Origin: Roseburia hominis
GTDB lineage: Bacteria > Bacillota > Clostridia > Lachnospirales > Lachnospiraceae
Direction of reading: 5' to 3'
DNA: 64,000 nucleotides
Assembly (NCBI GenBank): GCA_021771815.1
Contig: JAETOE010000012.1
Coordinates: 1 to 64,000, forward strand
Within the stretch, counting starts at the first letter, position 1. Each line of letters starts with the position of its first letter. A program made the position numbers and the translations under genes. Shown one piece after another: positions 1-64,000 of the stretch. Under the pieces are notes generated by a model that had not been told where the DNA came from, did not search any database, and worked only from the letters and a program-made list of their open reading frames with translations.

Positions 1-7
1 TCTACAG

Positions 8-1213
8 TCATCCCGATGAGAGTCTGCGGCAAGTGCCGATACCGCACGATCGGAGAGATGTTATTGCCGAAATCAAAATGCGGTTTGCCCCTCCCACAAT
101 GTGCCGTCTGACACTACCGCCACGGTTAGCGTACAGACAGCCCAAAAGCAATACAAGCGGAAACAGTCTCCATTTCATCTCCTTGCGGTACAGCGCAGAC
201 AAAACACGGATGCATTGCAGCAAAATGAGCGGCACGAACGGAATCAGGATCTTGCCGCGCGTATATAATGTTCCGTTTAAGAGCCACGCGAACATTCCGC
301 AGGACGACAATGCCAGAAAGAAAAGGCTGTCTGCCCGCAGTCCTTTCTTTGCAATGCCCAAAAGCAACAGATACAGGCACAGTACAGTAAGTCCCATTCC
401 ATAAGGGCTGTACAAAAAGAACGTCATTTTGGGCAAAAACAGGGGAACCGTGTCTGCGGCAGTCGTTGCTCTCCGGTTCAATAGAATCGCAAGAAACGTC
501 GGCAAAAACAGTACTGCCGTCATTCCTACTGATACTGCGGCGCAGGAAATATAATGCTTTAAAAATTTTCTCCCCTCGGTGCGGTACCAGTACCAACCTA
601 TCGCAGCAAGCACTGCAATGGCGTAATAAAAGCTGTTGCAATAGACCAGCACCAGAAAGAGTATCGTCCGGCAATACCATTTCTTACGGATGGAAATAAA
701 CGCCGCAAGAAGAAACGGCATATAGTTGATGAACATGACCTGTCTGTGCGTGTGGAAAAAACAGCCTGCGCACAAAAAGAGAACGCTTCCAAAGAATGCC
801 AGACGCTCACTCTTAGTCTCCATGCGAAGCCACACAAAGCACAGAAGTACCGAGGCCAGATAGCCGCAAAGCATGTATGTAATCAGAATCCAGACCATCG
901 GAACAGCGGGAAACAGGCAGCCAATCAGAATATCCGGCCGCAGATAACCGTAATAAGAAAAATTAAATCCGTTGCTCCCGCCGCCCAGCAACAAAAACGA
1001 AGGAAGAAGCGTTTTCTGATCGATACAGGCATTTCGTATCGTCTCAGCAAGCGCCACGTGCTGTGACAGCCAGTCCACTGTAGAGCCGTAGACGCATCCG
1101 CGTGGAAGCTGACAGGCGATCATTATCACAAACAATCCTGTGAGTATCAGCATCGGCTTACAATAAGCGCCTTTATTTCTTTTATAATCACTCTTTTCAT
1201 CCCTGCCGTTCAT
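8..1213 (-). CDS. YfhO-like polytopic membrane protein, possibly truncated
   Basis: The 401-residue product has about ten hydrophobic segments, starting near residues 17-37 and continuing to about 362. The first external loop carries Gly/Asn/Tyr-rich sequence (SNGFNFSYYGYLRPD), as in the YfhO family of GT-C-like membrane proteins that handle lipid-linked sugars or teichoic acid modification. The start at 1213 is supported by AAGGAG nine bases upstream. YfhO proteins are usually about twice this length, and this one ends in a Ser/Arg/Cys-rich tail unlike the rest. A second leftward frame is open from about position 100 to the edge, so a frameshift near there is possible. It is divergent from the two-component system at 1489. 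The substrate is unknown and the family call is moderate. Confidence 0.55.
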   Translation of the reverse strand: MNGRDEKSDYKRNKGAYCKPMLILTGLFVIMIACQLPRGCVYGSTVDWLSQHVALAETIRNACIDQKTLLPSFLLLGGGSNGFNFSYYGYLRPDILIGCLFPAVPMVWILITYMLCGYLASVLLCFVWLRMETKSERLAFFGSVLFLCAGCFFHTHRQVMFINYMPFLLAAFISIRKKWYCRTILFLVLVYCNSFYYAIAVLAAIGWYWYRTEGRKFLKHYISCAAVSVGMTAVLFLPTFLAILLNRRATTAADTVPLFLPKMTFFLYSPYGMGLTVLCLYLLLLGIAKKGLRADSLFFLALSSCGMFAWLLNGTLYTRGKILIPFVPLILLQCIRVLSALYRKEMKWRLFPLVLLLGCLYANRGGSVRRHIVGGANRILISAITSLRSCGIGTCRRLSSG

Positions 1214-1302
1214 TTTTACAATCTCCTTCTTTCAGACGTAATATAGAAAGAATTTCATGGACACGATCCACGTTCTTTTTAAAGAGATTGTAAAGAGTAC
1301 TT

Positions 1303-1331
1303 CTTAAATCTTCCCTTAACCTGTTGCTTAA
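1303..1331 (+). promoter_or_regulatory. Three CTTAA boxes at 12-bp spacing, candidate response-regulator site
   Basis: CTTAA occurs at 1303-1307, 1315-1319 and 1327-1331, exactly 12 bp apart, with a fourth at 1357. They lie upstream of a TATAAT at 1400-1405 that has no good -35 hexamer. This is what is expected of a promoter activated by an OmpR-type regulator, here probably the gene that follows. The link is inference from spacing and position. Confidence 0.35.
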
Positions 1332-1399
1332 GTTTGGATAATAAATCTAAAGAATCCTTAAGATTGCAAAATTTCACTGCCTCTGACACGACTTTCATG

Positions 1400-1405
1400 T
1401 ATAAT
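1400..1405 (+). promoter_or_regulatory. Candidate -10 of the two-component operon
   Basis: A perfect TATAAT lies 84 bases before the response regulator start. No recognisable -35 lies 16-18 bp upstream, which suggests activator dependence. Confidence 0.4.
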
Positions 1406-1488
1406 AATACTGCCGGAAGCTGCCGCGGCATTTCTCCACAGAAATCGTCAGCCCGGCATATAACGCTATAACGATAAGGATTATGATA

Positions 1489-2202
1489 ATGGAAACGACA
1501 AAGATTTTAGTCGCGGATGACAACCCTGAAATCCGTGAAATCATCCGCATTCTGCTCTCCGGCGAGGGCTATGACATCACGGAGGCATCTGACGGAAAAA
1601 GCGCTGTGGAACTGACCCGCGACGCGGACTTTGATCTTGTGATTTTGGATATTATGATGCCGGGACAAAACGGTTATCAGGCATGCGTCGAGATTCGGGA
1701 ACACTCCAATGTGCCGATTTTGTTTCTGACGGCAAAATCACAGGAAAGCGACAAAACACTCGGATTTTCCAGCGGCGGCGACGATTATCTCACCAAGCCG
1801 TTTTCTTACAGCGAGCTTGTCGGCCGTGTCAAAGCGCTGCTCAGACGCTATCAGATCTATCGCGGAAAACCACAGACACAGGAAGCGCAGACAGCAGAGA
1901 CGAACGAGATTACCTGCCGCAATCTGACGCTTCGCCCTGCGTCGCGCGAGGTATATAAGGACGATCAGCCGTTAGACCTGACCGATACCGAATACGACAT
2001 TTTACTTCTGCTCATCACACACCGTGGGCAGATTTTCTCGGCAGAACACCTCTATGAGTCTGTCTGGAACGATGTTTACTACTATGGCGCGAATAATACC
2101 ATTATGGTTCATATCCGCAATTTGCGCCGCAAGCTTGAGGAGGATCCGGCAAATCCTACATTGATCAAGACCATCTGGGGAAAGGGGTATCGCTGTGATT
2201 AA
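1489..2202 (+). CDS. OmpR-family response regulator
   Basis: The 237-residue product has a receiver domain (about 1-118) with the acidic pair DD near residue 10, phospho-acceptor Asp54 in VILDIMMPG, Thr/Ser in LFLTAKS and Lys103 in LTKPF. A winged-helix DNA-binding domain follows (about 138-237), ending IKTIWGKGYRCD. I chose the second ATG (1489) because AAGGA lies 8 bases before it; the ATG at 1483 has almost no spacer. The downstream sensor kinase overlaps by 8 bp, so the two are translationally coupled. The receiver resembles VanR-type regulators. The regulated genes are not evident, but the divergent membrane protein and the operon itself are candidates. Confidence 0.93.
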   Translation: METTKILVADDNPEIREIIRILLSGEGYDITEASDGKSAVELTRDADFDLVILDIMMPGQNGYQACVEIREHSNVPILFLTAKSQESDKTLGFSSGGDDYLTKPFSYSELVGRVKALLRRYQIYRGKPQTQEAQTAETNEITCRNLTLRPASREVYKDDQPLDLTDTEYDILLLLITHRGQIFSAEHLYESVWNDVYYYGANNTIMVHIRNLRRKLEEDPANPTLIKTIWGKGYRCD

Positions 2203-3589
2203 ACGCATCCGCTCACTGAAATTCCGCATAAAGCTTCTGCTTCTGCTCGTTTTTTCTTTAGCAGTCAGCATCTTTGTGTGTTATTTTCTGATAATAAATA
2301 TCAATTCTGCCTGGCAGTCGGTTCAGAAGCTGCCCGGTTTTTTCCATTTTGACGAAGAGACATTTGTGAGCGAATTGCGCGGGCTGGCAGCAAACTACAG
2401 CGTTCCCGCATATGACAGTGGCAAGAATCATTCCGAACAGATGGAAGGCTTCTTCGCAACTGTGGACGACTATACGGGAGTCTATGTCTACGGCACCGAT
2501 GACGGACTGTACCGGGCAAGCTGTTATCCCAAGGTCTTCGATGTCCTTGGCAGCAACTCGCTCCTCGACTGGGGCACATCCATAACAGATATCTATAATC
2601 ACAATACGTACGAAAAACATAACTATGAGATTGTATTTCAAAATGGTATCTACGACGTCTACATTCAGAATTACCGCAACACGCTCTTCGTCTATCCCTA
2701 TCTCATTTTCTGTATGCTTTGCAGCGTTGCCCTGTTTCTCTTTATCGCCCTGGGATATATCGGCAGGCGGATGAAACAGATTCTCTGCTTAAAAGACGAA
2801 ATTCTTCTCATGGCAGGAGGCGATCTGTCACACCCCATTTCCCCCTGCGGCTTCGACGAAATCGGCACGCTTGCAGAAGAACTTGACCATCTGCGCACAT
2901 CATTTGCAGAAACGATTGCCATGGAAGAGGAAAGCCGTAATGCCAATCAGGATCTCATCACTGCTATGTCGCATGATCTGCGGACGCCGCTCACCATTTT
3001 AAAGGGATATCTTGAAATACTGAAATTAAAGAGAAATGATCCTGCCCTCGCGGAGGAATATCTCGACCGCTGCATGAGGAAAGCCGATGACATCCGCGAA
3101 ATGACAGATAAAATGTTTGAATACGCACTTGTATTTGAGGATAAAGAGGAGCCTGCCCTAAGCGATCTGCCGACTGGCATTGTGTTTTCCTGTCTGCGGG
3201 AAAACATGGACTTTCTCTCGCTCACCGGATTCACCATAGAATATACCCCGGATTTCACAGAATCATCTTCCGCAGAACTATTTTCTGTGGAATCCGGTAT
3301 TCTTCTCGCTGATGCGACAATGTTAAAGCGGATTTTTAACAATCTGTTCTCCAACATCCTAAAGTATGGGGATAAGGCAAAGCCTGTAACCGTCTCCTGC
3401 CGTCCGGTGAAGGGGGAAATTGGCATCTCGCTGCAAAATGCCATAAAATCCGACAGATCACAAATTGCAAGCAACAAGATCGGACTGCGCAGCACTGCCA
3501 AAATGGTCGAACTGCACCATGGAAGTTTTTCTTCCGCAAAAAAGGGAGACTCCTTTACGGTAGAAATTGTACTTCCGCTTAAGGCTTAG
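2195..3589 (+). CDS. Sensor histidine kinase, partner of the preceding regulator
   Basis: The gene starts at GTG 2195, inside the regulator gene, with AGGGG just upstream. Membrane segments lie at about 14-34 and 164-188 and enclose an external domain of about 130 residues. A HAMP-like region follows, then the phosphorylation helix with His260 in MSHDLRTPL. The ATPase domain has an N box (NNLFSNILKYG). The usual DxGxG G1 box is not recognisable; the region reads LQNAIKSDRSQIASNKIGLRS, with only the later G-L segment kept. Such reduced G1 boxes occur in some Firmicute kinases, so activity is still likely. The signal is unknown. Confidence 0.9.
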   Translation: MIKRIRSLKFRIKLLLLLVFSLAVSIFVCYFLIININSAWQSVQKLPGFFHFDEETFVSELRGLAANYSVPAYDSGKNHSEQMEGFFATVDDYTGVYVYGTDDGLYRASCYPKVFDVLGSNSLLDWGTSITDIYNHNTYEKHNYEIVFQNGIYDVYIQNYRNTLFVYPYLIFCMLCSVALFLFIALGYIGRRMKQILCLKDEILLMAGGDLSHPISPCGFDEIGTLAEELDHLRTSFAETIAMEEESRNANQDLITAMSHDLRTPLTILKGYLEILKLKRNDPALAEEYLDRCMRKADDIREMTDKMFEYALVFEDKEEPALSDLPTGIVFSCLRENMDFLSLTGFTIEYTPDFTESSSAELFSVESGILLADATMLKRIFNNLFSNILKYGDKAKPVTVSCRPVKGEIGISLQNAIKSDRSQIASNKIGLRSTAKMVELHHGSFSSAKKGDSFTVEIVLPLKA

Positions 3590-3603
3590 GTGAAGCTTTA
3601 AGC
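3577..3603. terminator. Hairpin spanning two convergent stop codons
   Basis: GCTTAAGGCTT (3577-3587) pairs with AAGCTTTAAGC (3593-3603) over 11 bp with one wobble and a 5-base loop. The hairpin contains the kinase stop (3587-3589) and the RNase G stop (3598-3600). There is no T-run after it, so its terminator function is uncertain. Confidence 0.4.
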
Positions 3604-4863
3604 TATGGGATGTTGATTCGATGAACCAATCACTTCCCGCAGTGATTTTCTGACCTTCTTGCGCGTCACTTCGACCAGCCCCAGCTTTGTCATATCGACC
3701 AGCTGCGTTGGCACGGGATCGTTTCTCAATGCCGCGCGAAAGTACGACAACAGCTCCGCGTTGGCTTCCTTAGACTTTAAGTTCATAAAATCCACAACAA
3801 TGATACCGGACAGGTTGCGAAGTCGAAGCTGTCTTGCGATCTCCGCCGCCGCCTCCTTGTTGACACGAAGAAAATTCTCCGAAACCTCTTTCTTTGCCAC
3901 ATTTTTGCCTGTATTCACGTCGATGACGGTCATTGCCTCCGTCGGCTGGATGATAAGGTAAGCGCCCGATTTCAGCCATACGCGCTCGCTTATGGCGCCA
4001 CTAAGCTGTGCGCCCACACTGTAGAGCGCGGATAAGGTAATCCCCGGATCGTCATGATAACGGAGGACAACGCCCGTTCCTGCGGTAATCTCCTTCACTA
4101 AAACAGGTACGCTCCCCTTCGTCGTCAATTCTTCCCTGTCGACCCCATATGCCGCGCAGATTTCCTCGAAAATCGCGCGGTCATCCGTCACGATTTCTTC
4201 CAGCTCCTCTTCCCTTAAGTCCTTTATGTGCTTTAAATACTCCGGCGGTTCCTGATACAATAGACTGTAGCAGGTCTTAAACTGCGCTGATTCCGTGAGG
4301 CTCTTATAACGTGCTTCAAGCTCATCAAGTTCCTTAAGAACCTCTTCATCCGATGCATTCGCGGCATTGGTACGGACGATGATGCCGTAATCGCGATCCT
4401 CTGCCGAAAGCAGTTCTTTAAAACGCTCCCGCGTATTCTTCGGCAGTTTTGAGGAAACGCCGATCCTTTTATTTCCGGTCGTAAGAACGACATATTTTCC
4501 GCTGAAATTTAAATTTGTCGTGACGGCGGGCTCCTTCGTCTTTAACGCTTCACGCTCCACCTGCACCAAAAGTTCATCTCCCTGCACAAGAGCTTTTTTT
4601 TCGGAAAGCTTCTTCGTGAAAACGGGATTTTTCAGCTCGGTAAGCGGGAGGTAACAGCGCTGCTCCGGCGTAATCTTCACAAACGCCGCGTTCAGGTTCG
4701 TCACCACATTTTCTACTTTTCCGATATAGATATTTCCAAGAAGCGAGGATTCGCCGCCCGGCACAGGCGTGACCTCAAGCATCTGTTTTTTTTCATTATA
4801 AAGGGCAGAAATAAGATATTCCTGCCCTCTGATAAATTCCTTGGTAACAATGTAACGATTCAT
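3598..4863 (-). CDS. rng: Ribonuclease G/E family endoribonuclease, short form
   Basis: The 421-residue product has an S1-like RNA-binding domain (about 30-120, GNIYIGKVENVVTNLNAAFV). The RNase E/G catalytic core has the two metal-binding Asp regions in MTVIDVNTGKN and IVVDFMNLKS. The start MNRYIVTKEF at 4863 is chosen because AGGGGG lies about 8 bases upstream; an earlier in-frame ATG has none. The protein stops soon after VEVTRKKVRKSL, so it lacks the CPxC Zn-link and the C-terminal dimerisation segment of proteobacterial RNase G. It is last in a leftward cluster behind the TIGR03936 and TIGR03960 genes, a common clostridial arrangement. The rplU and rpmA genes that often follow are absent; a convergent kinase is there instead. 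Confidence 0.9.
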   Translation of the reverse strand: MNRYIVTKEFIRGQEYLISALYNEKKQMLEVTPVPGGESSLLGNIYIGKVENVVTNLNAAFVKITPEQRCYLPLTELKNPVFTKKLSEKKALVQGDELLVQVEREALKTKEPAVTTNLNFSGKYVVLTTGNKRIGVSSKLPKNTRERFKELLSAEDRDYGIIVRTNAANASDEEVLKELDELEARYKSLTESAQFKTCYSLLYQEPPEYLKHIKDLREEELEEIVTDDRAIFEEICAAYGVDREELTTKGSVPVLVKEITAGTGVVLRYHDDPGITLSALYSVGAQLSGAISERVWLKSGAYLIIQPTEAMTVIDVNTGKNVAKKEVSENFLRVNKEAAAEIARQLRLRNLSGIIVVDFMNLKSKEANAELLSYFRAALRNDPVPTQLVDMTKLGLVEVTRKKVRKSLREVIGSSNQHPIA

Positions 4864-4936
4864 ATATGCCCCCTGTCGTTGGCTCAATTCACACCGTCTT
4901 TCTTATCTGCGCCGAGCCTTCAATCGCATATCAGCT

Positions 4937-5668
4937 TCAGCCAATCGGCGTTCCCATGCTTCCGAGGGAGACATAGCCGCCGTTCACCGCCGCATAGACA
5001 TCCCTTCTGTGAATCTGGATGGCATTCGGCTCATAGGAGAGTCCCATCGAGCCAAACAGCGCCTCTACGACCATCTCCGGCTTCACATTGTCCGTGCTTC
5101 CTGTGGACACCATCAGATAGAAAGACGGAACGACCGCGCCGTCCTCACTCTTTCGCTCTTCTACGCCAAACTCATACACAAGCTGCTTTAAGTCCATGAC
5201 CTTCTCACTCTTCTTCGTCTGCTTGGTGACAAGCACCTCCTTTGGAGTCACGAAAAAATCAAGAAGTCCCTGCCCAAATGTCTCCAGTGACACAGGCGGC
5301 TCGTACCCCTCCTTAAAGTAAAGGTCATAATCAGCCGCCGCCACAATCGACATCGCTGTCTTTGCATTGTCGGGAAGCTTCACGTACTCCGAACACTCCA
5401 CGCCCTCTACCATCGTCTCATTTAACGCACGCAGCGATTCCTCTGAGGAACGCGTGCTGTGCACCTCGATATCCAGATATTCTCCGTCACTCGTAATACC
5501 AACGCCGAGCGGCGCCGCAAACGACATGATCTGGTGCGGGGAAAAGCCCTCAGAATAGCAGATATCGATCTCCGCCCGCCGCATTGCTTTCTGGAAATAG
5601 CGCATGATGTCGAGATGTCCGATGAACTTCATCACACCGTATTTTCGAAAACGGATTCTAATTTTCAT
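4937..5668 (-). CDS. TIGR03936 (DUF2344) radical SAM-associated protein
   Basis: The 243-residue product begins MKIRIRFRKYGVMKFIGHLD, typical of DUF2344 proteins. These are found fused to, or just after, the TIGR03960 radical SAM protein and next to RNase G. Internal landmarks are YSEGFSPHQ and PLGVGITSDGEYLDIEV. The start at 5668 has GGAGGAGGTG six bases upstream, and it overlaps the TIGR03960 stop by 11 bp, so coupled translation is likely. The biochemical role of the family is unknown; the constant pairing suggests a shared tRNA or rRNA modification task, which is inference. Confidence 0.85.
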   Translation of the reverse strand: MKIRIRFRKYGVMKFIGHLDIMRYFQKAMRRAEIDICYSEGFSPHQIMSFAAPLGVGITSDGEYLDIEVHSTRSSEESLRALNETMVEGVECSEYVKLPDNAKTAMSIVAAADYDLYFKEGYEPPVSLETFGQGLLDFFVTPKEVLVTKQTKKSEKVMDLKQLVYEFGVEERKSEDGAVVPSFYLMVSTGSTDNVKPEMVVEALFGSMGLSYEPNAIQIHRRDVYAAVNGGYVSLGSMGTPIG

Positions 5669-7520
5669 AGCAGACACCTCCTCCAAACTTGCGCACACCG
5701 CAGCCTGCGCACCGCATTCTGCAGTTCGGCGTTACCGTCTGTGCCATGGCGTTATTCCACTCGCGCTTTAAAAATTCCTTGGAAACGCCCGTGTCAATGA
5801 AATCCCACGGGAAAATCTCGTCCAAAGAACGCTCCCGCATGGTGTAGAAATCCGGGTCGATGCCGCACTCTGAAAACGCGTCAAGCCACCTCTGATAATC
5901 AAAAAACTCCGACCACGCGTCAAAGATACCGCCTTTCTCGTACACCTTTAAGATAGCCTGTCCCACTTTCCGGTCGCCGCGTGCGAGCACGCCCTCGAGC
6001 ACCGTTACATCAGCCTCGTGCCAGTTATACTTGATGCTCTTGCGGTTAAGCTGCTCCTTGACTGTATCGTTTACGACCTTCGCGCGCCCGATATAATCCT
6101 CGGGCGGGTACATTCTCGCCCACTGGAACGGCGTGAACGGCTTCGGCACAAAGAACGACGTGCTGATCGTAATCTGACATTTCCCGTTCCGTTTCTCCTT
6201 GGGAACGGTATCGTAATAGCGCGCCGCGGTCTCGTTCGCAAGCTCCGCAATTGCCTGCATATCCTCCTCGGTCTCGGTCGGAAGCCCTAACATAAAGTAG
6301 AACTTTACCTTATTCCAACCGCCCGCAAACGCCATCTGCGCGCCGTTCAAGATGATCTCCTCGGTCAGGCCCTTATTGATGACGTCCCGAAGCCTCTGCG
6401 ATCCGGCCTCCGGCGCGAACGTTAAGCTGCTCTTTTTAACGTCCTGCACCTTACTCATGACATCGAGAGAAAACGCATCAATACGCAGCGAAGGAAGCGA
6501 AATATTTACATGCTTTTTGCGGCACTCCTCAATCAAAAATTCCACCAGTTCTTCCAACCGGCTGTAATCGGAAGAACTTAACGAGCTTAAAGAAATCTCT
6601 TCATGTCCGGTTGACTTTAACATCTGCACGGCGAGTGTTTTCAACCGCTCTACGTCCTTCTCGCGCACCGGACGGTAGACCATGCCCGCCTGGCAGAAAC
6701 GGCAGCCGCGGATACAGCCGCGCTGGATTTCTAAGACCACGCGGTCCTGCGTCGCCTTGATGAACGGAACGACGGGCTTCTCCGGGTAGACCGCTTCCGT
6801 CATATCCAATACAAGCTGTTTGGTGACGGTCGCCGAAATATCCTCCGCGATCGGGGCAAAGTTCGCGATCGTGCCGTCCTCGTGATAGGTCGTCTCATAG
6901 AGCGAAGGCACATACATGCCCGGAATCTTCGACGCTTCGCGCAGAAATTCCGCCCGGCTCCTTCCCTCCGCCCGCATCTTCTTATACAGATCGAGCAGCG
7001 CATCGTACGAAATCTCGCCCTCGCCCAGATAAAAGATGTCAAAAAAGTCTGCGATCGGTTCCGGGTTATAAGTACACGGACCTCCGCCGATAACGATCGG
7101 CACGTCCTCCCCGCGCTCTGCGGCAAGCAGCGGAATCTGACTTAGATCCAGAATCTGTAAGATATTCGTATAGCACATTTCATATTGAATCGTAATGCCG
7201 AGGAAATCCATGTCCTTGATCGGCTCCTGCGACTCCAGTGCGAACAGTGGAATGTTCTGCTCCTTCATGATCGCATGAAGATCGGGCCACGGCGAATAGA
7301 CCCGTTCACACCAGACATCCTGCCTTTTATTGAACATATCGTACAAAATCTGGATGCCAAGATGCGACATGCCGATTTCATATACATCCGGGAAGCACAT
7401 CACAAAACGTACTGCAACCTCGTTTTTATTCTTCTTTACGCTGTTGAGTTCATTTCCGATATAGCGCGCCGGCTTATCAATTTTCATCAGTATTTCATCG
7501 GATAAAGCTAATTTTGTCAT
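5658..7520 (-). CDS. TIGR03960 B12-binding/radical SAM protein
   Basis: The 620-residue product has an N-terminal B12-binding-like part (about 30-190, with FPDVYEIGMSHLGIQILYD). The radical SAM core has the Cx3Cx2C cluster motif in RGCIRGCRFCQAGM near residue 275. The C-terminal end is cysteine-rich (NCRMRCAGCGVRKFGGGVC). Length and order fit TIGR03960. It overlaps the small upstream gene by 4 bp and the DUF2344 gene by 11 bp. The substrate is not known. The Cys-rich tail could hold a second metal centre. Confidence 0.88.
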   Translation of the reverse strand: MTKLALSDEILMKIDKPARYIGNELNSVKKNKNEVAVRFVMCFPDVYEIGMSHLGIQILYDMFNKRQDVWCERVYSPWPDLHAIMKEQNIPLFALESQEPIKDMDFLGITIQYEMCYTNILQILDLSQIPLLAAERGEDVPIVIGGGPCTYNPEPIADFFDIFYLGEGEISYDALLDLYKKMRAEGRSRAEFLREASKIPGMYVPSLYETTYHEDGTIANFAPIAEDISATVTKQLVLDMTEAVYPEKPVVPFIKATQDRVVLEIQRGCIRGCRFCQAGMVYRPVREKDVERLKTLAVQMLKSTGHEEISLSSLSSSDYSRLEELVEFLIEECRKKHVNISLPSLRIDAFSLDVMSKVQDVKKSSLTFAPEAGSQRLRDVINKGLTEEIILNGAQMAFAGGWNKVKFYFMLGLPTETEEDMQAIAELANETAARYYDTVPKEKRNGKCQITISTSFFVPKPFTPFQWARMYPPEDYIGRAKVVNDTVKEQLNRKSIKYNWHEADVTVLEGVLARGDRKVGQAILKVYEKGGIFDAWSEFFDYQRWLDAFSECGIDPDFYTMRERSLDEIFPWDFIDTGVSKEFLKREWNNAMAQTVTPNCRMRCAGCGVRKFGGGVCYEN

Positions 7521-7900
7521 TCCAGTATCCTTTCTTTGAGCACAGCATCATACTCCTGCAAGTTTGTATCATACCGATTATCCTCGATCATGTCAATCAT
7601 TTTCGCGGGCGTGATACCATACAGTTCCTTTCCGCTGCTCTGCCAGAAGAAAAAGAGAAGGAATAAAGAAACCGCCGCCAAAAACCGGACACGCATCCAC
7701 CGTCCGGTCCTCTCCGGCTGCCGCTCTTCCTGCTCCGTCAGCCGTCCCGTCAGCCGCTGCCATCTTATGTCCTCCTGTTCCCTGCCGTACCTTCCTCCTC
7801 CATGCATCTGCATTTCGCCAGCATCTTCCCCAAAAGAACTGCGAATCTGCGAAATATATTCTCTGCGCTCCCTCGCGTAATCTGTCATAACCACGTTCAC
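7517..7900 (-). CDS. Small single-pass membrane protein of unknown function
   Basis: The 127-residue product has a charged N-terminal half rich in Arg, Glu and Gln. A single hydrophobic helix follows at about 70-86 (RFLAAVSLFLLFFFWQSS), then a short outer tail ending DAVLKERILE. The start is taken as GTG 7900, with GGGGAA five bases before it; ATG 7888 is the alternative. Its stop overlaps the TIGR03960 start (ATGA), so it is the head of that operon. I recognise no family. Confidence 0.65.
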   Translation of the reverse strand: MNVVMTDYARERREYISQIRSSFGEDAGEMQMHGGGRYGREQEDIRWQRLTGRLTEQEERQPERTGRWMRVRFLAAVSLFLLFFFWQSSGKELYGITPAKMIDMIEDNRYDTNLQEYDAVLKERILE

Positions 7901-7949
7901 TGATTCCCCGCATACATTCTCTGTTTACTATATGATGTCCAGCCCGAAA

Positions 7950-9050
7950 TCATGTACGGGACTTGAGTTTCCCTGTGATCGAACGAAGCAATGACGCAAT
8001 TGCCGAGAGTCCCTTCCGTACCCACAAAATCAGCGTGTAATCTAAGATCACTGCCCCGGCAAAAGAACCGATAAACGTCAGTACTGCCATCAGAATACAG
8101 CCGCCCCAGACGCCGCCCATCAACACATCCACATGCAGCATCTGCTTGACGCCGAAATGCAGCACGCCCCAGTGAATCAGAAGAATCGAATAGCTGTATT
8201 TCCCAATCAGCCGAACCACTTTCGTTGTATGCACCTCCCCCGCTGCGATCCGCTTCACCAACACGAACTGCGCCGCAGCAAACAGCATCATCGTAGGCGC
8301 ATTGTTGTAGATATAATCGTCGTACCAGCCGAGGTTTGTTATGATATAGACGGTAATAAAAAAGGAAATGATTCCGCCCGCAAGCAGAATATTTTCCGCC
8401 CGCCGGCTGCTTCTTGCCGCAATGAAATATCCAAGTATAAAGACGCCGACAAACGTATCCACAATGCCGGAAAGATGTAAGTTTACACCAAACAGCGGCG
8501 TATAGGTGTCAAACGCGCACACAAGGAAAATCACAAGCATCACACCGTTCATAACCGTATCCGGGATATTCTGCATCAGATAACGCAGAAACGGTGTCAG
8601 CACATACAGCCAGATAATCACGTACACAAGCCAGAAATGCGGCGCTTCCACCGGGGGTCCGCTTATGATGCGCTTTAACATCAGTCCCCAATTTTGCGGG
8701 GCAAGCTGTCCGATGCCCTCCTTCGCACACACATACAGAATGTAATAGACCAGCATCGGAATCAGTACCTTCGAGAAACGGTGCGAAAAGAAATCCTGTA
8801 AACGTTCCCCTCTGACAGGAAGAAGCAGCGCCCCGCTGATCATCAAAAACATCAGATTGCTGGAAGAAAATATGAAATTAAATATCTCCAATACCTGAAA
8901 AAGCAGCGTTCCCGGCGCTGCATAAGTTCGCGCGACCGTTACGGTATGTCCGAAAATAACGAACACCGTAGCGGTCACGCGCAGATAATCTATATATGCC
9001 AGCCGCGGCGGTTTTACCGCTGCGACAGTTCCTGTGTGATGTCCTCCCAT
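7950..9050 (-). CDS. Acyltransferase 3 family membrane protein
   Basis: The 366-residue protein begins [22 protein letters not shown], the first helix of acyltransferase 3 (OafA/WecH-type) proteins with the conserved His. About ten membrane segments follow. Such enzymes O-acetylate surface sugars, peptidoglycan or lipids. The start at 9050 has AAAGGAG a few bases upstream, and both lie inside the 3' end of hisIE (37-bp overlap). It is therefore translated from the tail of the his transcript although no histidine role is likely. The acceptor is unknown. Confidence 0.85.
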
Positions 9051-10294
9051 GTAACTCCTTTTTCTGCCATAAGTACCATCATGTGATAAAGGAAATCCGA
9101 AATCTCGTATTTGACTTCCTCCGGGTCGGGATTCTTCGCCGCAATAACGATCTCGGTTGCCTCCTCGCCGACCTTCTTTAAAATCTTGTCGATGCCCTTG
9201 TCAAACAGGTAATTGGTATAAGAGCCCTCTTTCGGATGAGCTTTGCGGTCTAAAATGATGTCGTAGACATCCTCCAGGACCTTGAGCGGGTTCTTTTCCA
9301 CATACTCCTTCTTCACAATGTCGTTGAAGAAACAGGTCGGATTTCCGGTGTGGCACGCAACGCCGACCTGGGAAACCTTTGCCAGAATCGTATCAAAATC
9401 GCAGTCGGCAGTCAGCGACTTCACGAACTGGATATGCCCGGAGGTCATTCCCTTCGTCCAAAGCTCATGACGGCTTCTGCTATAGTAGGTCATCTTACCG
9501 ACGTTTATGGTCGTTCGGAACGCTTCCTCATTCATGTAAGCGAGCATCAGCACCTCTTCCGTCCGGTAATCCTGGACGATAACAGGCACAAGACCGTCTG
9601 AATTTGTCTTAAGATCCTCCCACTTTAACGCCGGCTCAAAGTTATCCATCTTGATGCCTGCGGTCGAAAGCTGCGACTTGATCTCCATGACGTCCGTATC
9701 CGGATCATTGATAAAACTGCCTGCGATTCCTCTTGTATTTTGGCGTTTTAAGACTTCGATGATCTTCTCATAATCACATTCATCAAAATACACCACATAC
9801 GGTACGTCGGTAAGATTCTCGATCGCTTCAAGTACCTTCGTGTTTAAGACGAGAAGCTCATGGAAATAGTTGCTCATCTCCTTCTGGTGCTTGAACACGA
9901 AGTCTACGTTCTCGACCGACACAAGAATGCGTTCCTTGCCGAAACGCTTGCTCGCTTCCTCGGCAAGCTCCATGCTGCCCGCCTTCGCACCGTTTACAAT
10001 GACCTGAAGGCAGCCTGCATAGATGAACTTCTTAATGTCCTCCATGCGGTTGATGTTGCCCCCTGCGCATACCTTGATCTCGACGTTGCGGTTGATATTT
10101 TTAATCGTGTGAATATTTTTCTCATGCTCTTCATCGTCATCCGAGAGATCGAACACGATGATCTTATCGATGCCGCTGTCATTGTAAAGTCTCGCCAGTT
10201 CAATAACGTCCGGCATCGGCGTCGGGTCGTCGATCGACTTTACCGCCTGCCCGTTTTTTAAGTAAATCGTTGCAACGATATTCTTCTGCTCCAT
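9014..10294 (-). CDS. hisIE: HisIE with an extra N-terminal HisA/HisF-like domain
   Basis: The 426-residue product has three parts. Residues 1-215 look like half or more of a HisA/HisF TIM barrel ([53 protein letters not shown]). The first catalytic Asp is replaced (ATIYLKNG in place of ACLDVKDG), and the second falls at VSVEN. Residues about 222-325 are phosphoribosyl-AMP cyclohydrolase (HisI), with [18 protein letters not shown], Asp/Cys ligands in TADCDFD and [11 protein letters not shown]. Residues about 336-426 are phosphoribosyl-ATP pyrophosphatase (HisE), with [15 protein letters not shown]. The enzyme catalyses steps 2 and 3 of histidine synthesis. The ribosome binding site is weak (AAAGG far upstream). 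The first domain is probably structural or regulatory, but another activity cannot be excluded. Confidence 0.92.
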
Positions 10295-10315
10295 AAATCT
10301 GTCTCATACCTTTCT

Positions 10316-10903
10316 CTATAAACTGCCTTTTGTGGATAGAATGTCCGTGCTGCGCGGATCAAAGGAAGTCGCTTCATCAAGCGCCCGCGCAAATGCCTTG
10401 AACATCGCCTCGATCATATGATGATTGTTTCCGGGGGTAAGCACCTTCATGTGCAGATTCATCCCCGCCGTGTAGGATATGGCATAGAAAAATTCCTTCA
10501 CCAGTTCCGTATCCATATAACCGACCCGCTCCACTGTGAAAGCCCCGTCAAACGAGAGATACGGACGACCGGACAAATCGACGGCGCACAGTACCAGCGT
10601 CTCATCCATCGGCAGGATGCAGCTTCCGTAGCGCCTGATTCCTTTCTTATCTCCGACCGCCTTTCCGATCGCGCTCCCGAGTACGATTCCCACATCCTCG
10701 ATCGTGTGATGGCCGTCAACAACGAGATCCCCCTCGGCTTTTACCGCAAGATCAAAGAAACCGTGTCTCGCAAAACCCTCGAGCATGTGATCAAAAAAGC
10801 CGATGCCCGTTTCCACATCGCTGATCCCGTTTCCGTCAAGTTCAAGGCTTAAGGTAATGTCTGTCTCTTTGGTCTTTCGCTTACAATCAGCCGCTCTGCT
10901 CAT
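10316..10903 (-). CDS. hisB: Imidazoleglycerol-phosphate dehydratase
   Basis: The 195-residue monofunctional IGPD has the two half-repeats and metal-binding His clusters GFFDHMLEGFARHG, DGHHTIEDVGI, RYGS, and NNHHMIEAMFKAFARAL. It converts imidazole glycerol phosphate to imidazole acetol phosphate in step 6 of histidine synthesis. The start has AGGAGG ten bases upstream. A 105-bp gap separates it from hisD. A TATAAT-like -10 on the minus strand in that gap could give a weak internal promoter, with no good -35. There is no fused phosphatase domain. Confidence 0.96.
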   Translation of the reverse strand: MSRAADCKRKTKETDITLSLELDGNGISDVETGIGFFDHMLEGFARHGFFDLAVKAEGDLVVDGHHTIEDVGIVLGSAIGKAVGDKKGIRRYGSCILPMDETLVLCAVDLSGRPYLSFDGAFTVERVGYMDTELVKEFFYAISYTAGMNLHMKVLTPGNNHHMIEAMFKAFARALDEATSFDPRSTDILSTKGSL

Positions 10904-11008
10904 GGAATCTGTTCCTCCTGTCCGTTTTCCCTTATTTTGGGTCTCTAAATTCTATTATATTACGAATCATGCAAAAAAGAAATCATTAAATCGCATTCCG
11001 GCACTTTT

Positions 11009-12304
11009 CTATTTATCCTCGAAACGTACACGAACGGAATTCGCATGTGCCGTCAGTTTCTCGCACTCCGCGAACTGCGCGATATCCTGATAAACCGCCT
11101 CAAGCGCTTCCTTCGAGTAGGAGATAATGCTTGATTTCTTAATGAAATCGTCCACGCTAAGCGGAGAGAAGAACTTCGCCGTACCGTTGGTCGGAAGTAC
11201 ATGGTTCGGTCCTGCAAAATAGTCGCCGAGCGGTTCGGAGGAATATTCCCCGATAAAAATCGCGCCCGCGTTGCGGATCTTTGTCATCGTCTCAAACGGA
11301 TTCTTCGTCACAATCTCCAAGTGCTCGGAAGCAATTTCATTTACCGTCGTGATCGCATCCTCCATCGTGTCAGCGACGAGGATGTAGCCGTAATTCTCCA
11401 GAGACTTCGTTATAATTTCTTTTCGCGAAAGCTGCGTGACGAACTTATCAATCTCCGCCGCCGTCTCCTCGGCAAGCTTCTGGCTCGTCGTTACCATGAT
11501 TGCGGACGCCATCTCGTCATGCTCCGCCTGTGACAGTAAATCCGCCGCCACGAACCGCGGGTTTGCCGTCTCGTCCGCAAGCACCATGATCTCGCTCGGT
11601 CCGGCGATCGAATCAATGCTGACATAACCGAATACCGCCTTTTTCGCGAGTGCAACATAGATATTGCCCGGTCCTACGATCTTATCTACCTTGGGAATGC
11701 TCTCCGTCCCGAACGCCAGTGCAGCGATTGCCTGCGCTCCGCCTACCTTATAGATTGCATCCACGCCTGCCTCATTCGCTGCTACAAGCGTAGACGGATA
11801 GACTTTTCCGTCCGGTCCGGGCGGGGTCGTCATAACAATGTTTTTTACGCCCGCCACCTTTGCCGGGATCACATTCATCAGCACCGAGGACGGATAGACC
11901 GCCTTGCCGCCCGGCACATAGACGCCGACGTTGGCAAGAGCCGTCACCTTCTGCCCTAAGATGATGCCGGATTCCTCCGAGTCAAACCATGAAAACTGAC
12001 GCTGCTTCGCGTGATAATCGCGGATATTGACAAGCGCCTTTCGGATGACTTCAAGAAGTTTCGGGTCAACCAGCTCATAAGCCTCCTTAATCTCATCCTC
12101 AGTCACACGGATATTTCCGGCATTGATGTCTGCCGCATCGAACTGCTTCGTGTAGGAAAAAATCGCCGCATCTCGGTTCTTACGCACTTCCTCTATGATC
12201 GCATTCACACGTCCTTCATATTCTCCGTAGGAGTTTGGGCTTCTCTTTAAGAGACTTTCCAATATATTCGTCTGTGTATCTTTTGTCAGTTTTAAGATTC
12301 TCAT
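11009..12304 (-). CDS. hisD: Histidinol dehydrogenase
   Basis: The 431-residue, full-length enzyme oxidises L-histidinol to histidine with NAD in the last two steps of the pathway. Landmarks are VYVPGGKAVYPSSVLMNVIPA, IVGPGNIYVALAKK, the catalytic SQAEHDEMA and YFAGPNHVLPTNGTAKF with metal-binding His. The start at 12304 has AAGGAAGG upstream. It is 35 bp after hisG in the operon. Confidence 0.97.
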   Translation of the reverse strand: MRILKLTKDTQTNILESLLKRSPNSYGEYEGRVNAIIEEVRKNRDAAIFSYTKQFDAADINAGNIRVTEDEIKEAYELVDPKLLEVIRKALVNIRDYHAKQRQFSWFDSEESGIILGQKVTALANVGVYVPGGKAVYPSSVLMNVIPAKVAGVKNIVMTTPPGPDGKVYPSTLVAANEAGVDAIYKVGGAQAIAALAFGTESIPKVDKIVGPGNIYVALAKKAVFGYVSIDSIAGPSEIMVLADETANPRFVAADLLSQAEHDEMASAIMVTTSQKLAEETAAEIDKFVTQLSRKEIITKSLENYGYILVADTMEDAITTVNEIASEHLEIVTKNPFETMTKIRNAGAIFIGEYSSEPLGDYFAGPNHVLPTNGTAKFFSPLSVDDFIKKSSIISYSKEALEAVYQDIAQFAECEKLTAHANSVRVRFEDK

Positions 12305-12339
12305 ATCCGTATCCTTCCTTTCTGTCCTGCCTTAACTGT

Positions 12340-13008
12340 TCACTTAGCATCCGCATCTGTCTGCTGCATAACCGTTTTAAGGTCAGAAATCAACTTCGTG
12401 ATCCGCTCATTTTCCATCTTCATACTCACCTGGTTGACGACCATGCGCGCGGAGAGCGGACACACTTCTTCTAAGACCACAAGGCCGTTTTCCTTTAATG
12501 TAGAACCTGTTTCTACAATGTCGCAGATGACCTCGGACAGCCCTACAATCGGCGCAAGTTCAATCGAACCGTTCAGCTTGATGATCTCCACGGTCTGATG
12601 CTTCTTATTATAAAAATAGTCCTTCGCGATATGCGGGTACTTTGTCGCCACGCGGATCAGCTCATGGTGCTGTAAGAGCTCTCTTGCACTCTTTGGCCCG
12701 CAGATGCACATCCGGCATTTTCCGAAGCCAAGATCAAGGACTTCATAAATGTTACGCCCCTCTTCGAGAATCGTGTCCTTGCCCACAATTCCGATATCTG
12801 CCGCACCATACTCAACATAAGTAGGCACGTCCGGTCCTTTCGAGAGGAAGAACCGAAGCTTTAACTCCTCATTCACAAAAATCAGCTTTCTGGTATCCTT
12901 ATCCTTCATCTCCTCACAGGTGATGCCGATCTTCTCAAACATTTCCAACGTCTTTTTTGCAAGCCGTCCCTTGCCAAGCGCAAAGGTGAGGTATCTCATA
13001 TCTTCCAT
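12340..13008 (-). CDS. hisG: ATP phosphoribosyltransferase, short form
   Basis: The 222-residue product is the HisG_S form, which lacks the C-terminal ACT-like regulatory domain and needs HisZ for activity. The start motif is [20 protein letters not shown]. The substrate region contains [13 protein letters not shown] and [14 protein letters not shown]. It catalyses the committed step, ATP plus PRPP to phosphoribosyl-ATP. The first ATG (13008) has AAAGGA eight bases upstream and is preferred over the one 9 bp later. It lies 15 bp after hisZ, which fits a stoichiometric HisG-HisZ complex. Confidence 0.96.
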
Positions 13009-13023
13009 GAATCTATTCCTTTC

Positions 13024-14208
13024 CTATAAGAATTCGACTTCTGTAATCTGATTTCGTTTTGCATATGCGGTATAATCATCCTTAGACTTTGCGCTATCCC
13101 ACAGGGCAAGCTCCACACAGCCGCCCATTCCCCGCAGTTCCTTCGCCTGCGAAATCGCCTCCGCGCGGTTTTCCTGATGATAGACGATAAGCTTTGCCTG
13201 ATGTTCGACCGGAATGTCAATCTTCTGCCGCTGCAGCGCCGCCATAAGCTGATCGATGACAAACGCAAAGCCGATGGATGCCGACTCCTTTCCGAAATAT
13301 GTTAAAAGCTTGTCGTAGCGTCCGCCTTTTACGATCGGTTCGCCGCTTCCGAACGTATATCCCGCAAAAATAATGCCTGTATAATACTGATAATTACTGA
13401 TCGTCCCAAGTTCGAAGGAAATATAGCGCGCTACCTCATAGACTTCGAGTATTGCATGAAGCTCTTCAAGCTCTTCGATTGCCGCTAAAATACGGGGATA
13501 AGCCTTCGCGCAGCGCTTCGCTCCGGAGAGTTCATCCGGGCCGGTATAGAAAGTTCCAAGCATCTTAAAGAGTTCCTTTAAGTCCGCATCAAGGCTTAAT
13601 GTATCGACAAATTCCTCCACGCCGAAAAAGTTCTTATTGGAGATAAGCTCACGAAGTTCTTCCTCCTGTTCCTCCAAAAGACCTGCCGCTTCCATCAGCC
13701 CGCCAAAGAACCCCGCGTGGCCGACGCTGATCTGAAAATCACGGAGTCCCGCCGTCTTAAGGCAGGCTACCACCATCGAAAGAATCTCCGCATCCGCATC
13801 TACAGAAGGATCGCTCAAAAGCTCTGCACCAAGCTGTGTGCTTTCCTTTAAACGTCCTTGATAGCTGCTGTTGTTGATAAAAGTATTTCCCATATAACAC
13901 AGGCGGATCGGCATATCCTCCTCGCCGAAATACTTCGCCGCGCAGCGCGCGATCGACGGTGTGATATCCGGTCTTAAGACAAGTGTATTCCCCTCTCTGT
14001 CAAAAAACTTATATAAATCCTTCGACGGCGTCGTTCCGATTTCACGTCCGAAAATATCGAAAAATTCAAACGTCGGCGTCTGAATCGGATGATACCCGTA
14101 CTGACGCAGCATCTGATTCAGACTATCCTGCAAGATCAGTTTCTTCTCGTACTCTTCGTTATAAATATCCCGCACGCCCTCCGGTGTGTGTAATAATTTT
14201 TTTTTCAT
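13024..14208 (-). CDS. hisZ: ATP phosphoribosyltransferase regulatory subunit
   Basis: The 394-residue protein is related to histidyl-tRNA synthetase (HTPEGVRDIYNEEYEKK; class II motifs FFDIFGREIGTTPSKDLYKFFDREGNTLVLRPDITPSIAR). It lacks the anticodon-binding domain, as HisZ does. It is the regulatory partner of short HisG and senses histidine. It is first in the his operon, with AGGAG seven bases before ATG 14208. A 90-nt leader separates it from a consensus promoter. Confidence 0.93.
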   Translation of the reverse strand: MKKKLLHTPEGVRDIYNEEYEKKLILQDSLNQMLRQYGYHPIQTPTFEFFDIFGREIGTTPSKDLYKFFDREGNTLVLRPDITPSIARCAAKYFGEEDMPIRLCYMGNTFINNSSYQGRLKESTQLGAELLSDPSVDADAEILSMVVACLKTAGLRDFQISVGHAGFFGGLMEAAGLLEEQEEELRELISNKNFFGVEEFVDTLSLDADLKELFKMLGTFYTGPDELSGAKRCAKAYPRILAAIEELEELHAILEVYEVARYISFELGTISNYQYYTGIIFAGYTFGSGEPIVKGGRYDKLLTYFGKESASIGFAFVIDQLMAALQRQKIDIPVEHQAKLIVYHQENRAEAISQAKELRGMGGCVELALWDSAKSKDDYTAYAKRNQITEVEFL

Positions 14209-14230
14209 AAACCTTCTCCTATCTGGTTGT

Positions 14231-14246
14231 CATAATATATATTATG
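14231..14246. promoter_or_regulatory. Perfect 16-bp palindrome in the his leader
   Basis: CATAATATATATTATG is self-complementary. It lies 22 bases before the hisZ ATG, inside the transcribed leader of the his operon. It could be an operator or an AT-rich coincidence. The leader is too short for a T-box. Confidence 0.3.
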
Positions 14247-14304
14247 TCGCTTCAATACATTAACGTGATAATAAGGTAGCATATTAGCAAATGAAACTTT
14301 GTAT

Positions 14305-14333
14305 ATTATATGAGAAATCCCATAAATTGTCAA
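14305..14333 (-). promoter_or_regulatory. Consensus sigma-A promoter of the his operon
   Basis: On the minus strand, TTGACA (14333-14328) and TATAAT (14310-14305) are separated by exactly 17 bp. The TGA inside the -35 is the stop codon of recU. Transcription would start near 14298 and give a leader of about 90 nt. Confidence 0.85.
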
Positions 14334-14863
14334 TCCCTCGTAAGTAAATCTTTCTGTAATGTATCTAGATAAGGCACCAGAACACTCCTGCCCTTTGGCA
14401 GAAAGAATTCCGGTTCCAATTCCTCGTAGCGAAAGCTCTTTCTGCCGCCGTCCTTCGCACGTTTCCAGAATTCTAAAAGCTTTTCAAGGCGCAGATAATA
14501 AAATTCATCCCGCTTTGTAAAGCTTATCAGAAAAAAAGCCACACCGCCCTGCTTCTCGAAGTTCTCCATGAACGCCACCTGATGTTCATGAATATTCTGA
14601 AGCGGGAACGTATCCGAATTGCACTCCTTCGCGTCAAAGCACACCGGAATCCCCTGCACCGCGCCGATATAATCCACGGTACTTTTCTGTTCAAAATATG
14701 CTAACGTGATATGTCTCGACTCCTTATCAATATTGATCGGCGTAATCGGCGTCGGTATCTTTTGTATGAGCGCAAGTCCGTTTTCCAGATATTTTTCGTT
14801 CGTGCGGTTAATAAATTCCTCCAATGTCGAACCGCGCAGACCTCTCGAATTCCAAGTCGCCAT
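14330..14863 (-). CDS. recU: Holliday junction resolvase RecU
   Basis: The 177-residue product begins MATWNSRGLRGSTLEEFINRTN, the RecU N-terminal signature. The active-site region contains TVDYIGAVQGIPVCFDAKEC, with the nuclease Asp and Glu-Lys equivalents. RecU cuts Holliday junctions in recombination and repair. The start at 14863 has GGAGGG directly upstream; a longer frame to 14899 has no site. The usual partner, the penicillin-binding protein gene ponA, is not adjacent. Its stop codon is part of the his -35 element. Confidence 0.9.
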   Translation of the reverse strand: MATWNSRGLRGSTLEEFINRTNEKYLENGLALIQKIPTPITPINIDKESRHITLAYFEQKSTVDYIGAVQGIPVCFDAKECNSDTFPLQNIHEHQVAFMENFEKQGGVAFFLISFTKRDEFYYLRLEKLLEFWKRAKDGGRKSFRYEELEPEFFLPKGRSVLVPYLDTLQKDLLTRD

Positions 14864-14881
14864 ATTCCCTCCATCTGAAAC

Positions 14882-14940
14882 GTGCGCCGTAAGGCGCACC
14901 TGTAAGAAGCAGCAACGGTCTGCCCGGTTGCTGCTTCTTA
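14882..14940 (-). terminator. Tandem hairpins after the zinc-ribbon gene
   Basis: TAAGAAGCAGCAAC (14903-14916) pairs perfectly with 14927-14940. A second stem, GTGCGCC/GGCGCAC, lies at 14882-14899. They lie directly downstream of the leftward zinc-ribbon gene. The T-run after the second stem is short. Confidence 0.55.
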
Positions 14941-14971
14941 ACTTTCCTGCTTATGTAAGTTCAAAAAAACC

Positions 14972-15820
14972 TTATTTGATAATGTGAATCTGTCCGATAA
15001 CCGGAATCTCTTTCATCTTGCCCTGCGCAGCAAATACAATACCTGCAATCATCATCGCCAGACAACATGCGCTGCCTGCCAGAGAAATCCATCTCATAAA
15101 CGTACGAACCACCCATGAATAGGTAAGCGCGAACACAATTGTCTTGAAGACCCATATGACAAACCGTATCGCAAGCGAGGTAAGGAATACCATGAGCGCC
15201 TGATTTGCATGGAACTTTGCAAATGGGGAATGCTTCGCTGTCGTGACAAGCGGAACGATCCAGAGCAGACCGAAATATCCGCAGATAGCAACGCCCTTAT
15301 TCGCCTGTGCGTCATCCGCAGGCGGCGTGTACGGCTGCCTTGCGTAATATGCTGAGGCTGTCTCCTTCGGCGCTGCCTGTGAAAACTGTGCGCCGTTTGA
15401 AAACTGCTGACCCTGATTCATCTGCGCGCCGTTTGTAAACTGCTGACCCTGATTCATCTGTGCTCCGTTTGCGAATTGCTGACCCTGATTCATCTGTACG
15501 CCGTTTGTAAATTGCTGACCCTGATTCATCTGTGCTCCGGCGCCAAAAGCGGTTGCTGCTCCTGCCGCTGTACCTGCATCCTGTACACCCGCACCGAATG
15601 CCTGTGTATCATTTGCAGCTACGTCCTGTACGCCCGCACCGAATGTCTGTGTATCGTTTGCAGCTACGTCCTGTACGCCAGATCCGAACGCCTGTGCCTC
15701 ATTTGCAGCTACGGCTGCCCCCGCCGCAGTGTTTGCCGTCTCCTCTGTCGGTGTACCGCAAGTACCGCAGAACTTTGCATTTTCCGGCAGTTCCGTGCCG
15801 CATTTCTTACATCTGATCAT
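14972..15820 (-). CDS. Zinc-ribbon, Gln-rich repeat, DUF4870-like membrane protein
   Basis: The 282-residue product begins with a zinc ribbon (Cys4, Cys7, Cys19, Cys22). Residues about 37-81 are three copies of a 15-residue unit (VAANDTQTFGAGVQD). Residues about 97-144 are four copies of a 12-residue unit (QMNQGQQFTNGA). A C-terminal membrane domain follows, with KGVAICGYFGLLWIVPLV and FHANQALMVF, like DUF4870/Tic20 proteins. The ribosome binding site is GAGGAGG. The function of such proteins is unknown; they are frequent in Lachnospiraceae. The low-complexity linker is probably flexible. Confidence 0.75.
   Translation of the reverse strand: MIRCKKCGTELPENAKFCGTCGTPTEETANTAAGAAVAANEAQAFGSGVQDVAANDTQTFGAGVQDVAANDTQAFGAGVQDAGTAAGAATAFGAGAQMNQGQQFTNGVQMNQGQQFANGAQMNQGQQFTNGAQMNQGQQFSNGAQFSQAAPKETASAYYARQPYTPPADDAQANKGVAICGYFGLLWIVPLVTTAKHSPFAKFHANQALMVFLTSLAIRFVIWVFKTIVFALTYSWVVRTFMRWISLAGSACCLAMMIAGIVFAAQGKMKEIPVIGQIHIIK
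15389..15532. repeat. 36-bp coding tandem repeat, four units
   Basis: Four near-identical 36-bp units encode QMNQGQQFxNGA within the zinc-ribbon gene. Period and frame are preserved, so copy number can change without breaking the gene. Confidence 0.85.
15578..15712. repeat. 45-bp coding tandem repeat, three units
   Basis: Three units of 45 bp encode VAANxxQxFGxGVQD in the zinc-ribbon gene. They are adjacent to, and distinct from, the 36-bp array. Confidence 0.8.
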
Positions 15821-15861
15821 AACATCCTCCTCATTTTTGTGTCCTCATGCATTTCTTTTCC

Positions 15862-15890
15862 ATTATATAGTATTCTTTCTACATAGACAA
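15862..15890 (-). promoter_or_regulatory. Sigma-A-type promoter of the zinc-ribbon gene
   Basis: Minus strand TTGTCT (15890-15885), 17 bp, TATAAT (15867-15862), lying 42 bp before the start codon. Confidence 0.7.
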
Positions 15891-15965
15891 GAACAATAGT
15901 GCGCAAATTCCCTTTGCATCCAATCTCCGATTGCATCCGATTTTCAATCGGATAAAATATTCCCT

Positions 15966-15994
15966 TTGTCAAAAGACGTCCGCTATGATATACT
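15966..15994 (+). promoter_or_regulatory. Sigma-A-type promoter of the DtxR-type regulator
   Basis: TTGTCA (15966-15971), 17 bp, TATACT (15989-15994). Just upstream, ATCCGAT and ATCGGAT (about 15936-15954) form an inverted repeat that could be an operator. Confidence 0.7.
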
Positions 15995-16072
15995 TTTTCT
16001 ATTAGTGGGAAGGGAATCTCTGTGAAGTATTATCTTTCACAGTAAGTTTTTATAAATGGGGAGGTATGCCGG

Positions 16073-16453
16073 ATGGTTATGAATGAATCAAACGAAAATT
16101 ACCTGGAGACGATTCTGGTCTTAAATCACAGATTGGGAAATGTGCGCTCCGTTGATATTGCGAATGAAATGAATTTCAAAAAACCAAGCGTCAGCGTCGC
16201 GATGAAGAACCTGCGCGAGAACGGCTATATTACTGTCAGCCCGGAGGGATATATTCATCTCACCGATGCCGGACTCGAGGTTGCGGAAAAGATCTATGAA
16301 CGCCACACGATTATCTCGAACTGGCTTACGATGCTTGGCGTCGATCCGAGAGTTGCCGCTGAGGACGCCTGTAAGATTGAGCATGATGTGAGCGCAGAAA
16401 GCTTCGACGCGATCAAACGCCACATCAACGCAAGTACCGGAAAGCTTCTATAA
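16073..16453 (+). CDS. DtxR/MntR-family metal-dependent regulator
   Basis: The 126-residue product has an N-terminal winged helix (NYLETILVLNHRLGNVRSVDIANEMNF and KPSVSVAMKNLRENGYI). A dimerisation domain follows with GLEVAEKIYERHTIISNWLTMLGV and AEEDACKIEHDVS. It lacks the SH3-like third domain, like MntR. These proteins sense Mn(II) or Fe(II). The start at 16073 has GGGGAGG eight bases upstream. No metal transporter is adjacent, so its targets are elsewhere. Confidence 0.88.
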   Translation: MVMNESNENYLETILVLNHRLGNVRSVDIANEMNFKKPSVSVAMKNLRENGYITVSPEGYIHLTDAGLEVAEKIYERHTIISNWLTMLGVDPRVAAEDACKIEHDVSAESFDAIKRHINASTGKLL

Positions 16454-16457
16454 AAAT

Positions 16458-16499
16458 GGCTTCTGATTAACTGAAACGGAATGCGGTATATCAGAAGCC
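16458..16499. terminator. Inverted repeat between convergent genes
   Basis: GGCTTCTGA (16458-16466) pairs with TCAGAAGCC (16491-16499). It is placed between the DtxR-type gene and the convergent pseudouridine synthase, whose stop codon is in the second arm. There is a 24-base loop and no clear T-run. Confidence 0.35.
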
Positions 16500-17624
16500 A
16501 AGCTTCTTTCGAACCCGGGAGAATTTCTCTCCGCAGGGCGCAACAATCTCTCCTCTGTCGTCGAGCACGATCCGGTATGCATGAAGCATCTGAGAAGTAA
16601 TCTCACACTCCTTTTTAAAATATGCGTTCACCTTCCTGTCGCCGTACTTTGGATCGCCGATGATCGGATGACCGATGGAGGCTAAATGCGCGCGGATCTG
16701 ATGGGAACGTCCGGTGATCAGATGAACCTCAAGTTCCGTATAGCCGCCCTTTACGTGAATCGGCCGATACTCTGTTTCAATCGGCTGTGCATCCTGCACG
16801 TTTGCTGCATCTTTATATATCGTCACCTTATTTGTCGTTTCATCTTTTTTCAGCCAGCCCCGAATATAATCACATTCTCCAAGTTCACCCTTCACGAGAC
16901 AACGATAGTACTTCTGCACCGTCCGCTCCTTTAATGCCGCAGACATTTCCTGCAGACCCTTCAAGGTCTTTCCTGCAATCAGAATGCCCGAAGTATTCCG
17001 GTCAAGACGGTTACAGACAGACGGCAGAAAAGTCTGCATCATTTCTTCGTCCAGTTCCCCCTGTTCAATCAGGTAATGCAAAATGTATTCGTTCGCCGAA
17101 ATATCCGAAGGCTTCGCCTTCTGTGAAAGCATCCCCGCAGGCTTGTTTACGATCAGTATATCCGCATCTTCATAAAGTACCGGAAGTGCACTTTGTGAAC
17201 GCATTGCCCCGTCACCCAAAATCCTTAATGCGCTTTCCGGATCTCTTAATGTACTTTCTGAATCTCTTAATGTATTTTCTGAATTCTTTAACGTACTTTC
17301 TGAATCCCTTAATGTACCTTCTGAATCTCTTAATGTACTTTCCGAACCGTTTAACGTCTGTCCCAAATGTTTCAGGCTCTCGTACCGTGCAGAAATTTTA
17401 TCTTTTCCGGCAAATTTATCAAACGTTTCATCCGAAAGAAACAGCTTCACCGTATCCCCCGCCGCAAGCTTTTCCGAGCCGTCCGCCTTTTTGTCATTTA
17501 ACGTAATGTTTTTCTTGCGCAGCATCTTGTATACAAAGCTGTTCGGCGCTTCGGAGAGCAGCTTCTTCAAATATTTATCAAAACGCTGTCCCGCCTCATT
17601 GTTCTGAATGCGAAATTCCCGCAT
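16491..17624 (-). CDS. RluA-family 23S rRNA pseudouridine synthase with heptad insert
   Basis: The 377-residue product has an S4 RNA-binding domain (about 10-75, AGQRFDKYLKKLL, KMLRKKNITLNDKKADGSEKL). The RluA-type catalytic domain follows (about 147-377), with Asp208 in CNRLDRNTSG and the landmark TGRSHQIRAHLASIGHPI. Between them, residues about 90-136 are six to seven copies of a 7-residue unit (TLRDSES), absent from typical RluC/RluD. The start at 17624 has GAGGAAAC upstream; a much longer frame overlaps ygiQ and is not supported. It lies 11 bp after ygiQ. The target uridines are not predictable here. Confidence 0.88.
   Translation of the reverse strand: MREFRIQNNEAGQRFDKYLKKLLSEAPNSFVYKMLRKKNITLNDKKADGSEKLAAGDTVKLFLSDETFDKFAGKDKISARYESLKHLGQTLNGSESTLRDSEGTLRDSESTLKNSENTLRDSESTLRDPESALRILGDGAMRSQSALPVLYEDADILIVNKPAGMLSQKAKPSDISANEYILHYLIEQGELDEEMMQTFLPSVCNRLDRNTSGILIAGKTLKGLQEMSAALKERTVQKYYRCLVKGELGECDYIRGWLKKDETTNKVTIYKDAANVQDAQPIETEYRPIHVKGGYTELEVHLITGRSHQIRAHLASIGHPIIGDPKYGDRKVNAYFKKECEITSQMLHAYRIVLDDRGEIVAPCGEKFSRVRKKLGF
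17217..17357. repeat. 21-bp coding tandem repeat in the pseudouridine synthase
   Basis: About six 21-bp units read TLRDSES/TLKNSEN/TLRDPES, then degenerate to ALRILGD. They encode a linker between the S4 and catalytic domains. Confidence 0.85.
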
Positions 17625-17635
17625 ATTTGTTTCCT

Positions 17636-19630
17636 CTACTTTCCGGTCTTTTTGCGGTGTACATTGCGGATGGTTTTCTTTTTTACACCTGCACTGTGAT
17701 TTCCGCCATGCTCCTGTACCGCACGTCCGTTTTGGCCCCGCCCCTGCGGTGCATTCTTCTGTCCGCCAGCTGCTTTGCCTGTGCCTTTCGCAAGCGCATT
17801 TTTGCCACTCTCTCCCTGCTTTCCGTAACCGATATTTCGCGGACGCACCAGACATTTCTTGTCAAATCCGATCAGATCCGTCCGCCCTGCCGCCTTCAAA
17901 GCCTCCACGACCAGATCATAATTTTTCGGGTTGCGGTACTGAATCAGGGCGCGCTGCATCGCCTTCTCATGCGGATTTACCGCCACGTAGACCGGCTGCA
18001 TGGTGCGCGGGTCAAGTCCCGTGTAATACATACAGGTCGAAATCGTAGACGGCGTCGGGTAGAAATCCTGTACCTGTTCCGGCATATAGCCAAGATCGCG
18101 CAGGAATTCCGCCAGCTCCACGGCTTCTTTTAACGTCGAACCGGGGTGCGACGACATCAGGTACGGTACAAGGTACTGCTTCTTGCCGAGCTTGCGGTTC
18201 ATATCCTGATATGCCGCAACGAACCGCTTATAGACCTCCACGCCCGGCTTCCCCATCTTCTCTAAGACAGCGCCTGAAATATGTTCCGGCGCAACTTTAA
18301 GCTGTCCGCTGATATGATGTTCGCACAGCTCCCTAAGGAACGTCCTGTCCTCATCATAGATCAGATAATCGAACCGGATTCCTGAACGGATAAATACTTT
18401 CTTGACATTCGGCAGTTCCCTTAACTTTCGCAGTAACTTTAAGTAATCTGAATGATCGACCTTCAGATTACTGCACGGCGTCGGGAAAAGACACTGCCTG
18501 TTCGGACAGACGCCCTTCGTCATCTGCTTCTTGCAGGCGGGCGCTCTGAAATTCGCCGTCGGACCTCCTACATCGTGAATGTATCCCTTGAAATCCGGCT
18601 CCCATATAATCTTCTCTGCCTCTGCAAGAATCGATTCGTGACTTCTCGTCTGGATAATACGTCCCTGGTGGAACGTCAGTGCACAAAAACTGCACCCGCC
18701 GTAACACCCGCGGTTGCTGACAAGCGAAAAACGTACTTCTTCAATCGCCGGGACCCCGCCTGCCTCCTCATAGTTCGGATGATAGGTACGCTGATACGGC
18801 AGCGCGTAGACCTGATCCATCTCGCTCTGTGAGAGCGGCTTTGCCGGAGGATTCTGTACGACAAACATTTTATTGTCGTATGTCTCGAACAGACGCTTTG
18901 CCACGAACGGATCGGTGTTGCAGTACTGTGTATAGAAGCTTTTCGCATAGACCGCTTTATCTGCAAGCAATTCCTCATAATGCGGAAGCTCGATTGCATC
19001 GTAAATGTCCTCGCGTTTCCTCGTCTTGTAGACCGTTCCATTGATAAAAGTAATGTCTGACACGGCAAGTCCGCAATCTAAGGCGTCCGCAATCTCTACG
19101 ATACTCTTCTCCCCCATTCCGTAAGAAATCAAATCCGCGCCGGAGTCCAGAAGGATCGAGCGCTTCAGCTTGTTCGACCAATAATCGTAATGCGCCAGTC
19201 TGCGGAGGCTCGCCTCAATTCCGCCAATAATGATTGGAGTATGCTTGTAGGTCTGCCTGATCAGATTGCAGTAGACAATCGTCGCGTAATCCGGGCGTTT
19301 TCCCATCATGCCGCCTGGCGTGAACGCATCCGTCGCCCGGCGCTTCTTCGACACGGAATAATGATTTACCATTGAATCCATATTTCCGGCGGACACGAGG
19401 AAACCAAGCCGCGGCTCGCCTAAAATATTGACAGACTCCTTATCTCTCCAATCAGGCTGCGATATGATGCCGACCTTGTAGCCGTGCGCCTCCAGAACTC
19501 TCGAGATAATGGCATGTCCAAACGAGGGATGATCCACGTAGGCGTCCCCGATCACATAGACAAAATCCAGTTGTTCTATTCCCTGCTTTTCCATATCCAA
19601 TCTGCTGATTGGCAAAAATCCGTTGCTCAT
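17636..19630 (-). CDS. ygiQ: YgiQ-family radical SAM protein
   Basis: The 664-residue product belongs to the YgiQ (UPF0313) family. Landmarks are the N-terminal [21 protein letters not shown], the [16 protein letters not shown] motif, and the radical SAM cluster [20 protein letters not shown] near residue 315. The C-terminal tail of about 60 residues is rich in Lys, Gly and Gln and probably disordered or RNA-binding. The start has AGGAG eight bases upstream. Function in the family is unresolved; the neighbouring pseudouridine synthases suggest RNA modification, which is inference. Confidence 0.9.
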
Positions 19631-19699
19631 TGCTTACTCCTGAATCTTCTTTCATTTTATCTCATCAATATTTTATCGTCTCATCGGCATTTTGCTATC

Positions 19700-20413
19700 T
19701 CATCGGCATTTTAGCGCGGCAAGTTCCCCCGCGTTGAGCGGGCGGTACTCTCCCGGCGCAAGTTCCTCCGGCAATACAAGCGGTCCCATCGAAAGACGCT
19801 TTAAATAGACGACCTTCTTTCCGACCGCCTCAAACATCCGCTTGACCTGATGAAACTTTCCCTCGGTGATCGTCAGCTCGATTTCCGAGAGAATCCCCTC
19901 CGACAATATCACAAGCTTTGCTGGCTTTGTAAGCGCATCTTCCCCGATATCAACCCCTTTTTCAAAAAGGTTGACATCCTCCTTTGTCACCCTTCCGGCA
20001 ACCTTTGCATAATATGTTTTTTCGACATGCTTCGCCGGGGACAAAAGTTCATGTGCAAGTGCCCCGTCGTTTGTAATCAGAAGCAGTCCCTCCGTGTCGA
20101 TATCGAGTCTTCCAACCGGGAAGAGATCGCTCCTGACCGTGTCGGTCAGATAGTCCATGACGGTCCGGTGTACTGTATCCTCCGTCGCCGAGACGCAGCC
20201 CGCCGGCTTATGAAATAAATAGTATTCGAATGCCGCGTAGGAGAGCTTCTCCCCTCGCAGGCATACTTCATCCTTTTGCTCGTCGATCTTTTGTTCCGGT
20301 CTTACGGCAGGCTCGCCGTTTACCGTAATCTGCTTTGCCCGAATCAGTTTTTTTACTTCGCTTCTCGTTCCGACGCCGAGCTCCGTCAGATATTTGTCCA
20401 ACCGAAGTGCCAT
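19700..20413 (-). CDS. RsuA-family pseudouridine synthase
   Basis: The 237-residue product has an S4 domain (MALRLDKYLTELGVGTRSEVKKLI) and the RsuA/RluB catalytic domain, with Asp in VGRLDIDTEGLLLITNDG and KTYYAKVAG. The family modifies 16S or 23S rRNA; length and sequence suit RsuA. The start at 20413 has GAGAGAGG five bases upstream, and it lies 14 bp after the M23 peptidase gene. The specific uridine (U516 in E. coli RsuA) is assumed only by family. Confidence 0.9.
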   Translation of the reverse strand: MALRLDKYLTELGVGTRSEVKKLIRAKQITVNGEPAVRPEQKIDEQKDEVCLRGEKLSYAAFEYYLFHKPAGCVSATEDTVHRTVMDYLTDTVRSDLFPVGRLDIDTEGLLLITNDGALAHELLSPAKHVEKTYYAKVAGRVTKEDVNLFEKGVDIGEDALTKPAKLVILSEGILSEIELTITEGKFHQVKRMFEAVGKKVVYLKRLSMGPLVLPEELAPGEYRPLNAGELAALKCR

Positions 20414-20427
20414 ACACGCCTCTCTCC

Positions 20428-21273
20428 TCACTCTGTCAGCTTCTCTTCCTGCCGCTCCCACAGATAGCGCGCCGCAGGATAGGAATTCACGGAAAACTCC
20501 TTCCCGTCCCGGTCGTTTAAGTAGATTCCGAAATGCAGGTGCACCGGGAAATTTCCCGTCGTTCCGGGGATGTCGCTGTAACCGGTATCTCCCATGTAGC
20601 CGAGAAACGTTCCAGCCGAAACCTCCTCACCGATTTCAAACTCTTTCGCATACTCTGCGAGATGCGCATAATAGAAATAAGCACCGGATTCGCTTCTGAT
20701 TCCTATCCGGTAACCGCCGAGACGCAGCCAGCCGATCTGTTCGACCACGCCGTCCGTCGCACTGTAAACCGGATAAATTCCCCGTTCGTTGACGGACGCC
20801 ATGATGTCGCAGCCCTCATGTCCTCTGTCGCCGCCGAAGGTACGGCTCTGCATCCAGCTATCCGCAAAACTCACCGTCGCTTCTTTATCCGACTGTACCG
20901 TTCCCACCGGAAAACGCGCAAGGTCATTCCAGACGGCATAGACGTATCCTTTGACACAGTCGAACTCCTCCGCTTTGTACTTTTTTACAAATGCGACGTC
21001 CTGTTTTAGCACGTCAACATCCGTCACCGTATCTCCGGTCGCAAAATACATTGTAAGCAGTTCCGAGAACTTCTCCATATCTGCGTCCGCCGCCTCATAA
21101 AAAGCGTCCAACACCTCTTCTTTCACCTGATGATCTCTGAAGTTTTGATATGCAGTCTCATAGGAAAAGCAGTTTATCTGCAGTGCCTTCTCCTCGATAT
21201 ATCCGGTCAGAAGAACGTTCCATAATATCGCGGCAAACAGTAACAGTAACAAACGGATACGTCTTAAATTCAT
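20428..21273 (-). CDS. Membrane-anchored M23 metallopeptidase
   Basis: The 281-residue product has an N-terminal signal or anchor helix (about 6-24). A helical region follows, then an M23 (lysostaphin-type) domain with Zn ligands His152 and Asp156 (GHEGCD) and His245/His247 (HLHFG). It therefore probably cuts peptidoglycan cross-bridges outside the membrane. The full set of active-site residues suggests an active enzyme. The family includes sporulation proteins such as SpoIIQ, but there is no specific match. The start has AAAGGAAG upstream. Confidence 0.85.
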   Translation of the reverse strand: MNLRRIRLLLLLFAAILWNVLLTGYIEEKALQINCFSYETAYQNFRDHQVKEEVLDAFYEAADADMEKFSELLTMYFATGDTVTDVDVLKQDVAFVKKYKAEEFDCVKGYVYAVWNDLARFPVGTVQSDKEATVSFADSWMQSRTFGGDRGHEGCDIMASVNERGIYPVYSATDGVVEQIGWLRLGGYRIGIRSESGAYFYYAHLAEYAKEFEIGEEVSAGTFLGYMGDTGYSDIPGTTGNFPVHLHFGIYLNDRDGKEFSVNSYPAARYLWERQEEKLTE

Positions 21274-21296
21274 AGCTTCCTTTTATTTCTCTGCTT

Positions 21297-22760
21297 TTAT
21301 TTGCTTCTTTTCAAAAATTCGACCAATAGCTTCCACACCTTCTCCGTGGAGGAAATCGAAAGGCGTTCCTTCGGCGTGTGAATGTCATAATTATTTGGTC
21401 CGAAGGAAACGCAGTCCAGATCTTTGATCTTGCCGGATAGAATACCGCACTCCAGGCCCGCATGAATCGCCTCGAACACCGGCTTTTCATCGAACAGCTC
21501 CTCGTACACGGCGCTGATCGTATCTCTGATTTCGGAATCCGCCCTGTATTCCCATGCAGGATAATCTCCGCTCACGGAAATCTCCCCTCCCAAAAACTCC
21601 GCGATATGCTCCAGACGGTCTTTTAAATCCTCTTTTCTGGTCGATACGCTGCTTCTGACGGACGAGGTTGCATACAGACCATCCCCTTTTAATTCCAGAA
21701 TACCGAGGTTTAAGGACGTCTCGACCAGTCCCGGCATAATCTGGCTCATATGCTGCACACCGTTTGGTACATTGCGCAGATAAAAGATCACGCGCGCCAT
21801 TGCGCTGTAGGAAAGAATTTCTGCCTGCTTCTTCCCGCCAAATGCGCTCGCCAGGCAAATCCCGGCATCCGACGCCGCAAATTCCTTTTTAAGCTCTGTC
21901 TCCACGCTCTTGATATAGGAAACAAACTCTTCCTTCTTCTCTTCGGGAATCAGAAGTTCTGCCGTACACTCGCGCGGAATCGCATTGTCCTTCAAGCCTC
22001 CTGCAAGCGCCGTTACGCCGAGCTCCATGCGGTCGGAAATATATTTTAACACGCGCCCCATCACGATATTGGCGTTCGCGTGTTCCTTGTCGATCTCGCT
22101 TCCCGAATGACCGCCGACAAGCCCTGTAACCGTAAGCTTTGCCGTAAGTCCCTCCTGCGTGATGTGCTCCACCGGGATCACCGTCTCTACCGTCATGCCG
22201 CCCGCGCAGCTCGTCAGAAAATGTCCCTCCACATCAGAGTCAATGTTCAGAAGCTTATGCCCTTTTAACATGGAAAGGTCGATTGCTTCCGCTCCCAGCA
22301 TACCGATCTCTTCGTCGACCGTAATCACGACTTCAAGACGCGGGTGCGCGATCTGTGGCGAATCCATAATGGCAAGCGCATAGGCAACGGCGATACCGTC
22401 ATCTCCGCCAAGTGTCGTTCCCTCCGCCTTTATGAAATCACCGTCCACATAGAGCCGCAAGCCGTCTTTCTCAAAGTCAATGTCGCAGCCGTTCTCCTTC
22501 TCACACACCATGTCCATGTGTCCCTGAATTATGATGGCATCCGCACCCTCGTAGCCCGCCGTCGCTTCCTGTACGATCACGACGTTGTTCGCCTCATCCT
22601 GATAACAGACAAGCCCGTGCTCCTTTGCAAAACGCACGAGGTAATCGCTGATTCCCTTTGTATTCCTTGAACCGTGCGGGATCGCAGCGATCTCCTCAAA
22701 ATAGTCAAATACCTTCTGTGACTGTAGCTGTAATTCTTTTAATTCCTCTAATTTACTCAT
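21297..22760 (-). CDS. pepD: Aminoacyl-histidine dipeptidase (PepD, M20C)
   Basis: The 487-residue cytosolic dipeptidase of family M20C has IPHGSRNTKGISDYL, the Zn-binding QGHMDMVCEKE and GGDDGIAVAYALA, catalytic DEEIGMLGA, and the lid domain with GGHSGSEIDKEHANAN. It hydrolyses Xaa-His dipeptides such as carnosine and others. AGGAGG lies five bases before ATG 22760. It is divergent from ylbJ with only 30 bp between. Confidence 0.95.
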   Translation of the reverse strand: MSKLEELKELQLQSQKVFDYFEEIAAIPHGSRNTKGISDYLVRFAKEHGLVCYQDEANNVVIVQEATAGYEGADAIIIQGHMDMVCEKENGCDIDFEKDGLRLYVDGDFIKAEGTTLGGDDGIAVAYALAIMDSPQIAHPRLEVVITVDEEIGMLGAEAIDLSMLKGHKLLNIDSDVEGHFLTSCAGGMTVETVIPVEHITQEGLTAKLTVTGLVGGHSGSEIDKEHANANIVMGRVLKYISDRMELGVTALAGGLKDNAIPRECTAELLIPEEKKEEFVSYIKSVETELKKEFAASDAGICLASAFGGKKQAEILSYSAMARVIFYLRNVPNGVQHMSQIMPGLVETSLNLGILELKGDGLYATSSVRSSVSTRKEDLKDRLEHIAEFLGGEISVSGDYPAWEYRADSEIRDTISAVYEELFDEKPVFEAIHAGLECGILSGKIKDLDCVSFGPNNYDIHTPKERLSISSTEKVWKLLVEFLKRSK

Positions 22761-22790
22761 AGAAGCCTCCTGCTAATAATATAGTTTAGT

Positions 22791-23729
22791 ATGAAAAAGA
22801 AAATGATATTCTTATCTTTGTTGATTTTTACCGGTTACATATTGTTCTTCCCGAAGGATGCGGTAGATGCCGCGGCAAAAGGGCTGATGCTGTGGTATGA
22901 GAGGGTTCTTCCGACGCTGCTTCCCTTTGCGATTCTCTCCAATATTTTAATCTACTCCAACTATCTGCAGTACATCAACCGTCTGTTCGCACCGCTCCTT
23001 AAGAGGCTGTTCCCGGTCAGCGAAAACGGCGCTTTCGTACTTCTCACCGGATTTCTCTTCGGCTTTCCGATGGGAAGCAAGAACTGTGCGGAGTTGTTAA
23101 AATGCGGCAGGCTCGAAAAAAAAGAAGCGGATATCCTCTTTGTCGTCACCAACAACATCAGCCCGGTCTTTATCACAAGTTTCATCCTGTGCGGTCAACT
23201 GAAACTGCCGCAGCTTTCCGTCTTAAGTCTGCTGATCTTGTATGTTCCGCCGCTTGTCCTCCTGATCGTCTGCGGCGGAAGAGAACGCCGCCGCGCAGAA
23301 CACCGCGCAGCCATGACAGAAAAAATACCGGCATCTGGATCTCAAATGAATTTTAAAATCATAGATGCCGGTATCATGAATGGCTTTGAAACATTAACCA
23401 GACTCGGTGGATATATTATGCTGTTTTCCATGATCGCCTCGATGATCGGAAAGCTTCCGCTCTCTCCCTTGGTCCGGCTGATTCTCACCGGAGCAGCCGA
23501 ACTTACCAACGGAATCGGTATGCTCCCAGCCTCCGGTCTTAAGCCGTCCGTGCAGTATATCCTTGCGATGGCTTTTACCGCATTCGGCGGACTCTCCGGC
23601 ATCGCACAGACAAGTTCCATGATCTGCGGCACCGGGCTTTCACTGAAAAAATACTGTATCACAAAACTGTTGCTTACCATGGTATCCGGTCTTCTCGCAG
23701 GCTGTGTCACACTCCTGTTTCCCGTCTGA
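22791..23729 (+). CDS. ylbJ: YlbJ-like sporulation/nucleoside-recognition membrane protein
   Basis: The 312-residue product has about eight membrane segments. Gate-domain signatures include VLPTLLPFAILSNILIY, GFLFGFPMGSKNCAELLKCG and TNNISPVF. YlbJ is required in B. subtilis for normal spore cortex formation. No good Shine-Dalgarno precedes ATG 22791, so translation may be weak or start at 22803. It sits near coaD, as it often does in Firmicutes, but here it is convergent with the helical protein gene at 23770. Confidence 0.85.
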   Translation: MKKKMIFLSLLIFTGYILFFPKDAVDAAAKGLMLWYERVLPTLLPFAILSNILIYSNYLQYINRLFAPLLKRLFPVSENGAFVLLTGFLFGFPMGSKNCAELLKCGRLEKKEADILFVVTNNISPVFITSFILCGQLKLPQLSVLSLLILYVPPLVLLIVCGGRERRRAEHRAAMTEKIPASGSQMNFKIIDAGIMNGFETLTRLGGYIMLFSMIASMIGKLPLSPLVRLILTGAAELTNGIGMLPASGLKPSVQYILAMAFTAFGGLSGIAQTSSMICGTGLSLKKYCITKLLLTMVSGLLAGCVTLLFPV

Positions 23730-23769
23730 TATGCAGTGACAGCTCCCTGCCAAAACGGATGCCGCTGCG

Positions 23770-24390
23770 CTATCCCAGCATATCCGAAGTAATTTCGATC
23801 TTCGGAAGTTCCTCCGCCTTTGGCTCCGTCTTCTTCGGAGCAGGCTCCTCCGCGGTCGGATTCAACTCCGCACGGTTCGTCGTCACCACGTCAAGAAATC
23901 CCTGCAGAGAACTCATATAAGCGTCATGGCGAGCTTTTGCTGTGTCCATCGAATGTGAAATCGTGTTTTCAAGATTACGCAGGATATCGTCGGTGTATTG
24001 CATCGCGCCCATGCGGATATTATTCGCATCATTCGTCGCATTATCAAGAATCTCCTGCGCCTGCTTTGTCGCGATCATGACGACCTCATTCGCCTGCGCA
24101 TACGCTTGCTGCATAATCTGATGCTCACTGACAAGCTCGTCCGTCTTGATTTGCGCCTGCGCGATAATCGCGTCCGCCTTTGCCTGCGCATCGGCTAAGA
24201 TTGCTTCCTTGTTGCTGATGATCTTCTGGTAGCGTTTGATTTCCTCGGGGGTCTTGACGCGAAGTTCATTTAACAGTTCTTCCATCTCTTCCCGGTTCAC
24301 GATGATCTTAGAGGAGGAAAATGTCTGAGGCTTACAATTGTCAATATATTCTTCAATTTCCTCTATAATCTGTTCTATTCTACTTGCCAT
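23770..24390 (-). CDS. Coiled-coil protein of the ATP-synthase-b/DivIVA-like type
   Basis: The 206-residue, highly helical and charged product begins MASRIEQIIEEIEEYIDNCK. A long coiled coil follows, rich in Ala and Gln (about 60-170), then a Pro/Glu/Lys-rich tail. Homologues are often called ATPase or V-type H subunit without evidence. It follows coaD by 10 bp and has AGGAG before ATG 24390. The position next to coaD is conserved in Lachnospiraceae. A role in cell-shape or envelope scaffolding is speculation. Confidence 0.7.
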   Translation of the reverse strand: MASRIEQIIEEIEEYIDNCKPQTFSSSKIIVNREEMEELLNELRVKTPEEIKRYQKIISNKEAILADAQAKADAIIAQAQIKTDELVSEHQIMQQAYAQANEVVMIATKQAQEILDNATNDANNIRMGAMQYTDDILRNLENTISHSMDTAKARHDAYMSSLQGFLDVVTTNRAELNPTAEEPAPKKTEPKAEELPKIEITSDMLG

Positions 24391-24400
24391 TAGCTTCTCC

Positions 24401-24886
24401 TTATTTTGAGATATGATATTTCTCGTATATTCTGTCAATAAATCTTGCCGGAACGAACTTTGTCAGATCACCGCCATAGGATGCAAATTCCTTGACGATT
24501 GTTGAGCTTAAATAAGAATACTGCAGACTGGTCGTCAGAAAAATCGTCTCGACGTCAGGATTCTCCACATGATTCGTCTGCGCAATCTGCAGCTCATATT
24601 CAAAGTCGGTCACAGCCCGAAGTCCCCTCACGATAATCGTCGCTTGAATCTCCTTCATGTAATCGACCAGCAGACCGTCAAAAGACGATACCGTGACGTT
24701 CGGCATAGAATCCGTCATCTCTTTTATCATACTAACACGTTCGTCCAGAGAAAACAATGAATTTTTTGCACTGTTATTGAGCACGCCGACTACCAATTCG
24801 TCCACGATTCTCGAGGAACGCTCGATAATATCCATATGTCCAAGCGTCAGCGGGTCAAAGCTTCCCGGATAAATTGCTCGTTTCAT
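24401..24886 (-). CDS. coaD: Phosphopantetheine adenylyltransferase
   Basis: The 161-residue product has the nucleotidyltransferase motifs [20 protein letters not shown] and [16 protein letters not shown]. It makes dephospho-CoA from 4'-phosphopantetheine and ATP. The start at 24886 is preceded five bases away by AGGAGG, which is the end of a dispersed repeat (24892-24969). The repeat fills the gap between rsmD and coaD. Confidence 0.96.
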
Positions 24887-24891
24887 AGAGT

Positions 24892-24969
24892 CCTCCTTGT
24901 TTTCCGAAGGAAAATGCGACTGCATATGCATGGAGCAATGCCCAGCAAGCTGTGCAGGATTTTCCTCCT
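24892..24969 (-). repeat. Dispersed RBS-carrying repeat, copy A (upstream of coaD)
   Basis: This 78-bp element, in minus orientation, runs from GGAGGAAAATCCTGC to CGGAAAACAAGGAGG. Its 3' end provides the coaD Shine-Dalgarno. Inner parts include TTTTCC/GGAAAA around a 3-base loop and an outer GGAAAAT/ATTTTCC pair. The core differs from copies B and D at a few bases (GCATATGC in place of GCCATTGC). Confidence 0.9.
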
Positions 24970-24998
24970 ATTGGGGCAACATGATTTGCCGAAACTGT

Positions 24999-25550
24999 TC
25001 ATTCTCTTCGGATAAATGCGTGTTCGTTCGTCTTATAGGTTTTCAGCCGCACAAGCTTTAGTCCATACTCCGAAAGATACGAAAAATCCGTATCAAGCGC
25101 CGCTTCCACGATCATCAGCGTGTCCTCTTTCAACAGGGAAGACGCCGCAAGATAACGAAGCACTTCCTGCTCGATACCCTTCTTGTAGGGCGGATCCATA
25201 AAAATAATATCGAACTGGTACTTTCCCTCCATCGCGCGGAGCGCACTAAGCGCCTCCGTCGGATAGACCTTCGTCTCTTTTGTGAACTTCGTAAAACGGA
25301 TATTCTCCTCGATACAGGCGGCAGGCTTCTTGCCGCTGTCCACAAAGACCGCATAGCGCGCGCCGCGGCTTACCGCCTCAAGTCCGATCTGCCCGCTTCC
25401 CGCAAACAGATCGAGGAAATAGCTGCCCGGTATCTCATCCTGTATAATGTTAAACAATGTCTCCTTGATCCGGTCGGTGGTCGGTCTGGTGTCTAACCCC
25501 TCTACCGTCTTAAGTGGTAGGCTCCGCGCCGTTCCCGCTATGATCCGCAT
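24999..25550 (-). CDS. rsmD: 16S rRNA (guanine966-N2)-methyltransferase
   Basis: The 183-residue product begins MRIIAGTARSLPLKT and has TRPTTDRIKETLFNI, the SAM-binding LDLFAGSGQIGLEAVSRGA and catalytic DIIFMDPPYKKG. It methylates G966 of 16S rRNA. The start at 25550 uses the GGAGG of repeat copy B, and it overlaps the 3' end of pncC by 13 bp. In many Firmicutes rsmD follows recG; here recG is about 28 kb away. Confidence 0.95.
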   Translation of the reverse strand: MRIIAGTARSLPLKTVEGLDTRPTTDRIKETLFNIIQDEIPGSYFLDLFAGSGQIGLEAVSRGARYAVFVDSGKKPAACIEENIRFTKFTKETKVYPTEALSALRAMEGKYQFDIIFMDPPYKKGIEQEVLRYLAASSLLKEDTLMIVEAALDTDFSYLSEYGLKLVRLKTYKTNEHAFIRRE

Positions 25551-26140
25551 AATGAATCCTCCTTGTTTTCCGGAGGAAAATGCGACTGCCATTGCATGGA
25601 GCAATGCCCGGCAAGCCGTGCAGGATTTTCCTCCTTAAGCATTGTAATCAGCAGGCGAAGCGCCGCCTCGGTAGCAGCCTCCCGCCGCTCTCTCCGGCTG
25701 TTCTTCTCGAAGACATAACGCTCTGTCACCGTCTTCCCTTTCAGATAACAGCCGATATACATAAGTCCCACCGGACAATCTTTCGTTCCGCCATCCGGTC
25801 CGGCGACGCCTGTCACGGAGAGCGCCGCGTCGCACCCGGCAGTCCTGGCAGCGGACTTTGCCATATCGCAGGCAGTCTCGCTGCTCACCACCCCGTATTT
25901 TTCAATCGTCTTTGGATTTACATGAATCATTTTTACCTTCGCTGCATCCGAGTATGTGACGTAGCCCTCGGTAAAAAATTCGGAAATCCCAGGCACGTTG
26001 ACAAGCGTCGACGCGATCATCCCGCCTGTCGCAGATTCTGCGGTAGTCAGGGTATAACGGCGTTCCTTCAACAACTTATAAACAAGATATTCTAAGGATT
26101 CCTCCACCGGCTCTGTGCCAAAGCTTTTCTTTACTGACAT
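25538..26140 (-). CDS. pncC: CinA C-terminal-type NMN amidohydrolase with repeat-derived tail
   Basis: The 200-residue product is a stand-alone CinA C-terminal domain (LTTAESATGGMIASTLVNVP; YSDAAK; VTGVAGPDGGTKDCPVG). It deamidates nicotinamide mononucleotide in NAD recycling. The family normally ends near ALRLLITML. Here about 28 further residues (ENPARLAGHCSMQWQSHF and on) are encoded by repeat copy B, followed by a stop inside rsmD. The start at 26140 has AGGAAGGA seven bases upstream. The upstream MocR-like half of full CinA is absent. Confidence 0.9.
   Translation of the reverse strand: MSVKKSFGTEPVEESLEYLVYKLLKERRYTLTTAESATGGMIASTLVNVPGISEFFTEGYVTYSDAAKVKMIHVNPKTIEKYGVVSSETACDMAKSAARTAGCDAALSVTGVAGPDGGTKDCPVGLMYIGCYLKGKTVTERYVFEKNSRRERREAATEAALRLLITMLKEENPARLAGHCSMQWQSHFPPENKEDSLCGS
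25558..25636 (-). repeat. Dispersed RBS-carrying repeat, copy B (pncC tail and rsmD RBS)
   Basis: This 79-bp copy has CATTGC/GCAATG and TTTTCC/GGAAAA inverted repeats and GGAGG ends. It supplies the rsmD Shine-Dalgarno and at the same time encodes the last residues of PncC. A few differences from D (CCGGAGG, CCGGCAAGCC) partly keep the pairing. Confidence 0.9.
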
Positions 26141-26244
26141 ATTCTGTTCCTTCCTGCTGTCTGTCATTTCGAACTATATCTGCTTTTTTGCAGACTTTTT
26201 CATCGGTTATCCCTGTTTTTGTCCGGCATTTTAAACCACAACTT

Positions 26245-26787
26245 CTATTTCTGCTCTTTTAGAACATCCTTATTCTTTGCAATATAATCGATCAGCGATA
26301 CGATCGTTAATATCAATGCAACGTACGTCAGAACAACGCCCAGAATCTGAAACGCCGGATGCGGAATGTCAAGGATCAGCACAATGACCATAAGCATCTG
26401 GAAAGTCGTCTTAAACTTGCCCCAGTAGCTTGCGGCGATCACAACACCGTTGTCCGAAGCCACCAGGCGGAAACCGCTGATGATGAACTCCCGCGCAATG
26501 ATCACAATAACGATCCACGACGCCAGACGGTCAAGCTCGATCAGACAGATCATCGCAGAGCACACTAAAAGCTTATCCGCCAGAGGATCCATAAATTTGC
26601 CGAAATTCGTCACAAGATTGTACTTTCTGGCAATCTTTCCGTCCAGCAGGTCCGTGAGGCTTGCCACGATAAAAATAGCTACCGCAATATAATTTCCGTA
26701 GTCCGGAAAATAAGGCGCAAGCAGGAAAAATACAAAAAACGGAATCAAAATCACACGCATAATCGTTAACTTATTTGGTAAATTCAT
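26245..26787 (-). CDS. pgsA: Phosphatidylglycerophosphate synthase
   Basis: The 180-residue CDP-alcohol phosphatidyltransferase has the full motif DGKIARKYNLVTNFG and KFMDPLAD, four to five membrane helices and the N-terminal MNLPNKLTIMRVILIP. It joins CDP-diacylglycerol to glycerol 3-phosphate. Its start overlaps the rimO stop by 4 bp. Confidence 0.95.
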   Translation of the reverse strand: MNLPNKLTIMRVILIPFFVFFLLAPYFPDYGNYIAVAIFIVASLTDLLDGKIARKYNLVTNFGKFMDPLADKLLVCSAMICLIELDRLASWIVIVIIAREFIISGFRLVASDNGVVIAASYWGKFKTTFQMLMVIVLILDIPHPAFQILGVVLTYVALILTIVSLIDYIAKNKDVLKEQK

Positions 26788-28124
26788 ATCAATTCTCCTA
26801 TCAGATCATATTCATACGCCCCAGTCACGCGGGCGCGCACAATGTCACCGGTCATCAGTTCCTCATCTGTGTTGATAAAAATATAGCCGTCCACATCCGG
26901 CGCATCCCGGTAGGTGCGTCCGATATAGGCATTCTCGTCACTTACCCTGCCCTCGATAAAGACATAAAGCTCTCTGCCCGTCATCTCCTCATTCTTATCG
27001 GAAATGATCTCCTCCTGAAGTTCCATGACATCTGCCTGCCAGTCCTTCTTTACCTCCTCATCAAGCTGGTTGGGGAATTCCGCTGCAGGTGTTCCCTCCT
27101 CCGGCGAGTAAGTAAATGCACCCAAACGATCGAATTCCATGTCGTTGACAAACTGCATCAGCTCCTCATGCATCTCCTCCGTCTCTCCCGGGAATCCGCA
27201 GATCAGCGTCGTGCGCAGCGCAATATCGGGAATCCGCTCCCGCAGCTTTGTGATGATGGAAACGAGATCATCTTTGCTTGTGCGCCGTCCCATGCGCTTT
27301 AACATTGCATCGCTGGCGTGCTGGATCGGCAGATCCAGATAATGACAGACCTTTTTATTATTTGCGATCGTATCGATCAGTTCATCGTAGATTTCTTCCG
27401 GATAGCAATACATAATGCGTATCCAGAAAAGTCCTGGGATCTCACTTAATGCATCAAGAAGCTTGTGAAGCGATTTCTCTCCGTACAGGTCGATTCCGTA
27501 AAGCGTCGTCTCCTGTGCGACAAGGATCAGCTCCTTAACGCCCCCCGCGACAAGCTCCCTCGCCTGTTCGATAAGCTCTTCCATCGGAACACTCCGGTAA
27601 TTACCGCGGATATAGGGAATAATACAGTAGGTACAGCGCTTGTTGCAGCCCTCCGCGATCTTAAGGTGTGCAAAATGTCCTCCTGTCGTTACGCTCCGCT
27701 TTGCTGTAATGTGCGGCAGTCCCTCGAGTGCCTTAAAATTCTCGTAGAACTCGCCGGACAACGCCTTTCTGATCGCATTCACGACATCCTCATAGGAATT
27801 CGTACCGAGTATCGCATCGACCTCCGGGATTTCCTTTCGGATCTCATCCTGATAGCGCTGCGCAAGACATCCGGTCACGATAAGCGCCTTTAATGCGGCA
27901 TCCTTTTTGTGCTCTGCCATCTCAAGGATCGTGTTGATGCTCTCCTCCTTGGCATCGCCTATAAAACAACAGGTATTGATGATTATGATGTCCGCCTCGT
28001 ACTCATCGTCCGTCAACACAATCGGTTCCCCGCCGATGCCGCCTGCATCCCGGATCATGCCCAACATGAACTCGGTATCTACGAGATTCTTGTCACAGCC
28101 CAGGGAAATAAATAATAACTTCAT
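26784..28124 (-). CDS. rimO: Ribosomal protein S12 methylthiotransferase
   Basis: The 446-residue product has an N-terminal MTTase domain (MKLLFISLGCDKNLVDTE with cluster Cys), a radical SAM motif (AEGCNKRCTYCIIPYIRGNY) and a C-terminal TRAM domain (GRELYVFIEGRV; DGYIFIN). It adds a methylthio group to the conserved Asp of S12. The start at 28124 has GGAG six bases upstream. It is followed by pgsA and pncC in one run. Confidence 0.95.
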   Translation of the reverse strand: MKLLFISLGCDKNLVDTEFMLGMIRDAGGIGGEPIVLTDDEYEADIIIINTCCFIGDAKEESINTILEMAEHKKDAALKALIVTGCLAQRYQDEIRKEIPEVDAILGTNSYEDVVNAIRKALSGEFYENFKALEGLPHITAKRSVTTGGHFAHLKIAEGCNKRCTYCIIPYIRGNYRSVPMEELIEQARELVAGGVKELILVAQETTLYGIDLYGEKSLHKLLDALSEIPGLFWIRIMYCYPEEIYDELIDTIANNKKVCHYLDLPIQHASDAMLKRMGRRTSKDDLVSIITKLRERIPDIALRTTLICGFPGETEEMHEELMQFVNDMEFDRLGAFTYSPEEGTPAAEFPNQLDEEVKKDWQADVMELQEEIISDKNEEMTGRELYVFIEGRVSDENAYIGRTYRDAPDVDGYIFINTDEELMTGDIVRARVTGAYEYDLIGELI

Positions 28125-28153
28125 GCTTGTCTCCATCACTCTAAATGAACGCC

Positions 28154-28178
28154 AAAAAGGATGATAGACCTATCATCC
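28154..28178 (-). terminator. Rho-independent terminator after rpoZ
   Basis: On the minus strand GGATGATA pairs with TATCATCC over a short loop and is followed by TTTTT. It lies 28 bp after the rpoZ stop, so rimO may need its own promoter or readthrough. Confidence 0.8.
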
Positions 28179-28205
28179 TTTCCCGATTCATGAATATCAA
28201 ACTTC

Positions 28206-28454
28206 CTATTCCTCATCCTCCGCCGCTTCCGGGATAATCTTGACCTTTCCCTCATACAGTTCCTCAACCGCAATCGACAATGGCTTTGGACAGGTAACCT
28301 TATCTGCCATCGGTTCGTCTCCTGCAATAATCTGACGCGCGCGCTTCGCGGTCGCGATCACAATCGAATAACGGCTGTTTACTACCGGCTCTTCCCCGAT
28401 TTCAACTTCGTCGTTGACTACTTTCATTAACTCTACATAAGATGGATGTATCAT
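28206..28454 (-). CDS. rpoZ: RNA polymerase omega subunit
   Basis: The 82-residue product has the omega core SRYSIVIATAKRARQII and KPLSIAVEELYEGKVKII. It helps RNA polymerase assembly. It lies after gmk in the common yicC-remA-gmk-rpoZ order, with an AAAGGAG Shine-Dalgarno. The acidic end EAAEDEE is usual for clostridia. Confidence 0.93.
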   Translation of the reverse strand: MIHPSYVELMKVVNDEVEIGEEPVVNSRYSIVIATAKRARQIIAGDEPMADKVTCPKPLSIAVEELYEGKVKIIPEAAEDEE

Positions 28455-28484
28455 AATAAATCTCCTTTCCTGCGCAGGCGGCTG

Positions 28485-29129
28485 TCAGTCCTGCCGGCGC
28501 GTGAAGCCTTTCAGCTCTTCTCTCATTTCTCTGATATTCCCTGCATTGCGCGATACGCGGTAGTGCTCGTTTCGGATGATCTCATGAACCTCCTCTACGC
28601 ATTCTTCGAGTACGTCGTTCACGACCAGATAATCGTACTCCTCCAGTCCTTCTGCCTCCTCAAGTGCCCGCGCCAGACGGTTCTCGATGACTTCCATGGA
28701 CTCTGTTCCGCGCCCGATAAGCCGCCTCTTTAATTCATCGGCACTAGGCGGCGTCACAAAAAGCAGCAGCGCATCCGGAAACTGTTCCCGCACCTTAAGC
28801 GCCCCCTGAATCTCAATCTCTAAAATAACATCCCTGCCGGCTTCAAGCTGTTTTCCAACATATGCTTTCGGCGTGCCGTAATAATTGCCGACATACTGTG
28901 CATATTCAATCAGTTCTCCGGCTGCGATCATCTTCTCAAACTCCTCGCGGCTCTTAAAAAAATACTCCACGCCATCCTTCTCGCCGGGTCTTGGCGCACG
29001 CGTTGTCGCCGATATGGAAAGCGCGTAATTCTGCTCGTATTTTGCGAGCAGTTCCTTCATGATCGTACCTTTTCCCGCACCGGAAAAACCGGATACCACT
29101 GTCAAAATTCCTTTATTCTTTCGCGTCAT
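28485..29129 (-). CDS. gmk: Guanylate kinase
   Basis: The 214-residue product has P-loop GFSGAGKGTI, GMP-binding SATTRAPRPGEKDGVEYFF and the lid region. It phosphorylates GMP to GDP. The start at 29129 lies within the end of remA (17-bp overlap), with AGAGG six bases before it. Confidence 0.95.
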   Translation of the reverse strand: MTRKNKGILTVVSGFSGAGKGTIMKELLAKYEQNYALSISATTRAPRPGEKDGVEYFFKSREEFEKMIAAGELIEYAQYVGNYYGTPKAYVGKQLEAGRDVILEIEIQGALKVREQFPDALLLFVTPPSADELKRRLIGRGTESMEVIENRLARALEEAEGLEEYDYLVVNDVLEECVEEVHEIIRNEHYRVSRNAGNIREMREELKGFTRRQD

Positions 29130-29388
29130 CACAAACCTCTGCGGCATTACCGTTAAATCTGCCGGCAAGCGTCTCCGGCTGTAATGCTGATAAAATGATT
29201 TTGTTATTCTCCGTAAATATGACACTCTTCGTCCGCCTGCCCTGCGTTGCGTCAATCAAAGTCTCCTGCTCCTTGCCCTTCTGGATCAGGCGCTTTGCCG
29301 GTGCGGAATCGGAAGAAATAATGCTGATGATCTTATCGGTGTTGACCATATTGCCAAATCCGATGTTGATTAACTTCGCCATAGCCAT
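29113..29388 (-). CDS. remA: RemA (DUF370) DNA-binding regulator
   Basis: The 91-residue product contains KLINIGFGNMVNTDKIISIISSDSAPAKRLIQ, the RemA/DUF370 signature. RemA in Bacillus binds DNA and controls biofilm matrix and osmoprotection genes. The start may be 29388 or 29382. It lies between yicC and gmk, as in most Firmicutes, and overlaps gmk. Confidence 0.93.
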   Translation of the reverse strand: MAMAKLINIGFGNMVNTDKIISIISSDSAPAKRLIQKGKEQETLIDATQGRRTKSVIFTENNKIILSALQPETLAGRFNGNAAEVCDDAKE

Positions 29389-29390
29389 AC

Positions 29391-30269
29391 CTATTCAATA
29401 TTCTGAATCTGTTCACGAACCTTCTCGATATCGGTCTTAAGGCTGATCCCGACGTCCGATACCTTAAGATCCGTCGTCTTTGAGAGAATCGTATTCGCCT
29501 CACGGTTCATCTCCTGTGCAATAAAATCGAGCTTTCTGCCCATGCCGCCGCCTGCCAAGAGTGTATCCTTCATACTCTGGATATGACTTCTTAAGCGAAC
29601 CGTCTCCTCGTCCACACAGATCTTATCCGCAAAGAGCGTGACCTCTGTGGCAATCCTTGACTCGTCAAGCTGACGCTCTCCTAAAAGTTCCTGTACCTTC
29701 TCGGTCAGTCTCGCGCGGTATTCGGCGAGAATAAGCGGAGAACGCTCCTCGATGAAGTCAACATAGGAAAGCATTCCGTCAAGCTTCTCTATAAGGTCGC
29801 CTCTTAGCCGCTCGCCCTCTGCGATCCGGCTCTCTGCAAGCTGCACTGCCGCAGCGCGGACCGTCTGTTCCAGACCCGCCCACAGCTCCTTCTCATCAAT
29901 ATTCTGCTCCTCCATCACGAGCACTTCCGGATAGCGGGAAAGCGTGCTCACACGCACGTCGTTCTCGATCCCGAACTTCTCTGACATCTGTTGTAAATAT
30001 GCCAGATACTGCGCCGCGATATCTTCGTTATATTTTAACGCGTAATTCTCTTCTGTATAGTCCTCATAAGATATGAAGATGTCAACCTTTCCGCGCTCAA
30101 TGTACTCCTTTAAGAGATTGCGGATCGCGCTCTCAAAGAAATTCAGCTTCTTGGGCATCCTGATATTGACGTCCAGATAGCGATGATTCACGGATTTGAT
30201 CTCAACGGTGAATTTACGGCTGCCGTCCGCAATCTCTGCACGTCCGAAGCCGGTCATACTCTTAATCAT
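29391..30269 (-). CDS. yicC: YicC-family endoribonuclease-like protein
   Basis: The 292-residue product begins MIKSMTGFGRAE and has the DUF1732 C-terminus (LDFIAQEMNREANTILSK; KTDIEKVREQIQNIE). E. coli YicC has been described as an endoribonuclease of the YicC/YloC family. GGGAGAGG lies close before ATG 30269. It heads the yicC-remA-gmk-rpoZ operon. Confidence 0.92.
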   Translation of the reverse strand: MIKSMTGFGRAEIADGSRKFTVEIKSVNHRYLDVNIRMPKKLNFFESAIRNLLKEYIERGKVDIFISYEDYTEENYALKYNEDIAAQYLAYLQQMSEKFGIENDVRVSTLSRYPEVLVMEEQNIDEKELWAGLEQTVRAAAVQLAESRIAEGERLRGDLIEKLDGMLSYVDFIEERSPLILAEYRARLTEKVQELLGERQLDESRIATEVTLFADKICVDEETVRLRSHIQSMKDTLLAGGGMGRKLDFIAQEMNREANTILSKTTDLKVSDVGISLKTDIEKVREQIQNIE

Positions 30270-30348
30270 GTGCCTCTCCCAACATAGTCTAACCTGCACC
30301 GTACATCTGTCCTGCCTTACTTTACATTCGCCGATGCCAATTCGATTC

Positions 30349-30377
30349 ATTATATATCTATTTCCCGGGTAAGTCAA
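30349..30377 (-). promoter_or_regulatory. Sigma-A-type promoter of yicC-remA-gmk-rpoZ
   Basis: Minus strand TTGACT (30377-30372), 17 bp, TATAAT (30354-30349). The TGA inside the -35 is the stop codon of the upstream membrane protein gene, as also happens at the his promoter. Confidence 0.8.
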
Positions 30378-32569
30378 GACTTAGCCTTTGTTTTGCAGAC
30401 CACAAACAGTCCAAGCAGCGTCGCAAGCGATATGAACTCCCCGATTCTCCAGACTGTGCGTTCCCTGTAATAGATTTCAAGCTCGCCGCGATACCCAGCC
30501 GGCAGCGTCACCGATGCCGCGCCGTAAGCGTCCCATACAACAGGAAATTCCGTTCCTTCCGCGGTATCGACCGCCCGATAGCTCTTATAGGCAAACAGCG
30601 GTACCGTCACACATCCCTCCATACCCGCGCGATTTTCACATGTCACCCAAAAATGATTTCCGTTTCTGCGGTACTCTGCAATCGTCACATGCTCGCTGCA
30701 TGTGATCGCGCTCTCTGTCACATGCTCCTTTGACATTCCCTGTATCAGATATTCTCCGCCCGAGACGGCATTTACCGTGTTGATGCCCGATGTGTCTGTC
30801 ACAATGGTCGCGTCGCTTTCCGTCAATCGTACATTGAAGAACCACAGGCCCTGGACTACAGCGAAAATACATAACCCCGCCACGACCCTTTTTGCTGTAG
30901 CGCTTCCAAACAGCAATTTCATATTATCGTTAAGATAGAGCCAAAGCAGTGTTCCCATAAGCACCGCCGCCGCAAGAAACCGCCATGCAAACTGATACGA
31001 AGCAAATACCTTCCCGATCACCGGAATTTCACCGATCGATCTCCATGGGAAGAACATCACAGACATAAAAAGTGCAAGCGCAAGCAGAAGAAACAGTCTG
31101 CACTGCTCTTCCCATCCCACAGCGTCCGCCTTTTCTTTTAATTTCTTTCGGTATACAAGATACTGCCATAGAAACACGATGGCGGCAAACGTGATAAGAA
31201 CGCCCGGCCCAATCAGCATATCCGCCTGTATTCCGCCGGAGGCATCTGTAGAGCCAAGTCCAGTAGAACCGTATAACTGGAATAACTGCGGCAAAAACAG
31301 GCCATGCGCCTGCATATTTTCCGGCGTACCTCCCTTGATCCACAAATCTTCCCGAAGCATATAATCCGCAAACGGAATCAGAAAATTGAGATTCAAAAGG
31401 ATCGTAACGCCCGCGGTCATTATGATGCCGCCAAGACGCCTTAAAAACTTTTTTCCGCAGAGCAGACAGTAAAGCGCCGAGAAAATCACTGTCATCTCAA
31501 AGCTTAAAACATGCGACTGTAAGATCAACGTATAGCCGGCAATCATATACAGACAACCGCGCCGCACTTCCTGCGTGTGCAGCATGAGATAAAGCCCGAG
31601 GAATACGAGCGGCAGAAACGCCATCGCCGTGTACTCACCAAGAGCGCATCTCGTATAAATATTCACAAGACGGTAGACGGACAAAGTATAAACAAGGCTT
31701 CCGAGAAGTCCTGCTTTCCATCCCTTTCCGATTTTCTTTGCACAGGCGTAGGATGCGGCGACGGTGACTGCGTTGATAAGCAACACATAAAGCTTATAAG
31801 CTGTCTGCAGTGTAAACCCGCCCAGGCGAAAAAGCGCCGGAATATATAACAGCAGATCACCGTACATCACCGATACCGGATACCCGTAACCGTTCAGCCA
31901 GCCCGGCTGTACCCTGACCGGAAACTGCCCCGATTTCAACCCTTTCGCCAATCCTTCGATGCGCATCATATGAAACGCAAAATCATGTCCTGTCACCATA
32001 TAATTGACAAAAAGAGGCAGCGACGAAAGCAGCCACAGCATCACAAGCGCGAATAAGACATTCCTCTGCGCCGTGTCCATTCCGGCAAAAATCCCCCTAT
32101 ACCAAAGAACAAGCAGAACATCCAGAATCGCAAATACAACAAGCAGCGTAATACAGCGCGCCGTTTCCGCCTGATTCGTCCTTTGCACAGTCAGTTCCGA
32201 AATCGTAAGATCGTCCTCCGTACTGCTGTCAAGATAGAACCACCCGTCGTCTATGCCGACACGAACTTCGAAGGAGGCCTCGGTATGGTAAGGAAAAAGC
32301 AGCACCTTGCCGCCGTAGACCGTCCCCGCAGAGCTGTCAGTCATCGGTCTTAGCCATGCTTCCTCGGATGCAGTCTCATAGACAACATCCATCTGATAAG
32401 AACCTGCCGGAAGTGAAATGGGATTCTCCCATGTCGGAATTTCTTTCTTTCCTGCGCCAAAAGTCTCCATGTAACCGTTACCTGCAAAGATTTTCCAAAC
32501 CGCGAACACCAGACAGATTACTTCGGTCAGAACAAGCATCAACACTGCCATTTTCTTTGATTTTTCCAT
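30374..32569 (-). CDS. Large GT-C-like polytopic membrane protein
   Basis: The 731-residue product has an N-terminal helix (8-28), an external domain of about 110 residues, then about eleven membrane helices (from about 135). The first large loop carries the acidic motif VTGHDFAFHMMRIEGLAKGL and GYGYPVSVMYGDLLLY, like the PTPS-related/YfhO membrane proteins thought to be GT-C glycosyltransferases. A further external domain of about 120 residues precedes the last helix. It follows the GtrII-like gene by 37 bp, so the two probably act on the same envelope polysaccharide. The donor and acceptor are unknown. Confidence 0.65.
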   Translation of the reverse strand: MEKSKKMAVLMLVLTEVICLVFAVWKIFAGNGYMETFGAGKKEIPTWENPISLPAGSYQMDVVYETASEEAWLRPMTDSSAGTVYGGKVLLFPYHTEASFEVRVGIDDGWFYLDSSTEDDLTISELTVQRTNQAETARCITLLVVFAILDVLLVLWYRGIFAGMDTAQRNVLFALVMLWLLSSLPLFVNYMVTGHDFAFHMMRIEGLAKGLKSGQFPVRVQPGWLNGYGYPVSVMYGDLLLYIPALFRLGGFTLQTAYKLYVLLINAVTVAASYACAKKIGKGWKAGLLGSLVYTLSVYRLVNIYTRCALGEYTAMAFLPLVFLGLYLMLHTQEVRRGCLYMIAGYTLILQSHVLSFEMTVIFSALYCLLCGKKFLRRLGGIIMTAGVTILLNLNFLIPFADYMLREDLWIKGGTPENMQAHGLFLPQLFQLYGSTGLGSTDASGGIQADMLIGPGVLITFAAIVFLWQYLVYRKKLKEKADAVGWEEQCRLFLLLALALFMSVMFFPWRSIGEIPVIGKVFASYQFAWRFLAAAVLMGTLLWLYLNDNMKLLFGSATAKRVVAGLCIFAVVQGLWFFNVRLTESDATIVTDTSGINTVNAVSGGEYLIQGMSKEHVTESAITCSEHVTIAEYRRNGNHFWVTCENRAGMEGCVTVPLFAYKSYRAVDTAEGTEFPVVWDAYGAASVTLPAGYRGELEIYYRERTVWRIGEFISLATLLGLFVVCKTKAKS

Positions 32570-32606
32570 GCTGCACTTCTCCTCGTTTCGATTTATTCTT
32601 TTGCGC

Positions 32607-34202
32607 TCACTCGTACTCCGACATCTTTACGACAACAATTCCGTCAATCATACAGATCGAGCCGTCATCCGGGTAGCACGGCATCTCCTTTACCTCTTTT
32701 TTCTGCATAAGCGCCTTTGTTTCCTCGTAACCGCAGAACTCCGGTGCAAAACCAAGATATTTTGTAATCAGGTGTGCCTTGGAGTAGGCGCTGACGTTCG
32801 AAGCATTTCGCCCGTCCTGCAAAACAATATCCTCAAGCAATCCTCCGAGATAGTTCGTCTCATCCTCCACCTCGCCATTTCCGATCAGAGCCACATGCAT
32901 CTCGTCCGTATATCCATCCAGACTCTTAATCTGTGTCACGATTGTCTCATAGTAGGCAAGATCATGGTACTTGGTGTATTCCTGCGACATATAGCTGGCG
33001 TTCGCGTACCAGATGTAAATCGCGATAATTGCCGCCGATGCGAAAAAAATCACCCACTGCATGCTCTTTTTTACACGCTCGTACCCACTCATGCAAATTA
33101 CAAAATGATCAACAAATATCAGAGGAAATACGAAAAAGAATACGACCGAATACAGCATGAGCGCATAAACCGCAGCCCCCGACGCCATAATATATATAAG
33201 AAATAATGCCGCCGGAAACAGCACGCCCGCGCAGACCATCAGAATTTTTCCGGGCGCACTCCGCTTCCCTCTCAAAAGAAAAATTACGATTCCGACCGCC
33301 AGTACGAGCCAGACCAATGTAAGACATTTCCGAAGCAGGCTTGTCGGCGTTAAATACTTTACATTTTCGGAAAACATCGCCCAAAATGACTGATAGCATA
33401 TTCCTACCGATGCAAGAAGCTTTCCCGGCGAAAGCTGTCCCATCGAGGCAATGCCCTGATAATCCATCATTGTGACATTCCAGCAGACAAGGAGCATCCG
33501 GTTCAGCAGGAAATAGAGGATAAGACCTCCGATCAGCACCGCAAGATAACGCAGTGCCGCAAAAAAGTTCTCCCGAAAAGAAGGATTTCCTTCACCAAAG
33601 GCGCAGGAAAGAATAAATGCCATCAAAAACAGACAGGCAGTGTTGGCAAAATAGGCCTGATATGTCCCAATCGAACATGCGAGCAGAAGAACCGCAGCGA
33701 TATGATACAAAAACTTCCCCGGGAAACGAACGACAAGATATGCCGCAAGCACGCTTAAGAAAATTCCTACCGAATAGAACGCCGCCGTGAACATGAAATA
33801 GAACATACACACGACCGCAGGAAATACCGTCATAAAAGCACCGATTAAGGCTGCAAGCGTCGGACTTTTAACCTGAAACATTCTGACAACAAGCGCTGCC
33901 GATGCTGCAAGCAGAAGAATCGATACGATACCATTCCACAGAGGAAACGAATAGCTTCCGCCAAGCCATCTTGAATTGCAGTCCGCCATAATCTTAAGGA
34001 ACCATCTGCCAAGCTCCGCGCCGATGCCATATCCGCCCGGCGTATTTACAAGCTCGTCATAGTTATAAAGCTTGTTCGTAAACATATAGAAATGTGCAGC
34101 CATACCGCAGACAAGAGCGCTGATAAATGCATAAAGCGCAGCGCGCGGCAGGCTTTTATATTTGTCTATAATGTAATGATCCGGTGTTTTTAACTCCACC
34201 AT
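32607..34202 (-). CDS. GtrII-type glucosyltransferase domain membrane protein
   Basis: The 531-residue product has about twelve helices and the Glucos_trans_II signature in loop 1 (NKLYNYDELVNTPGGYGIGAELGRWFLKI). Relatives transfer glucose from a lipid carrier onto surface polysaccharides. The start at 34202 lies ten bases after AAGGAGG, the end of repeat copy C. Its promoter (34305-34332) is upstream of the repeat, so the repeat is in the 5' UTR. It is divergent from an XRE regulator with an overlapping promoter. Confidence 0.75.
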   Translation of the reverse strand: MVELKTPDHYIIDKYKSLPRAALYAFISALVCGMAAHFYMFTNKLYNYDELVNTPGGYGIGAELGRWFLKIMADCNSRWLGGSYSFPLWNGIVSILLLAASAALVVRMFQVKSPTLAALIGAFMTVFPAVVCMFYFMFTAAFYSVGIFLSVLAAYLVVRFPGKFLYHIAAVLLLACSIGTYQAYFANTACLFLMAFILSCAFGEGNPSFRENFFAALRYLAVLIGGLILYFLLNRMLLVCWNVTMMDYQGIASMGQLSPGKLLASVGICYQSFWAMFSENVKYLTPTSLLRKCLTLVWLVLAVGIVIFLLRGKRSAPGKILMVCAGVLFPAALFLIYIMASGAAVYALMLYSVVFFFVFPLIFVDHFVICMSGYERVKKSMQWVIFFASAAIIAIYIWYANASYMSQEYTKYHDLAYYETIVTQIKSLDGYTDEMHVALIGNGEVEDETNYLGGLLEDIVLQDGRNASNVSAYSKAHLITKYLGFAPEFCGYEETKALMQKKEVKEMPCYPDDGSICMIDGIVVVKMSEYE

Positions 34203-34212
34203 TTGAATTCAT

Positions 34213-34272
34213 CCTCCTTGTTTTCCGAAGGAAAATGCGACTGCCTTTGCAGGCGCAGAGGATTTTCCTCCT
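34213..34272 (-). repeat. Dispersed RBS-carrying repeat, copy C (shorter)
   Basis: This 60-bp copy has both conserved ends but lacks most of the central CATTGC...GCAATG hairpin. Its GGAGG end serves the GtrII-like gene. The loss of the centre alone suggests that the ends are the constrained part. Confidence 0.85.
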
Positions 34273-34304
34273 GTAATCCTCAAAAGTCTTATGTACAGTT
34301 ATCT

Positions 34305-34332
34305 ATTTTATCATATATTTCCTGCTTGTCAA
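34305..34332 (-). promoter_or_regulatory. Promoter of the GtrII-like operon
   Basis: Minus strand TTGACA (34332-34327), 16 bp, TAAAAT (34310-34305). The -35 overlaps the -35 of the divergent XRE gene, so the two promoters are mutually exclusive or jointly controlled. Confidence 0.7.
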
Positions 34333-34354
34333 TTTTAATTATCATTTTGATAAT
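34326..34354 (+). promoter_or_regulatory. Promoter of the XRE regulator
   Basis: TTGTCA (34326-34331), 17 bp, GATAAT (34349-34354). The -10 lies within a palindrome. Confidence 0.7.
34338..34354. promoter_or_regulatory. Palindromic operator candidate ATTATCATTTTGATAAT
   Basis: Arms ATTATCA and TGATAAT are separated by TTT. The site covers the -10 of the XRE gene and abuts the divergent promoter, as expected for an autoregulated repressor. Confidence 0.5.
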
Positions 34355-34400
34355 GCAATATCCATTTGACTATTTTACTATACACCAAAGGAGATTTGTT

Positions 34401-34682
34401 ATGATCGCAGATAAAATCAAGGAACTTCGCGAAGCAAACAATTTAACGCAGACCGAGTTATCGAAGAAGCTCGGCATCACGAGGAGCAGCGTCAATGCCT
34501 GGGAACTCGGTATATCCGTCCCCTCCACGACCTATCTGATCGAACTGGCGCAGCTATTTCACGTTTCTACTGATTATCTGCTGGGTCTTCCGACGAACAA
34601 TACAATCGACGTTTCTCAATTATCGGAAAGAGAGATTATCCTGGTGTATGAACTCGTCGACTATTTTAAATCACAAAAATAA
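34401..34682 (+). CDS. Small XRE-family transcriptional regulator
   Basis: The 93-residue product has an N-terminal Cro/CI helix-turn-helix (MIADKIKELREANNLTQTEL and KKLGITRSSVNAWE, about 1-60) and a short tail (SEREIILVYELVDYFKSQ). The start at 34401 has AAAGGAG seven bases upstream; a longer frame from 34203 would begin in the other gene's leader. It is divergent from the GT-C gene pair and probably controls them and itself through the palindrome over its promoter. Confidence 0.85.
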   Translation: MIADKIKELREANNLTQTELSKKLGITRSSVNAWELGISVPSTTYLIELAQLFHVSTDYLLGLPTNNTIDVSQLSEREIILVYELVDYFKSQK

Positions 34683-34731
34683 GAGGGTATCCCGGAATCT
34701 GTTACCAGATTCTGGAATACCCTCTTATCTT
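34681..34731. terminator. Terminator of the NAD operon, shared with the XRE gene
   Basis: A 21-bp imperfect stem (34681-34701 with 34706-34726) has a 4-base loop. On the minus strand it is followed by ATTTTT, so it mainly ends nadB-nadC-niaR. It also directly follows the XRE gene. Confidence 0.75.
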
Positions 34732-34794
34732 ATCGATTTACCCTTAAAAGAACCTCTATAAAATCCTTAAAAATCCCTTAAGGAATCTAAAATT

Positions 34795-35340
34795 TCAGGA
34801 TTCCGCCGCCTCATACGGCAAAACCTCCGCAAGATACCCTTTCCCGCGCAATGCCTCCTCGATCTCATCTAAGATCGCCTCCGTCTCCGCCGCGATCCGG
34901 TGAAAATGATATCCCGAAGTGATATTTAAAAGAGGCACGGACTTTCCTGTCCGCAGGTCGTTTAAGAACATCTGCACGTCACGCCGGTTCTTGATGTTAA
35001 GCGCCGCCTCCATCCTGCCATAGACGCGATGGTTCACCATAACGTTTTGCACACATCCGCCGAGGTCTACAATCGTAGTGAGTTCATCCTCGACCTGCTC
35101 GTTCGTGTGGTACACCTTCATTAACCGCGTCGCATGCTTCGGCTCATTCAAAAAATATCCTCTCGCCGTGGAAACAATAGGATATCCCTCCGTGCGCAAA
35201 AGTGCGATATCCTGCACCACGACCTGACGGCTGACCCCGGTCTGGCTGCCAAGCTGTGCGCCCGAAAGCGGCCGATCCGACTCACGCATCAGAAACAATA
35301 TTCTTTTTCTTCTGTCCGCACCGGTCATTTCCTTTTCCAT
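34795..35340 (-). CDS. niaR: Niacin-responsive repressor NiaR
   Basis: The 181-residue product has an N-terminal HTH_11 (RRKRILFLMRESDRPLSGAQL; VSRQVVVQDIALLRTEGY). A C-terminal 3H domain has conserved His in PKHATRLMKV, NVMVNHRVYG and GYHFHRIAAE. NiaR represses NAD synthesis and niacin uptake genes when nicotinic acid is present. It is last in the nadB-nadC-niaR operon, with AAAGGAAAA before ATG 35340, and probably regulates it through the site at 37525. Confidence 0.92.
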   Translation of the reverse strand: MEKEMTGADRRKRILFLMRESDRPLSGAQLGSQTGVSRQVVVQDIALLRTEGYPIVSTARGYFLNEPKHATRLMKVYHTNEQVEDELTTIVDLGGCVQNVMVNHRVYGRMEAALNIKNRRDVQMFLNDLRTGKSVPLLNITSGYHFHRIAAETEAILDEIEEALRGKGYLAEVLPYEAAES

Positions 35341-35366
35341 GACGTTTTCCTTTCCCGACTGCACAA

Positions 35367-36221
35367 TTACTCCAACACCCGCAGATGCTTTAAACTGACG
35401 TCCAGAATCGGTGCGGAATGTGTCAGCGCGCCGCTGGACACATAATCTACGCCGAGCGCCGTAATCGTCTCAATATTCTCCTTTGTGATATTGCCGGAGC
35501 ACTCTGTCTCGGCTCTCCCAGCGATGATGCGGATTGCCTCCGCCATCTCGTCCGGCGTCATATTATCGAGCATAATAATGTCCGCCCCCGCCTCGACGGC
35601 TTCCTTTACCATGTCAAGATTCTCCGTCTCGACCTCAATCTTGCGCACAAAAGGCGCGTATGCCTTTGCAGCGGCGACCGCTTCGGAAACGCCGCCCGCC
35701 GCGTCGATGTGATTGTCCTTAAGAAGCACGCCGTCCGAGAGATTATATCTATGATTATTTCCACCGCCGATACGAACCGCGTATTTCTCGAAGATACGCA
35801 TTCCCGGCGTCGTCTTTCTGGTATCGAGAAGCTTTGTCTTTGTCCCCCGAAGAAGCTTTGCAACGGTGTTCGTGTAGGTCGCGATACCGCTTAAACGCTG
35901 CAGATAATTTAACGCCGTGCGCTCGCCGGATAGAAGTACGCGGATATCTCCGGTGACAACTGCTAAAAGCTGTCCCTTCTTTACTTCCTCTCCGTCCTTT
36001 ACGTAGAACTCTACCTGTGTATTCGCATCAAGCAGTGTAAACACACGCTCAAAAATCTGTAAACCGGCAATAATACCGTCTTCCTTGCACAAAAGCTGCA
36101 CGTCACCCTTTCTGTATTCCGGCATGACCGCATTCGTGGACACATCCTCGCTGCTGATGTCCTCCTCAAGCGCCATTTTAATGTATTTGTCAGCAACAAG
36201 CTGCATTGTAATTGGATTCAT
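35367..36221 (-). CDS. nadC: Nicotinate-nucleotide pyrophosphorylase
   Basis: The 284-residue quinolinate phosphoribosyltransferase has LLSGERTALNYLQRLSGIAT, LDTRKTTPGMRIFEKYAV, GGGNNHRYNLSDGVLLKDNH and VEVETENL. It makes nicotinate mononucleotide from quinolinate and PRPP. The start at 36221 lies 32 bp inside the nadB gene and has GGAAGAG upstream. Confidence 0.96.
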   Translation of the reverse strand: MNPITMQLVADKYIKMALEEDISSEDVSTNAVMPEYRKGDVQLLCKEDGIIAGLQIFERVFTLLDANTQVEFYVKDGEEVKKGQLLAVVTGDIRVLLSGERTALNYLQRLSGIATYTNTVAKLLRGTKTKLLDTRKTTPGMRIFEKYAVRIGGGNNHRYNLSDGVLLKDNHIDAAGGVSEAVAAAKAYAPFVRKIEVETENLDMVKEAVEAGADIIMLDNMTPDEMAEAIRIIAGRAETECSGNITKENIETITALGVDYVSSGALTHSAPILDVSLKHLRVLE

Positions 36222-37404
36222 TGTGTTCTCTTCCTTTCTGTGTGAATTCGATCTGCGCCGCGGCGCGTTTTGCAAAAATCAGACTCTCCAGGAGGCTGTT
36301 GCTCGCGAGGCGGTTCTTCCCATGCACCCCGTTGCAACTCGTCTCTCCGACTGCATAGAGGTGTTCCATGGTCGTCTGCGAATTGCTGTCCACATGCACG
36401 CCGCCCATAAAATAGTGCTGTGCCGGAACGATCGGCACGGGTTCTTTACAAATGTCATACCCTTCTTCCAGACACCGTTCGTAAATATTTGGAAAATGTC
36501 CTTTTATGATTTCTTCCGGCACCTTCTCAAATGAGAGATACTCGAAATCGACGACTTCCTTCTCCATTTCCTCATGGATCGCCTTTGTCACCACGTCGCG
36601 CGGAAGCAGTTCGTCCACAAAGCGCTCTCCCTTGTGGTTTAAAAGGACTGCGCCTTCGCCTCTCGCGGACTCGGAAATCAGGAAGCTTCTGCCCGGCTTC
36701 TTACTGTAGAGACAGGTCGGATGAATCTGCACATAATCCATGTGCTCCAATTCGATTCCGTGCTCGCCCGCAATCCGGCAGGCATCTCCGGTCAGCAGCG
36801 GAAAATTCGTGGAATGCTCATAAAGCCCGCCGATTCCTCCGGTCGCAAGCACCGTATCCCCGGCATAAATATGAAGCGTCTCCCCGTCTGCCGTCTTCGC
36901 TGTCAGACCGTGGCAGCAGCCGTTCACCGTCAGAATATCCGTCATCGTCGTATATTCCATAATCGTCACGTTGGGGAGCTTTTTCACATGAGAAAGCAGT
37001 GTCGTCGTAATCTCCTTCCCAGTGATATCCTTGTGGAAACAAATGCGCGGTCTTGAGTGCGCTCCCTCCCGCGTGTAGGCGAGCGTTCCGTCAGGGTTCT
37101 TCTCGAAACGGACGCCCAGGGCAAGCAGATGGTCGATCACGCTTCTACTTCCGCGAATCATGATGTCCACGCTCTCCCTGCGGTTCTCGTAATGTCCTGC
37201 GCGCATCGTATCCTCAAAATAGGAATCGTAATCCTCCTCGTCGCGCAGCACACAGATGCCGCCCTGCGCCAGCATGGAATCGCAGCTTTCCAGATCCTCC
37301 TTCGAGAGCATCAGAATCCTCTTATCCGCCCCCAGGTGAAGCGCCGTGTAAAGCCCGGCGACTCCGCAGCCGGCAATGACGACATCATAATATAATTTTT
37401 TCAT
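36190..37404 (-). CDS. nadB: L-aspartate oxidase, short form
   Basis: The 404-residue FAD enzyme has YYDVVIAGCGVAGLYTALHL, LAQGGICVLRDEEDYDS, the active-site area RICFHKDITGKEITTTLL and FLISESARGEGAVLLN. It oxidises aspartate to iminoaspartate. It ends after GVHGKNRLASNSLLESLIF plus about 25 residues, so it lacks the C-terminal three-helix domain of E. coli NadB; shortened forms occur in Firmicutes. Quinolinate synthase (nadA) is expected but is not in this operon or window. Confidence 0.93.
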   Translation of the reverse strand: MKKLYYDVVIAGCGVAGLYTALHLGADKRILMLSKEDLESCDSMLAQGGICVLRDEEDYDSYFEDTMRAGHYENRRESVDIMIRGSRSVIDHLLALGVRFEKNPDGTLAYTREGAHSRPRICFHKDITGKEITTTLLSHVKKLPNVTIMEYTTMTDILTVNGCCHGLTAKTADGETLHIYAGDTVLATGGIGGLYEHSTNFPLLTGDACRIAGEHGIELEHMDYVQIHPTCLYSKKPGRSFLISESARGEGAVLLNHKGERFVDELLPRDVVTKAIHEEMEKEVVDFEYLSFEKVPEEIIKGHFPNIYERCLEEGYDICKEPVPIVPAQHYFMGGVHVDSNSQTTMEHLYAVGETSCNGVHGKNRLASNSLLESLIFAKRAAAQIEFTQKGREHNESNYNAACC

Positions 37405-37501
37405 AGTTATCCCTCTTTTTCGCAGGTCCCGCAGCTTTTACGGATTCCTCTTGCGCTTTCATGCAGCCTGCTTTACCTAATTTATACATGAAACTTAACA
37501 G

Positions 37502-37530
37502 AGTATATCATATAACTTTACATCTGACAA
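37502..37530 (-). promoter_or_regulatory. Promoter of nadB-nadC-niaR
   Basis: Minus strand TTGTCA (37530-37525), 17 bp, TATACT (37507-37502), about 98 bp before nadB. The -35 is inside a NiaR-like site. Confidence 0.75.
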
Positions 37531-37586
37531 GACAGTTATTCTGACAGCGGGGGATTTTTTGACAATCTGCATGGATTGTCTTGACA
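37525..37586. promoter_or_regulatory. Candidate NiaR operators
   Basis: TGTCTTGTCA (minus strand, 37534-37525) overlaps the nadB -35. A second, near-identical TGTCTTGACA is at 37577-37586, 52 bp upstream. GACAATC/GATTGTC and CTGCATGGA/TCCATGCAG inverted repeats surround the second. NiaR sites in Firmicutes are TGTC/GACA-type from memory; the assignment rests on position and on niaR being in the operon. Confidence 0.5.
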
Positions 37587-37626
37587 AACGCTTCCATGCA
37601 GATCTTACTTTTCGTCAGTCAGGATT

Positions 37627-38427
37627 TCACTTTATCTTCTTTCCGACAGCCTCCGCGATTTTGAGAATTTCCGTCTCTTTTTTTACACGGATTTCCCACT
37701 CAATCCCTTCCACAATATGTATCAGGTCGCGGATACTCTTTCCCTGGCAAATCAATTCCTTTAAGATAAGTTCGAGTGTAAGATAACTGATCTGCTCGGG
37801 AATCAGCCCGTCGGCAACGCCCGGATATAATTCTTTTGCGTTATCTACAATTGTCTTTACAATTGATTTGTTAAGTATCTTCGCATAATGCTCTCTGCAG
37901 ACAGCCAAAAGCGCCTCCGTCATCTTAGGAAATGACGACATATCGGGCAGCATCCGCTCCTGATAAACCTCCTCACCGTACACGAGAATGCGCACCTCAT
38001 CCTCTCTCAACGCTTCGTTGTCACGAATCCGCACAAGCGGCATCAGATAACCGCATTCCGCTGCCAGATTTTTCCTCGTCTCATTTATCAGGCTCCCTTT
38101 AAGACCTTCCACGACCACGGGAATGAACGCGGTTCCGATTTCGAGAAGCAGCGGGTCGGCTATCATGCGGTTCTTGATTTCCGCCTGCATGAAAGCGTCT
38201 CCGTTTTCCGTCACCTTCGCCTCTGTCTTAATTCCAAGCAATTCATTTGCACTGATGTGAAGGATCTGACAGATTCCTTCCACAAGCGCGATATCCGGCA
38301 GACTTAAGCCGCGCTCCCATTTGCTGACTGCCTGCGGCGTCACTCCGAGTCTTGACGCAAATTCCTCCTGCGTCATCTTCTGATTCTGACGGTTCTGACT
38401 GATTTTTTCTCCGATCTGATTTTCCAT
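37627..38427 (-). CDS. XRE regulator fused to a FlhA-like cytoplasmic domain
   Basis: The 266-residue soluble product has residues 1-66 as a Cro/CI helix-turn-helix (MTQEEFASRLGVTPQAVSKW). Residues about 92-266 resemble the cytoplasmic domain of the flagellar export protein FlhA: PLLLEIGTAFIPVV, INETRKNLAAECGYLMPLVRIRDN, then NAKELYPGVADGLIPEQISYL and LICQGKSIRDLIHIVEGI. About 40 residues usual in the middle of that domain (after the RIRDN strand region) are missing. No FlhA membrane part or flagellar gene is nearby. AAAGGAG precedes ATG 38427. It may be a transcription factor that borrowed an export-gate fold for ligand or partner sensing; this is inference. Confidence 0.8.
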   Translation of the reverse strand: MENQIGEKISQNRQNQKMTQEEFASRLGVTPQAVSKWERGLSLPDIALVEGICQILHISANELLGIKTEAKVTENGDAFMQAEIKNRMIADPLLLEIGTAFIPVVVEGLKGSLINETRKNLAAECGYLMPLVRIRDNEALREDEVRILVYGEEVYQERMLPDMSSFPKMTEALLAVCREHYAKILNKSIVKTIVDNAKELYPGVADGLIPEQISYLTLELILKELICQGKSIRDLIHIVEGIEWEIRVKKETEILKIAEAVGKKIK

Positions 38428-38492
38428 ATTTTTCTCCTTTATGTACGGACATATACATATAATCCTTACTGTCCTGTCTGTTTTATTTTCTT

Positions 38493-38506
38493 AAGAAGCG
38501 CTTCTT
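38493..38506. promoter_or_regulatory. Palindrome AAGAAGCGCTTCTT
   Basis: A perfect 14-bp palindrome lies 66 bp upstream of the XRE-FlhA gene, between it and the divergent gene at 38660. It is a possible operator for the XRE protein. Confidence 0.3.
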
Positions 38507-38547
38507 TGAGTGTTATCATAGCATGTCCTCTCCCGAACGTAAAACAA

Positions 38548-38577
38548 CGGGCGGTTTCTTTTTTACAAAACCGCCCG
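38548..38577. other. Unassigned hairpin
   Basis: CGGGCGGTTT (38548-38557) and AAACCGCCCG (38568-38577) form a 10-bp stem. The stem could end a leftward transcript (TTGTTTT follows on that strand) or lie in the leader of the gene at 38660. Confidence 0.45.
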
Positions 38578-38659
38578 GTCTGATTTTACTGTATATTTTC
38601 TGTTGGAAACCAGATACTAATTTCAGGCATTTCATGCCGCAACAAAAGGAGGCATCACC

Positions 38660-39094
38660 ATGATTAACAAAGATACCATTTCCCTTCTGCAAGAATGCAA
38701 TTCGGGAACCCAGATGGCAGTCTATTCCATAAATGAAATTTTGGAGACTGCAAAGGATCAGAAATTCCGTGATATTCTGACCTCTTCCAAGCACCAGCAC
38801 GAAAAGCTTGGAAACGAGCTTCACATTCTGCTCCAGAAATACGGCGATTCCACGAAAGACCCCGGCGTCATTGCCAAGGGCATGTCCTGGATGAAGACGA
38901 ACGCCAAACTCGTATTAGACGACAGCGACCGCGTGTGCGCCAGTCTGATTACGGACGGCTGCAACATGGGAACCAAGACCATGCAGCGGCATTTAAACGA
39001 ATATCTTGCCGCTGACAGGGAAGCGAAACAAAAAGCAGAAAGCCTGATTTCCATGGAAGAAAACCTCGCCTGTGAAATCAAGCAATTCCTGTAA
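38660..39094 (+). CDS. Ferritin-like (DUF2383-type) four-helix protein
   Basis: The 144-residue, all-helical product begins MINKDTISLLQECNSGTQMAVYSINEILE and has KHQHEKLGNELHILLQKYGD and GMSWMKTNAKLV. The spacing of acidic and His residues in the first helices is like DUF2383/PA2169 four-helix bundles. The function is unknown. A strong AAAGGAGG site precedes it. It is expressed alone and followed by two hairpins. Confidence 0.65.
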   Translation: MINKDTISLLQECNSGTQMAVYSINEILETAKDQKFRDILTSSKHQHEKLGNELHILLQKYGDSTKDPGVIAKGMSWMKTNAKLVLDDSDRVCASLITDGCNMGTKTMQRHLNEYLAADREAKQKAESLISMEENLACEIKQFL

Positions 39095-39212
39095 AATCTA
39101 ACCATTTTCGAAAAAAACAAAAATGGTCAGATTTCCGCCAGAAACCGCGGCACAAAATCAGCCCTGCCAGAAAAGCACAAGTATTGCTGCTTTCCTGCAG
39201 GGCCTTTTATTC
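39092..39212 (+). terminator. Tandem terminator hairpins after the four-helix gene
   Basis: The first hairpin pairs ACCATTTT with AAAATGGT just after the stop. The second pairs CCCTGCCAGAAAAGCA (39162-39177) with TGCTTTCCTGCAGGG (39188-39202) and is followed by CCTTTTATT. Confidence 0.7.
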
Positions 39213-39281
39213 TATAAGAAACAACGCGCTGTTATAAAGTGTGAAAATATTGTTCCTATAGAATACAATCGGAATATTGTT

Positions 39282-39527
39282 TCAGCTTAGATTCCATTTA
39301 CTGCCTACCACAAATTCCTTGATTTCCTCGAGCACCGGCTCTGTCTCATCGTAAATCGAGAGCGTGAGCGGATCTTTAAGGTCCATCGTACAGATGCCTA
39401 AGATGGACTTGCCATCCACGGTATAGCTGCCTTTTGCCAGATCGAACGAACCTTTATAATGGCTCAATATATTGCAAAGCTTCTGCGCCTTCCCCGGCGA
39501 ATCAATTAACACTTCTACCTGTGTCAT
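39282..39527 (-). CDS. HPr-like protein without the phospho-histidine
   Basis: The 81-residue product has the HPr fold pattern (SPGKAQKLCNILSHYKGSFDL; DGKSILGICTMDL; LTLSIYDETEPVLEEIKEFV). The KSI-G segment around Ser46 of HPr is kept, but the His15 region (GLHARP) is replaced by DSPGKAQ. It therefore cannot accept phosphate from enzyme I in the usual way. The start at 39527 has AGGAGG eleven bases upstream. It may be a regulatory HPr paralogue. Confidence 0.75.
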   Translation of the reverse strand: MTQVEVLIDSPGKAQKLCNILSHYKGSFDLAKGSYTVDGKSILGICTMDLKDPLTLSIYDETEPVLEEIKEFVVGSKWNLS

Positions 39528-39673
39528 AGAATATATTACCTCCTGCTTACAGAATATGCGGTACTTTGTACGCAATTTCCATAAACAAAGTATTCCACTT
39601 TTTAAAAGTGTTAATCAATTTTCTTCTCTGTCTCTCTTCTGACTTTCCTGCAATCTTTGCGTCACGCGGCCGA

Positions 39674-41470
39674 CTACACCAACGTCTCGATTTCATCCAA
39701 AATCTTTCCGAACACATCGAGTGCATCCTGAATCGGTTTCGGCTCTTCCATATTGATGCCGACTTCCTTTAGCAGTTCGACCGGAGCCTTGGAGCAGCCG
39801 CCGGAGAGGAACTTCTTATAGCGCTCCACCGCAGGCGCGCCCTCCTCTAAAATGCCGTGCGCGATCGCTACCGCCGCCGAGAAGCTCGTCGCATACTGGT
39901 ACACATAGAAATTGTAGTAAAAATGCGGTATTCTCGCCCACTCGTATGCGATTTCCGGATCGGAAACCATATCCTCCCCGAAATACTTCTGATTTAACTC
40001 ATAATAAAGCTTGCAGAGATTGTCGGCGTTTAGGCTCTCGCCGTCCTCCGCCATCTTATTGCTCCGCATCTCGAACTCTGCGAACATCGTCTGACGGTAT
40101 ACCGTTCCCTTGAAGCTGTCAAGATAATGATTCAACAGATAAGCGCGCTCCTTCTGGTCCGTCGTATGCGCAAGCAGATACTCCATCAGCAAAATCTCGT
40201 TGCAGGTCGATGCGACCTCCGCCACAAAAATCTTGTACTGCGAATAGATATAGGGCTGATTCTCATTCGAGTAATAAGAATGCATCGCATGTCCCATCTC
40301 GTGCGCAAGCGTGAACATATTGTCAAGCGTGTCGTTGTGATTCAGCAGCACATAAGGATGTGTGCCGAACGCCCCTGCAGAATAAGCGCCGCTTCTCTTG
40401 CCCTCGTTCTCATAGACGTCGATCCAGCGGTTCTCAAAGCCTTCTTTGACCTTCGATACATAATCCTCGCCGAGCGGGGCAAGTGCCTTAAGCACCGTCT
40501 CTTTTGCCTCTTCGAACGGAATCTTCTTTGCCGCATCCGCGATCATCGGTGTGTAGACGTCGTACATATGAAGTTCGTCCACGCCGAGACATTTCTTTCT
40601 GAGCTTCACATAGCGGTGCATCTTATCCATGTTCGCATTCACGGTGTCGACCAGATTATGATAAACCTTCGCCGGCACATTATTGGCATCCACAGCAGCC
40701 TCGAGCGTCGAATCGTATTTCCGCGTTTTTGCGTAAAAAAACTGTTGCTTTACCTGTCCGTTATAAAGCCCCGCTATCGTATTCGCAAACTGTTTGTATA
40801 CGCTGTAGAACTGTGTGAACGCATCCTTTCTGACACGGCGGTCTGCCGACTCCTCGAACGGTACGAAATTGCCGTGGGAAAGACGTACCTTCTCACCGTT
40901 CTCATCCTCGATTTCCGGGAAAATCAGATCGGCATTTCCAAGAATCGAGTACACCTGCTCCGCCGTCTGCGACATTTCGCCCGTCATTGCGACAAGCTTC
41001 TCCATCTCGGCAGAGAGCGTATGCGCCTTCTTTCTCTGAATCTCCTCAATCTGCCTGCGGTAAAGTTCAAGCTCCGGCTTCTCTTTATAGAAGCCCTCCA
41101 TCGTCTCCGACTCCGCTGCGAGTATTTCCGGCACTACAAACGCCGTCTTGCTTTCACACTCCACCGCCGTGCTGTAGACCTTCTGCGCCATTGCCTGATG
41201 CTCCGTATTCTTCTGATCCTCGTCGAAGAGACGCTCCGCATAATTGTATGCAAGATCGATTTTCTGTCCGATCTGTGCGTTTAGCTCCAGCACCCTGTAA
41301 AGCTTCTCTGTTGATGAAGCTACCTCGCCTTCCATCGCAGAAAGTTCCGCCGCAAGTGCCTTCACCTCGCCAAGTTCGTGCTCCCACGCCTCTTTCGATG
41401 CATACATATCGCTTAAGTTCCAGGTATATTCCTCTTTCACTTCACTTCTTTTCGGTAATTCTTTTGCCAT
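39674..41470 (-). CDS. pepF: Oligoendopeptidase F
   Basis: The 598-residue M3B peptidase has the zinc motif LAHEMGHAMHSYYS and the downstream Glu region (VAEVASTCNEILLMEYLL). It also has the N-terminal PepF domain (EEYTWNLSDMYASKEAWE). It cuts cytosolic oligopeptides. AAGGAGG lies eight bases before ATG 41470. It has its own promoter (41553-41581). Confidence 0.95.
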   Translation of the reverse strand: MAKELPKRSEVKEEYTWNLSDMYASKEAWEHELGEVKALAAELSAMEGEVASSTEKLYRVLELNAQIGQKIDLAYNYAERLFDEDQKNTEHQAMAQKVYSTAVECESKTAFVVPEILAAESETMEGFYKEKPELELYRRQIEEIQRKKAHTLSAEMEKLVAMTGEMSQTAEQVYSILGNADLIFPEIEDENGEKVRLSHGNFVPFEESADRRVRKDAFTQFYSVYKQFANTIAGLYNGQVKQQFFYAKTRKYDSTLEAAVDANNVPAKVYHNLVDTVNANMDKMHRYVKLRKKCLGVDELHMYDVYTPMIADAAKKIPFEEAKETVLKALAPLGEDYVSKVKEGFENRWIDVYENEGKRSGAYSAGAFGTHPYVLLNHNDTLDNMFTLAHEMGHAMHSYYSNENQPYIYSQYKIFVAEVASTCNEILLMEYLLAHTTDQKERAYLLNHYLDSFKGTVYRQTMFAEFEMRSNKMAEDGESLNADNLCKLYYELNQKYFGEDMVSDPEIAYEWARIPHFYYNFYVYQYATSFSAAVAIAHGILEEGAPAVERYKKFLSGGCSKAPVELLKEVGINMEEPKPIQDALDVFGKILDEIETLV

Positions 41471-41552
41471 AACAAGCCTCCTTCTCCATAATTGTCTTCC
41501 TGCCGTCCGGCAGAACAAAAGTGCGCTTCGCACACTCTCGCGTTTCAAATTT

Positions 41553-41581
41553 AATTTACCCTCTTATTGCACAAATGTAAA
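41553..41581 (-). promoter_or_regulatory. Likely pepF promoter
   Basis: Minus strand TTTACA (41581-41576), 17 bp, TAAATT (41558-41553). Confidence 0.5.
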
Positions 41582-41643
41582 GGATAAGTTTGCGCCCTCT
41601 CTCTTGTCAACAAAAATGTTGTGACCTTCCACGCTTCCTATGC

Positions 41644-41649
41644 TATAAT
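41644..41649 (+). promoter_or_regulatory. Likely -10 of rqcH
   Basis: TATAAT lies 39 bp before rqcH, with TTGTGA 19 bp upstream as a weak -35. Confidence 0.45.
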
Positions 41650-41688
41650 GGGTATATTATTTTTAGACATTTATGAAGGAGTACCATT

Positions 41689-43476
41689 ATGGCATTAGAC
41701 GGATTTGTGATATCCAATTTAGTATATGAGTTGAACAACACCATTTTAAACGCAAAAATCAGCAAAATCGCACAGCCGGAAAACGACGAATTGCTCTTCA
41801 CCCTAAAAGGGGCAAACGGACAGTTCCGCCTTGCGATGAGCGCAAGCGCTTCCCTGCCGTTTCTGTATCTGACGGAGACGAACAAGCCGAGTCCTCTGAC
41901 TGCGCCGAATTTCTGCATGGTGCTGCGCAAGCACATTGCAAACGGACGCATCACGCGCATTTATCAGCCGCACATGGAGCGCATCATTCATTTTGAGATC
42001 GAACACCTCGACGAACTGGGCGATCTGCGCACCAAGACATTGATCGTGGAACTGATGGGGAAGCACAGCAATATCATCTTCTGCAATTCCGACGGCATGA
42101 TTATCGACAGCATCAAGCACGTTTCCTCGATGATGAGCTCGCTGCGTGAGGTTCTTCCGGGGCGCGCCTACGTGCTGCCCGCGACGCAGGAGGACCGTCT
42201 GAATCCGCTTGAGGTCACTGAGGACGCCTTTATGGTGAGCGTCATGGCAAAGCCTGTGACTATCACTAAGGCAATCTATACCTCCTTTACCGGGATAAGC
42301 CCCGTCGTTGCAAGCGAAATCTGCCACCGCGCGTCCATTGACGGCGACGTTCCGACCGACGCTTTGAGCGCGGATGAAAAAAAGCATCTTTTTCATAATT
42401 TTATCTGGCTTACGGACGATGTGAAGAACCATAATTACAGCCCCAATATTGTAAACCACGGCAAAGAACCGGTTGACTTTTCCTGTTTCCGTCTCACGGA
42501 GTATGTCGGCGGGGCGGACGCGGCTGCTCATGCAGCAGGCGGCTTGGAATTTTCCTACTCCATGCAGGAGTACGACTCAATTTCCGCTGTCCTGGAGCAC
42601 TACTACGCGTCCAAAAACGTCTACACCCGCATCCGCCAGAAGTCCGTAGATCTGCGCAAGATCGTAGGCACGGCGTTAGACCGCAATCGCAAGAAATACC
42701 AGCTTCAGGAAAAGCAGCTAAAGGACACCGAAAAACGGGATAAGTATAAGGTCTATGGGGAACTGATCCACACCTACGGCTACGGGCTTGCCGAGGGCGC
42801 AAAGGAACTGGAAGCGCTTAACTATTACACCAACGAAATGATTAAGATTCCGCTCGACCCGACCCTTGACGCCAAAGCGAACGCACAGAAATATTTCGAC
42901 AAGTACAATAAGCTAAAGCGCACCTATGAAGCGCTGACCGATCTAACGGAGGAGACACGCGCCCAGATCGAGCACCTTGAGAGCATCTCGACCTCCTTAG
43001 ATATCGCGCTCACAGAGGACGACCTCGTACAGATTCGCGAGGAACTGATGGAATACGGCTACATCAAGCGCAAACGCAGCGACAAAAAGGCAAAGGTAAA
43101 GAGCAAGCCGTTCCACTATCTCTCCTCGGACGGCTACCACATCTATGTCGGGAAGAACAATTACCAGAACGAAGAACTGACCTTCAAATTCGCCACCGGA
43201 AACGACTGGTGGTTTCACGCCAAGGGAATGCCGGGCTCTCACGTCATCGTGAAGTCAAACAACGAAGAGCTCCCCGACCGCGTATTTGAGGAAGCCGGAA
43301 AGCTTGCGGGCTACTATTCCAAGGGCAGGGAGAACGACAAGATAGAGATTGATTATCTCCAGAAGAAAAATGTCAAGAAGCCGAACGGCAGCGCGCCGGG
43401 CTTCGTCGTCTACTACACGAACTACTCGCTGACGATCCACCCGGATATCTCGGAATTGACGCTGTTGGAATCTTAG
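41689..43476 (+). CDS. rqcH: RqcH, NFACT ribosome quality-control protein
   Basis: The 595-residue product has an NFACT-N domain (MALDGFVISNLVYELNNTIL; PPxSP-like TNKPSPLTAPNFCMVLRKHI), coiled coil (about 290-430) and NFACT-R domain (YHIYVGKNNYQNEELTFKF; NDWWFHAKGMPGSHVIVKS). RqcH binds stalled 50S subunits and adds C-terminal alanine tails to incomplete proteins. Older names are fibronectin-binding protein or FbpA. AAGGAG lies upstream of ATG 41689. It is followed by a strong terminator. Confidence 0.93.
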   Translation: MALDGFVISNLVYELNNTILNAKISKIAQPENDELLFTLKGANGQFRLAMSASASLPFLYLTETNKPSPLTAPNFCMVLRKHIANGRITRIYQPHMERIIHFEIEHLDELGDLRTKTLIVELMGKHSNIIFCNSDGMIIDSIKHVSSMMSSLREVLPGRAYVLPATQEDRLNPLEVTEDAFMVSVMAKPVTITKAIYTSFTGISPVVASEICHRASIDGDVPTDALSADEKKHLFHNFIWLTDDVKNHNYSPNIVNHGKEPVDFSCFRLTEYVGGADAAAHAAGGLEFSYSMQEYDSISAVLEHYYASKNVYTRIRQKSVDLRKIVGTALDRNRKKYQLQEKQLKDTEKRDKYKVYGELIHTYGYGLAEGAKELEALNYYTNEMIKIPLDPTLDAKANAQKYFDKYNKLKRTYEALTDLTEETRAQIEHLESISTSLDIALTEDDLVQIREELMEYGYIKRKRSDKKAKVKSKPFHYLSSDGYHIYVGKNNYQNEELTFKFATGNDWWFHAKGMPGSHVIVKSNNEELPDRVFEEAGKLAGYYSKGRENDKIEIDYLQKKNVKKPNGSAPGFVVYYTNYSLTIHPDISELTLLES

Positions 43477-43533
43477 ACGCCGTGCATAAAATGTGAAATC
43501 ACACATGAAAGCATTTACAGATTTCCCCGAAAC

Positions 43534-43571
43534 AAAATGCTGCATCCCGCCAAAACGGAATGCAGCATTTT
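43534..43571. terminator. Bidirectional terminator between rqcH and the sensor kinase
   Basis: AAAATGCTGCAT (43534-43545) pairs with ATGCAGCATTTT (43560-43571). The A and T ends serve both convergent genes. Confidence 0.75.
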
Positions 43572-43616
43572 ACTGTTCATACTCTATATTTTTATATCCA
43601 CTCCCTTTTCCCGTTT

Positions 43617-45086
43617 TTAACGGTTCAAAAAATCATTTGCTTCCTGCATCTTGCAAACCGCAATCCGCACATCATATGTTCCGCTCTCACGCTTCCGAAA
43701 TTCAAACTTCCATCCATGCGCCATTACAATCTGTTTTGCGACCCGAAGCCCCATAACATGCACAGGGTTCTGCTCATAGATTTCTGCTTTCTCTTCTTTC
43801 TCACTCCACGCAGTATTTTTCCCGCAGTCCGCCGCATACTCTTCCTCCTCCCTAAGAACGCGTACCACGCGCTCCGGGATTCCCGGTCCGCTATCTGCAA
43901 ACAAATATTCCACACCATCTTCCCATGCCAAAAGACGCACATTCACCGCGCACCCATCCGGGTTATGCCGTATACTGTTTCCGATCAGATTGCGAAATGC
44001 GCGAAGCAGCAGCCCGGTATCACCATAGTACTGTATCTGCTCCGTTTCCGCAGCAATTTCTACCGCTATCTCATAGGAATCCCCGATTCCCTGATTATAG
44101 TATTCCGCAACGCATTCCCGCAAAAGCACTGCCGGGAAAAACGGTCCCATCCGCAGTGGCTGTGTCTGATATTCCAGCTTCGAAGTCAGATTCAAGTCCG
44201 CAATGAGCTGTCCGATCACAAGAGCCGCTTCCTGAATCTGCTTCGCTTTTCTCCGTTCCTCCCCGCCAAGCAACGCATTTGCCGCAAGTTCATCCGCATA
44301 GCCGGTAATCAGCGTCAAGGGCGTCCTGATATCATGTGATACGCCTGCAATCCATTCCGTGCGCGCCATATCGCGCTTCGCAAGCCTTCGATCCTGTTCC
44401 TGCAAATGCTCTGACGCCTGGTTCAGTCTTACCGCCAGTTCCGCAGTAAGCCCCTTTTGAGGCACTCTCGCCGGCTGTTTTGCTGCAAGTGAATCAATTC
44501 CCTGTGCAATCGGACGAATCGACCGGTAAAAGCGGCAGGCAAAGAACAGCGCCAGAACAAAGAGAAGCAGCAGATTCAGAATCAAAAAACATTTTATAAT
44601 CTCCGGCAGTTTCTGCATCAACGGGAAACTATAGATCACACTGATTCTTACTTCATCCTCCTTCCCCATCCCATAGACCATCAACTGGTCGCCCTTGCGC
44701 CAGGTACGGACAGGATAATCCGCTAAATACCACCGGGAAAAGGCGGACACATCGGCAATGCTGTAGCGGCGGTTCAGTTCTTCGGGCAGTTCATAGCTCC
44801 ACGCGACATTTCCGTGCTCATCTAAGAGCATCGCCCATACAAAGGAACTTTCCTCCAGCTTTTGCTGCCCTTCGTCCGTCAGCTTCCATGCGCCGTCTTC
44901 ATACCTGAGCGAGTTGTTGATCTCTTCCATCAGGAAACGACCAATGTTTCCCTCGTGCCCACTGTCAATGCCTGCCTGCTTTAACATGACTCCGACAAAG
45001 ACAAACATATTGATATTAATGATAAGTACCGTAATCACAATCGCAGACCAGATATATCGCCTGCTGATTTTCCATAAGCTTTTCAT
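43617..45086 (-). CDS. Sensor histidine kinase of an antimicrobial-peptide-type system
   Basis: The 489-residue product has helices at about 12-34 and 165-185, an external domain of about 130 residues between them, HAMP-like linker, His251 in GVSHDIRTPLTLITGYADEL, N box RNLIGNSIRHNPDG and G1 box FADSGPGIPE. The start at 45086 has AAGGAG seven bases upstream, 1 bp after the regulator. It is divergent from a BcrA/lantibiotic-immunity-type ABC transporter, like CprK/CprR-CprABC in C. difficile. It probably senses a cationic peptide; this is by analogy. Confidence 0.88.
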   Translation of the reverse strand: MKSLWKISRRYIWSAIVITVLIININMFVFVGVMLKQAGIDSGHEGNIGRFLMEEINNSLRYEDGAWKLTDEGQQKLEESSFVWAMLLDEHGNVAWSYELPEELNRRYSIADVSAFSRWYLADYPVRTWRKGDQLMVYGMGKEDEVRISVIYSFPLMQKLPEIIKCFLILNLLLLFVLALFFACRFYRSIRPIAQGIDSLAAKQPARVPQKGLTAELAVRLNQASEHLQEQDRRLAKRDMARTEWIAGVSHDIRTPLTLITGYADELAANALLGGEERRKAKQIQEAALVIGQLIADLNLTSKLEYQTQPLRMGPFFPAVLLRECVAEYYNQGIGDSYEIAVEIAAETEQIQYYGDTGLLLRAFRNLIGNSIRHNPDGCAVNVRLLAWEDGVEYLFADSGPGIPERVVRVLREEEEYAADCGKNTAWSEKEEKAEIYEQNPVHVMGLRVAKQIVMAHGWKFEFRKRESGTYDVRIAVCKMQEANDFLNR

Positions 45087-45087
45087 G

Positions 45088-45798
45088 TTATGACTCCTTC
45101 GCCAGACGATAGCCAATGCCGCGTGCAGTCAGAATCCACTTCGGATGCGACGGATCTTCTTCGATTTTCTCCCGCAGATGCCTGATATGTACCATCAGAG
45201 AATTTTCATACCCGTAATAAGAATCATTCCAGACAGCCTGACAGATCGCGTCGAACGTCACGACATTTCCACGGTTCGCATACAGCTTTTTTAACAGCAG
45301 AAGTTCCTTTGCCGTGAGCATCGTCGTCTCCCCCTGATATTCTACCGTCGCATTTTCCAGCGAAATTCTTCGCCCGGACAGTTCTATAACATCGGCTTCC
45401 CTTAAAGCCTCCTGATTTTGAAAGTAAGACCGCTTTAAAATGGCGTTTACACGCAGTACAAGCTCCTGCGGCAGAAACGGTTTGGTGATGTAGTCATCCG
45501 CTCCAAGCCCCAATCCAAAAAGTCTGTCATTATCCTCGTCCCTCGCCGACAAAAACAAAATCGGCAGCATGGACGTCTCCCGCATCCGGCGGAACAGCGT
45601 AAAGCCGTCGCCGTCCGGCAACATAATATCTAAGATTACAAGTTCAGGCTTTTCACGCCGGAACGCGTCCATGCCCTCTCCACAGCTATACGCGGTAACG
45701 ACCGTCTCATAGCCGCTTTTCCTTAAAATATCGGCTGTCATTTTCGCCAGTTCTCTGTTATCGTCCACCAGAAGTATTTTACAGTTGTAAATATTCAT
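45088..45798 (-). CDS. OmpR-family response regulator of the ABC module
   Basis: The 236-residue product has a receiver with Asp57 (LVILDIMLPDGDG), LFLSARD and YITKPF. The winged helix ends LTARGIGYRL. The start at 45798 has GGAGGAAG directly upstream. It is divergent from the ABC transporter genes and likely activates them via the repeats near 45890. Confidence 0.93.
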   Translation of the reverse strand: MNIYNCKILLVDDNRELAKMTADILRKSGYETVVTAYSCGEGMDAFRREKPELVILDIMLPDGDGFTLFRRMRETSMLPILFLSARDEDNDRLFGLGLGADDYITKPFLPQELVLRVNAILKRSYFQNQEALREADVIELSGRRISLENATVEYQGETTMLTAKELLLLKKLYANRGNVVTFDAICQAVWNDSYYGYENSLMVHIRHLREKIEEDPSHPKWILTARGIGYRLAKES

Positions 45799-45831
45799 GC
45801 TTCCTCCGATTTCCATTGATTGCTCTTTTAT

Positions 45832-45849
45832 ATGTTATCATGATAACAT
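45832..45849. promoter_or_regulatory. Perfect 18-bp palindrome ATGTTATCATGATAACAT
   Basis: It lies 33 bp before the response regulator start, in the divergent control region of the two-component and ABC genes. It is a candidate operator. Confidence 0.5.
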
Positions 45850-45890
45850 TTTTCTTCCGCCTGTAAAATCTTTCCCTCAATTCTTAAGGT

Positions 45891-45905
45891 AAAAATAAGG
45901 TAACA
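45891..45905 (+). promoter_or_regulatory. Direct repeats TAAGGTAA, candidate regulator site
   Basis: TTAAGGTAA and ATAAGGTAA follow each other at an 11-bp interval about 110-125 bp before the ABC ATPase. Such spacing suits binding of an OmpR-type dimer on one face of the helix. Confidence 0.4.
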
Positions 45906-45984
45906 CTAAGTCCGTTTTAAGCCGTGGTTGTTAAGCTTTCTACTGTTCCGGCAGCCCGGAGCAAAGCAGAGCACACAAAACGAA

Positions 45985-46011
45985 AGAAAACAAGGAGGAA
46001 AACAAGGAGGA
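45985..46011 (+). repeat. Remnant of the dispersed RBS repeat
   Basis: GGAGGAAAACAAGGAGGA here matches the outer end of repeat copy D exactly (18 bp) and provides the Shine-Dalgarno of the ABC ATPase. The rest of the element is absent, so common origin is likely but not certain. Confidence 0.45.
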
Positions 46012-46014
46012 TTT

Positions 46015-46926
46015 ATGGAAACAGTAATCAAAACAACTTCCCTTACCAAACAATATCACGGCAAAAGCGTTGTGACCGATCTGGATCTTAACGTACCGTC
46101 CGGCAGCATCTACGGATTCTTAGGACCGAACGGCGCGGGAAAATCGACGACGATGAAAATGATCTTAGGACTCACCAAGCCGACTGCCGGAAGCATCTCT
46201 GTTCTCGGGAAACAGGTCAGTCAGAAAAATCGGATTGCTCTTTTAAAGAATACGGGCTCTCTGATCGAGTCGCCCGCTTACTACGGTCATCTGACCGGAC
46301 GCGAAAACCTGGCGCTGATCGCCTCGTTAAAGCAGGTCGATTCCAGACAAATCGACGACCTTCTTCAGATTGTGCATCTTGATAAACAGCAGGAGAAAAA
46401 GGTCAGCCACTATTCTCTTGGCATGAAGCAGCGTCTCGGTCTTGCCGCCGCTCTGCTCGGTCATCCGAAGCTTCTGCTTCTTGACGAGCCGACAAACGGA
46501 CTAGACCCGGCAGGCATTCAGGAAATGCGCGAACTGATCTGCTCCCTGCCTGTTCGCTACGGCATGACCGTTTTCGTCTCAAGCCATCTGCTTGCGGAGA
46601 TCGACCAGATGGCAACGCATGTCGGCATCATTGACAACGGCTCGCTGATCTTCCAAAATGAATTGTCCGTGCTCCACGAACACAGCCGCGCCCGCATGAA
46701 ACTGCTTGCGACAGACAACGCCGCTGCACTCGCTCTTCTAAAGCGGGCCGGACTTCCCATCTTCTCGGAGCGCGGCGAAGTCATTTACTTAAACAACCGT
46801 GAACCGGAAATCATTCTGCGCGCGGGACGTCTGCTGTATCAATCGGACATCGGCATTCTGCGCCTCGAAGAAGAAAATAAAAGTCTTGAGGATATTTTCC
46901 TTAGTCTTGTGGGAAGGAGCATCTAA
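46015..46926 (+). CDS. BcrA-type ABC transporter ATPase, peptide immunity family
   Basis: The 303-residue product has Walker A GPNGAGKST (37-45), signature YSLGMKQRLGLA, Walker B LLLLDEPTNGLDPAG and H-loop VSSHLLAEI. It powers export or removal of antimicrobial peptides (LanF/BcrA/CprA family). The start at 46015 has GGAGG five bases upstream. A longer frame from 45928 is not supported. Two permease genes follow within 4 bp each. Confidence 0.93.
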   Translation: METVIKTTSLTKQYHGKSVVTDLDLNVPSGSIYGFLGPNGAGKSTTMKMILGLTKPTAGSISVLGKQVSQKNRIALLKNTGSLIESPAYYGHLTGRENLALIASLKQVDSRQIDDLLQIVHLDKQQEKKVSHYSLGMKQRLGLAAALLGHPKLLLLDEPTNGLDPAGIQEMRELICSLPVRYGMTVFVSSHLLAEIDQMATHVGIIDNGSLIFQNELSVLHEHSRARMKLLATDNAAALALLKRAGLPIFSERGEVIYLNNREPEIILRAGRLLYQSDIGILRLEEENKSLEDIFLSLVGRSI

Positions 46927-46929
46927 CAT

Positions 46930-47709
46930 ATGAATACAGCAACGAACACCACTCATCGGGCGCATTCTGCCGCCGTGGAATTTAAGAAGGGACGCCGCCT
47001 GCATCTTTCTCTTGTTCCGCTTGGATTTCTTTTTGTCGTTTTTCTCTGGGCGGTCTATGTCAGCAAGGATCCGAGCGACTATGAACGGGCGCAGGGCTAT
47101 GCCTATCTGTTCTTTGAACTGCCGCTTTTAAACTGCATCGTTATGCCGATTATGATTTCGGTAATTGCAAGCCGCCTCTGCGATATGGAGATCAAGGGGC
47201 AGACCTTAAAGCTTTTGTGCACTCTACAGAAAAAAGGCAGCTTCTACGATTTGAAATTTCTGCATGAAGTCTTTTATCTTCTGATTTTTGTACTTGGAGA
47301 AGCGCTCATTTTTCCGTTCTGCGGCACGCTGTTCCGTTTTACGGAGACGTTCTCCCTTTCCCTGCTCGTCCGTCATGTGACGGCGACGTTCGCGGCGGGT
47401 GCTGCTGTGCTGATCTTACAGCACCTTCTGTCGCTGTGCCAAAAGAATCAGATTCTTCCGCTGATCGTTGGACTGGCAGGTTCCTTTCTCGGCCTGTTTT
47501 CCATGTTCTTCCCACATGCTGTCGCAAGGCTGATTCTGTGGGGATATTTCGGCGCGTTTCTGCCGTATTCGATGAATTATGATGATATTTCACGTCAAAT
47601 GTCATTTACATTTGTCCCGCTTCCCGTCGGGCTATTTGTGGGATTTCTCCTGTTTAGCGTCCTGTTTTACCTCGTCTGCCGGTGTATTTTCTTAAGAAGG
47701 GAGGTCTGA
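46930..47709 (+). CDS. Lantibiotic-immunity-type ABC permease (E subunit-like)
   Basis: The 259-residue product has six helices. After a basic N-terminus, helix one covers about 28-46. LFFELPLLNCIVMPIMISVIASRLCDMEIKG and QTLKLLCTLQKKGSFYDLKF are as in LanE/MutE/CprB permeases. It ends 3 bp before the next permease. It forms the membrane part of the transporter with the genes on each side. Confidence 0.85.
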   Translation: MNTATNTTHRAHSAAVEFKKGRRLHLSLVPLGFLFVVFLWAVYVSKDPSDYERAQGYAYLFFELPLLNCIVMPIMISVIASRLCDMEIKGQTLKLLCTLQKKGSFYDLKFLHEVFYLLIFVLGEALIFPFCGTLFRFTETFSLSLLVRHVTATFAAGAAVLILQHLLSLCQKNQILPLIVGLAGSFLGLFSMFFPHAVARLILWGYFGAFLPYSMNYDDISRQMSFTFVPLPVGLFVGFLLFSVLFYLVCRCIFLRREV

Positions 47710-47712
47710 TTT

Positions 47713-48444
47713 ATGCTTGGTTTATGTATAAAGGCGGAAAATACAAAGCTCCGCCGCTCGGTCGTCTGGCTTGCAGCACTGTTAATTCCGGTTATTCCGG
47801 CCATCATGGGTACCTTCAATTATTTGCAGAACGCGGAAATTCTCACAGGCGCATGGTACTCGCTGTGGAGCCAGTTCACGCTGTTCTACTCACTGCTGTT
47901 CTACGCACCGCTGATCGGCATTTACTGCTCCTATCTGTGGCGTCTGGAACATATGGATCACAACTGGAACATACTGATGACGATGCCCGTATCTTTGTCG
48001 CGCATATTCGCCGGAAAGCTTTTCATCATTCTGAAAGTGACGCTGTTCACCCAGCTATGGGTCTTCATCCTGTTTGTCATCGCCGGAAAATACGTCGGAT
48101 TTCCAGGATTCCCGCCGCTCGAAATTTTTCTCTGGACGCTTCGTGGAACGCTTGCCGCCGCCGCGATCGGAGCGCTGCAGCTCCTCTTGTCCATGTGCAT
48201 CCGAAACTTTGCGATTCCCATTGGCATTGCGCTTATGGGCGGCTGCGCCGGACTCGTCCTCTCAAACCTCGGTCTTGGACTCTGGTGGCCGTATTCGCTT
48301 CTTATGACAGGAATGAACTCTAACAGCTACGAAGACAAATTGTCAGGCGGCGTGCTTCCTTTCCTTGTGAGCACACTCCTGTTCTTCCTGCTGTTCTCCG
48401 GAATCAGCATCTGTCTGCTGAAGCATAAGGATGTAAAGGCTTAA
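47713..48444 (+). CDS. Lantibiotic-immunity-type ABC permease (G subunit-like)
   Basis: The 243-residue product has six helices, with YLWRLEHMDHNWNILMTMPVSL and RIFAGKLFIILKVTL as in LanG/MutG/CprC. It is the second permease of the complex. Its last codons (KHKDVKA and stop) have been multiplied downstream as a 19-bp tandem array. Confidence 0.85.
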   Translation: MLGLCIKAENTKLRRSVVWLAALLIPVIPAIMGTFNYLQNAEILTGAWYSLWSQFTLFYSLLFYAPLIGIYCSYLWRLEHMDHNWNILMTMPVSLSRIFAGKLFIILKVTLFTQLWVFILFVIAGKYVGFPGFPPLEIFLWTLRGTLAAAAIGALQLLLSMCIRNFAIPIGIALMGGCAGLVLSNLGLGLWWPYSLLMTGMNSNSYEDKLSGGVLPFLVSTLLFFLLFSGISICLLKHKDVKA

Positions 48445-48525
48445 TAAAGATGTGAAAGCTTAATAAAGATGTGAAAGCTTAATAAAGATGTGAAAGCTTA
48501 ACAAAGATGCGAAGTTTTAATAAAG
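48442..48525. repeat. 19-bp tandem array starting at the permease stop codon
   Basis: TAATAAAGATGTGAAAGCT occurs three times exactly, then once with three changes, then in part. The preceding coding bases (GATGTAAAGGCT) are a degenerate unit. Each unit carries TAATAA. Confidence 0.9.
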
Positions 48526-48528
48526 AAT

Positions 48529-48564
48529 GCCTGCCGCAGACATAAGCGGTTGTCTGCGGCAGGC
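48529..48564. terminator. Strong hairpin between the ABC permease and DUF885 genes
   Basis: GCCTGCCGCAGACA (48529-48542) pairs perfectly with 48551-48564 around 8 bases. It is placed to end both convergent transcripts, but the T-run is weak. Confidence 0.7.
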
Positions 48565-48575
48565 ACTTTAACAAA

Positions 48576-50345
48576 TTATTTATTTTTCTGTTCATTCGCC
48601 CAGTCCTGCATATAATCCTCAATAATATAGAACGGCGCAGGTCCCGTCTCAAGCAGAAATTGGTGAAAATCCTTCAGCACAAACGCATCCCCCAGCCAAT
48701 CCTTTGCCTCGGCGCGCAGACGTCTAAACTCCTGATAACCGATAAAATAACTCAGATAATTTGCGGGATCGCTGATTAGCGTCTCAAAAATTTCATCGGC
48801 GGTCTCCTCATCCGAAATGCCGTAATCATCCAGATAGGAAGCGACCTCTTCCCTGTCCCATCCCTTATAATGGATGCTCATATCAAGATACGCATAGAGC
48901 GCAAGGGAGGCTGCATTATTGAGCGACGCAAGCTTTGCGACATCCGCATCAAGTCCGCTGATTCCGTAGGAATACTGCTCCACATAAGTCGCCCACCCTT
49001 CTGAATAACCCGGATAGGACAAAACATTGCGCACAAGCGGCAGCCCGCAGGCTCCGGTGTAACAGTTCTGGTACAGATGTCCCGGATATCCCTCATGCGC
49101 AAGCGTCGTATAGACATCCATATTGGAATCTTCCCCGTCAAAATATTTCTCATTGATATAGATAACATTATTTTCGAGATCATCGATAGGCGTCGTAAGA
49201 TAAAAGGCCGGACTTAGATGCTCCTGCAATGACGGATGCACGTATTTGATCGTATAATTCACCTCCGGCGGCGCGGGGAAATCCTTTGACACTTTTACAG
49301 TCAGATCTTCCATAACGGCATCCGGCTCGGTAATCGGGAACGTATAGTCCGCATACATATACCAAAGCTCCGGTTTTTCACTGATAAGCGTATACATTTC
49401 ATCCAGACTGGCGTTAATAAAGTCGTCCGTGCGGGCAATCAGTTCGTCCACCGAATCATCACATCCGGTCGCCGTGCGCACCAGATACTCGTAATATTCC
49501 TTTCCGTCATCATAATAGCAGAGTCCAAGCTCGTTCGTCCCTGTTCCCCGAAGCGCCGTCAGTCCATCGATCAATGTCTCATAACCGTTTACTACATCCG
49601 TTGTAATGATCGTATGGTTACGCTCCTTATAATCGGCGCGTTCCTCGTCGGTAAGTCCCTCGAACGCATCGATTTTGTCGTCAAAGATCTCAATCATATA
49701 ATTGTTCTCTGGGTCGGAAATAAATTCCTCGCACTGTTCAATGACCGCGTCCGCCGCATAATCCGGCATAAAAAGCCCTGCTTTTGATTTCTCCTGCTCA
49801 TATACAACGATTTCTGCAAACAGTTCGTCCATCTGTTCCGTCAATGCAAGATAATCTTCAATATCCCCTCTGGTGCGAAAAGTATACTCTGCAAGAACGA
49901 CCGGAAGTTCCGCCTGATATCCGGTCGTGGGTCCTAATATCTCATGATACAGCGTCAGATCCTTCACCGAAAGATCCGTCCTGATGGAATCGATCAGAAT
50001 ATCGCGCGTCAGATTCTGTGCCGTCGTAAGCTTCTCTTCATCAAAACGCTCAAGCTTCTTTAACGTCTCCTCCATCCCGTCGTAGCCTTCCTCGAAATTC
50101 TCTACAGAATAGTGTCCGAGCGTCACGTCATAATCCGCAATCCCGTAATTCTCTGGATAGGCGAGCGTGTAGTGAAGCGACACCGTGTCCGCCTCCGTCA
50201 TTTCGTCCGTAAAAAGTTCGTCCATATAGGAATCGAACGCTTCTTCTGATGAACCTCCGATATTTGTGCCGGAACAACCGGTAAGCGTGATGCAGCCGGC
50301 AAGCAAAAAAGCCGCCAGACATTTGCTTTCATTTCTTCTGTACAT
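48576..50345 (-). CDS. DUF885 family lipoprotein, probable metallopeptidase
   Basis: The 589-residue product has a signal peptide with lipobox LTGCSG (Cys24), so it is anchored outside the membrane. The DUF885 domain has TLAHEGYPGHLYQN (metal-binding HExxxGH-like) and the downstream YSEGWATYVEQY, which supply His and Glu ligands seen across the family. It probably acts as a carboxypeptidase-like enzyme. The ribosome binding site is GGAGAGGAG some bases upstream. Confidence 0.85.
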   Translation of the reverse strand: MYRRNESKCLAAFLLAGCITLTGCSGTNIGGSSEEAFDSYMDELFTDEMTEADTVSLHYTLAYPENYGIADYDVTLGHYSVENFEEGYDGMEETLKKLERFDEEKLTTAQNLTRDILIDSIRTDLSVKDLTLYHEILGPTTGYQAELPVVLAEYTFRTRGDIEDYLALTEQMDELFAEIVVYEQEKSKAGLFMPDYAADAVIEQCEEFISDPENNYMIEIFDDKIDAFEGLTDEERADYKERNHTIITTDVVNGYETLIDGLTALRGTGTNELGLCYYDDGKEYYEYLVRTATGCDDSVDELIARTDDFINASLDEMYTLISEKPELWYMYADYTFPITEPDAVMEDLTVKVSKDFPAPPEVNYTIKYVHPSLQEHLSPAFYLTTPIDDLENNVIYINEKYFDGEDSNMDVYTTLAHEGYPGHLYQNCYTGACGLPLVRNVLSYPGYSEGWATYVEQYSYGISGLDADVAKLASLNNAASLALYAYLDMSIHYKGWDREEVASYLDDYGISDEETADEIFETLISDPANYLSYFIGYQEFRRLRAEAKDWLGDAFVLKDFHQFLLETGPAPFYIIEDYMQDWANEQKNK

Positions 50346-50434
50346 AAAATACTGCTCCTCTCCATGTGTTTAGACCCAAAAACAGATACGCGTATCGTTC
50401 AATTTCACTGCTGTCTCCTTGATTTCCTCATATG

Positions 50435-51562
50435 TTACTTTGTGATTTTCCTGAAAGTATTAAAATCCGTGACAACCTCCTTCACACACCAGATCAGCGT
50501 GTCGAACGTTCCCACCTCATAGAGATTGATCAGTATCATGCCGACCGGAATCGCGACGATCATTCCGACGACATTGCTGATACGATAGCCTACGAACATA
50601 AAGAACAGCGCCGCAAACGGGTCCATTCCGACCGATTCCCCGATCAGCTTCGGCTGTACAAGCTGATGTACTACAAGCGCCGCAGCGTACAAAATCAACA
50701 TTCCAAGCGCCGTCATATAATTACCGGAAAAGAACTTGATGACCGCCCACGGACAGAGCACCGTTCCCGTCCCGAACACCGGAAGCATATCCAGAAATGC
50801 AATGCCAAATCCAATCAGCCATGCATAATCGACGCCGAGAATCAAAAGCCCGATGAACACCACCACATAGATAACGCCCATTATCTTAAACTGCGCCTTG
50901 AAATAGCCTCCGACTACCCGCGCGAGCTGATCGGTGATTCTGCGTGTCTGCCGTCTTAAGGATTCCGGCACATGGCGCTCCAACAGCCCGGCAATCTTAT
51001 CGTGGTCTGCAATGAAAAAGTACGTCGCTAAAAGCCCTACGATCACGCCCACGAGCATATCGGGAATCCGCTTGGCAATATCCCCGATCACAAAGACTGT
51101 CGACTCTTCGCCGCCTGTCATCCACTCTGAAAGATAGCCGCTTAACGTCTCACCGATCTCTTCCAGCTTAATGTCATGCACGAACGGAAGCTTTGTGAGC
51201 AGTGCTTCAAGCTGCTCTCCCGCCTGCATCAGTTCTCTTCCCGCGTTCCCCATCATGGTCGGCACATATGCGGCAAAACTCTCAAGCCCAGCCACAAGTG
51301 CAGCGATTACGCCATAAAAAATCAGCACGATAACGGCAATTACGATGACAATGATGAGCACCGAACCATATTTCCGCTTCATCTTAAGCTTTTTCTCAAG
51401 GAAGCGGACAATCGGGTTTGCAATCAGGGAGAGGACAAACCCAATGACAAACGGCATAAAGTATGCCAACAGCCTTGGCAGTACAAAAATCAACAGAAAT
51501 AATATGATTCCCGCCGCCAGAAAATTGCATAATATTTTCAGATATTTCGTTGATTGCTTCAT
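50435..51562 (-). CDS. ytvI: AI-2E transporter family protein, YtvI-like
   Basis: The 375-residue product has about eight helices, with RLLAYFMPFVIGFVLSLIANPIVRFLE, the central helical region (SFAAYVPTMMGNAGREL) and GVDYAWLIGFGIAFLDMLPVFGTGTV. It belongs to the PF01594 family, sporulation YtvI group. The start at 51562 has GAGGG eight bases upstream; GTG 51589 is the alternative. The role in sporulation is not well defined. Confidence 0.85.
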   Translation of the reverse strand: MKQSTKYLKILCNFLAAGIILFLLIFVLPRLLAYFMPFVIGFVLSLIANPIVRFLEKKLKMKRKYGSVLIIVIVIAVIVLIFYGVIAALVAGLESFAAYVPTMMGNAGRELMQAGEQLEALLTKLPFVHDIKLEEIGETLSGYLSEWMTGGEESTVFVIGDIAKRIPDMLVGVIVGLLATYFFIADHDKIAGLLERHVPESLRRQTRRITDQLARVVGGYFKAQFKIMGVIYVVVFIGLLILGVDYAWLIGFGIAFLDMLPVFGTGTVLCPWAVIKFFSGNYMTALGMLILYAAALVVHQLVQPKLIGESVGMDPFAALFFMFVGYRISNVVGMIVAIPVGMILINLYEVGTFDTLIWCVKEVVTDFNTFRKITK

Positions 51563-51634
51563 AAGTTGCGCCCTCACTTTGTCTGTCACGGTTCATGCCC
51601 CGCAAATTAGTATTTTATACTCCCTCACAATTCG

Positions 51635-52771
51635 CTACGCCTCGATCAGTCCTGCTCTGCGCATCTCCGTGTAAGCGAGCAGGAACGGGCCGACGCCCTT
51701 TGCATCGTCCTTTACGACCGGCTCTGACATATAATAGTCGTAGGTTCCCGGACGCATCTGCTTGCCGCCTAACCCTGCGACCAGACAGATACCGTCCAGA
51801 TGCAGGCTGCCGTCCGCGTCCTCCGACAAATATTTCTCACAGATGCCGTGAAATGTCTTCGCTCCATACGCCTGATAGCTCTCCGGCAAAAAGCCGAGCC
51901 TTACGCCCTTAAGAAGCGCATACGCCATAATGGAGCTTCCGCTCGTCTCAAGATAGTTCTTCTCCATACCGCCGAAGTTCACGACCTGATACCACATACC
52001 GCTCTCATCCTGATACTTAAGCATGGAATCCATCAGTTCCGTAAAAATCCGCTTCATCCGCTCGTAGGGTTTGGTCCCGGACGCATCCATCTTGTCGAGC
52101 GTATCGAGAAGCGCCATCGAGAACCAGCCCAGCGCACGCAGCCAGAAATTCTGGCTTAAGCCCGTGACCTTATCGCACCAGAACATTTCTCTTGACGAAT
52201 CGTAGGCATGGTAATAAAGCCCGGTCTTGGGGTCGCGCATATGCTCTTCCACGTTGAAAAACTGATTGAAAATATCGTCATAATTCTTCTTATCATGAAA
52301 ACGCGTCTCGTATTCCATATAAAACGGCTGACACATGTAAAGTCCGTCCAGCCATACCTGATTCGGGTAGATATTCTTGTGCCAGAAATTGCCCTCCTTC
52401 GTCCGCGGCATCTGTCCGATCTGACTGTATACAAGATCAATCGCTTTGCGGTACTTTTCCTTTCCGGTCAGATCGTAAAGCTCGAACAGGGTCTTTCCTG
52501 CATTTACATTGTCAATGTTGAGCTCCTCCACCGAATAACCCTCGATCGAACCGTCCTCATGCACCTTCGCATCGATAAATGCGTCCGCAAATTTAAAATA
52601 TTTCTCGTCCTTGGTGATGGCGTACATCTCAAGCACTGCCTTAATCATACAGCCGTCGATGTAATTCCATGTCGATTTTTGACCCTGCAAGATCTTCTCA
52701 ATGTTCCAGATTGGGCGATCCGGCGTGCTCTTTGCCAAAAGCCCGTCAATATACTGCTCGATTTTGTCCAT
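51635..52771 (-). CDS. GH105 unsaturated rhamnogalacturonyl hydrolase
   Basis: The 378-residue, cytosolic (no signal) product has an alpha/alpha barrel like YteR/YesR, with catalytic Asp142 in NQVWLDGLYMCQPF and TGKEKYRKAID. It releases unsaturated galacturonic acid from pectin oligosaccharides made by lyases. The start at 52771 is six bases after the AGGAGG of repeat copy D. Its promoter (52892-52921) is upstream of the repeat, so the repeat is in the 5' UTR. It fits with the GH28 at the right end. Confidence 0.93.
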   Translation of the reverse strand: MDKIEQYIDGLLAKSTPDRPIWNIEKILQGQKSTWNYIDGCMIKAVLEMYAITKDEKYFKFADAFIDAKVHEDGSIEGYSVEELNIDNVNAGKTLFELYDLTGKEKYRKAIDLVYSQIGQMPRTKEGNFWHKNIYPNQVWLDGLYMCQPFYMEYETRFHDKKNYDDIFNQFFNVEEHMRDPKTGLYYHAYDSSREMFWCDKVTGLSQNFWLRALGWFSMALLDTLDKMDASGTKPYERMKRIFTELMDSMLKYQDESGMWYQVVNFGGMEKNYLETSGSSIMAYALLKGVRLGFLPESYQAYGAKTFHGICEKYLSEDADGSLHLDGICLVAGLGGKQMRPGTYDYYMSEPVVKDDAKGVGPFLLAYTEMRRAGLIEA

Positions 52772-52777
52772 GATAAT

Positions 52778-52867
52778 CCTCCTTGTTTTCCGAAGGAAAA
52801 TGCGACTGCCATTGCATGGAGCAATGCCCAGCAAGCTGTGCAGGATTTTCCTCCTTGTTTTCCTCCT
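52778..52867 (-). repeat. Dispersed RBS-carrying repeat, copy D (5' UTR of GH105)
   Basis: The 79-bp element is almost identical to copies A and B, plus an 11-bp extension that repeats GTTTTCCTCCT at its outer end. It contains CATTGC/GCAATG and TTTTCC/GGAAAA inverted repeats. Confidence 0.9.
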
Positions 52868-52891
52868 AAAAATCCCTTCTTAAATGAATCA

Positions 52892-52921
52892 TATATAACC
52901 TTATCATAGCGAATCTGTCAA
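52892..52921 (-). promoter_or_regulatory. GH105 promoter
   Basis: Minus strand TTGACA (52921-52916), 18 bp, TATATA (52897-52892). Confidence 0.6.
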
Positions 52922-52932
52922 AAAATGTAAAG

Positions 52933-53382
52933 TTATTTCTTGTAAGCGCTTACAATTCTATATCCGCGCACAGAAAGAGATCCAAGAAACACACCGAACG
53001 TATTTAAAATCAGATCATCCAGTTCCGAAAATCCCGTTCCAAATGCGTACTGCAACGTCTCGATTGTCAGTGAAAACAGAAAACCGCACAAAACAGTTGC
53101 CACAAGCTTCCATTTCTTTTGTCCCTCCAGATACATACCAAACGGAACGAACCAGATAATATTTCCGGCGAACAGATAAATGAACATGAACCATCTTCCC
53201 TCTTTTATCATTGGAAGATATCCCTGAAATAGAGTCAGATTCAGACGTCCGTTTTCAAAGAAATGGCTGAATGTGAATCCCGTTCGGAACACAGTAATCC
53301 GAAAAACCACAGCAACATATATCCAAAAAAGTATGTTGATGATAAGCTTCCTTTTCTCTCTTATGTGCTCCGCTAATCTCAT
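52933..53382 (-). CDS. VanZ-family membrane protein
   Basis: The 149-residue product has four helices and the VanZ pattern NIIWFVPFGMYLEGQ, FSLTIETLQYAFGTGFSELDD and LILNTFGVFLGSL. VanZ gives low-level teicoplanin resistance in enterococci, but most homologues are of unknown role in the envelope. It stands alone. Confidence 0.88.
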   Translation of the reverse strand: MRLAEHIREKRKLIINILFWIYVAVVFRITVFRTGFTFSHFFENGRLNLTLFQGYLPMIKEGRWFMFIYLFAGNIIWFVPFGMYLEGQKKWKLVATVLCGFLFSLTIETLQYAFGTGFSELDDLILNTFGVFLGSLSVRGYRIVSAYKK

Positions 53383-53618
53383 AAATGCTCTCTTTCCCTT
53401 TCCAATCTGCTTTTTTATTTTACTTTATTTTTCATGTTCTGACAATAACTGCATGTTTAATCCTCTTTGCAGTGCACATACTATCCTTGAACAAAACGTC
53501 AGCGAAAACGAAATGCAGTGAAATGCAGTACTTCACACGACGCATCTTCCATTCAACGACCACTTGTTCATAACAAACGAAAACAAGCATATAACGTACC
53601 ATAAGGAGGAAACAAATC

Positions 53619-53825
53619 ATGGCAAATCGTTCATCGAACAGAGCAGCAATCCCGGAAGCAAAGAGTGCATTAGACCGTTTCAAGTACGAGGTAGCAAGCG
53701 AGATCGGCGTACCGCTTAAGGACGGTTACAACGGTGACTTAACCTCCAAGCAGAACGGGTCCGTCGGCGGCTATATGGTGAAGAAAATGATTGAGGCACA
53801 GGAGCGCCAGATGGCAGGTAAGTAA
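53619..53825 (+). CDS. Alpha/beta-type small acid-soluble spore protein
   Basis: The 68-residue product contains PEAKSALDRFKYEVASEIGV (with the GPR protease site EVASEIGV) and NGDLTSKQNGSVGGYMVKKMIE. It coats and protects spore DNA. AAGGAGG lies ten bases before ATG 53619. CATACTA at 53477-53483 resembles a sigma-G -10, but no well-spaced -35 is seen. It supports a spore-forming host. Confidence 0.95.
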   Translation: MANRSSNRAAIPEAKSALDRFKYEVASEIGVPLKDGYNGDLTSKQNGSVGGYMVKKMIEAQERQMAGK

Positions 53826-53905
53826 ACTTACCGTAAGTAAACTTACCGTAAGTAAAACTTACCACAAATAAACTTACCGCAAGTAAACTTACAGTAAGTA
53901 ATTTT
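53818..53905. repeat. 15-16-bp tandem array starting at the SASP stop codon
   Basis: About five units of GTAAGTAAACTTACC, each itself an inverted repeat (GTAAGT/ACTTAC). The first contains the last Lys codon and the stop of the SASP gene. Confidence 0.88.
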
Positions 53906-53941
53906 GTAAATGATCTGAAAAATCAGAAAAACGCAAAAGAA

Positions 53942-53989
53942 AAAGGGGGCCGCATACGATTATAAATCGTATGTGGTCCTTTCTTTTTT
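53942..53989. terminator. Bidirectional terminator between SASP and recG
   Basis: GGGGGCCGCATACGAT pairs with ATCGTATGTGGTCCTTT (G-U allowed) around TATAA. It is flanked by T-runs on both strands. Confidence 0.85.
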
Positions 53990-54024
53990 CGAAACGTTTC
54001 CCAACATATCCGACAGTTTCTCTG

Positions 54025-56082
54025 CTATAGGCTCATCTGATTCCGCTCTCTTTTCAAAAACTGCTCCAGATAATGCCTCAGATTCTCGTGCGCCTCTTCT
54101 TTAAGTCCAGGGTCATCCTCCAAAAGCTTATGCACCGCCTCGGATGCCTGCTGTAAGACTGCGGCGTCCTGATAAATGTCACCAAGTGCAAACTGAAGCT
54201 CTCCTGACTGACGGATGCCAAAGAAATCTCCCGGACCGCGCAGCTTTAGATCCTCGCTCGCAATCTTAAACCCGTCGTTAGACTGATTTAAGATATTGAG
54301 CCGCTTTTCCGCTGTCTTACTGCTCGAGCAATTCACCATAATACAGTAAGACTGCGCATCCCCGCGCCCGACGCGCCCGCGAAGCTGATGGAGCTGTGCA
54401 AGTCCGAACCGCTCCGCATTCTCGATCATCATGACCGTCGCATTCGGCACATTGACCCCGACCTCTACAACTGTGGTGGATACAAGCACCTGCACTTCAT
54501 TTTTCATGAATGCTTCCATGACCTTGTTCTTCTGCTCCGGCTTCATCTGACCATGGAGAAGTCCGAGTTTGATTTCCTCAGGGAAAATTCCGCGCAGTTT
54601 CTTCACGTAGTCTGTGGCATTCTCGGTGTCCATACTTTCGACCGCTTCGACCAGCGGACAGATCACATACGCCTGATGCCCGTTTTTTATCTCGTTTTCG
54701 ATAAACGAATACGCCTTGGCGCGGTATCCGGTATTCACAACGCAGTTCTTGATCGGCAGACGCTTCGCCGGAACTTCGTCCACCACGGAAATGTCCAGGT
54801 CGCCGTAAATGATAATCGCAAGCGTCCGCGGAATCGGCGTTGCACTCATGACGAGAATATGCGGATGAGCGCCCTTTTCCGCAAAATTCTCCCGCTGGCG
54901 CACACCGAAACGGTGCTGCTCGTCCGTGATGACAAGCGCCAGATTATCGTAGACCGCCCGCTCCTGAATCAATGCATGCGTGCCGACGATCATGGCATTC
55001 GGATAGAGCTGCAGCGCCTCATAAGCCATGCGCTTCTGTTTCGCCGTCATAGATCCTGTCAGGAGTACGACAGGAATCTTTAATCCGAACTGCTCACAAA
55101 GCTTCTGGAATGTCTCGTAGTGCTGTCTGGCAAGCACCTCGGTCGGCGCCATAATCGCAGACTGGTAATCATTGTGCGCTGCGTCCGCCATCGCGAGAAA
55201 TGCAATGATCGTTTTACCGGAACCGACGTCTCCCTGAATCAGACGCTGCATCACATAAGCACTCCTCATATCGCGCTGTACATCCAAAAGCGCCGCCTTC
55301 TGCGCGTTCGTCAGCTCATACGGAAGCTTCGCGATCAACCCGGCCGTAAAACCGTCGTCCATAAACTCAAACTCGTTCGCGTCTTTGACTCGCTTCTCCT
55401 TCTGATACTGCATACTTAGGATAAACAGGAAAAATTCGTCAAATACCAGACGTTTTCGCGCCGTAATCAGCGTATCCATATCATTCGGGAAATGAATCTG
55501 CTTCATGGCGTAATTGTACTCGCAGAGCTGATACATATCACGGATTTCGGAGGGAAGATATTCCTGAAACAGATTCTCTTCCAGAAAAGCGGCGCGCACC
55601 GTCTTGGTGACAAGGTTATTGGAAACGCCGCCCGTCAGACCGTAAACGGGCATGAATACATTCTCCATGGCGGCGTACTGCTCCCCTGTGTAGATGACCG
55701 CCTGTTCCATCACCAGCCTGCCATTTTTCCGCGTCACCTTTCCGTAGAACACATATATATTCCCGGGCTTTAGCTGACTCTTGATGTAGGGCATCCGAAA
55801 CCACACCAGTTCCAGCTGTGCCCCCGCCTCGCCGATCGTCGTGACGGTGACCGGCATACTGCGCGTCCTGCGCACCACAGGAACCTTCATGACCCTGCCG
55901 ATAACGGCGGCAGTCTCGCCCTCCGTCACTTCCCCTGCCTGCTTCGCCACGGGGAACTGTACATAAGTGCGCGGGTAGTGAAGCAGGATATCTCCCACCG
56001 TCTCGATATTCAATTTCTGAAAAAGGGCTGCGGTCTTTTCCCCGATGCCCTTGATTTCCGTAATTGCCGAATTGCGGTTCAT
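54025..56082 (-). CDS. recG: ATP-dependent DNA helicase RecG
   Basis: The 685-residue product has an N-terminal wedge/OB domain (MNRNSAITEIKGIGEKTAALF; GEVTEGETAAVIGRV). The helicase has Walker A QGDVGSGKTIIAFLA, DEQH in VITDEQHRFGVRQR, TATPIPR-like motif and GRVGRGDAQSYCIM. It remodels stalled forks. The start at 56082 has AAGGAGG seven bases upstream; a longer frame is not supported. It follows fakA after a terminator-like cruciform. Confidence 0.96.
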   Translation of the reverse strand: MNRNSAITEIKGIGEKTAALFQKLNIETVGDILLHYPRTYVQFPVAKQAGEVTEGETAAVIGRVMKVPVVRRTRSMPVTVTTIGEAGAQLELVWFRMPYIKSQLKPGNIYVFYGKVTRKNGRLVMEQAVIYTGEQYAAMENVFMPVYGLTGGVSNNLVTKTVRAAFLEENLFQEYLPSEIRDMYQLCEYNYAMKQIHFPNDMDTLITARKRLVFDEFFLFILSMQYQKEKRVKDANEFEFMDDGFTAGLIAKLPYELTNAQKAALLDVQRDMRSAYVMQRLIQGDVGSGKTIIAFLAMADAAHNDYQSAIMAPTEVLARQHYETFQKLCEQFGLKIPVVLLTGSMTAKQKRMAYEALQLYPNAMIVGTHALIQERAVYDNLALVITDEQHRFGVRQRENFAEKGAHPHILVMSATPIPRTLAIIIYGDLDISVVDEVPAKRLPIKNCVVNTGYRAKAYSFIENEIKNGHQAYVICPLVEAVESMDTENATDYVKKLRGIFPEEIKLGLLHGQMKPEQKNKVMEAFMKNEVQVLVSTTVVEVGVNVPNATVMMIENAERFGLAQLHQLRGRVGRGDAQSYCIMVNCSSSKTAEKRLNILNQSNDGFKIASEDLKLRGPGDFFGIRQSGELQFALGDIYQDAAVLQQASEAVHKLLEDDPGLKEEAHENLRHYLEQFLKRERNQMSL

Positions 56083-56130
56083 ATCTGCTCCTCCTTCACA
56101 GCCTTTGGCTTTGCATGCGTTCGCCGAATC

Positions 56131-56187
56131 AAAAAAGATGGGAAGAATACTTATTGTGCAAGCACAAAATCTCCTTCCCACCTTTTT
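56131..56187 (-). terminator. Terminator after fakA
   Basis: On the minus strand GGTGGGAAGG pairs with CTTCCCATC, followed by TTTTTT. The loop holds an inner stem TTGTGC/GCACAA, so the region can form a cruciform. Confidence 0.7.
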
Positions 56188-56216
56188 GATACTTCTCACT
56201 TTCGTTCCGGCACTTC

Positions 56217-57926
56217 TCACTCTACCGAAATCACATAGTAATAAATCGGCTGTCCGCCGTAGTGAACTTCCACCTCTACATCCGGATATTCCGCCAAAAG
56301 CTTCTCGCTGATCGCGTTCGCATCCTCTTCCTTCATCTCCTCACCGTAATAAATGGTGACGATTGCGGAATCCTCATCAATGAGCTGTCCGATCATATCA
56401 AGCACGGTAGTGTTAAGCTCCTGACCTACCGAGAGAATCCCCGCGTCGCCGATTCCCATGTAATCGTCCTGCTTGATCTCCTTGTCATCAATCACAGTGT
56501 CACGCACGGCATAGGTTACCTGACCTGTCTTGACAGCGCCGATCTCGGCATTCATGCGCTCCTCGTTGTCCTCCGGCGTGCTGTCCGGAATATAATTGAT
56601 CAACGCCGTAACACCCTGCGGAATCGTCTTGGTCGGAATCACAATAACCTTCTTATCCTCCACCAGAGACGCTGCCTGGTTTGCCGCGAGAATAATGTTC
56701 TTATTGTTCGGGAGGATGAAAATCGTCTTCGCGTTGACCTTCTCGATCGCGTTTAACATATCCTCGGTACTCGGATTCATCGTCTGACCGCCCTCGATGA
56801 TATAATCGACTCCCAGTCCGGTAAAAATCTCGTTGATGCCATCTCCGATGCTGACAGAGATAAAGCCCATCTCCTTCGGCGGCTCCTGCTCCTTCGGTTC
56901 TTCGGACGCCTCCGCCTGATTTGCGCCGGAGGGCGTCTGTGACTGCATTTTCTTCTCCTTCAAAGCGGAAATCTTCTCATCGCGTTCCAACTTCATGTTC
57001 TCGATAATAATTGTCGTAAGACTTCCGTACGTCAAACCTCTCTGCATTGCAAGACCCGGATCGTTGGTATGTACGTGTACCTTCACGATCTCATCATCCG
57101 CAACTACAACAATCGAATCGCCAATGCTCTCAAGATATTCTTTGAACCCGTTCTCCTGCTTTGTAGTGATCGGTCTATCCAACATAATCAAAAACTGCGT
57201 ACAGTATGCGAACTTGATCTCCTGCGCCGCCTGCGCCTCAATATTATAGGAAGACTCTGACGCTTTCGTCTGCTCTTTCGTGGGTGCGAGAATCTCGTAG
57301 TCGATCTCCTTGCCGAGCAGGGAATCGAGCGCGCCCTTCATTACCTGCATCAGACCCTGTCCGCCGGAATCCACAACGCCCGCCTGCTTTAAGACCGGAA
57401 GCATATCCGGGGTCTTACCAAGGACATGATCGCCCTCTTTGATCACTTCCTCACAGAATGCAATCAGATCATTCGTCTCGTCACAGATCTCTGCGGCGCG
57501 GTTCGCCATCCCCTTAGCAACCGTAAGGATCGTGCCTTCCTTCGGCTTCATAACCGCCTTGTACGCAGTCTCCACCGCTTTCTGGAATGCGTCGGAAAGT
57601 ACCTGCACATCCACTTCGTCATACTCTGCAATAATCTTGGTAAAGCCGCGGAATAACTGGGAAAGAATAACGCCCGAGTTACCTCTTGCCCCACGCAGAG
57701 AACCGGAAGAAATTGCCTTGGCAAGCGACTTCATATCCGGGTTCTTCATAGCAGCGACTTCCTTTGCCGCCGACATGATCGTCATAGACATATTCGTTCC
57801 CGTATCTCCGTCCGGAACCGGGAAGACATTCAACTCATTGATCCATTCTTTCTTCGCCTCTAAATTCTTAGCTCCTGCCAAAAACGCTTTCCCAAGAGCT
57901 TCGGCATTTATCGTAGTGATTTCCAC
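56217..57926 (-). CDS. fakA: Fatty acid kinase-type DAK2/DegV protein (YloV/FakA)
   Basis: The 569-residue product has an N-terminal DhaL domain (VPDGDTGTNMSMTI; GARGNSGVILSQLFRG) and a C-terminal DegV-like part. FakA phosphorylates fatty acids bound to FakB for phospholipid synthesis. The start is taken as GTG 57926, with AAGGAGG seven bases upstream. A longer frame begins inside that ribosome binding site region. It lies 13 bp after the asp23-like gene, as in most Firmicutes. Confidence 0.92.
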   Translation of the reverse strand: MEITTINAEALGKAFLAGAKNLEAKKEWINELNVFPVPDGDTGTNMSMTIMSAAKEVAAMKNPDMKSLAKAISSGSLRGARGNSGVILSQLFRGFTKIIAEYDEVDVQVLSDAFQKAVETAYKAVMKPKEGTILTVAKGMANRAAEICDETNDLIAFCEEVIKEGDHVLGKTPDMLPVLKQAGVVDSGGQGLMQVMKGALDSLLGKEIDYEILAPTKEQTKASESSYNIEAQAAQEIKFAYCTQFLIMLDRPITTKQENGFKEYLESIGDSIVVVADDEIVKVHVHTNDPGLAMQRGLTYGSLTTIIIENMKLERDEKISALKEKKMQSQTPSGANQAEASEEPKEQEPPKEMGFISVSIGDGINEIFTGLGVDYIIEGGQTMNPSTEDMLNAIEKVNAKTIFILPNNKNIILAANQAASLVEDKKVIVIPTKTIPQGVTALINYIPDSTPEDNEERMNAEIGAVKTGQVTYAVRDTVIDDKEIKQDDYMGIGDAGILSVGQELNTTVLDMIGQLIDEDSAIVTIYYGEEMKEEDANAISEKLLAEYPDVEVEVHYGGQPIYYYVISVE

Positions 57927-57939
57927 CTCAAAATCCTCC

Positions 57940-58299
57940 TTAATCAATCACTCGTACGCCTTCGACGTAGATGTTAATTTTCTTGATTTCCATTCCGGTA
58001 AACTCTTCTACTTTGTACTTTACCGTCTCAATCAGGTTATCGGAAACCGTACTGATGCTGACACCGTAGGATACGATAACGTGAAAATCAATCGTTATTT
58101 TATTCTCTTCATCAACGACAACATTTATTCCATGCGTCAGATAATCTTTCTTCAGCAGCTTGACCAGACCGTCCTTCATATTGACCGCCGCCATGCCGAC
58201 AATACCGAAGCACTCCACCGCAACAGAGCCTGCGTAGGTTGCGATGACTTCTGAATCTATTGTAACTTTGCCCCACTGGGTTTCCATTTGTCCATTCAT
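57940..58299 (-). CDS. Asp23/Gls24 family protein (YloU)
   Basis: The 119-residue product has GKVTIDSEVIATYAGSVAVECFGIVGMA, VDFHV-like region and YVEGVRVI. Asp23 proteins are envelope-stress associated. The asp23-fakA-recG order next to a divergent rpmB is typical of Firmicutes. A TATAAT lies on the minus strand at 58353-58348 without a clear -35. AAAGGAG lies upstream. Confidence 0.9.
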   Translation of the reverse strand: MNGQMETQWGKVTIDSEVIATYAGSVAVECFGIVGMAAVNMKDGLVKLLKKDYLTHGINVVVDEENKITIDFHVIVSYGVSISTVSDNLIETVKYKVEEFTGMEIKKINIYVEGVRVID

Positions 58300-58415
58300 A
58301 GAATAACGATGCTCCTTTCAAAGCCATATTAACGCTAGTTTATTGCTATTATAACCGCTTTTTATGAAAATTCATAGTCCTGTTTTACGTTTTTTATATT
58401 TTTTTTAAAATTTAC

Positions 58416-58444
58416 TTGCATTATGTACTTTCTTCTGCTAGAAT
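58416..58444 (+). promoter_or_regulatory. rpmB promoter
   Basis: TTGCAT (58416-58421), 17 bp, TAGAAT (58439-58444). Confidence 0.7.
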
Positions 58445-58457
58445 AATCATGTTGTGA

Positions 58458-58515
58458 GCCTGTTTGTTTGCAGGTTCTACCTATAGAATGCGGGACGAGT
58501 TCCGCATGCTGGGAT
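58458..58515 (+). promoter_or_regulatory. Structured leader of rpmB
   Basis: Two short hairpins in the transcribed leader: CCTG/CAGG around TTTGTTTG, and ATGCGG/CCGCAT (58487-58507) around GACGAGTT. They lie just before the Shine-Dalgarno. They may be an autoregulatory ribosomal-protein leader; the class is not identified. Confidence 0.4.
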
Positions 58516-58542
58516 TATGAATATGCAAGGAGGTGCAAAAGC

Positions 58543-58728
58543 ATGGCAAAATGTGCAGTTTGTGGAAAGGGCGCTCATTTCGGTAATAATGTCAGCCACT
58601 CTCATAGAAGATCAAATAGAATGTGGAAATCAAACATCAAGCGTGTGAACTGTAAAGTGAACGGAACACCTAAGAAATTATATGTATGTGCTTCCTGTTT
58701 GAAATCCGGTAAAGTTGAAAGAGCTTAA
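58543..58728 (+). CDS. rpmB: 50S ribosomal protein L28
   Basis: The 61-residue product begins MAKCAVCGKGAHFGNNVSHSH and is the zinc-binding form, with Cys4, Cys7, Cys49 and Cys52. AGGAGG lies seven bases before ATG 58543. Confidence 0.97.
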   Translation: MAKCAVCGKGAHFGNNVSHSHRRSNRMWKSNIKRVNCKVNGTPKKLYVCASCLKSGKVERA

Positions 58729-58737
58729 CAGACCGTG

Positions 58738-58776
58738 ATAGCATCTGTAACAGACGATTACAGATGCTATTTTTTT
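58738..58776 (+). terminator. Rho-independent terminator of rpmB
   Basis: ATAGCATCTGTAA pairs with TTACAGATGCTAT, followed by seven T. Confidence 0.92.
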
Positions 58777-58809
58777 ATGCAACCAATAATTGTTTGTTCT
58801 TTATTTTAC

Positions 58810-58851
58810 GGCGCAAAAAGAGGAGGCTTTTATGCCTCCTCTTTTTGCGCC
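58810..58851. terminator. 18-bp perfect terminator overlapping the DUF3021 gene end
   Basis: GGCGCAAAAAGAGGAGGC (58810-58827) pairs with 58834-58851 around TTTTAT. The stem contains the last codons and the stop of the leftward DUF3021 gene. Confidence 0.85.
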
Positions 58852-59294
58852 GCCCTCTCCTGGAACTTCCGCAGCTCCTCATTGAACAGAACTGCGCTCC
58901 TCTTATCATTCACATATAAGACCGCGTACACCGCCACAAAAACCACGGCGATCGCAAACACGAGCACAATGACAAATCCGGTCGAAAACATCGTCCCCGC
59001 CGCATAATTGATTCCAACTACAAACAGTTCAATGAGAAGCAGATGGATACACCTGCGGACGATGACCTCCCGCATCGTAAGTTCCCTCTTAGAATATGTT
59101 ACGACTCCAAACAGTACCGACACAAAACCGAACAGCGGCGGTGAGAAAAATGCGTCGTAGCCAAACCCCTGCTCCGGGAAGAAAATCATTCCGAGAATCC
59201 CTTCCAGAATACAGATGCATGCCGTACACACGAAAAATGACATCATAAATTCCGACCAAAATCCTTTTGCGGATTGTCTGTTTCCTGACCTCAT
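58830..59294 (-). CDS. DUF3021 membrane protein
   Basis: The 154-residue product has four helices (from about residue 15), with GYDAFFSPPLFGFVSVLFGVVTYSKREL as in DUF3021. DUF3021 genes are regularly paired with a LytTR regulator; here it overlaps that gene by 4 bp (ATGA). The family is thought to inhibit its regulator from the membrane. GGAGG lies upstream of ATG 59294. Its end is part of a terminator stem. Confidence 0.85.
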   Translation of the reverse strand: MRSGNRQSAKGFWSEFMMSFFVCTACICILEGILGMIFFPEQGFGYDAFFSPPLFGFVSVLFGVVTYSKRELTMREVIVRRCIHLLLIELFVVGINYAAGTMFSTGFVIVLVFAIAVVFVAVYAVLYVNDKRSAVLFNEELRKFQERAAQKEEA

Positions 59295-59746
59295 ACCCGT
59301 TTTTCCTCCTCTCCCATCACTGCCGCTTTCAGCTTCGGCACATATGCCCTCGAAATCATGACCGTCTCTTTGTTCTTCATATGTGCAAAAAAACGCCCGT
59401 TCAGCGCCGGGCTGATGCTCTCGAGCTGCATTAGATTGAGCAGCACGGATTTCGAGCACCGTATAAAATGATAAGCTCCGTACGCCTCCTCCGCCTCATA
59501 GAGGCGGAGTTTTACTTCATATACTCTGTCTGTCGTGTAGGCGAACACCTTCTCGTCGAGCGCTTCAAAATAAAGCACCGACGCAAGCGGAAACCGGAAG
59601 CTCCTTCCGTTCCAGACTCCCGCAAGCTCCCTGCCTTTCGTCCCCACATAAGCGCAGATATCCTTTATCTCCTGCGTGATCTCCACGCACTCCACAATGA
59701 CCTGTTCCGCTTCTTTTTCCGCAATTTTCCGGATTCTGACTTTCAT
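59291..59746 (-). CDS. LytTR DNA-binding regulator
   Basis: The 151-residue product has a C-terminal LytTR domain (about 50-145: ASVLYFEALDEKVFAYT, YHFIRCSKSVLLNLMQLESISPALNGRFFAHM) and no receiver. Start MKVRIRKIAEKEAEQVIVEC at 59746 has GAGG six bases upstream. It acts with DUF3021. Candidate sites GCGACAAAAA are at 61051-61082 before the operon. Confidence 0.9.
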   Translation of the reverse strand: MKVRIRKIAEKEAEQVIVECVEITQEIKDICAYVGTKGRELAGVWNGRSFRFPLASVLYFEALDEKVFAYTTDRVYEVKLRLYEAEEAYGAYHFIRCSKSVLLNLMQLESISPALNGRFFAHMKNKETVMISRAYVPKLKAAVMGEEEKRV

Positions 59747-59764
59747 TGAAAACCTCTTTGCCAT

Positions 59765-60949
59765 TTATTTTTCAGGCGCTTCCTTCAGATAAGTATCAAA
59801 GAAATCAAGCACCAGCGCATTCACTTCCTCGATGCATTCCTTTGCATCTACTTCTCCCACACCGAGCATCCCTGCAAGCAGTGGCGATACCAACGGCAGG
59901 TCCGTAAAATTCAGATGCCCCGCATTGTCGATCACCGCATAATGATAATCTGCGGCTCGTTCCCCGACATAGAAATTCACATAGCCGTCGCCGGGAAGCG
60001 CCCTCGCCTCCGCATCCACTGCAGCCGAATTGACGTCCAGAAGCGGAACCGGATAAGGCTCTTCATTAAATACTTCTGTTCCGTCCGCAAAACCGACATA
60101 CTCGCCGAGCATCGTTCCCTCCAGATCAATGACCGCGTCAATATCCGACCGCTCCCTTGCGACCTGGACCGAAGACGCTCCGCCCATCGAGTGACCGAAA
60201 AGCCCGATGTGGTCTACATCGATCAATGCGAACGGCTCCGCGTTCTCTTCCCCTGCCGCGGACACTGTTCCTGCCGCGGACACACTTTCTCCCGCAGACA
60301 CATTCCCTGCCGCATTTGCACGTGCAAGAATCTGATCCAGCACAAAATTTTCATCTGCCGTGCGCACTTCCATCCATTCCTGACTGTACCCGTAGCGCTC
60401 TCTTTCCGATTCGGGATCGTCCGCTTCGCCGTTTCCGGCATTCACCTGCTTTAAGAACTCCATGTTCACATAATCCGTATTTCCGTCCGTATCCGTCACA
60501 TACATCGCATGATATGTATGCCCGATACTCGCCACCACATAACCGTGCGATGCAAGTTCCGTACAGGTCGAATGATTGCTGTCGATCACGCCGAACGCCC
60601 CGTGTGAAAATACCACGAGCGGACAGCTATGTTCCGGCTGCTCCACCGGATACCAGATTTTCACCGTGAGCTTCCGTTTTTCACCCGTATCGGTATAAGT
60701 CTCGGTTCTGCTTTCATCCACCCACGTATATTCCGCCGTTTCGACCGCATACTCCCCCGTGACCGCAGGACTTTCATACGCGGGGAACAACAGCCTCGGA
60801 AGCAATACGGCAAACAACGCCGCTGCAAGAAGAAAACCGCCTCCAATTACCTTCGCCCGCCATTTTCCGCATCCTTTCTTTGCCCGGACGCCCCATACGA
60901 TCAGCGCCGCGCCCACACCGCCAGGCAATAACTTTATCACAAATCCCAT
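59765..60949 (-). CDS. Membrane-anchored alpha/beta hydrolase (PAF-acetylhydrolase-like)
   Basis: The 394-residue product has two N-terminal helices (about 2-20 and 32-50). An alpha/beta hydrolase fold follows with VVFSHGAFGV, nucleophile Ser in LFGHSMGGASS, and a late His in DNAGHLNFTD. Similar enzymes cleave esters or lipids. A stretch VSAGESVSAAGTVSAAGE (about 215-232) is a recent short repeat. GGAGG precedes ATG 60949. It is 18 bp before the LytTR gene. Confidence 0.85.
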   Translation of the reverse strand: MGFVIKLLPGGVGAALIVWGVRAKKGCGKWRAKVIGGGFLLAAALFAVLLPRLLFPAYESPAVTGEYAVETAEYTWVDESRTETYTDTGEKRKLTVKIWYPVEQPEHSCPLVVFSHGAFGVIDSNHSTCTELASHGYVVASIGHTYHAMYVTDTDGNTDYVNMEFLKQVNAGNGEADDPESERERYGYSQEWMEVRTADENFVLDQILARANAAGNVSAGESVSAAGTVSAAGEENAEPFALIDVDHIGLFGHSMGGASSVQVARERSDIDAVIDLEGTMLGEYVGFADGTEVFNEEPYPVPLLDVNSAAVDAEARALPGDGYVNFYVGERAADYHYAVIDNAGHLNFTDLPLVSPLLAGMLGVGEVDAKECIEEVNALVLDFFDTYLKEAPEK

Positions 60950-61050
60950 CTTGTTTCCTCCGTTCTCTTGATGCTTTTACCTTAACACCAGACAACGTTT
61001 TTTCAAAACTTTACGGGATAAGATGCATTCTGCGCCGGTAAAATGCATTT

Positions 61051-61082
61051 GCGCGACAAAAAGTAAAATGACGCGACAAAAA
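61051..61082 (-). promoter_or_regulatory. Direct repeats of a LytTR-like site
   Basis: TTTTTGTCGCG (minus strand) occurs at 61082-61072 and 61062-61052, with centres 20 bp apart, about two helical turns. It lies about 100-130 bp before the hydrolase/LytTR/DUF3021 operon. Confidence 0.5.
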
Positions 61083-61140
61083 TGCCGCATCAGGAAAATG
61101 AAGCTCGCATGATCTGCAGTCATTCCCCCTATGCGGCATT
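61076..61140 (-). terminator. Terminator after the YesL gene
   Basis: AATGCCGCAT (61081-61090) pairs with ATGCGGCATT (61131-61140); on the minus strand the stem is followed by TTT. The loop is 40 bases. Confidence 0.5.
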
Positions 61141-61154
61141 CTGCGCGTTTTCTC

Positions 61155-61799
61155 TTAAATCGCTTCGCCGCCCGGCACTTCCGCCTGCGGCTCTATGTAT
61201 TTTGCAAATATCTTTCGATAATATGCCCCGAAGAAATATCCCATCAGCCCGAATCCATAAATGAGCGACAGGAAATTTGAAAGCAGCACCGTCGTATTCA
61301 CCCACACGAACAGTATCACGAGAATCGCCATCTGGATCGTATACTTCATGTTGCGAAGCGCCATAAAAAAGGAATAGCGTATCGTAGCTCTTACCGGATT
61401 CACGAACTTCGCCTGCACGCCGAACACATACAAAAGCGACAGGAAATACGGTACAAAAAGAATCCCGGCCGCCGACTGCATCAGCATTCCGAACGTACTT
61501 CCCGCCTGATTGCCGAACACAAAATCCACCGCCAGGAGCACGCCTGCGACAAGGTAAAGGAAAAACAGAGCGGTAGCCTGCTTAAAATTCTCCTTAAAGG
61601 ACGAAAAGAAATTCTCATGCCAGTAGCCCTCGTTATCGTGAAGCTTCATGCTGCTGTAAATCAACGCCGTTGTGGAAGCTCCGATCGTAAAGATCGGCAG
61701 CGAGCAGATCAGCCACAACAGATTTAGAAGAAATATCTTTCCGATCTTGTCGATGGTCCGCCATACCACATTGTCCATATCAAAGAATTTATTCCACAT
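61155..61799 (-). CDS. yesL: YesL-family (DUF624) membrane protein
   Basis: The 214-residue product has five helices; MWNKFFDMDNVVWRTIDKIGKIF and LLWLICSLPIFTIGASTTAL are characteristic of YesL. YesL genes lie in rhamnogalacturonan and other glycan clusters. The start at 61799 has GAGG six bases upstream and overlaps the isomerase gene by 11 bp. Confidence 0.9.
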   Translation of the reverse strand: MWNKFFDMDNVVWRTIDKIGKIFLLNLLWLICSLPIFTIGASTTALIYSSMKLHDNEGYWHENFFSSFKENFKQATALFFLYLVAGVLLAVDFVFGNQAGSTFGMLMQSAAGILFVPYFLSLLYVFGVQAKFVNPVRATIRYSFFMALRNMKYTIQMAILVILFVWVNTTVLLSNFLSLIYGFGLMGYFFGAYYRKIFAKYIEPQAEVPGGEAI

Positions 61800-62643
61800 T
61801 TCGCACCTCGCATTCATCCCATAGACCCTGAATATATGTACGCGCAGCCACCGCATTCTCCGGTACGGTATTCTCGAGCGTCGCATGGATGTACGGCTTT
61901 CTCTCCTTCATAAAGCGGATGATCTGCGTATAGTCCATCTCGCCCGTTCCGGCCGCTACCGATATCAGTTTATCATCCGAAACCTGAAAATCCTTGATAT
62001 GCACCATCGCGATATCCTCGCCGAGCAGCTCGATCGCCTCTGCAATGATCGCCTCTCTGTCCATGTAATTACAGATATCAAGCAGATTGACCGGGTCGAA
62101 AATAATCTGGAGATTCGGCGATGCAATCTCATCGAGCACTCTTCTGGCGCGCTTCGGGCTGCAGACAATATGCTTGTAGACCGGCTCGATCGCGACGATC
62201 ACTCCCATCTTCTGTGCATACTCCACGACCGGGCGCAGATTCCTGATAAAAATCGCAAGCGCCTCCTCGGAATGGCTTCTCTCCTCGAACTGATACGCCT
62301 CATTCGGCGCGCCTGTCTCTGTCCCGACAACGCCCGCGCCCAAAAGCGACGCAAAGCGGATGTGCGCCATATAGCGGTGTGTGATCCCTGCAAGGCTCTC
62401 CGGATTCGGATTCGCCAGATTCAGATAACAGCCAAGTACTGCCACGTCCAGCTTATTCTCCATAAAAATGCGTTTTAAATACATCGCATACCCCGGTGTG
62501 AGGGCCCCGTCATCCACCGGGTACTCCGAAACCACCTTAGAGAGCGCCAGATGTCCGCAGGAAAAGCCCTGCTCATGCGCGATCGCAAGCCGCTCTGCGA
62601 GCGGCGCCTTTTTTATATCGTGTAAACGTATTCCAAGCTGCAT
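61789..62643 (-). CDS. Sugar phosphate isomerase/epimerase (TIM barrel)
   Basis: The 284-residue product belongs to the AP-endonuclease-2 superfamily: MQLGIRLHDIKKAPLAERLAIAHEQG, GVVGTETGAPN, VAIEPVYKHIVCSPKRARRVL, IIFDPVNLLDICNYMD, MVHIKDFQV and GTGEMDYTQIIRFM. Metal-binding Glu, Asp and His positions are kept. Its sugar is unknown; neighbours GH28 and YesL suggest a pectin-derived one. AAAGGAG lies upstream. Confidence 0.88.
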   Translation of the reverse strand: MQLGIRLHDIKKAPLAERLAIAHEQGFSCGHLALSKVVSEYPVDDGALTPGYAMYLKRIFMENKLDVAVLGCYLNLANPNPESLAGITHRYMAHIRFASLLGAGVVGTETGAPNEAYQFEERSHSEEALAIFIRNLRPVVEYAQKMGVIVAIEPVYKHIVCSPKRARRVLDEIASPNLQIIFDPVNLLDICNYMDREAIIAEAIELLGEDIAMVHIKDFQVSDDKLISVAAGTGEMDYTQIIRFMKERKPYIHATLENTVPENAVAARTYIQGLWDECEVRNVE

Positions 62644-62673
62644 CGTTTGTTCTCCTTTCCGCTTCCTATTCTA

Positions 62674-64000
62674 TTACTTTCGGATGATTTCGTCCACCCC
62701 GAAAAGCTCGAATTCTTCCCCCGCACAGCCCTCAATCGTCACATTATCAAGCACCATCTTTTTCACATTTCTTGCGAACAATCCCTTCCTGCTGCAGGCG
62801 TCCACACCGTTTGACATGATCGGCACATCACATTTTGCATCGTCCGCAAAGGAAACTCCAACATTGCGCATCGTAATCTGTTCGATTTTCGCCTCCGGGA
62901 GTCCGTCGAACCATGACGCCGCCACATGGCAGTCCTTCGCCGTGATATTTTCGAAATAAAAACGCTTCATAACGGGCGTTCCGTCATCCACCGGATATGT
63001 CTCTCTTGACTGCACGAACTCTGTTCTGCCGTCCGGGTCACAGAAATAAAAGGCATTTGCCGTAAAGGGCGTCATGACCTGTTCCATCTCAAGATTCCGG
63101 AAAATAATATTGTCGAGCACCGCATCCCTGCCGCGCCCTCTTCTCGTCTTGATGCGGAGCCCTCGGTCCGTGTGATAGAAACGGCACTTCTCGACGATCA
63201 GGTTATTCACGCCGCCTGCCATCTCACTTCCCACCGTGACAGCGCCGTGCCCGTTCTCCATCAGGCACTGATATACGTGTACATTCGAGGACGGCGTCTT
63301 ATATTTCCGCCCCATGTAGATTTTGCCGGACTTCACTGCAATACAGTCGTCCCCAAGCGAGAAACGAATGCCGCAGATCGTGACATCCCTGCAGGATTCC
63401 GGATCAAGCCCGTCCGTGTTCGGCGACTGCGCCGGATTTTCGACGATCAGATTACAGAACAGAAGCTGATCGGAAAAATACGGGTGAATCACCCACGCCG
63501 GGCTGTCGTGGAAATAAAGCCCCTGCACCCGGATATTCCTGCAGCGGTTTAACGAGAGCATCCGCGGCCGGAACGCTCCTACCATCACTTTCTCGTTCTT
63601 CCACCAATTCTCGTGATTTGCCGCGCCATTAATGCTTCCCTCGCCGTAGAGCGTCACATCGGAGACGCCGATGCCGGAAATGATTCCGGCAAACATCGGA
63701 AGCGGGTTCCCCTCCCATGTGCCGAGATTGTATTCCTCCGTCTCGTCATAGCTTTCCACGAGCCCCGGAAGAATTGCAAAGTGCGATCGGTCGGTATCTG
63801 CCAGAAGTTCGGCGCCCTTCGCCAGTTCCAGATTGATGCCGCTCTTTAAGAAAAGACTCGTAATCTTGTACGTTCCCTTTGGAATCAGCACGCGGCTGTT
63901 CGCAGGACACGCCATGATCGCCGCCTGTATGAACGATGTATCATCCGAAATACCATCTCCTTTTGCACCAAATTTCCGTACATTTAACGTAACAAATTCA
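62674..64000 (-). CDS. GH28 polygalacturonase-type hydrolase (5' end outside window)
   Basis: At least 442 residues. The frame is open from the right edge (VRKFGAKGDG near the edge), so the N-terminus is outside. GH28 motifs are SPNTDGLDPESC, LGDDCIAVKSG, NGHGAVTVGSEM and RGLRIKTRRGRG, with the catalytic Asp set and His. It hydrolyses galacturonan or rhamnogalacturonan. Since no signal is visible and other parts are in the cytosol, it may act on imported oligosaccharides. It leads the isomerase-yesL operon. Confidence 0.92.
   Translation of the reverse strand, partial: EFVTLNVRKFGAKGDGISDDTSFIQAAIMACPANSRVLIPKGTYKITSLFLKSGINLELAKGAELLADTDRSHFAILPGLVESYDETEEYNLGTWEGNPLPMFAGIISGIGVSDVTLYGEGSINGAANHENWWKNEKVMVGAFRPRMLSLNRCRNIRVQGLYFHDSPAWVIHPYFSDQLLFCNLIVENPAQSPNTDGLDPESCRDVTICGIRFSLGDDCIAVKSGKIYMGRKYKTPSSNVHVYQCLMENGHGAVTVGSEMAGGVNNLIVEKCRFYHTDRGLRIKTRRGRGRDAVLDNIIFRNLEMEQVMTPFTANAFYFCDPDGRTEFVQSRETYPVDDGTPVMKRFYFENITAKDCHVAASWFDGLPEAKIEQITMRNVGVSFADDAKCDVPIMSNGVDACSRKGLFARNVKKMVLDNVTIEGCAGEEFELFGVDEIIRK

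Follow-up and report, generated by a model that had tools for sequence, protein, structure and literature searches.

The window analyzed here, a stretch of 64,000 nucleotides (64 kb), carries on its minus strand four copies of a short repeat, each followed by a protein-coding gene in the same orientation. Copies A, B and D are long forms of the repeat and copy C is a short form. Each ends in a Shine-Dalgarno sequence (SD), just behind a hairpin that we call P3. The features are, by position:

24401..24886 (-), coaD-like gene downstream of copy A; product of 161 aa with PF01467
24892..24969 (-), copy A, long form, in the coaD leader; SD GGAGG at 24892-24896, P3 hairpin at 24899-24915
24999..25550 (-), rsmD-like gene downstream of copy B; product of 183 aa with PF03602
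25558..25636 (-), copy B, long form, in the rsmD leader; SD at 25558-25562, P3 hairpin at 25565-25581
32607..34202 (-), gene for a GtrII-like glucosyl transferase downstream of copy C; product of 531 aa with PF14264
34213..34272 (-), copy C, short form; SD at 34213-34217, P3 hairpin at 34220-34236
45985..46010 (+), SD 12-mer GGAAAACAAGGA, present twice without the folded core, before the start codon of an ABC ATPase
51635..52771 (-), GH88/GH105-type gene downstream of copy D; product of 378 aa with PF07470
52778..52856 (-), copy D, long form, a 79-nt element; SD at 52778-52782, P3 hairpin at 52785-52801
52857..52867 (-), 11-nt adduct on the 5' side of copy D, in which the SD stretch is doubled (GGAGGAAAACAA repeat)

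All four copies lie on the minus strand where the original prediction had placed them, and their shared ends occur far above chance. At two or fewer mismatches GGAAAACAAGGAGG matched eight places in the window against 0.55 expected, and none of 100 shuffles reached eight; it is exact in all four copies and in two further places, and AGGAGGAAAATCC is exact in all four. The span 52778-52867 first given for copy D holds as an element up to 52856 only, its last 11 nt being the doubled SD stretch; a similar adduct occurs at G000:C34:155955. The doubled 12-mer at 45985-46010 may be a remnant of an element or the seed of one. Behind GGAG, the start codon follows after 6 nt in coaD, 8 nt in rsmD, 11 nt in the GtrII-like gene and 7 nt in the GH105-like gene.

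Copy C comprises a 5' GGAGG, an anti-SD AATCCTC, a variable arm (P2), the P3 hairpin and the SD, and it scores 82.6 bits with a covariance model of the family. It had been described as a copy that lost only its centre. This description is probably backwards, because short forms, with an arm of at most 36 nt from anti-SD to hairpin, make up the majority (114 of 178 distinct elements), and A, B and D are the long forms.

A dispersed family tied to start codons

Searches of the whole genome that holds the window (3.74 Mb, 85 contigs) gave about 31 copies at 25 sites, which bears out the proposal of a dispersed, multi-copy non-coding family and extends it well beyond four members. A 24-base pattern covering the 3' hairpin and SD, allowing up to two mismatches, matched 31 places, against none for the reversed pattern. 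The covariance model R1, built from 89 short elements, found 30 places at E ≤0.0135 and three weaker ones, and a BLAST-type search with copy B returned 44 matching pieces.

Beyond this genome, the distribution is one of patchy presence with high copy number. The 24-base pattern is present in 7 of 35 other genus members, with 26 copies in G021, 22 in G033, 11 in G027, 8 in G034 (which we take to be R. hominis A2-183), 7 in G020, 2 in G006 and 1 in G004, and in none of 24 genomes from other families of the order. The exact pattern occurs in 9 of 298 other genomes of the family, the bearers coming nearly all from different genera, and R1 under strict filters matched 5 of 294 other genomes of the order. 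In public genomes, the exact pattern was found in at least 111 stretches, nearly all from Lachnospiraceae; among the matches listed were Roseburia, Eisenbergiella, Parablautia, Eubacterium, unnamed Lachnospiraceae and a few stray titles. Matching phage records are unverified scaffolds from faecal samples and tell us little.

The family is closely bound to SD sites. Searched for without its SD, the hairpin pattern abutted GGAG at 72 of 73 places in four genomes (29/29 in the window's own genome, 8/8 in G034, 19/19 in G033 and 16/17 in G351); the single G351 exception sits inside other sequence and looks like a chance match. We then used all loci in hand, counted a start codon if it opened a frame of at least 60 codons, and kept out 41 internal tandem copies that have another copy behind them. 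On this basis a start codon lies 3-13 nt past GGAG in 182 of 193 gene-proximal copies (mode 6-7 nt, most 6-9 nt), against 288 of 871 control AAGGAG sites at the same loci away from elements. Copies thus precede start codons beyond expectation, and, as originally proposed, they lie in gene orientation and supply the SD of unrelated genes from their 3' end. For 178 genes, we measured the distance from the end of the upstream same-strand frame to P3: it was at most 150 nt for 81 and 150-300 nt for 35, with no such frame within 300 nt for 55 and a contig end too near for 7. Copies are found both inside operons and at operon starts, which favours an action on translation rather than on transcription.

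A Pfam scan of 146 of the 178 downstream proteins gave 165 families at E ≤1e-5, the commonest of them in four proteins; a regulon was rejected, as no functional theme emerged among the proteins scanned. The genes behind copies include coaD, rsmD, dnaB, purM, metK and pgk, and since essential genes are among them, the SD of the element must work. Among the 178 proteins, 13 groups of orthologues carry a copy in more than one genome, including FlxA-like proteins (five genomes), pgk (three), TrkA (three) and a MATE transporter, so some sites are old or were hit repeatedly. At one metK locus (L078), two tandem copies at 3065-3141 (-) lie before the gene and are themselves closely preceded, at 3299-3410 (-), by a SAM riboswitch (RF00162, E 4.5e-14), placing two leader controls in series.

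Anatomy and covariation of a three-helix fold

The elements are short and non-coding, about 55-105 nt long. Read in gene sense, the 5' half runs [AAGGAGG] - x - AAATCCTC - TGC-TC-(apical hairpin)-TC-GCA, and the 3' half continues after GCA as TTTTCC TTC GGAAAA - C - AAGGAGG - ATT.. - ATG. We take the unit to span AAATCCTC to AAGGAGG, between a 5' SD-like GGAGG and the start-codon spacer, a provisional boundary, with the ends of helix P1 as the alternative. Tandem arrays have a period of 49-55 nt, adjacent units sharing one AAGGAGG. One R. hominis array (L052:1341-1523, G034:C1:1237652-1237834) consists of four tandem 53-nt units; its three upstream units end in GGAGT, and GGAGG is found only in the gene-proximal unit. 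A viral contig with three tandem copies (L337) was considered as a copy-number variant of this array and rejected, its best match being another locus (L118).

In long forms, A, B and D among them, P2 is larger and contains additional hairpins. Nine long copies that precede unrelated genes, eight in the window's own genome and one elsewhere, have a core that is almost the same throughout most of its length. The additional P2 hairpins GCCATGC/GCATGGC and AACTCTGC/GCAGAGTT recur across genomes (for example in L009, L012, L044, L149 and L153), as if P2 arms were exchanged as modules. At two loci from two species (L004 and L039), gene and upstream flank are alike and the core is long in one and short in the other, so that either the core was exchanged or the SD was hit by a second insertion.

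Given no structure, RNAalifold folded the 89 short elements into three helices: P1 (columns 12-18/59-65), in which the anti-SD AATCCTC pairs with GAGGATT, made up of the SD and the adjoining spacer; P2; and P3, TTTTSC-TYC-GSAAAA. Our search patterns and row selection had fixed most of P3, CTCT and GGAG, and the columns free to vary were 11-14 with 63-66, most of P2, and 45 with 51. Counted on this structure, pairing holds in 97.1% of cells, against 84.2% after shuffling and 37.4-54.7% after a slide of 1-3 columns. Changes on both sides of a pair affected 214 cells (77.5 in shuffles), and the covariation score was 0.299 (0.076 in shuffles). Two of the five covariation measures do not stand out, namely the number of pairs with changes on both sides (8 against 6.2, reached by 30 of 500 shuffles) and that of further pair types (19 against 17.9, reached by 156 of 500). 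With arm lengths left free, the arms of P3 are equally long (3/3, 4/4 or 5/5) in 238 of 239 distinct hairpins, and the variable pair of these 239 is C-G, G-C, T-A or A-T, except for five G-T/T-G pairs and three mismatches.

We further examined P1 copy by copy in 166 gene-proximal copies with a recognisable anti-SD; 27 others, mostly long forms, were left out, and A, B and D, in which P1 is shorter, lie outside these counts. Beyond the seeded CTC/GAG, at least three further pairs form in 150 of the 166, and the summed further pairs reach 578, the largest of 2000 shuffles being 504. Where the anti-SD is non-standard (not.ATCCTC; 35 copies), 27 fit the flank of their own SD and four fit the standard GATT. 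Misfits between anti-SD and flank number 8 of 35 non-standard and 8 of 131 standard copies, and in some of the eight non-standard misfits the anti-SD is probably misplaced. Variant pairs stand beside standard ones in G351 (AAGTCTC/GAGACTT, AATTCTC/GAGAATT and AAGCCTC/GAGGCTT); R. inulinivorans has CGCCCTC/GAGGGCA, and a distant copy found by the model (L344) has TCACCTC/GAGGTGA. Of all the evidence for selection on the pairing of the SD itself, this copy-level compensation is the strongest.

Compensatory changes are thus strong in P1, P2 and P3, in keeping with the conserved pairing expected of the family. One of the pairings first listed, an outer GGAAAAT/ATTTTCC, must be dropped: within the 89 aligned short elements, all 47 with G at the variable P3 position have no matching 5' sequence. 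The outer helix that does covary is AATCCTC/GAGGATT, which was missing from that list.

The anti-SD has a second potential partner, as the 5' GGAGG can pair with it (P0) through at least four pairs in 76 of 89 elements. When the 5' GGAGG was included, the predicted mean probability was 0.07 for P1 and 0.44 for P0; when the 5' stretch was omitted, the SD was unpaired at a mean probability of 0.12. GGAG was predicted to be unpaired at a mean of 0.29 in 181 elements, compared with 0.47 for 180 ordinary SDs from the same loci, so that the ribosome binding site, earlier called strong, appears less open than ordinary ones. The value was still 0.38 after the 70 upstream bases were shuffled, and SD closure is therefore partly a matter of composition. 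Single-sequence folding energies were unremarkable (z from -2.1 to +0.6 for eight leaders). Because P1 is rarely dominant, P0 is common and the SD is less open, the predicted thermodynamics describe an SD with several modes of closure rather than a single stable P1. Prediction and covariation together suggest that the SD is partly hidden.

Gain of copies at SD sites

We compared eleven sites with their counterparts in R. hominis, using orthologues that were at least 80% identical and aligned at their start, and excluding less similar or misaligned ones. The sites belong to rsmD, coaD, GH105, a peptide-binding protein, purM, dnaB, a glnB-like gene, ybeY, a sugar permease, a small protein (L026) and argR. 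Ten of the eleven are empty in R. hominis and have an ordinary purine-rich SD, including those of coaD (orthologue 92.5% identical), GH105 (92%) and rsmD (87%); in the eleventh, the peptide-binding protein, the R. hominis gene has a copy at the equivalent place with a different core. Since ten of these close sites are empty, the elements have spread. Comparison across genomes shows a family with a common fold, a location tied to SD sites and a lineage-specific gain of copies. Most copies are flanked by AAGGAGG at either end, and the R. hominis sites are too diverged to prove a target duplication. Two Lachnospira eligens plasmids both bear the examined copy, flanked by identical protein accessions, and could derive from one strain.

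Y1 transposases (PF01797) number three in the window's own genome, seven each in G034 and G033, one in G027 and two in G021. PF01797 was absent from G351 (97% complete, 17 hairpin matches), G100 (96% complete, ten exact pattern matches) and the incomplete G020. In the window's own genome, the ends of the three Y1 genes are unrelated to the element, and a search beside copies, for Y1 only, found no mobilising enzyme. The PF01797 counts in this and seven other bearing genomes give no support to a REP/RAYT origin, which we rejected. The suggestion that the family is REP-like finds no support either, with two bearing genomes free of Y1 transposases and no REP tetranucleotide, nor does that of a MITE-like family in the strict sense, as no terminal inverted repeats were seen and no target duplication is proven.

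Readings of the element and known systems

We consider it fairly probable that the elements are mobile, occupy SD sites and, as RNA, partly mask the SD and tune translation, the tuning being what we infer. A unit would land at an SD site with an SD of its own as its 3' end; because the copy supplies that SD, the downstream gene, in many cases an essential one, would stay translatable. In the mRNA, the SD would be partly hidden in P1. Alternatively, the 5' GGAGG would act as an anti-anti-SD and take up the anti-SD in P0, and the SD would then be hidden by the CTYC of P3; the P0-linked and P1 folds would be mutually exclusive. The net effect would be a tunable local brake on initiation, independent of gene or promoter. 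In a bolder version, which we hold only tentatively, the element would be a transposable translational switch: its target would be the ribosome-binding site in its own right, and it would swap the SD of any gene for a bistable one of its own. If it were true, initiation rates would be rewired gene by gene with no transcription factor or regulon, and compensatory evolution would maintain the switch after each landing.

The same fold could instead act at the DNA level, as a single strand on which a mobilising enzyme works (HUH/Y1-like, integrase-like or of another kind); the anti-SD would be a guide that pairs with GGAG, the SD a target site only, and translation would be left untouched. The elements do look mobile, and insertion after AAGGAGG of a unit ending in AAGGAGG explains the 49-55 nt arrays; moreover, the "guide" matches both the 5' and the 3' GGAGG, and P3 covaries in the manner of a recognition hairpin. 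However, G351 and G100 have no Y1_Tnp, the ends of the own genome's Y1 genes are unrelated and the Y1 search found no enzyme next to copies. The pairing also reaches into the start-codon spacer, and in at least two of the tandem copies farther upstream GGAGG has lost its final G, which the gene-proximal copy keeps (L052 and L134). We regard this account as unlikely. An old cis-regulatory RNA class sensing a ligand, a protein or temperature, with a real regulon inherited through many losses, seems to us quite improbable: the downstream genes share no theme (165 Pfam families among 146 proteins), presence is patchy (7/35 genus and 9/298 family members), and near-identical long cores before unrelated genes in one genome, like the ten empty sites of eleven, indicate recent spread. 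Its conserved three-helix form and the 13 orthologue groups with copies in more than one genome are what such a class would explain. Slippage of the SD stretch alone, with repeated GGAAAACAAGGA units forming hairpins by chance, is hardly credible; it accounts for the doubled 12-mers seen in copy D, at 45985-46010 and at C34:155955, but it can produce neither P2, P3 and their covariation nor one core before unrelated genes.

Bacterial small repeats are usually treated as intergenic litter, and here a family is bound to one functional site, the SD. A mobile element that tunes translation would show mobile DNA spreading ready-made translation control. The copies also offer natural replicate insertions before many genes, some essential, in common human gut bacteria, and they pose the question of whether the fold sets expression or serves movement only.

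Rfam gave no match across the whole window, nor at the elements in four element-bearing loci (E ≤5). It had been proposed that the family may be undescribed, and we found no description in the literature searched, outside which most subscription papers lie. As far as the available text of a 3161-candidate microbiome survey goes (PMC8040213), the family could be among its models. MITEs resemble the elements in being non-coding, multi-copy, dispersed and recently moved; their terminal inverted repeats are absent from a unit with the ends AAATCC... and ...AAGGAGG and present if the ends are those of P1, AATCCTC/GAGGATT.

SD-sequestering leaders (translational riboswitches, RNA thermometers and ribosomal protein leaders) combine an anti-SD helix with a competing helix. 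They are part of defined regulons and are not known to spread by transposition. The elements share with them an anti-SD helix over the SD and a competing alternative helix, and the conserved, covarying anti-SD/SD pairing would place them in this class; unlike such leaders, they have no regulon, are spread in the genome and have no Rfam match. Non-autonomous derivatives of IS200/IS605 have two hairpins and a short guide matched to a fixed tetra- or pentanucleotide in the flank, and they are not known to cause target duplication. Two hairpins and a guide-like match to the flank are found in our elements too, whereas the own genome's Y1 elements have no related end and G351 and G100 have no Y1.

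REPs and REPINs also form many short palindromic intergenic copies, often in small arrays, and begin with GTAG or GTGG and adjoin rayt genes, according to the available text of their description (PMC3686654). The aligned copies here differ in their GGAGG and AAGGAGG ends, their location at SDs and their presence in two genomes without Y1. In kind, the family comes closest to the BOX-type small repeats. The available text on BOX, RUP and SPRITE of S. pneumoniae describes small interspersed non-coding sequences which, like the present elements, are modular, fold as RNA and encode no enzyme, with tandem inner units and, in some cases, fusion to a riboswitch leader (BOX with T box). The same text reports all three as over-represented between convergent genes, and BOX and RUP as having terminal inverted repeats with target duplication (PMC3049150). 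Set apart by description rather than by sequence comparison, the present elements belong to Lachnospiraceae and have no boxA-boxB-boxC modules; unlike BOX, RUP and SPRITE, they are tied to SD sites and carry the SD within.
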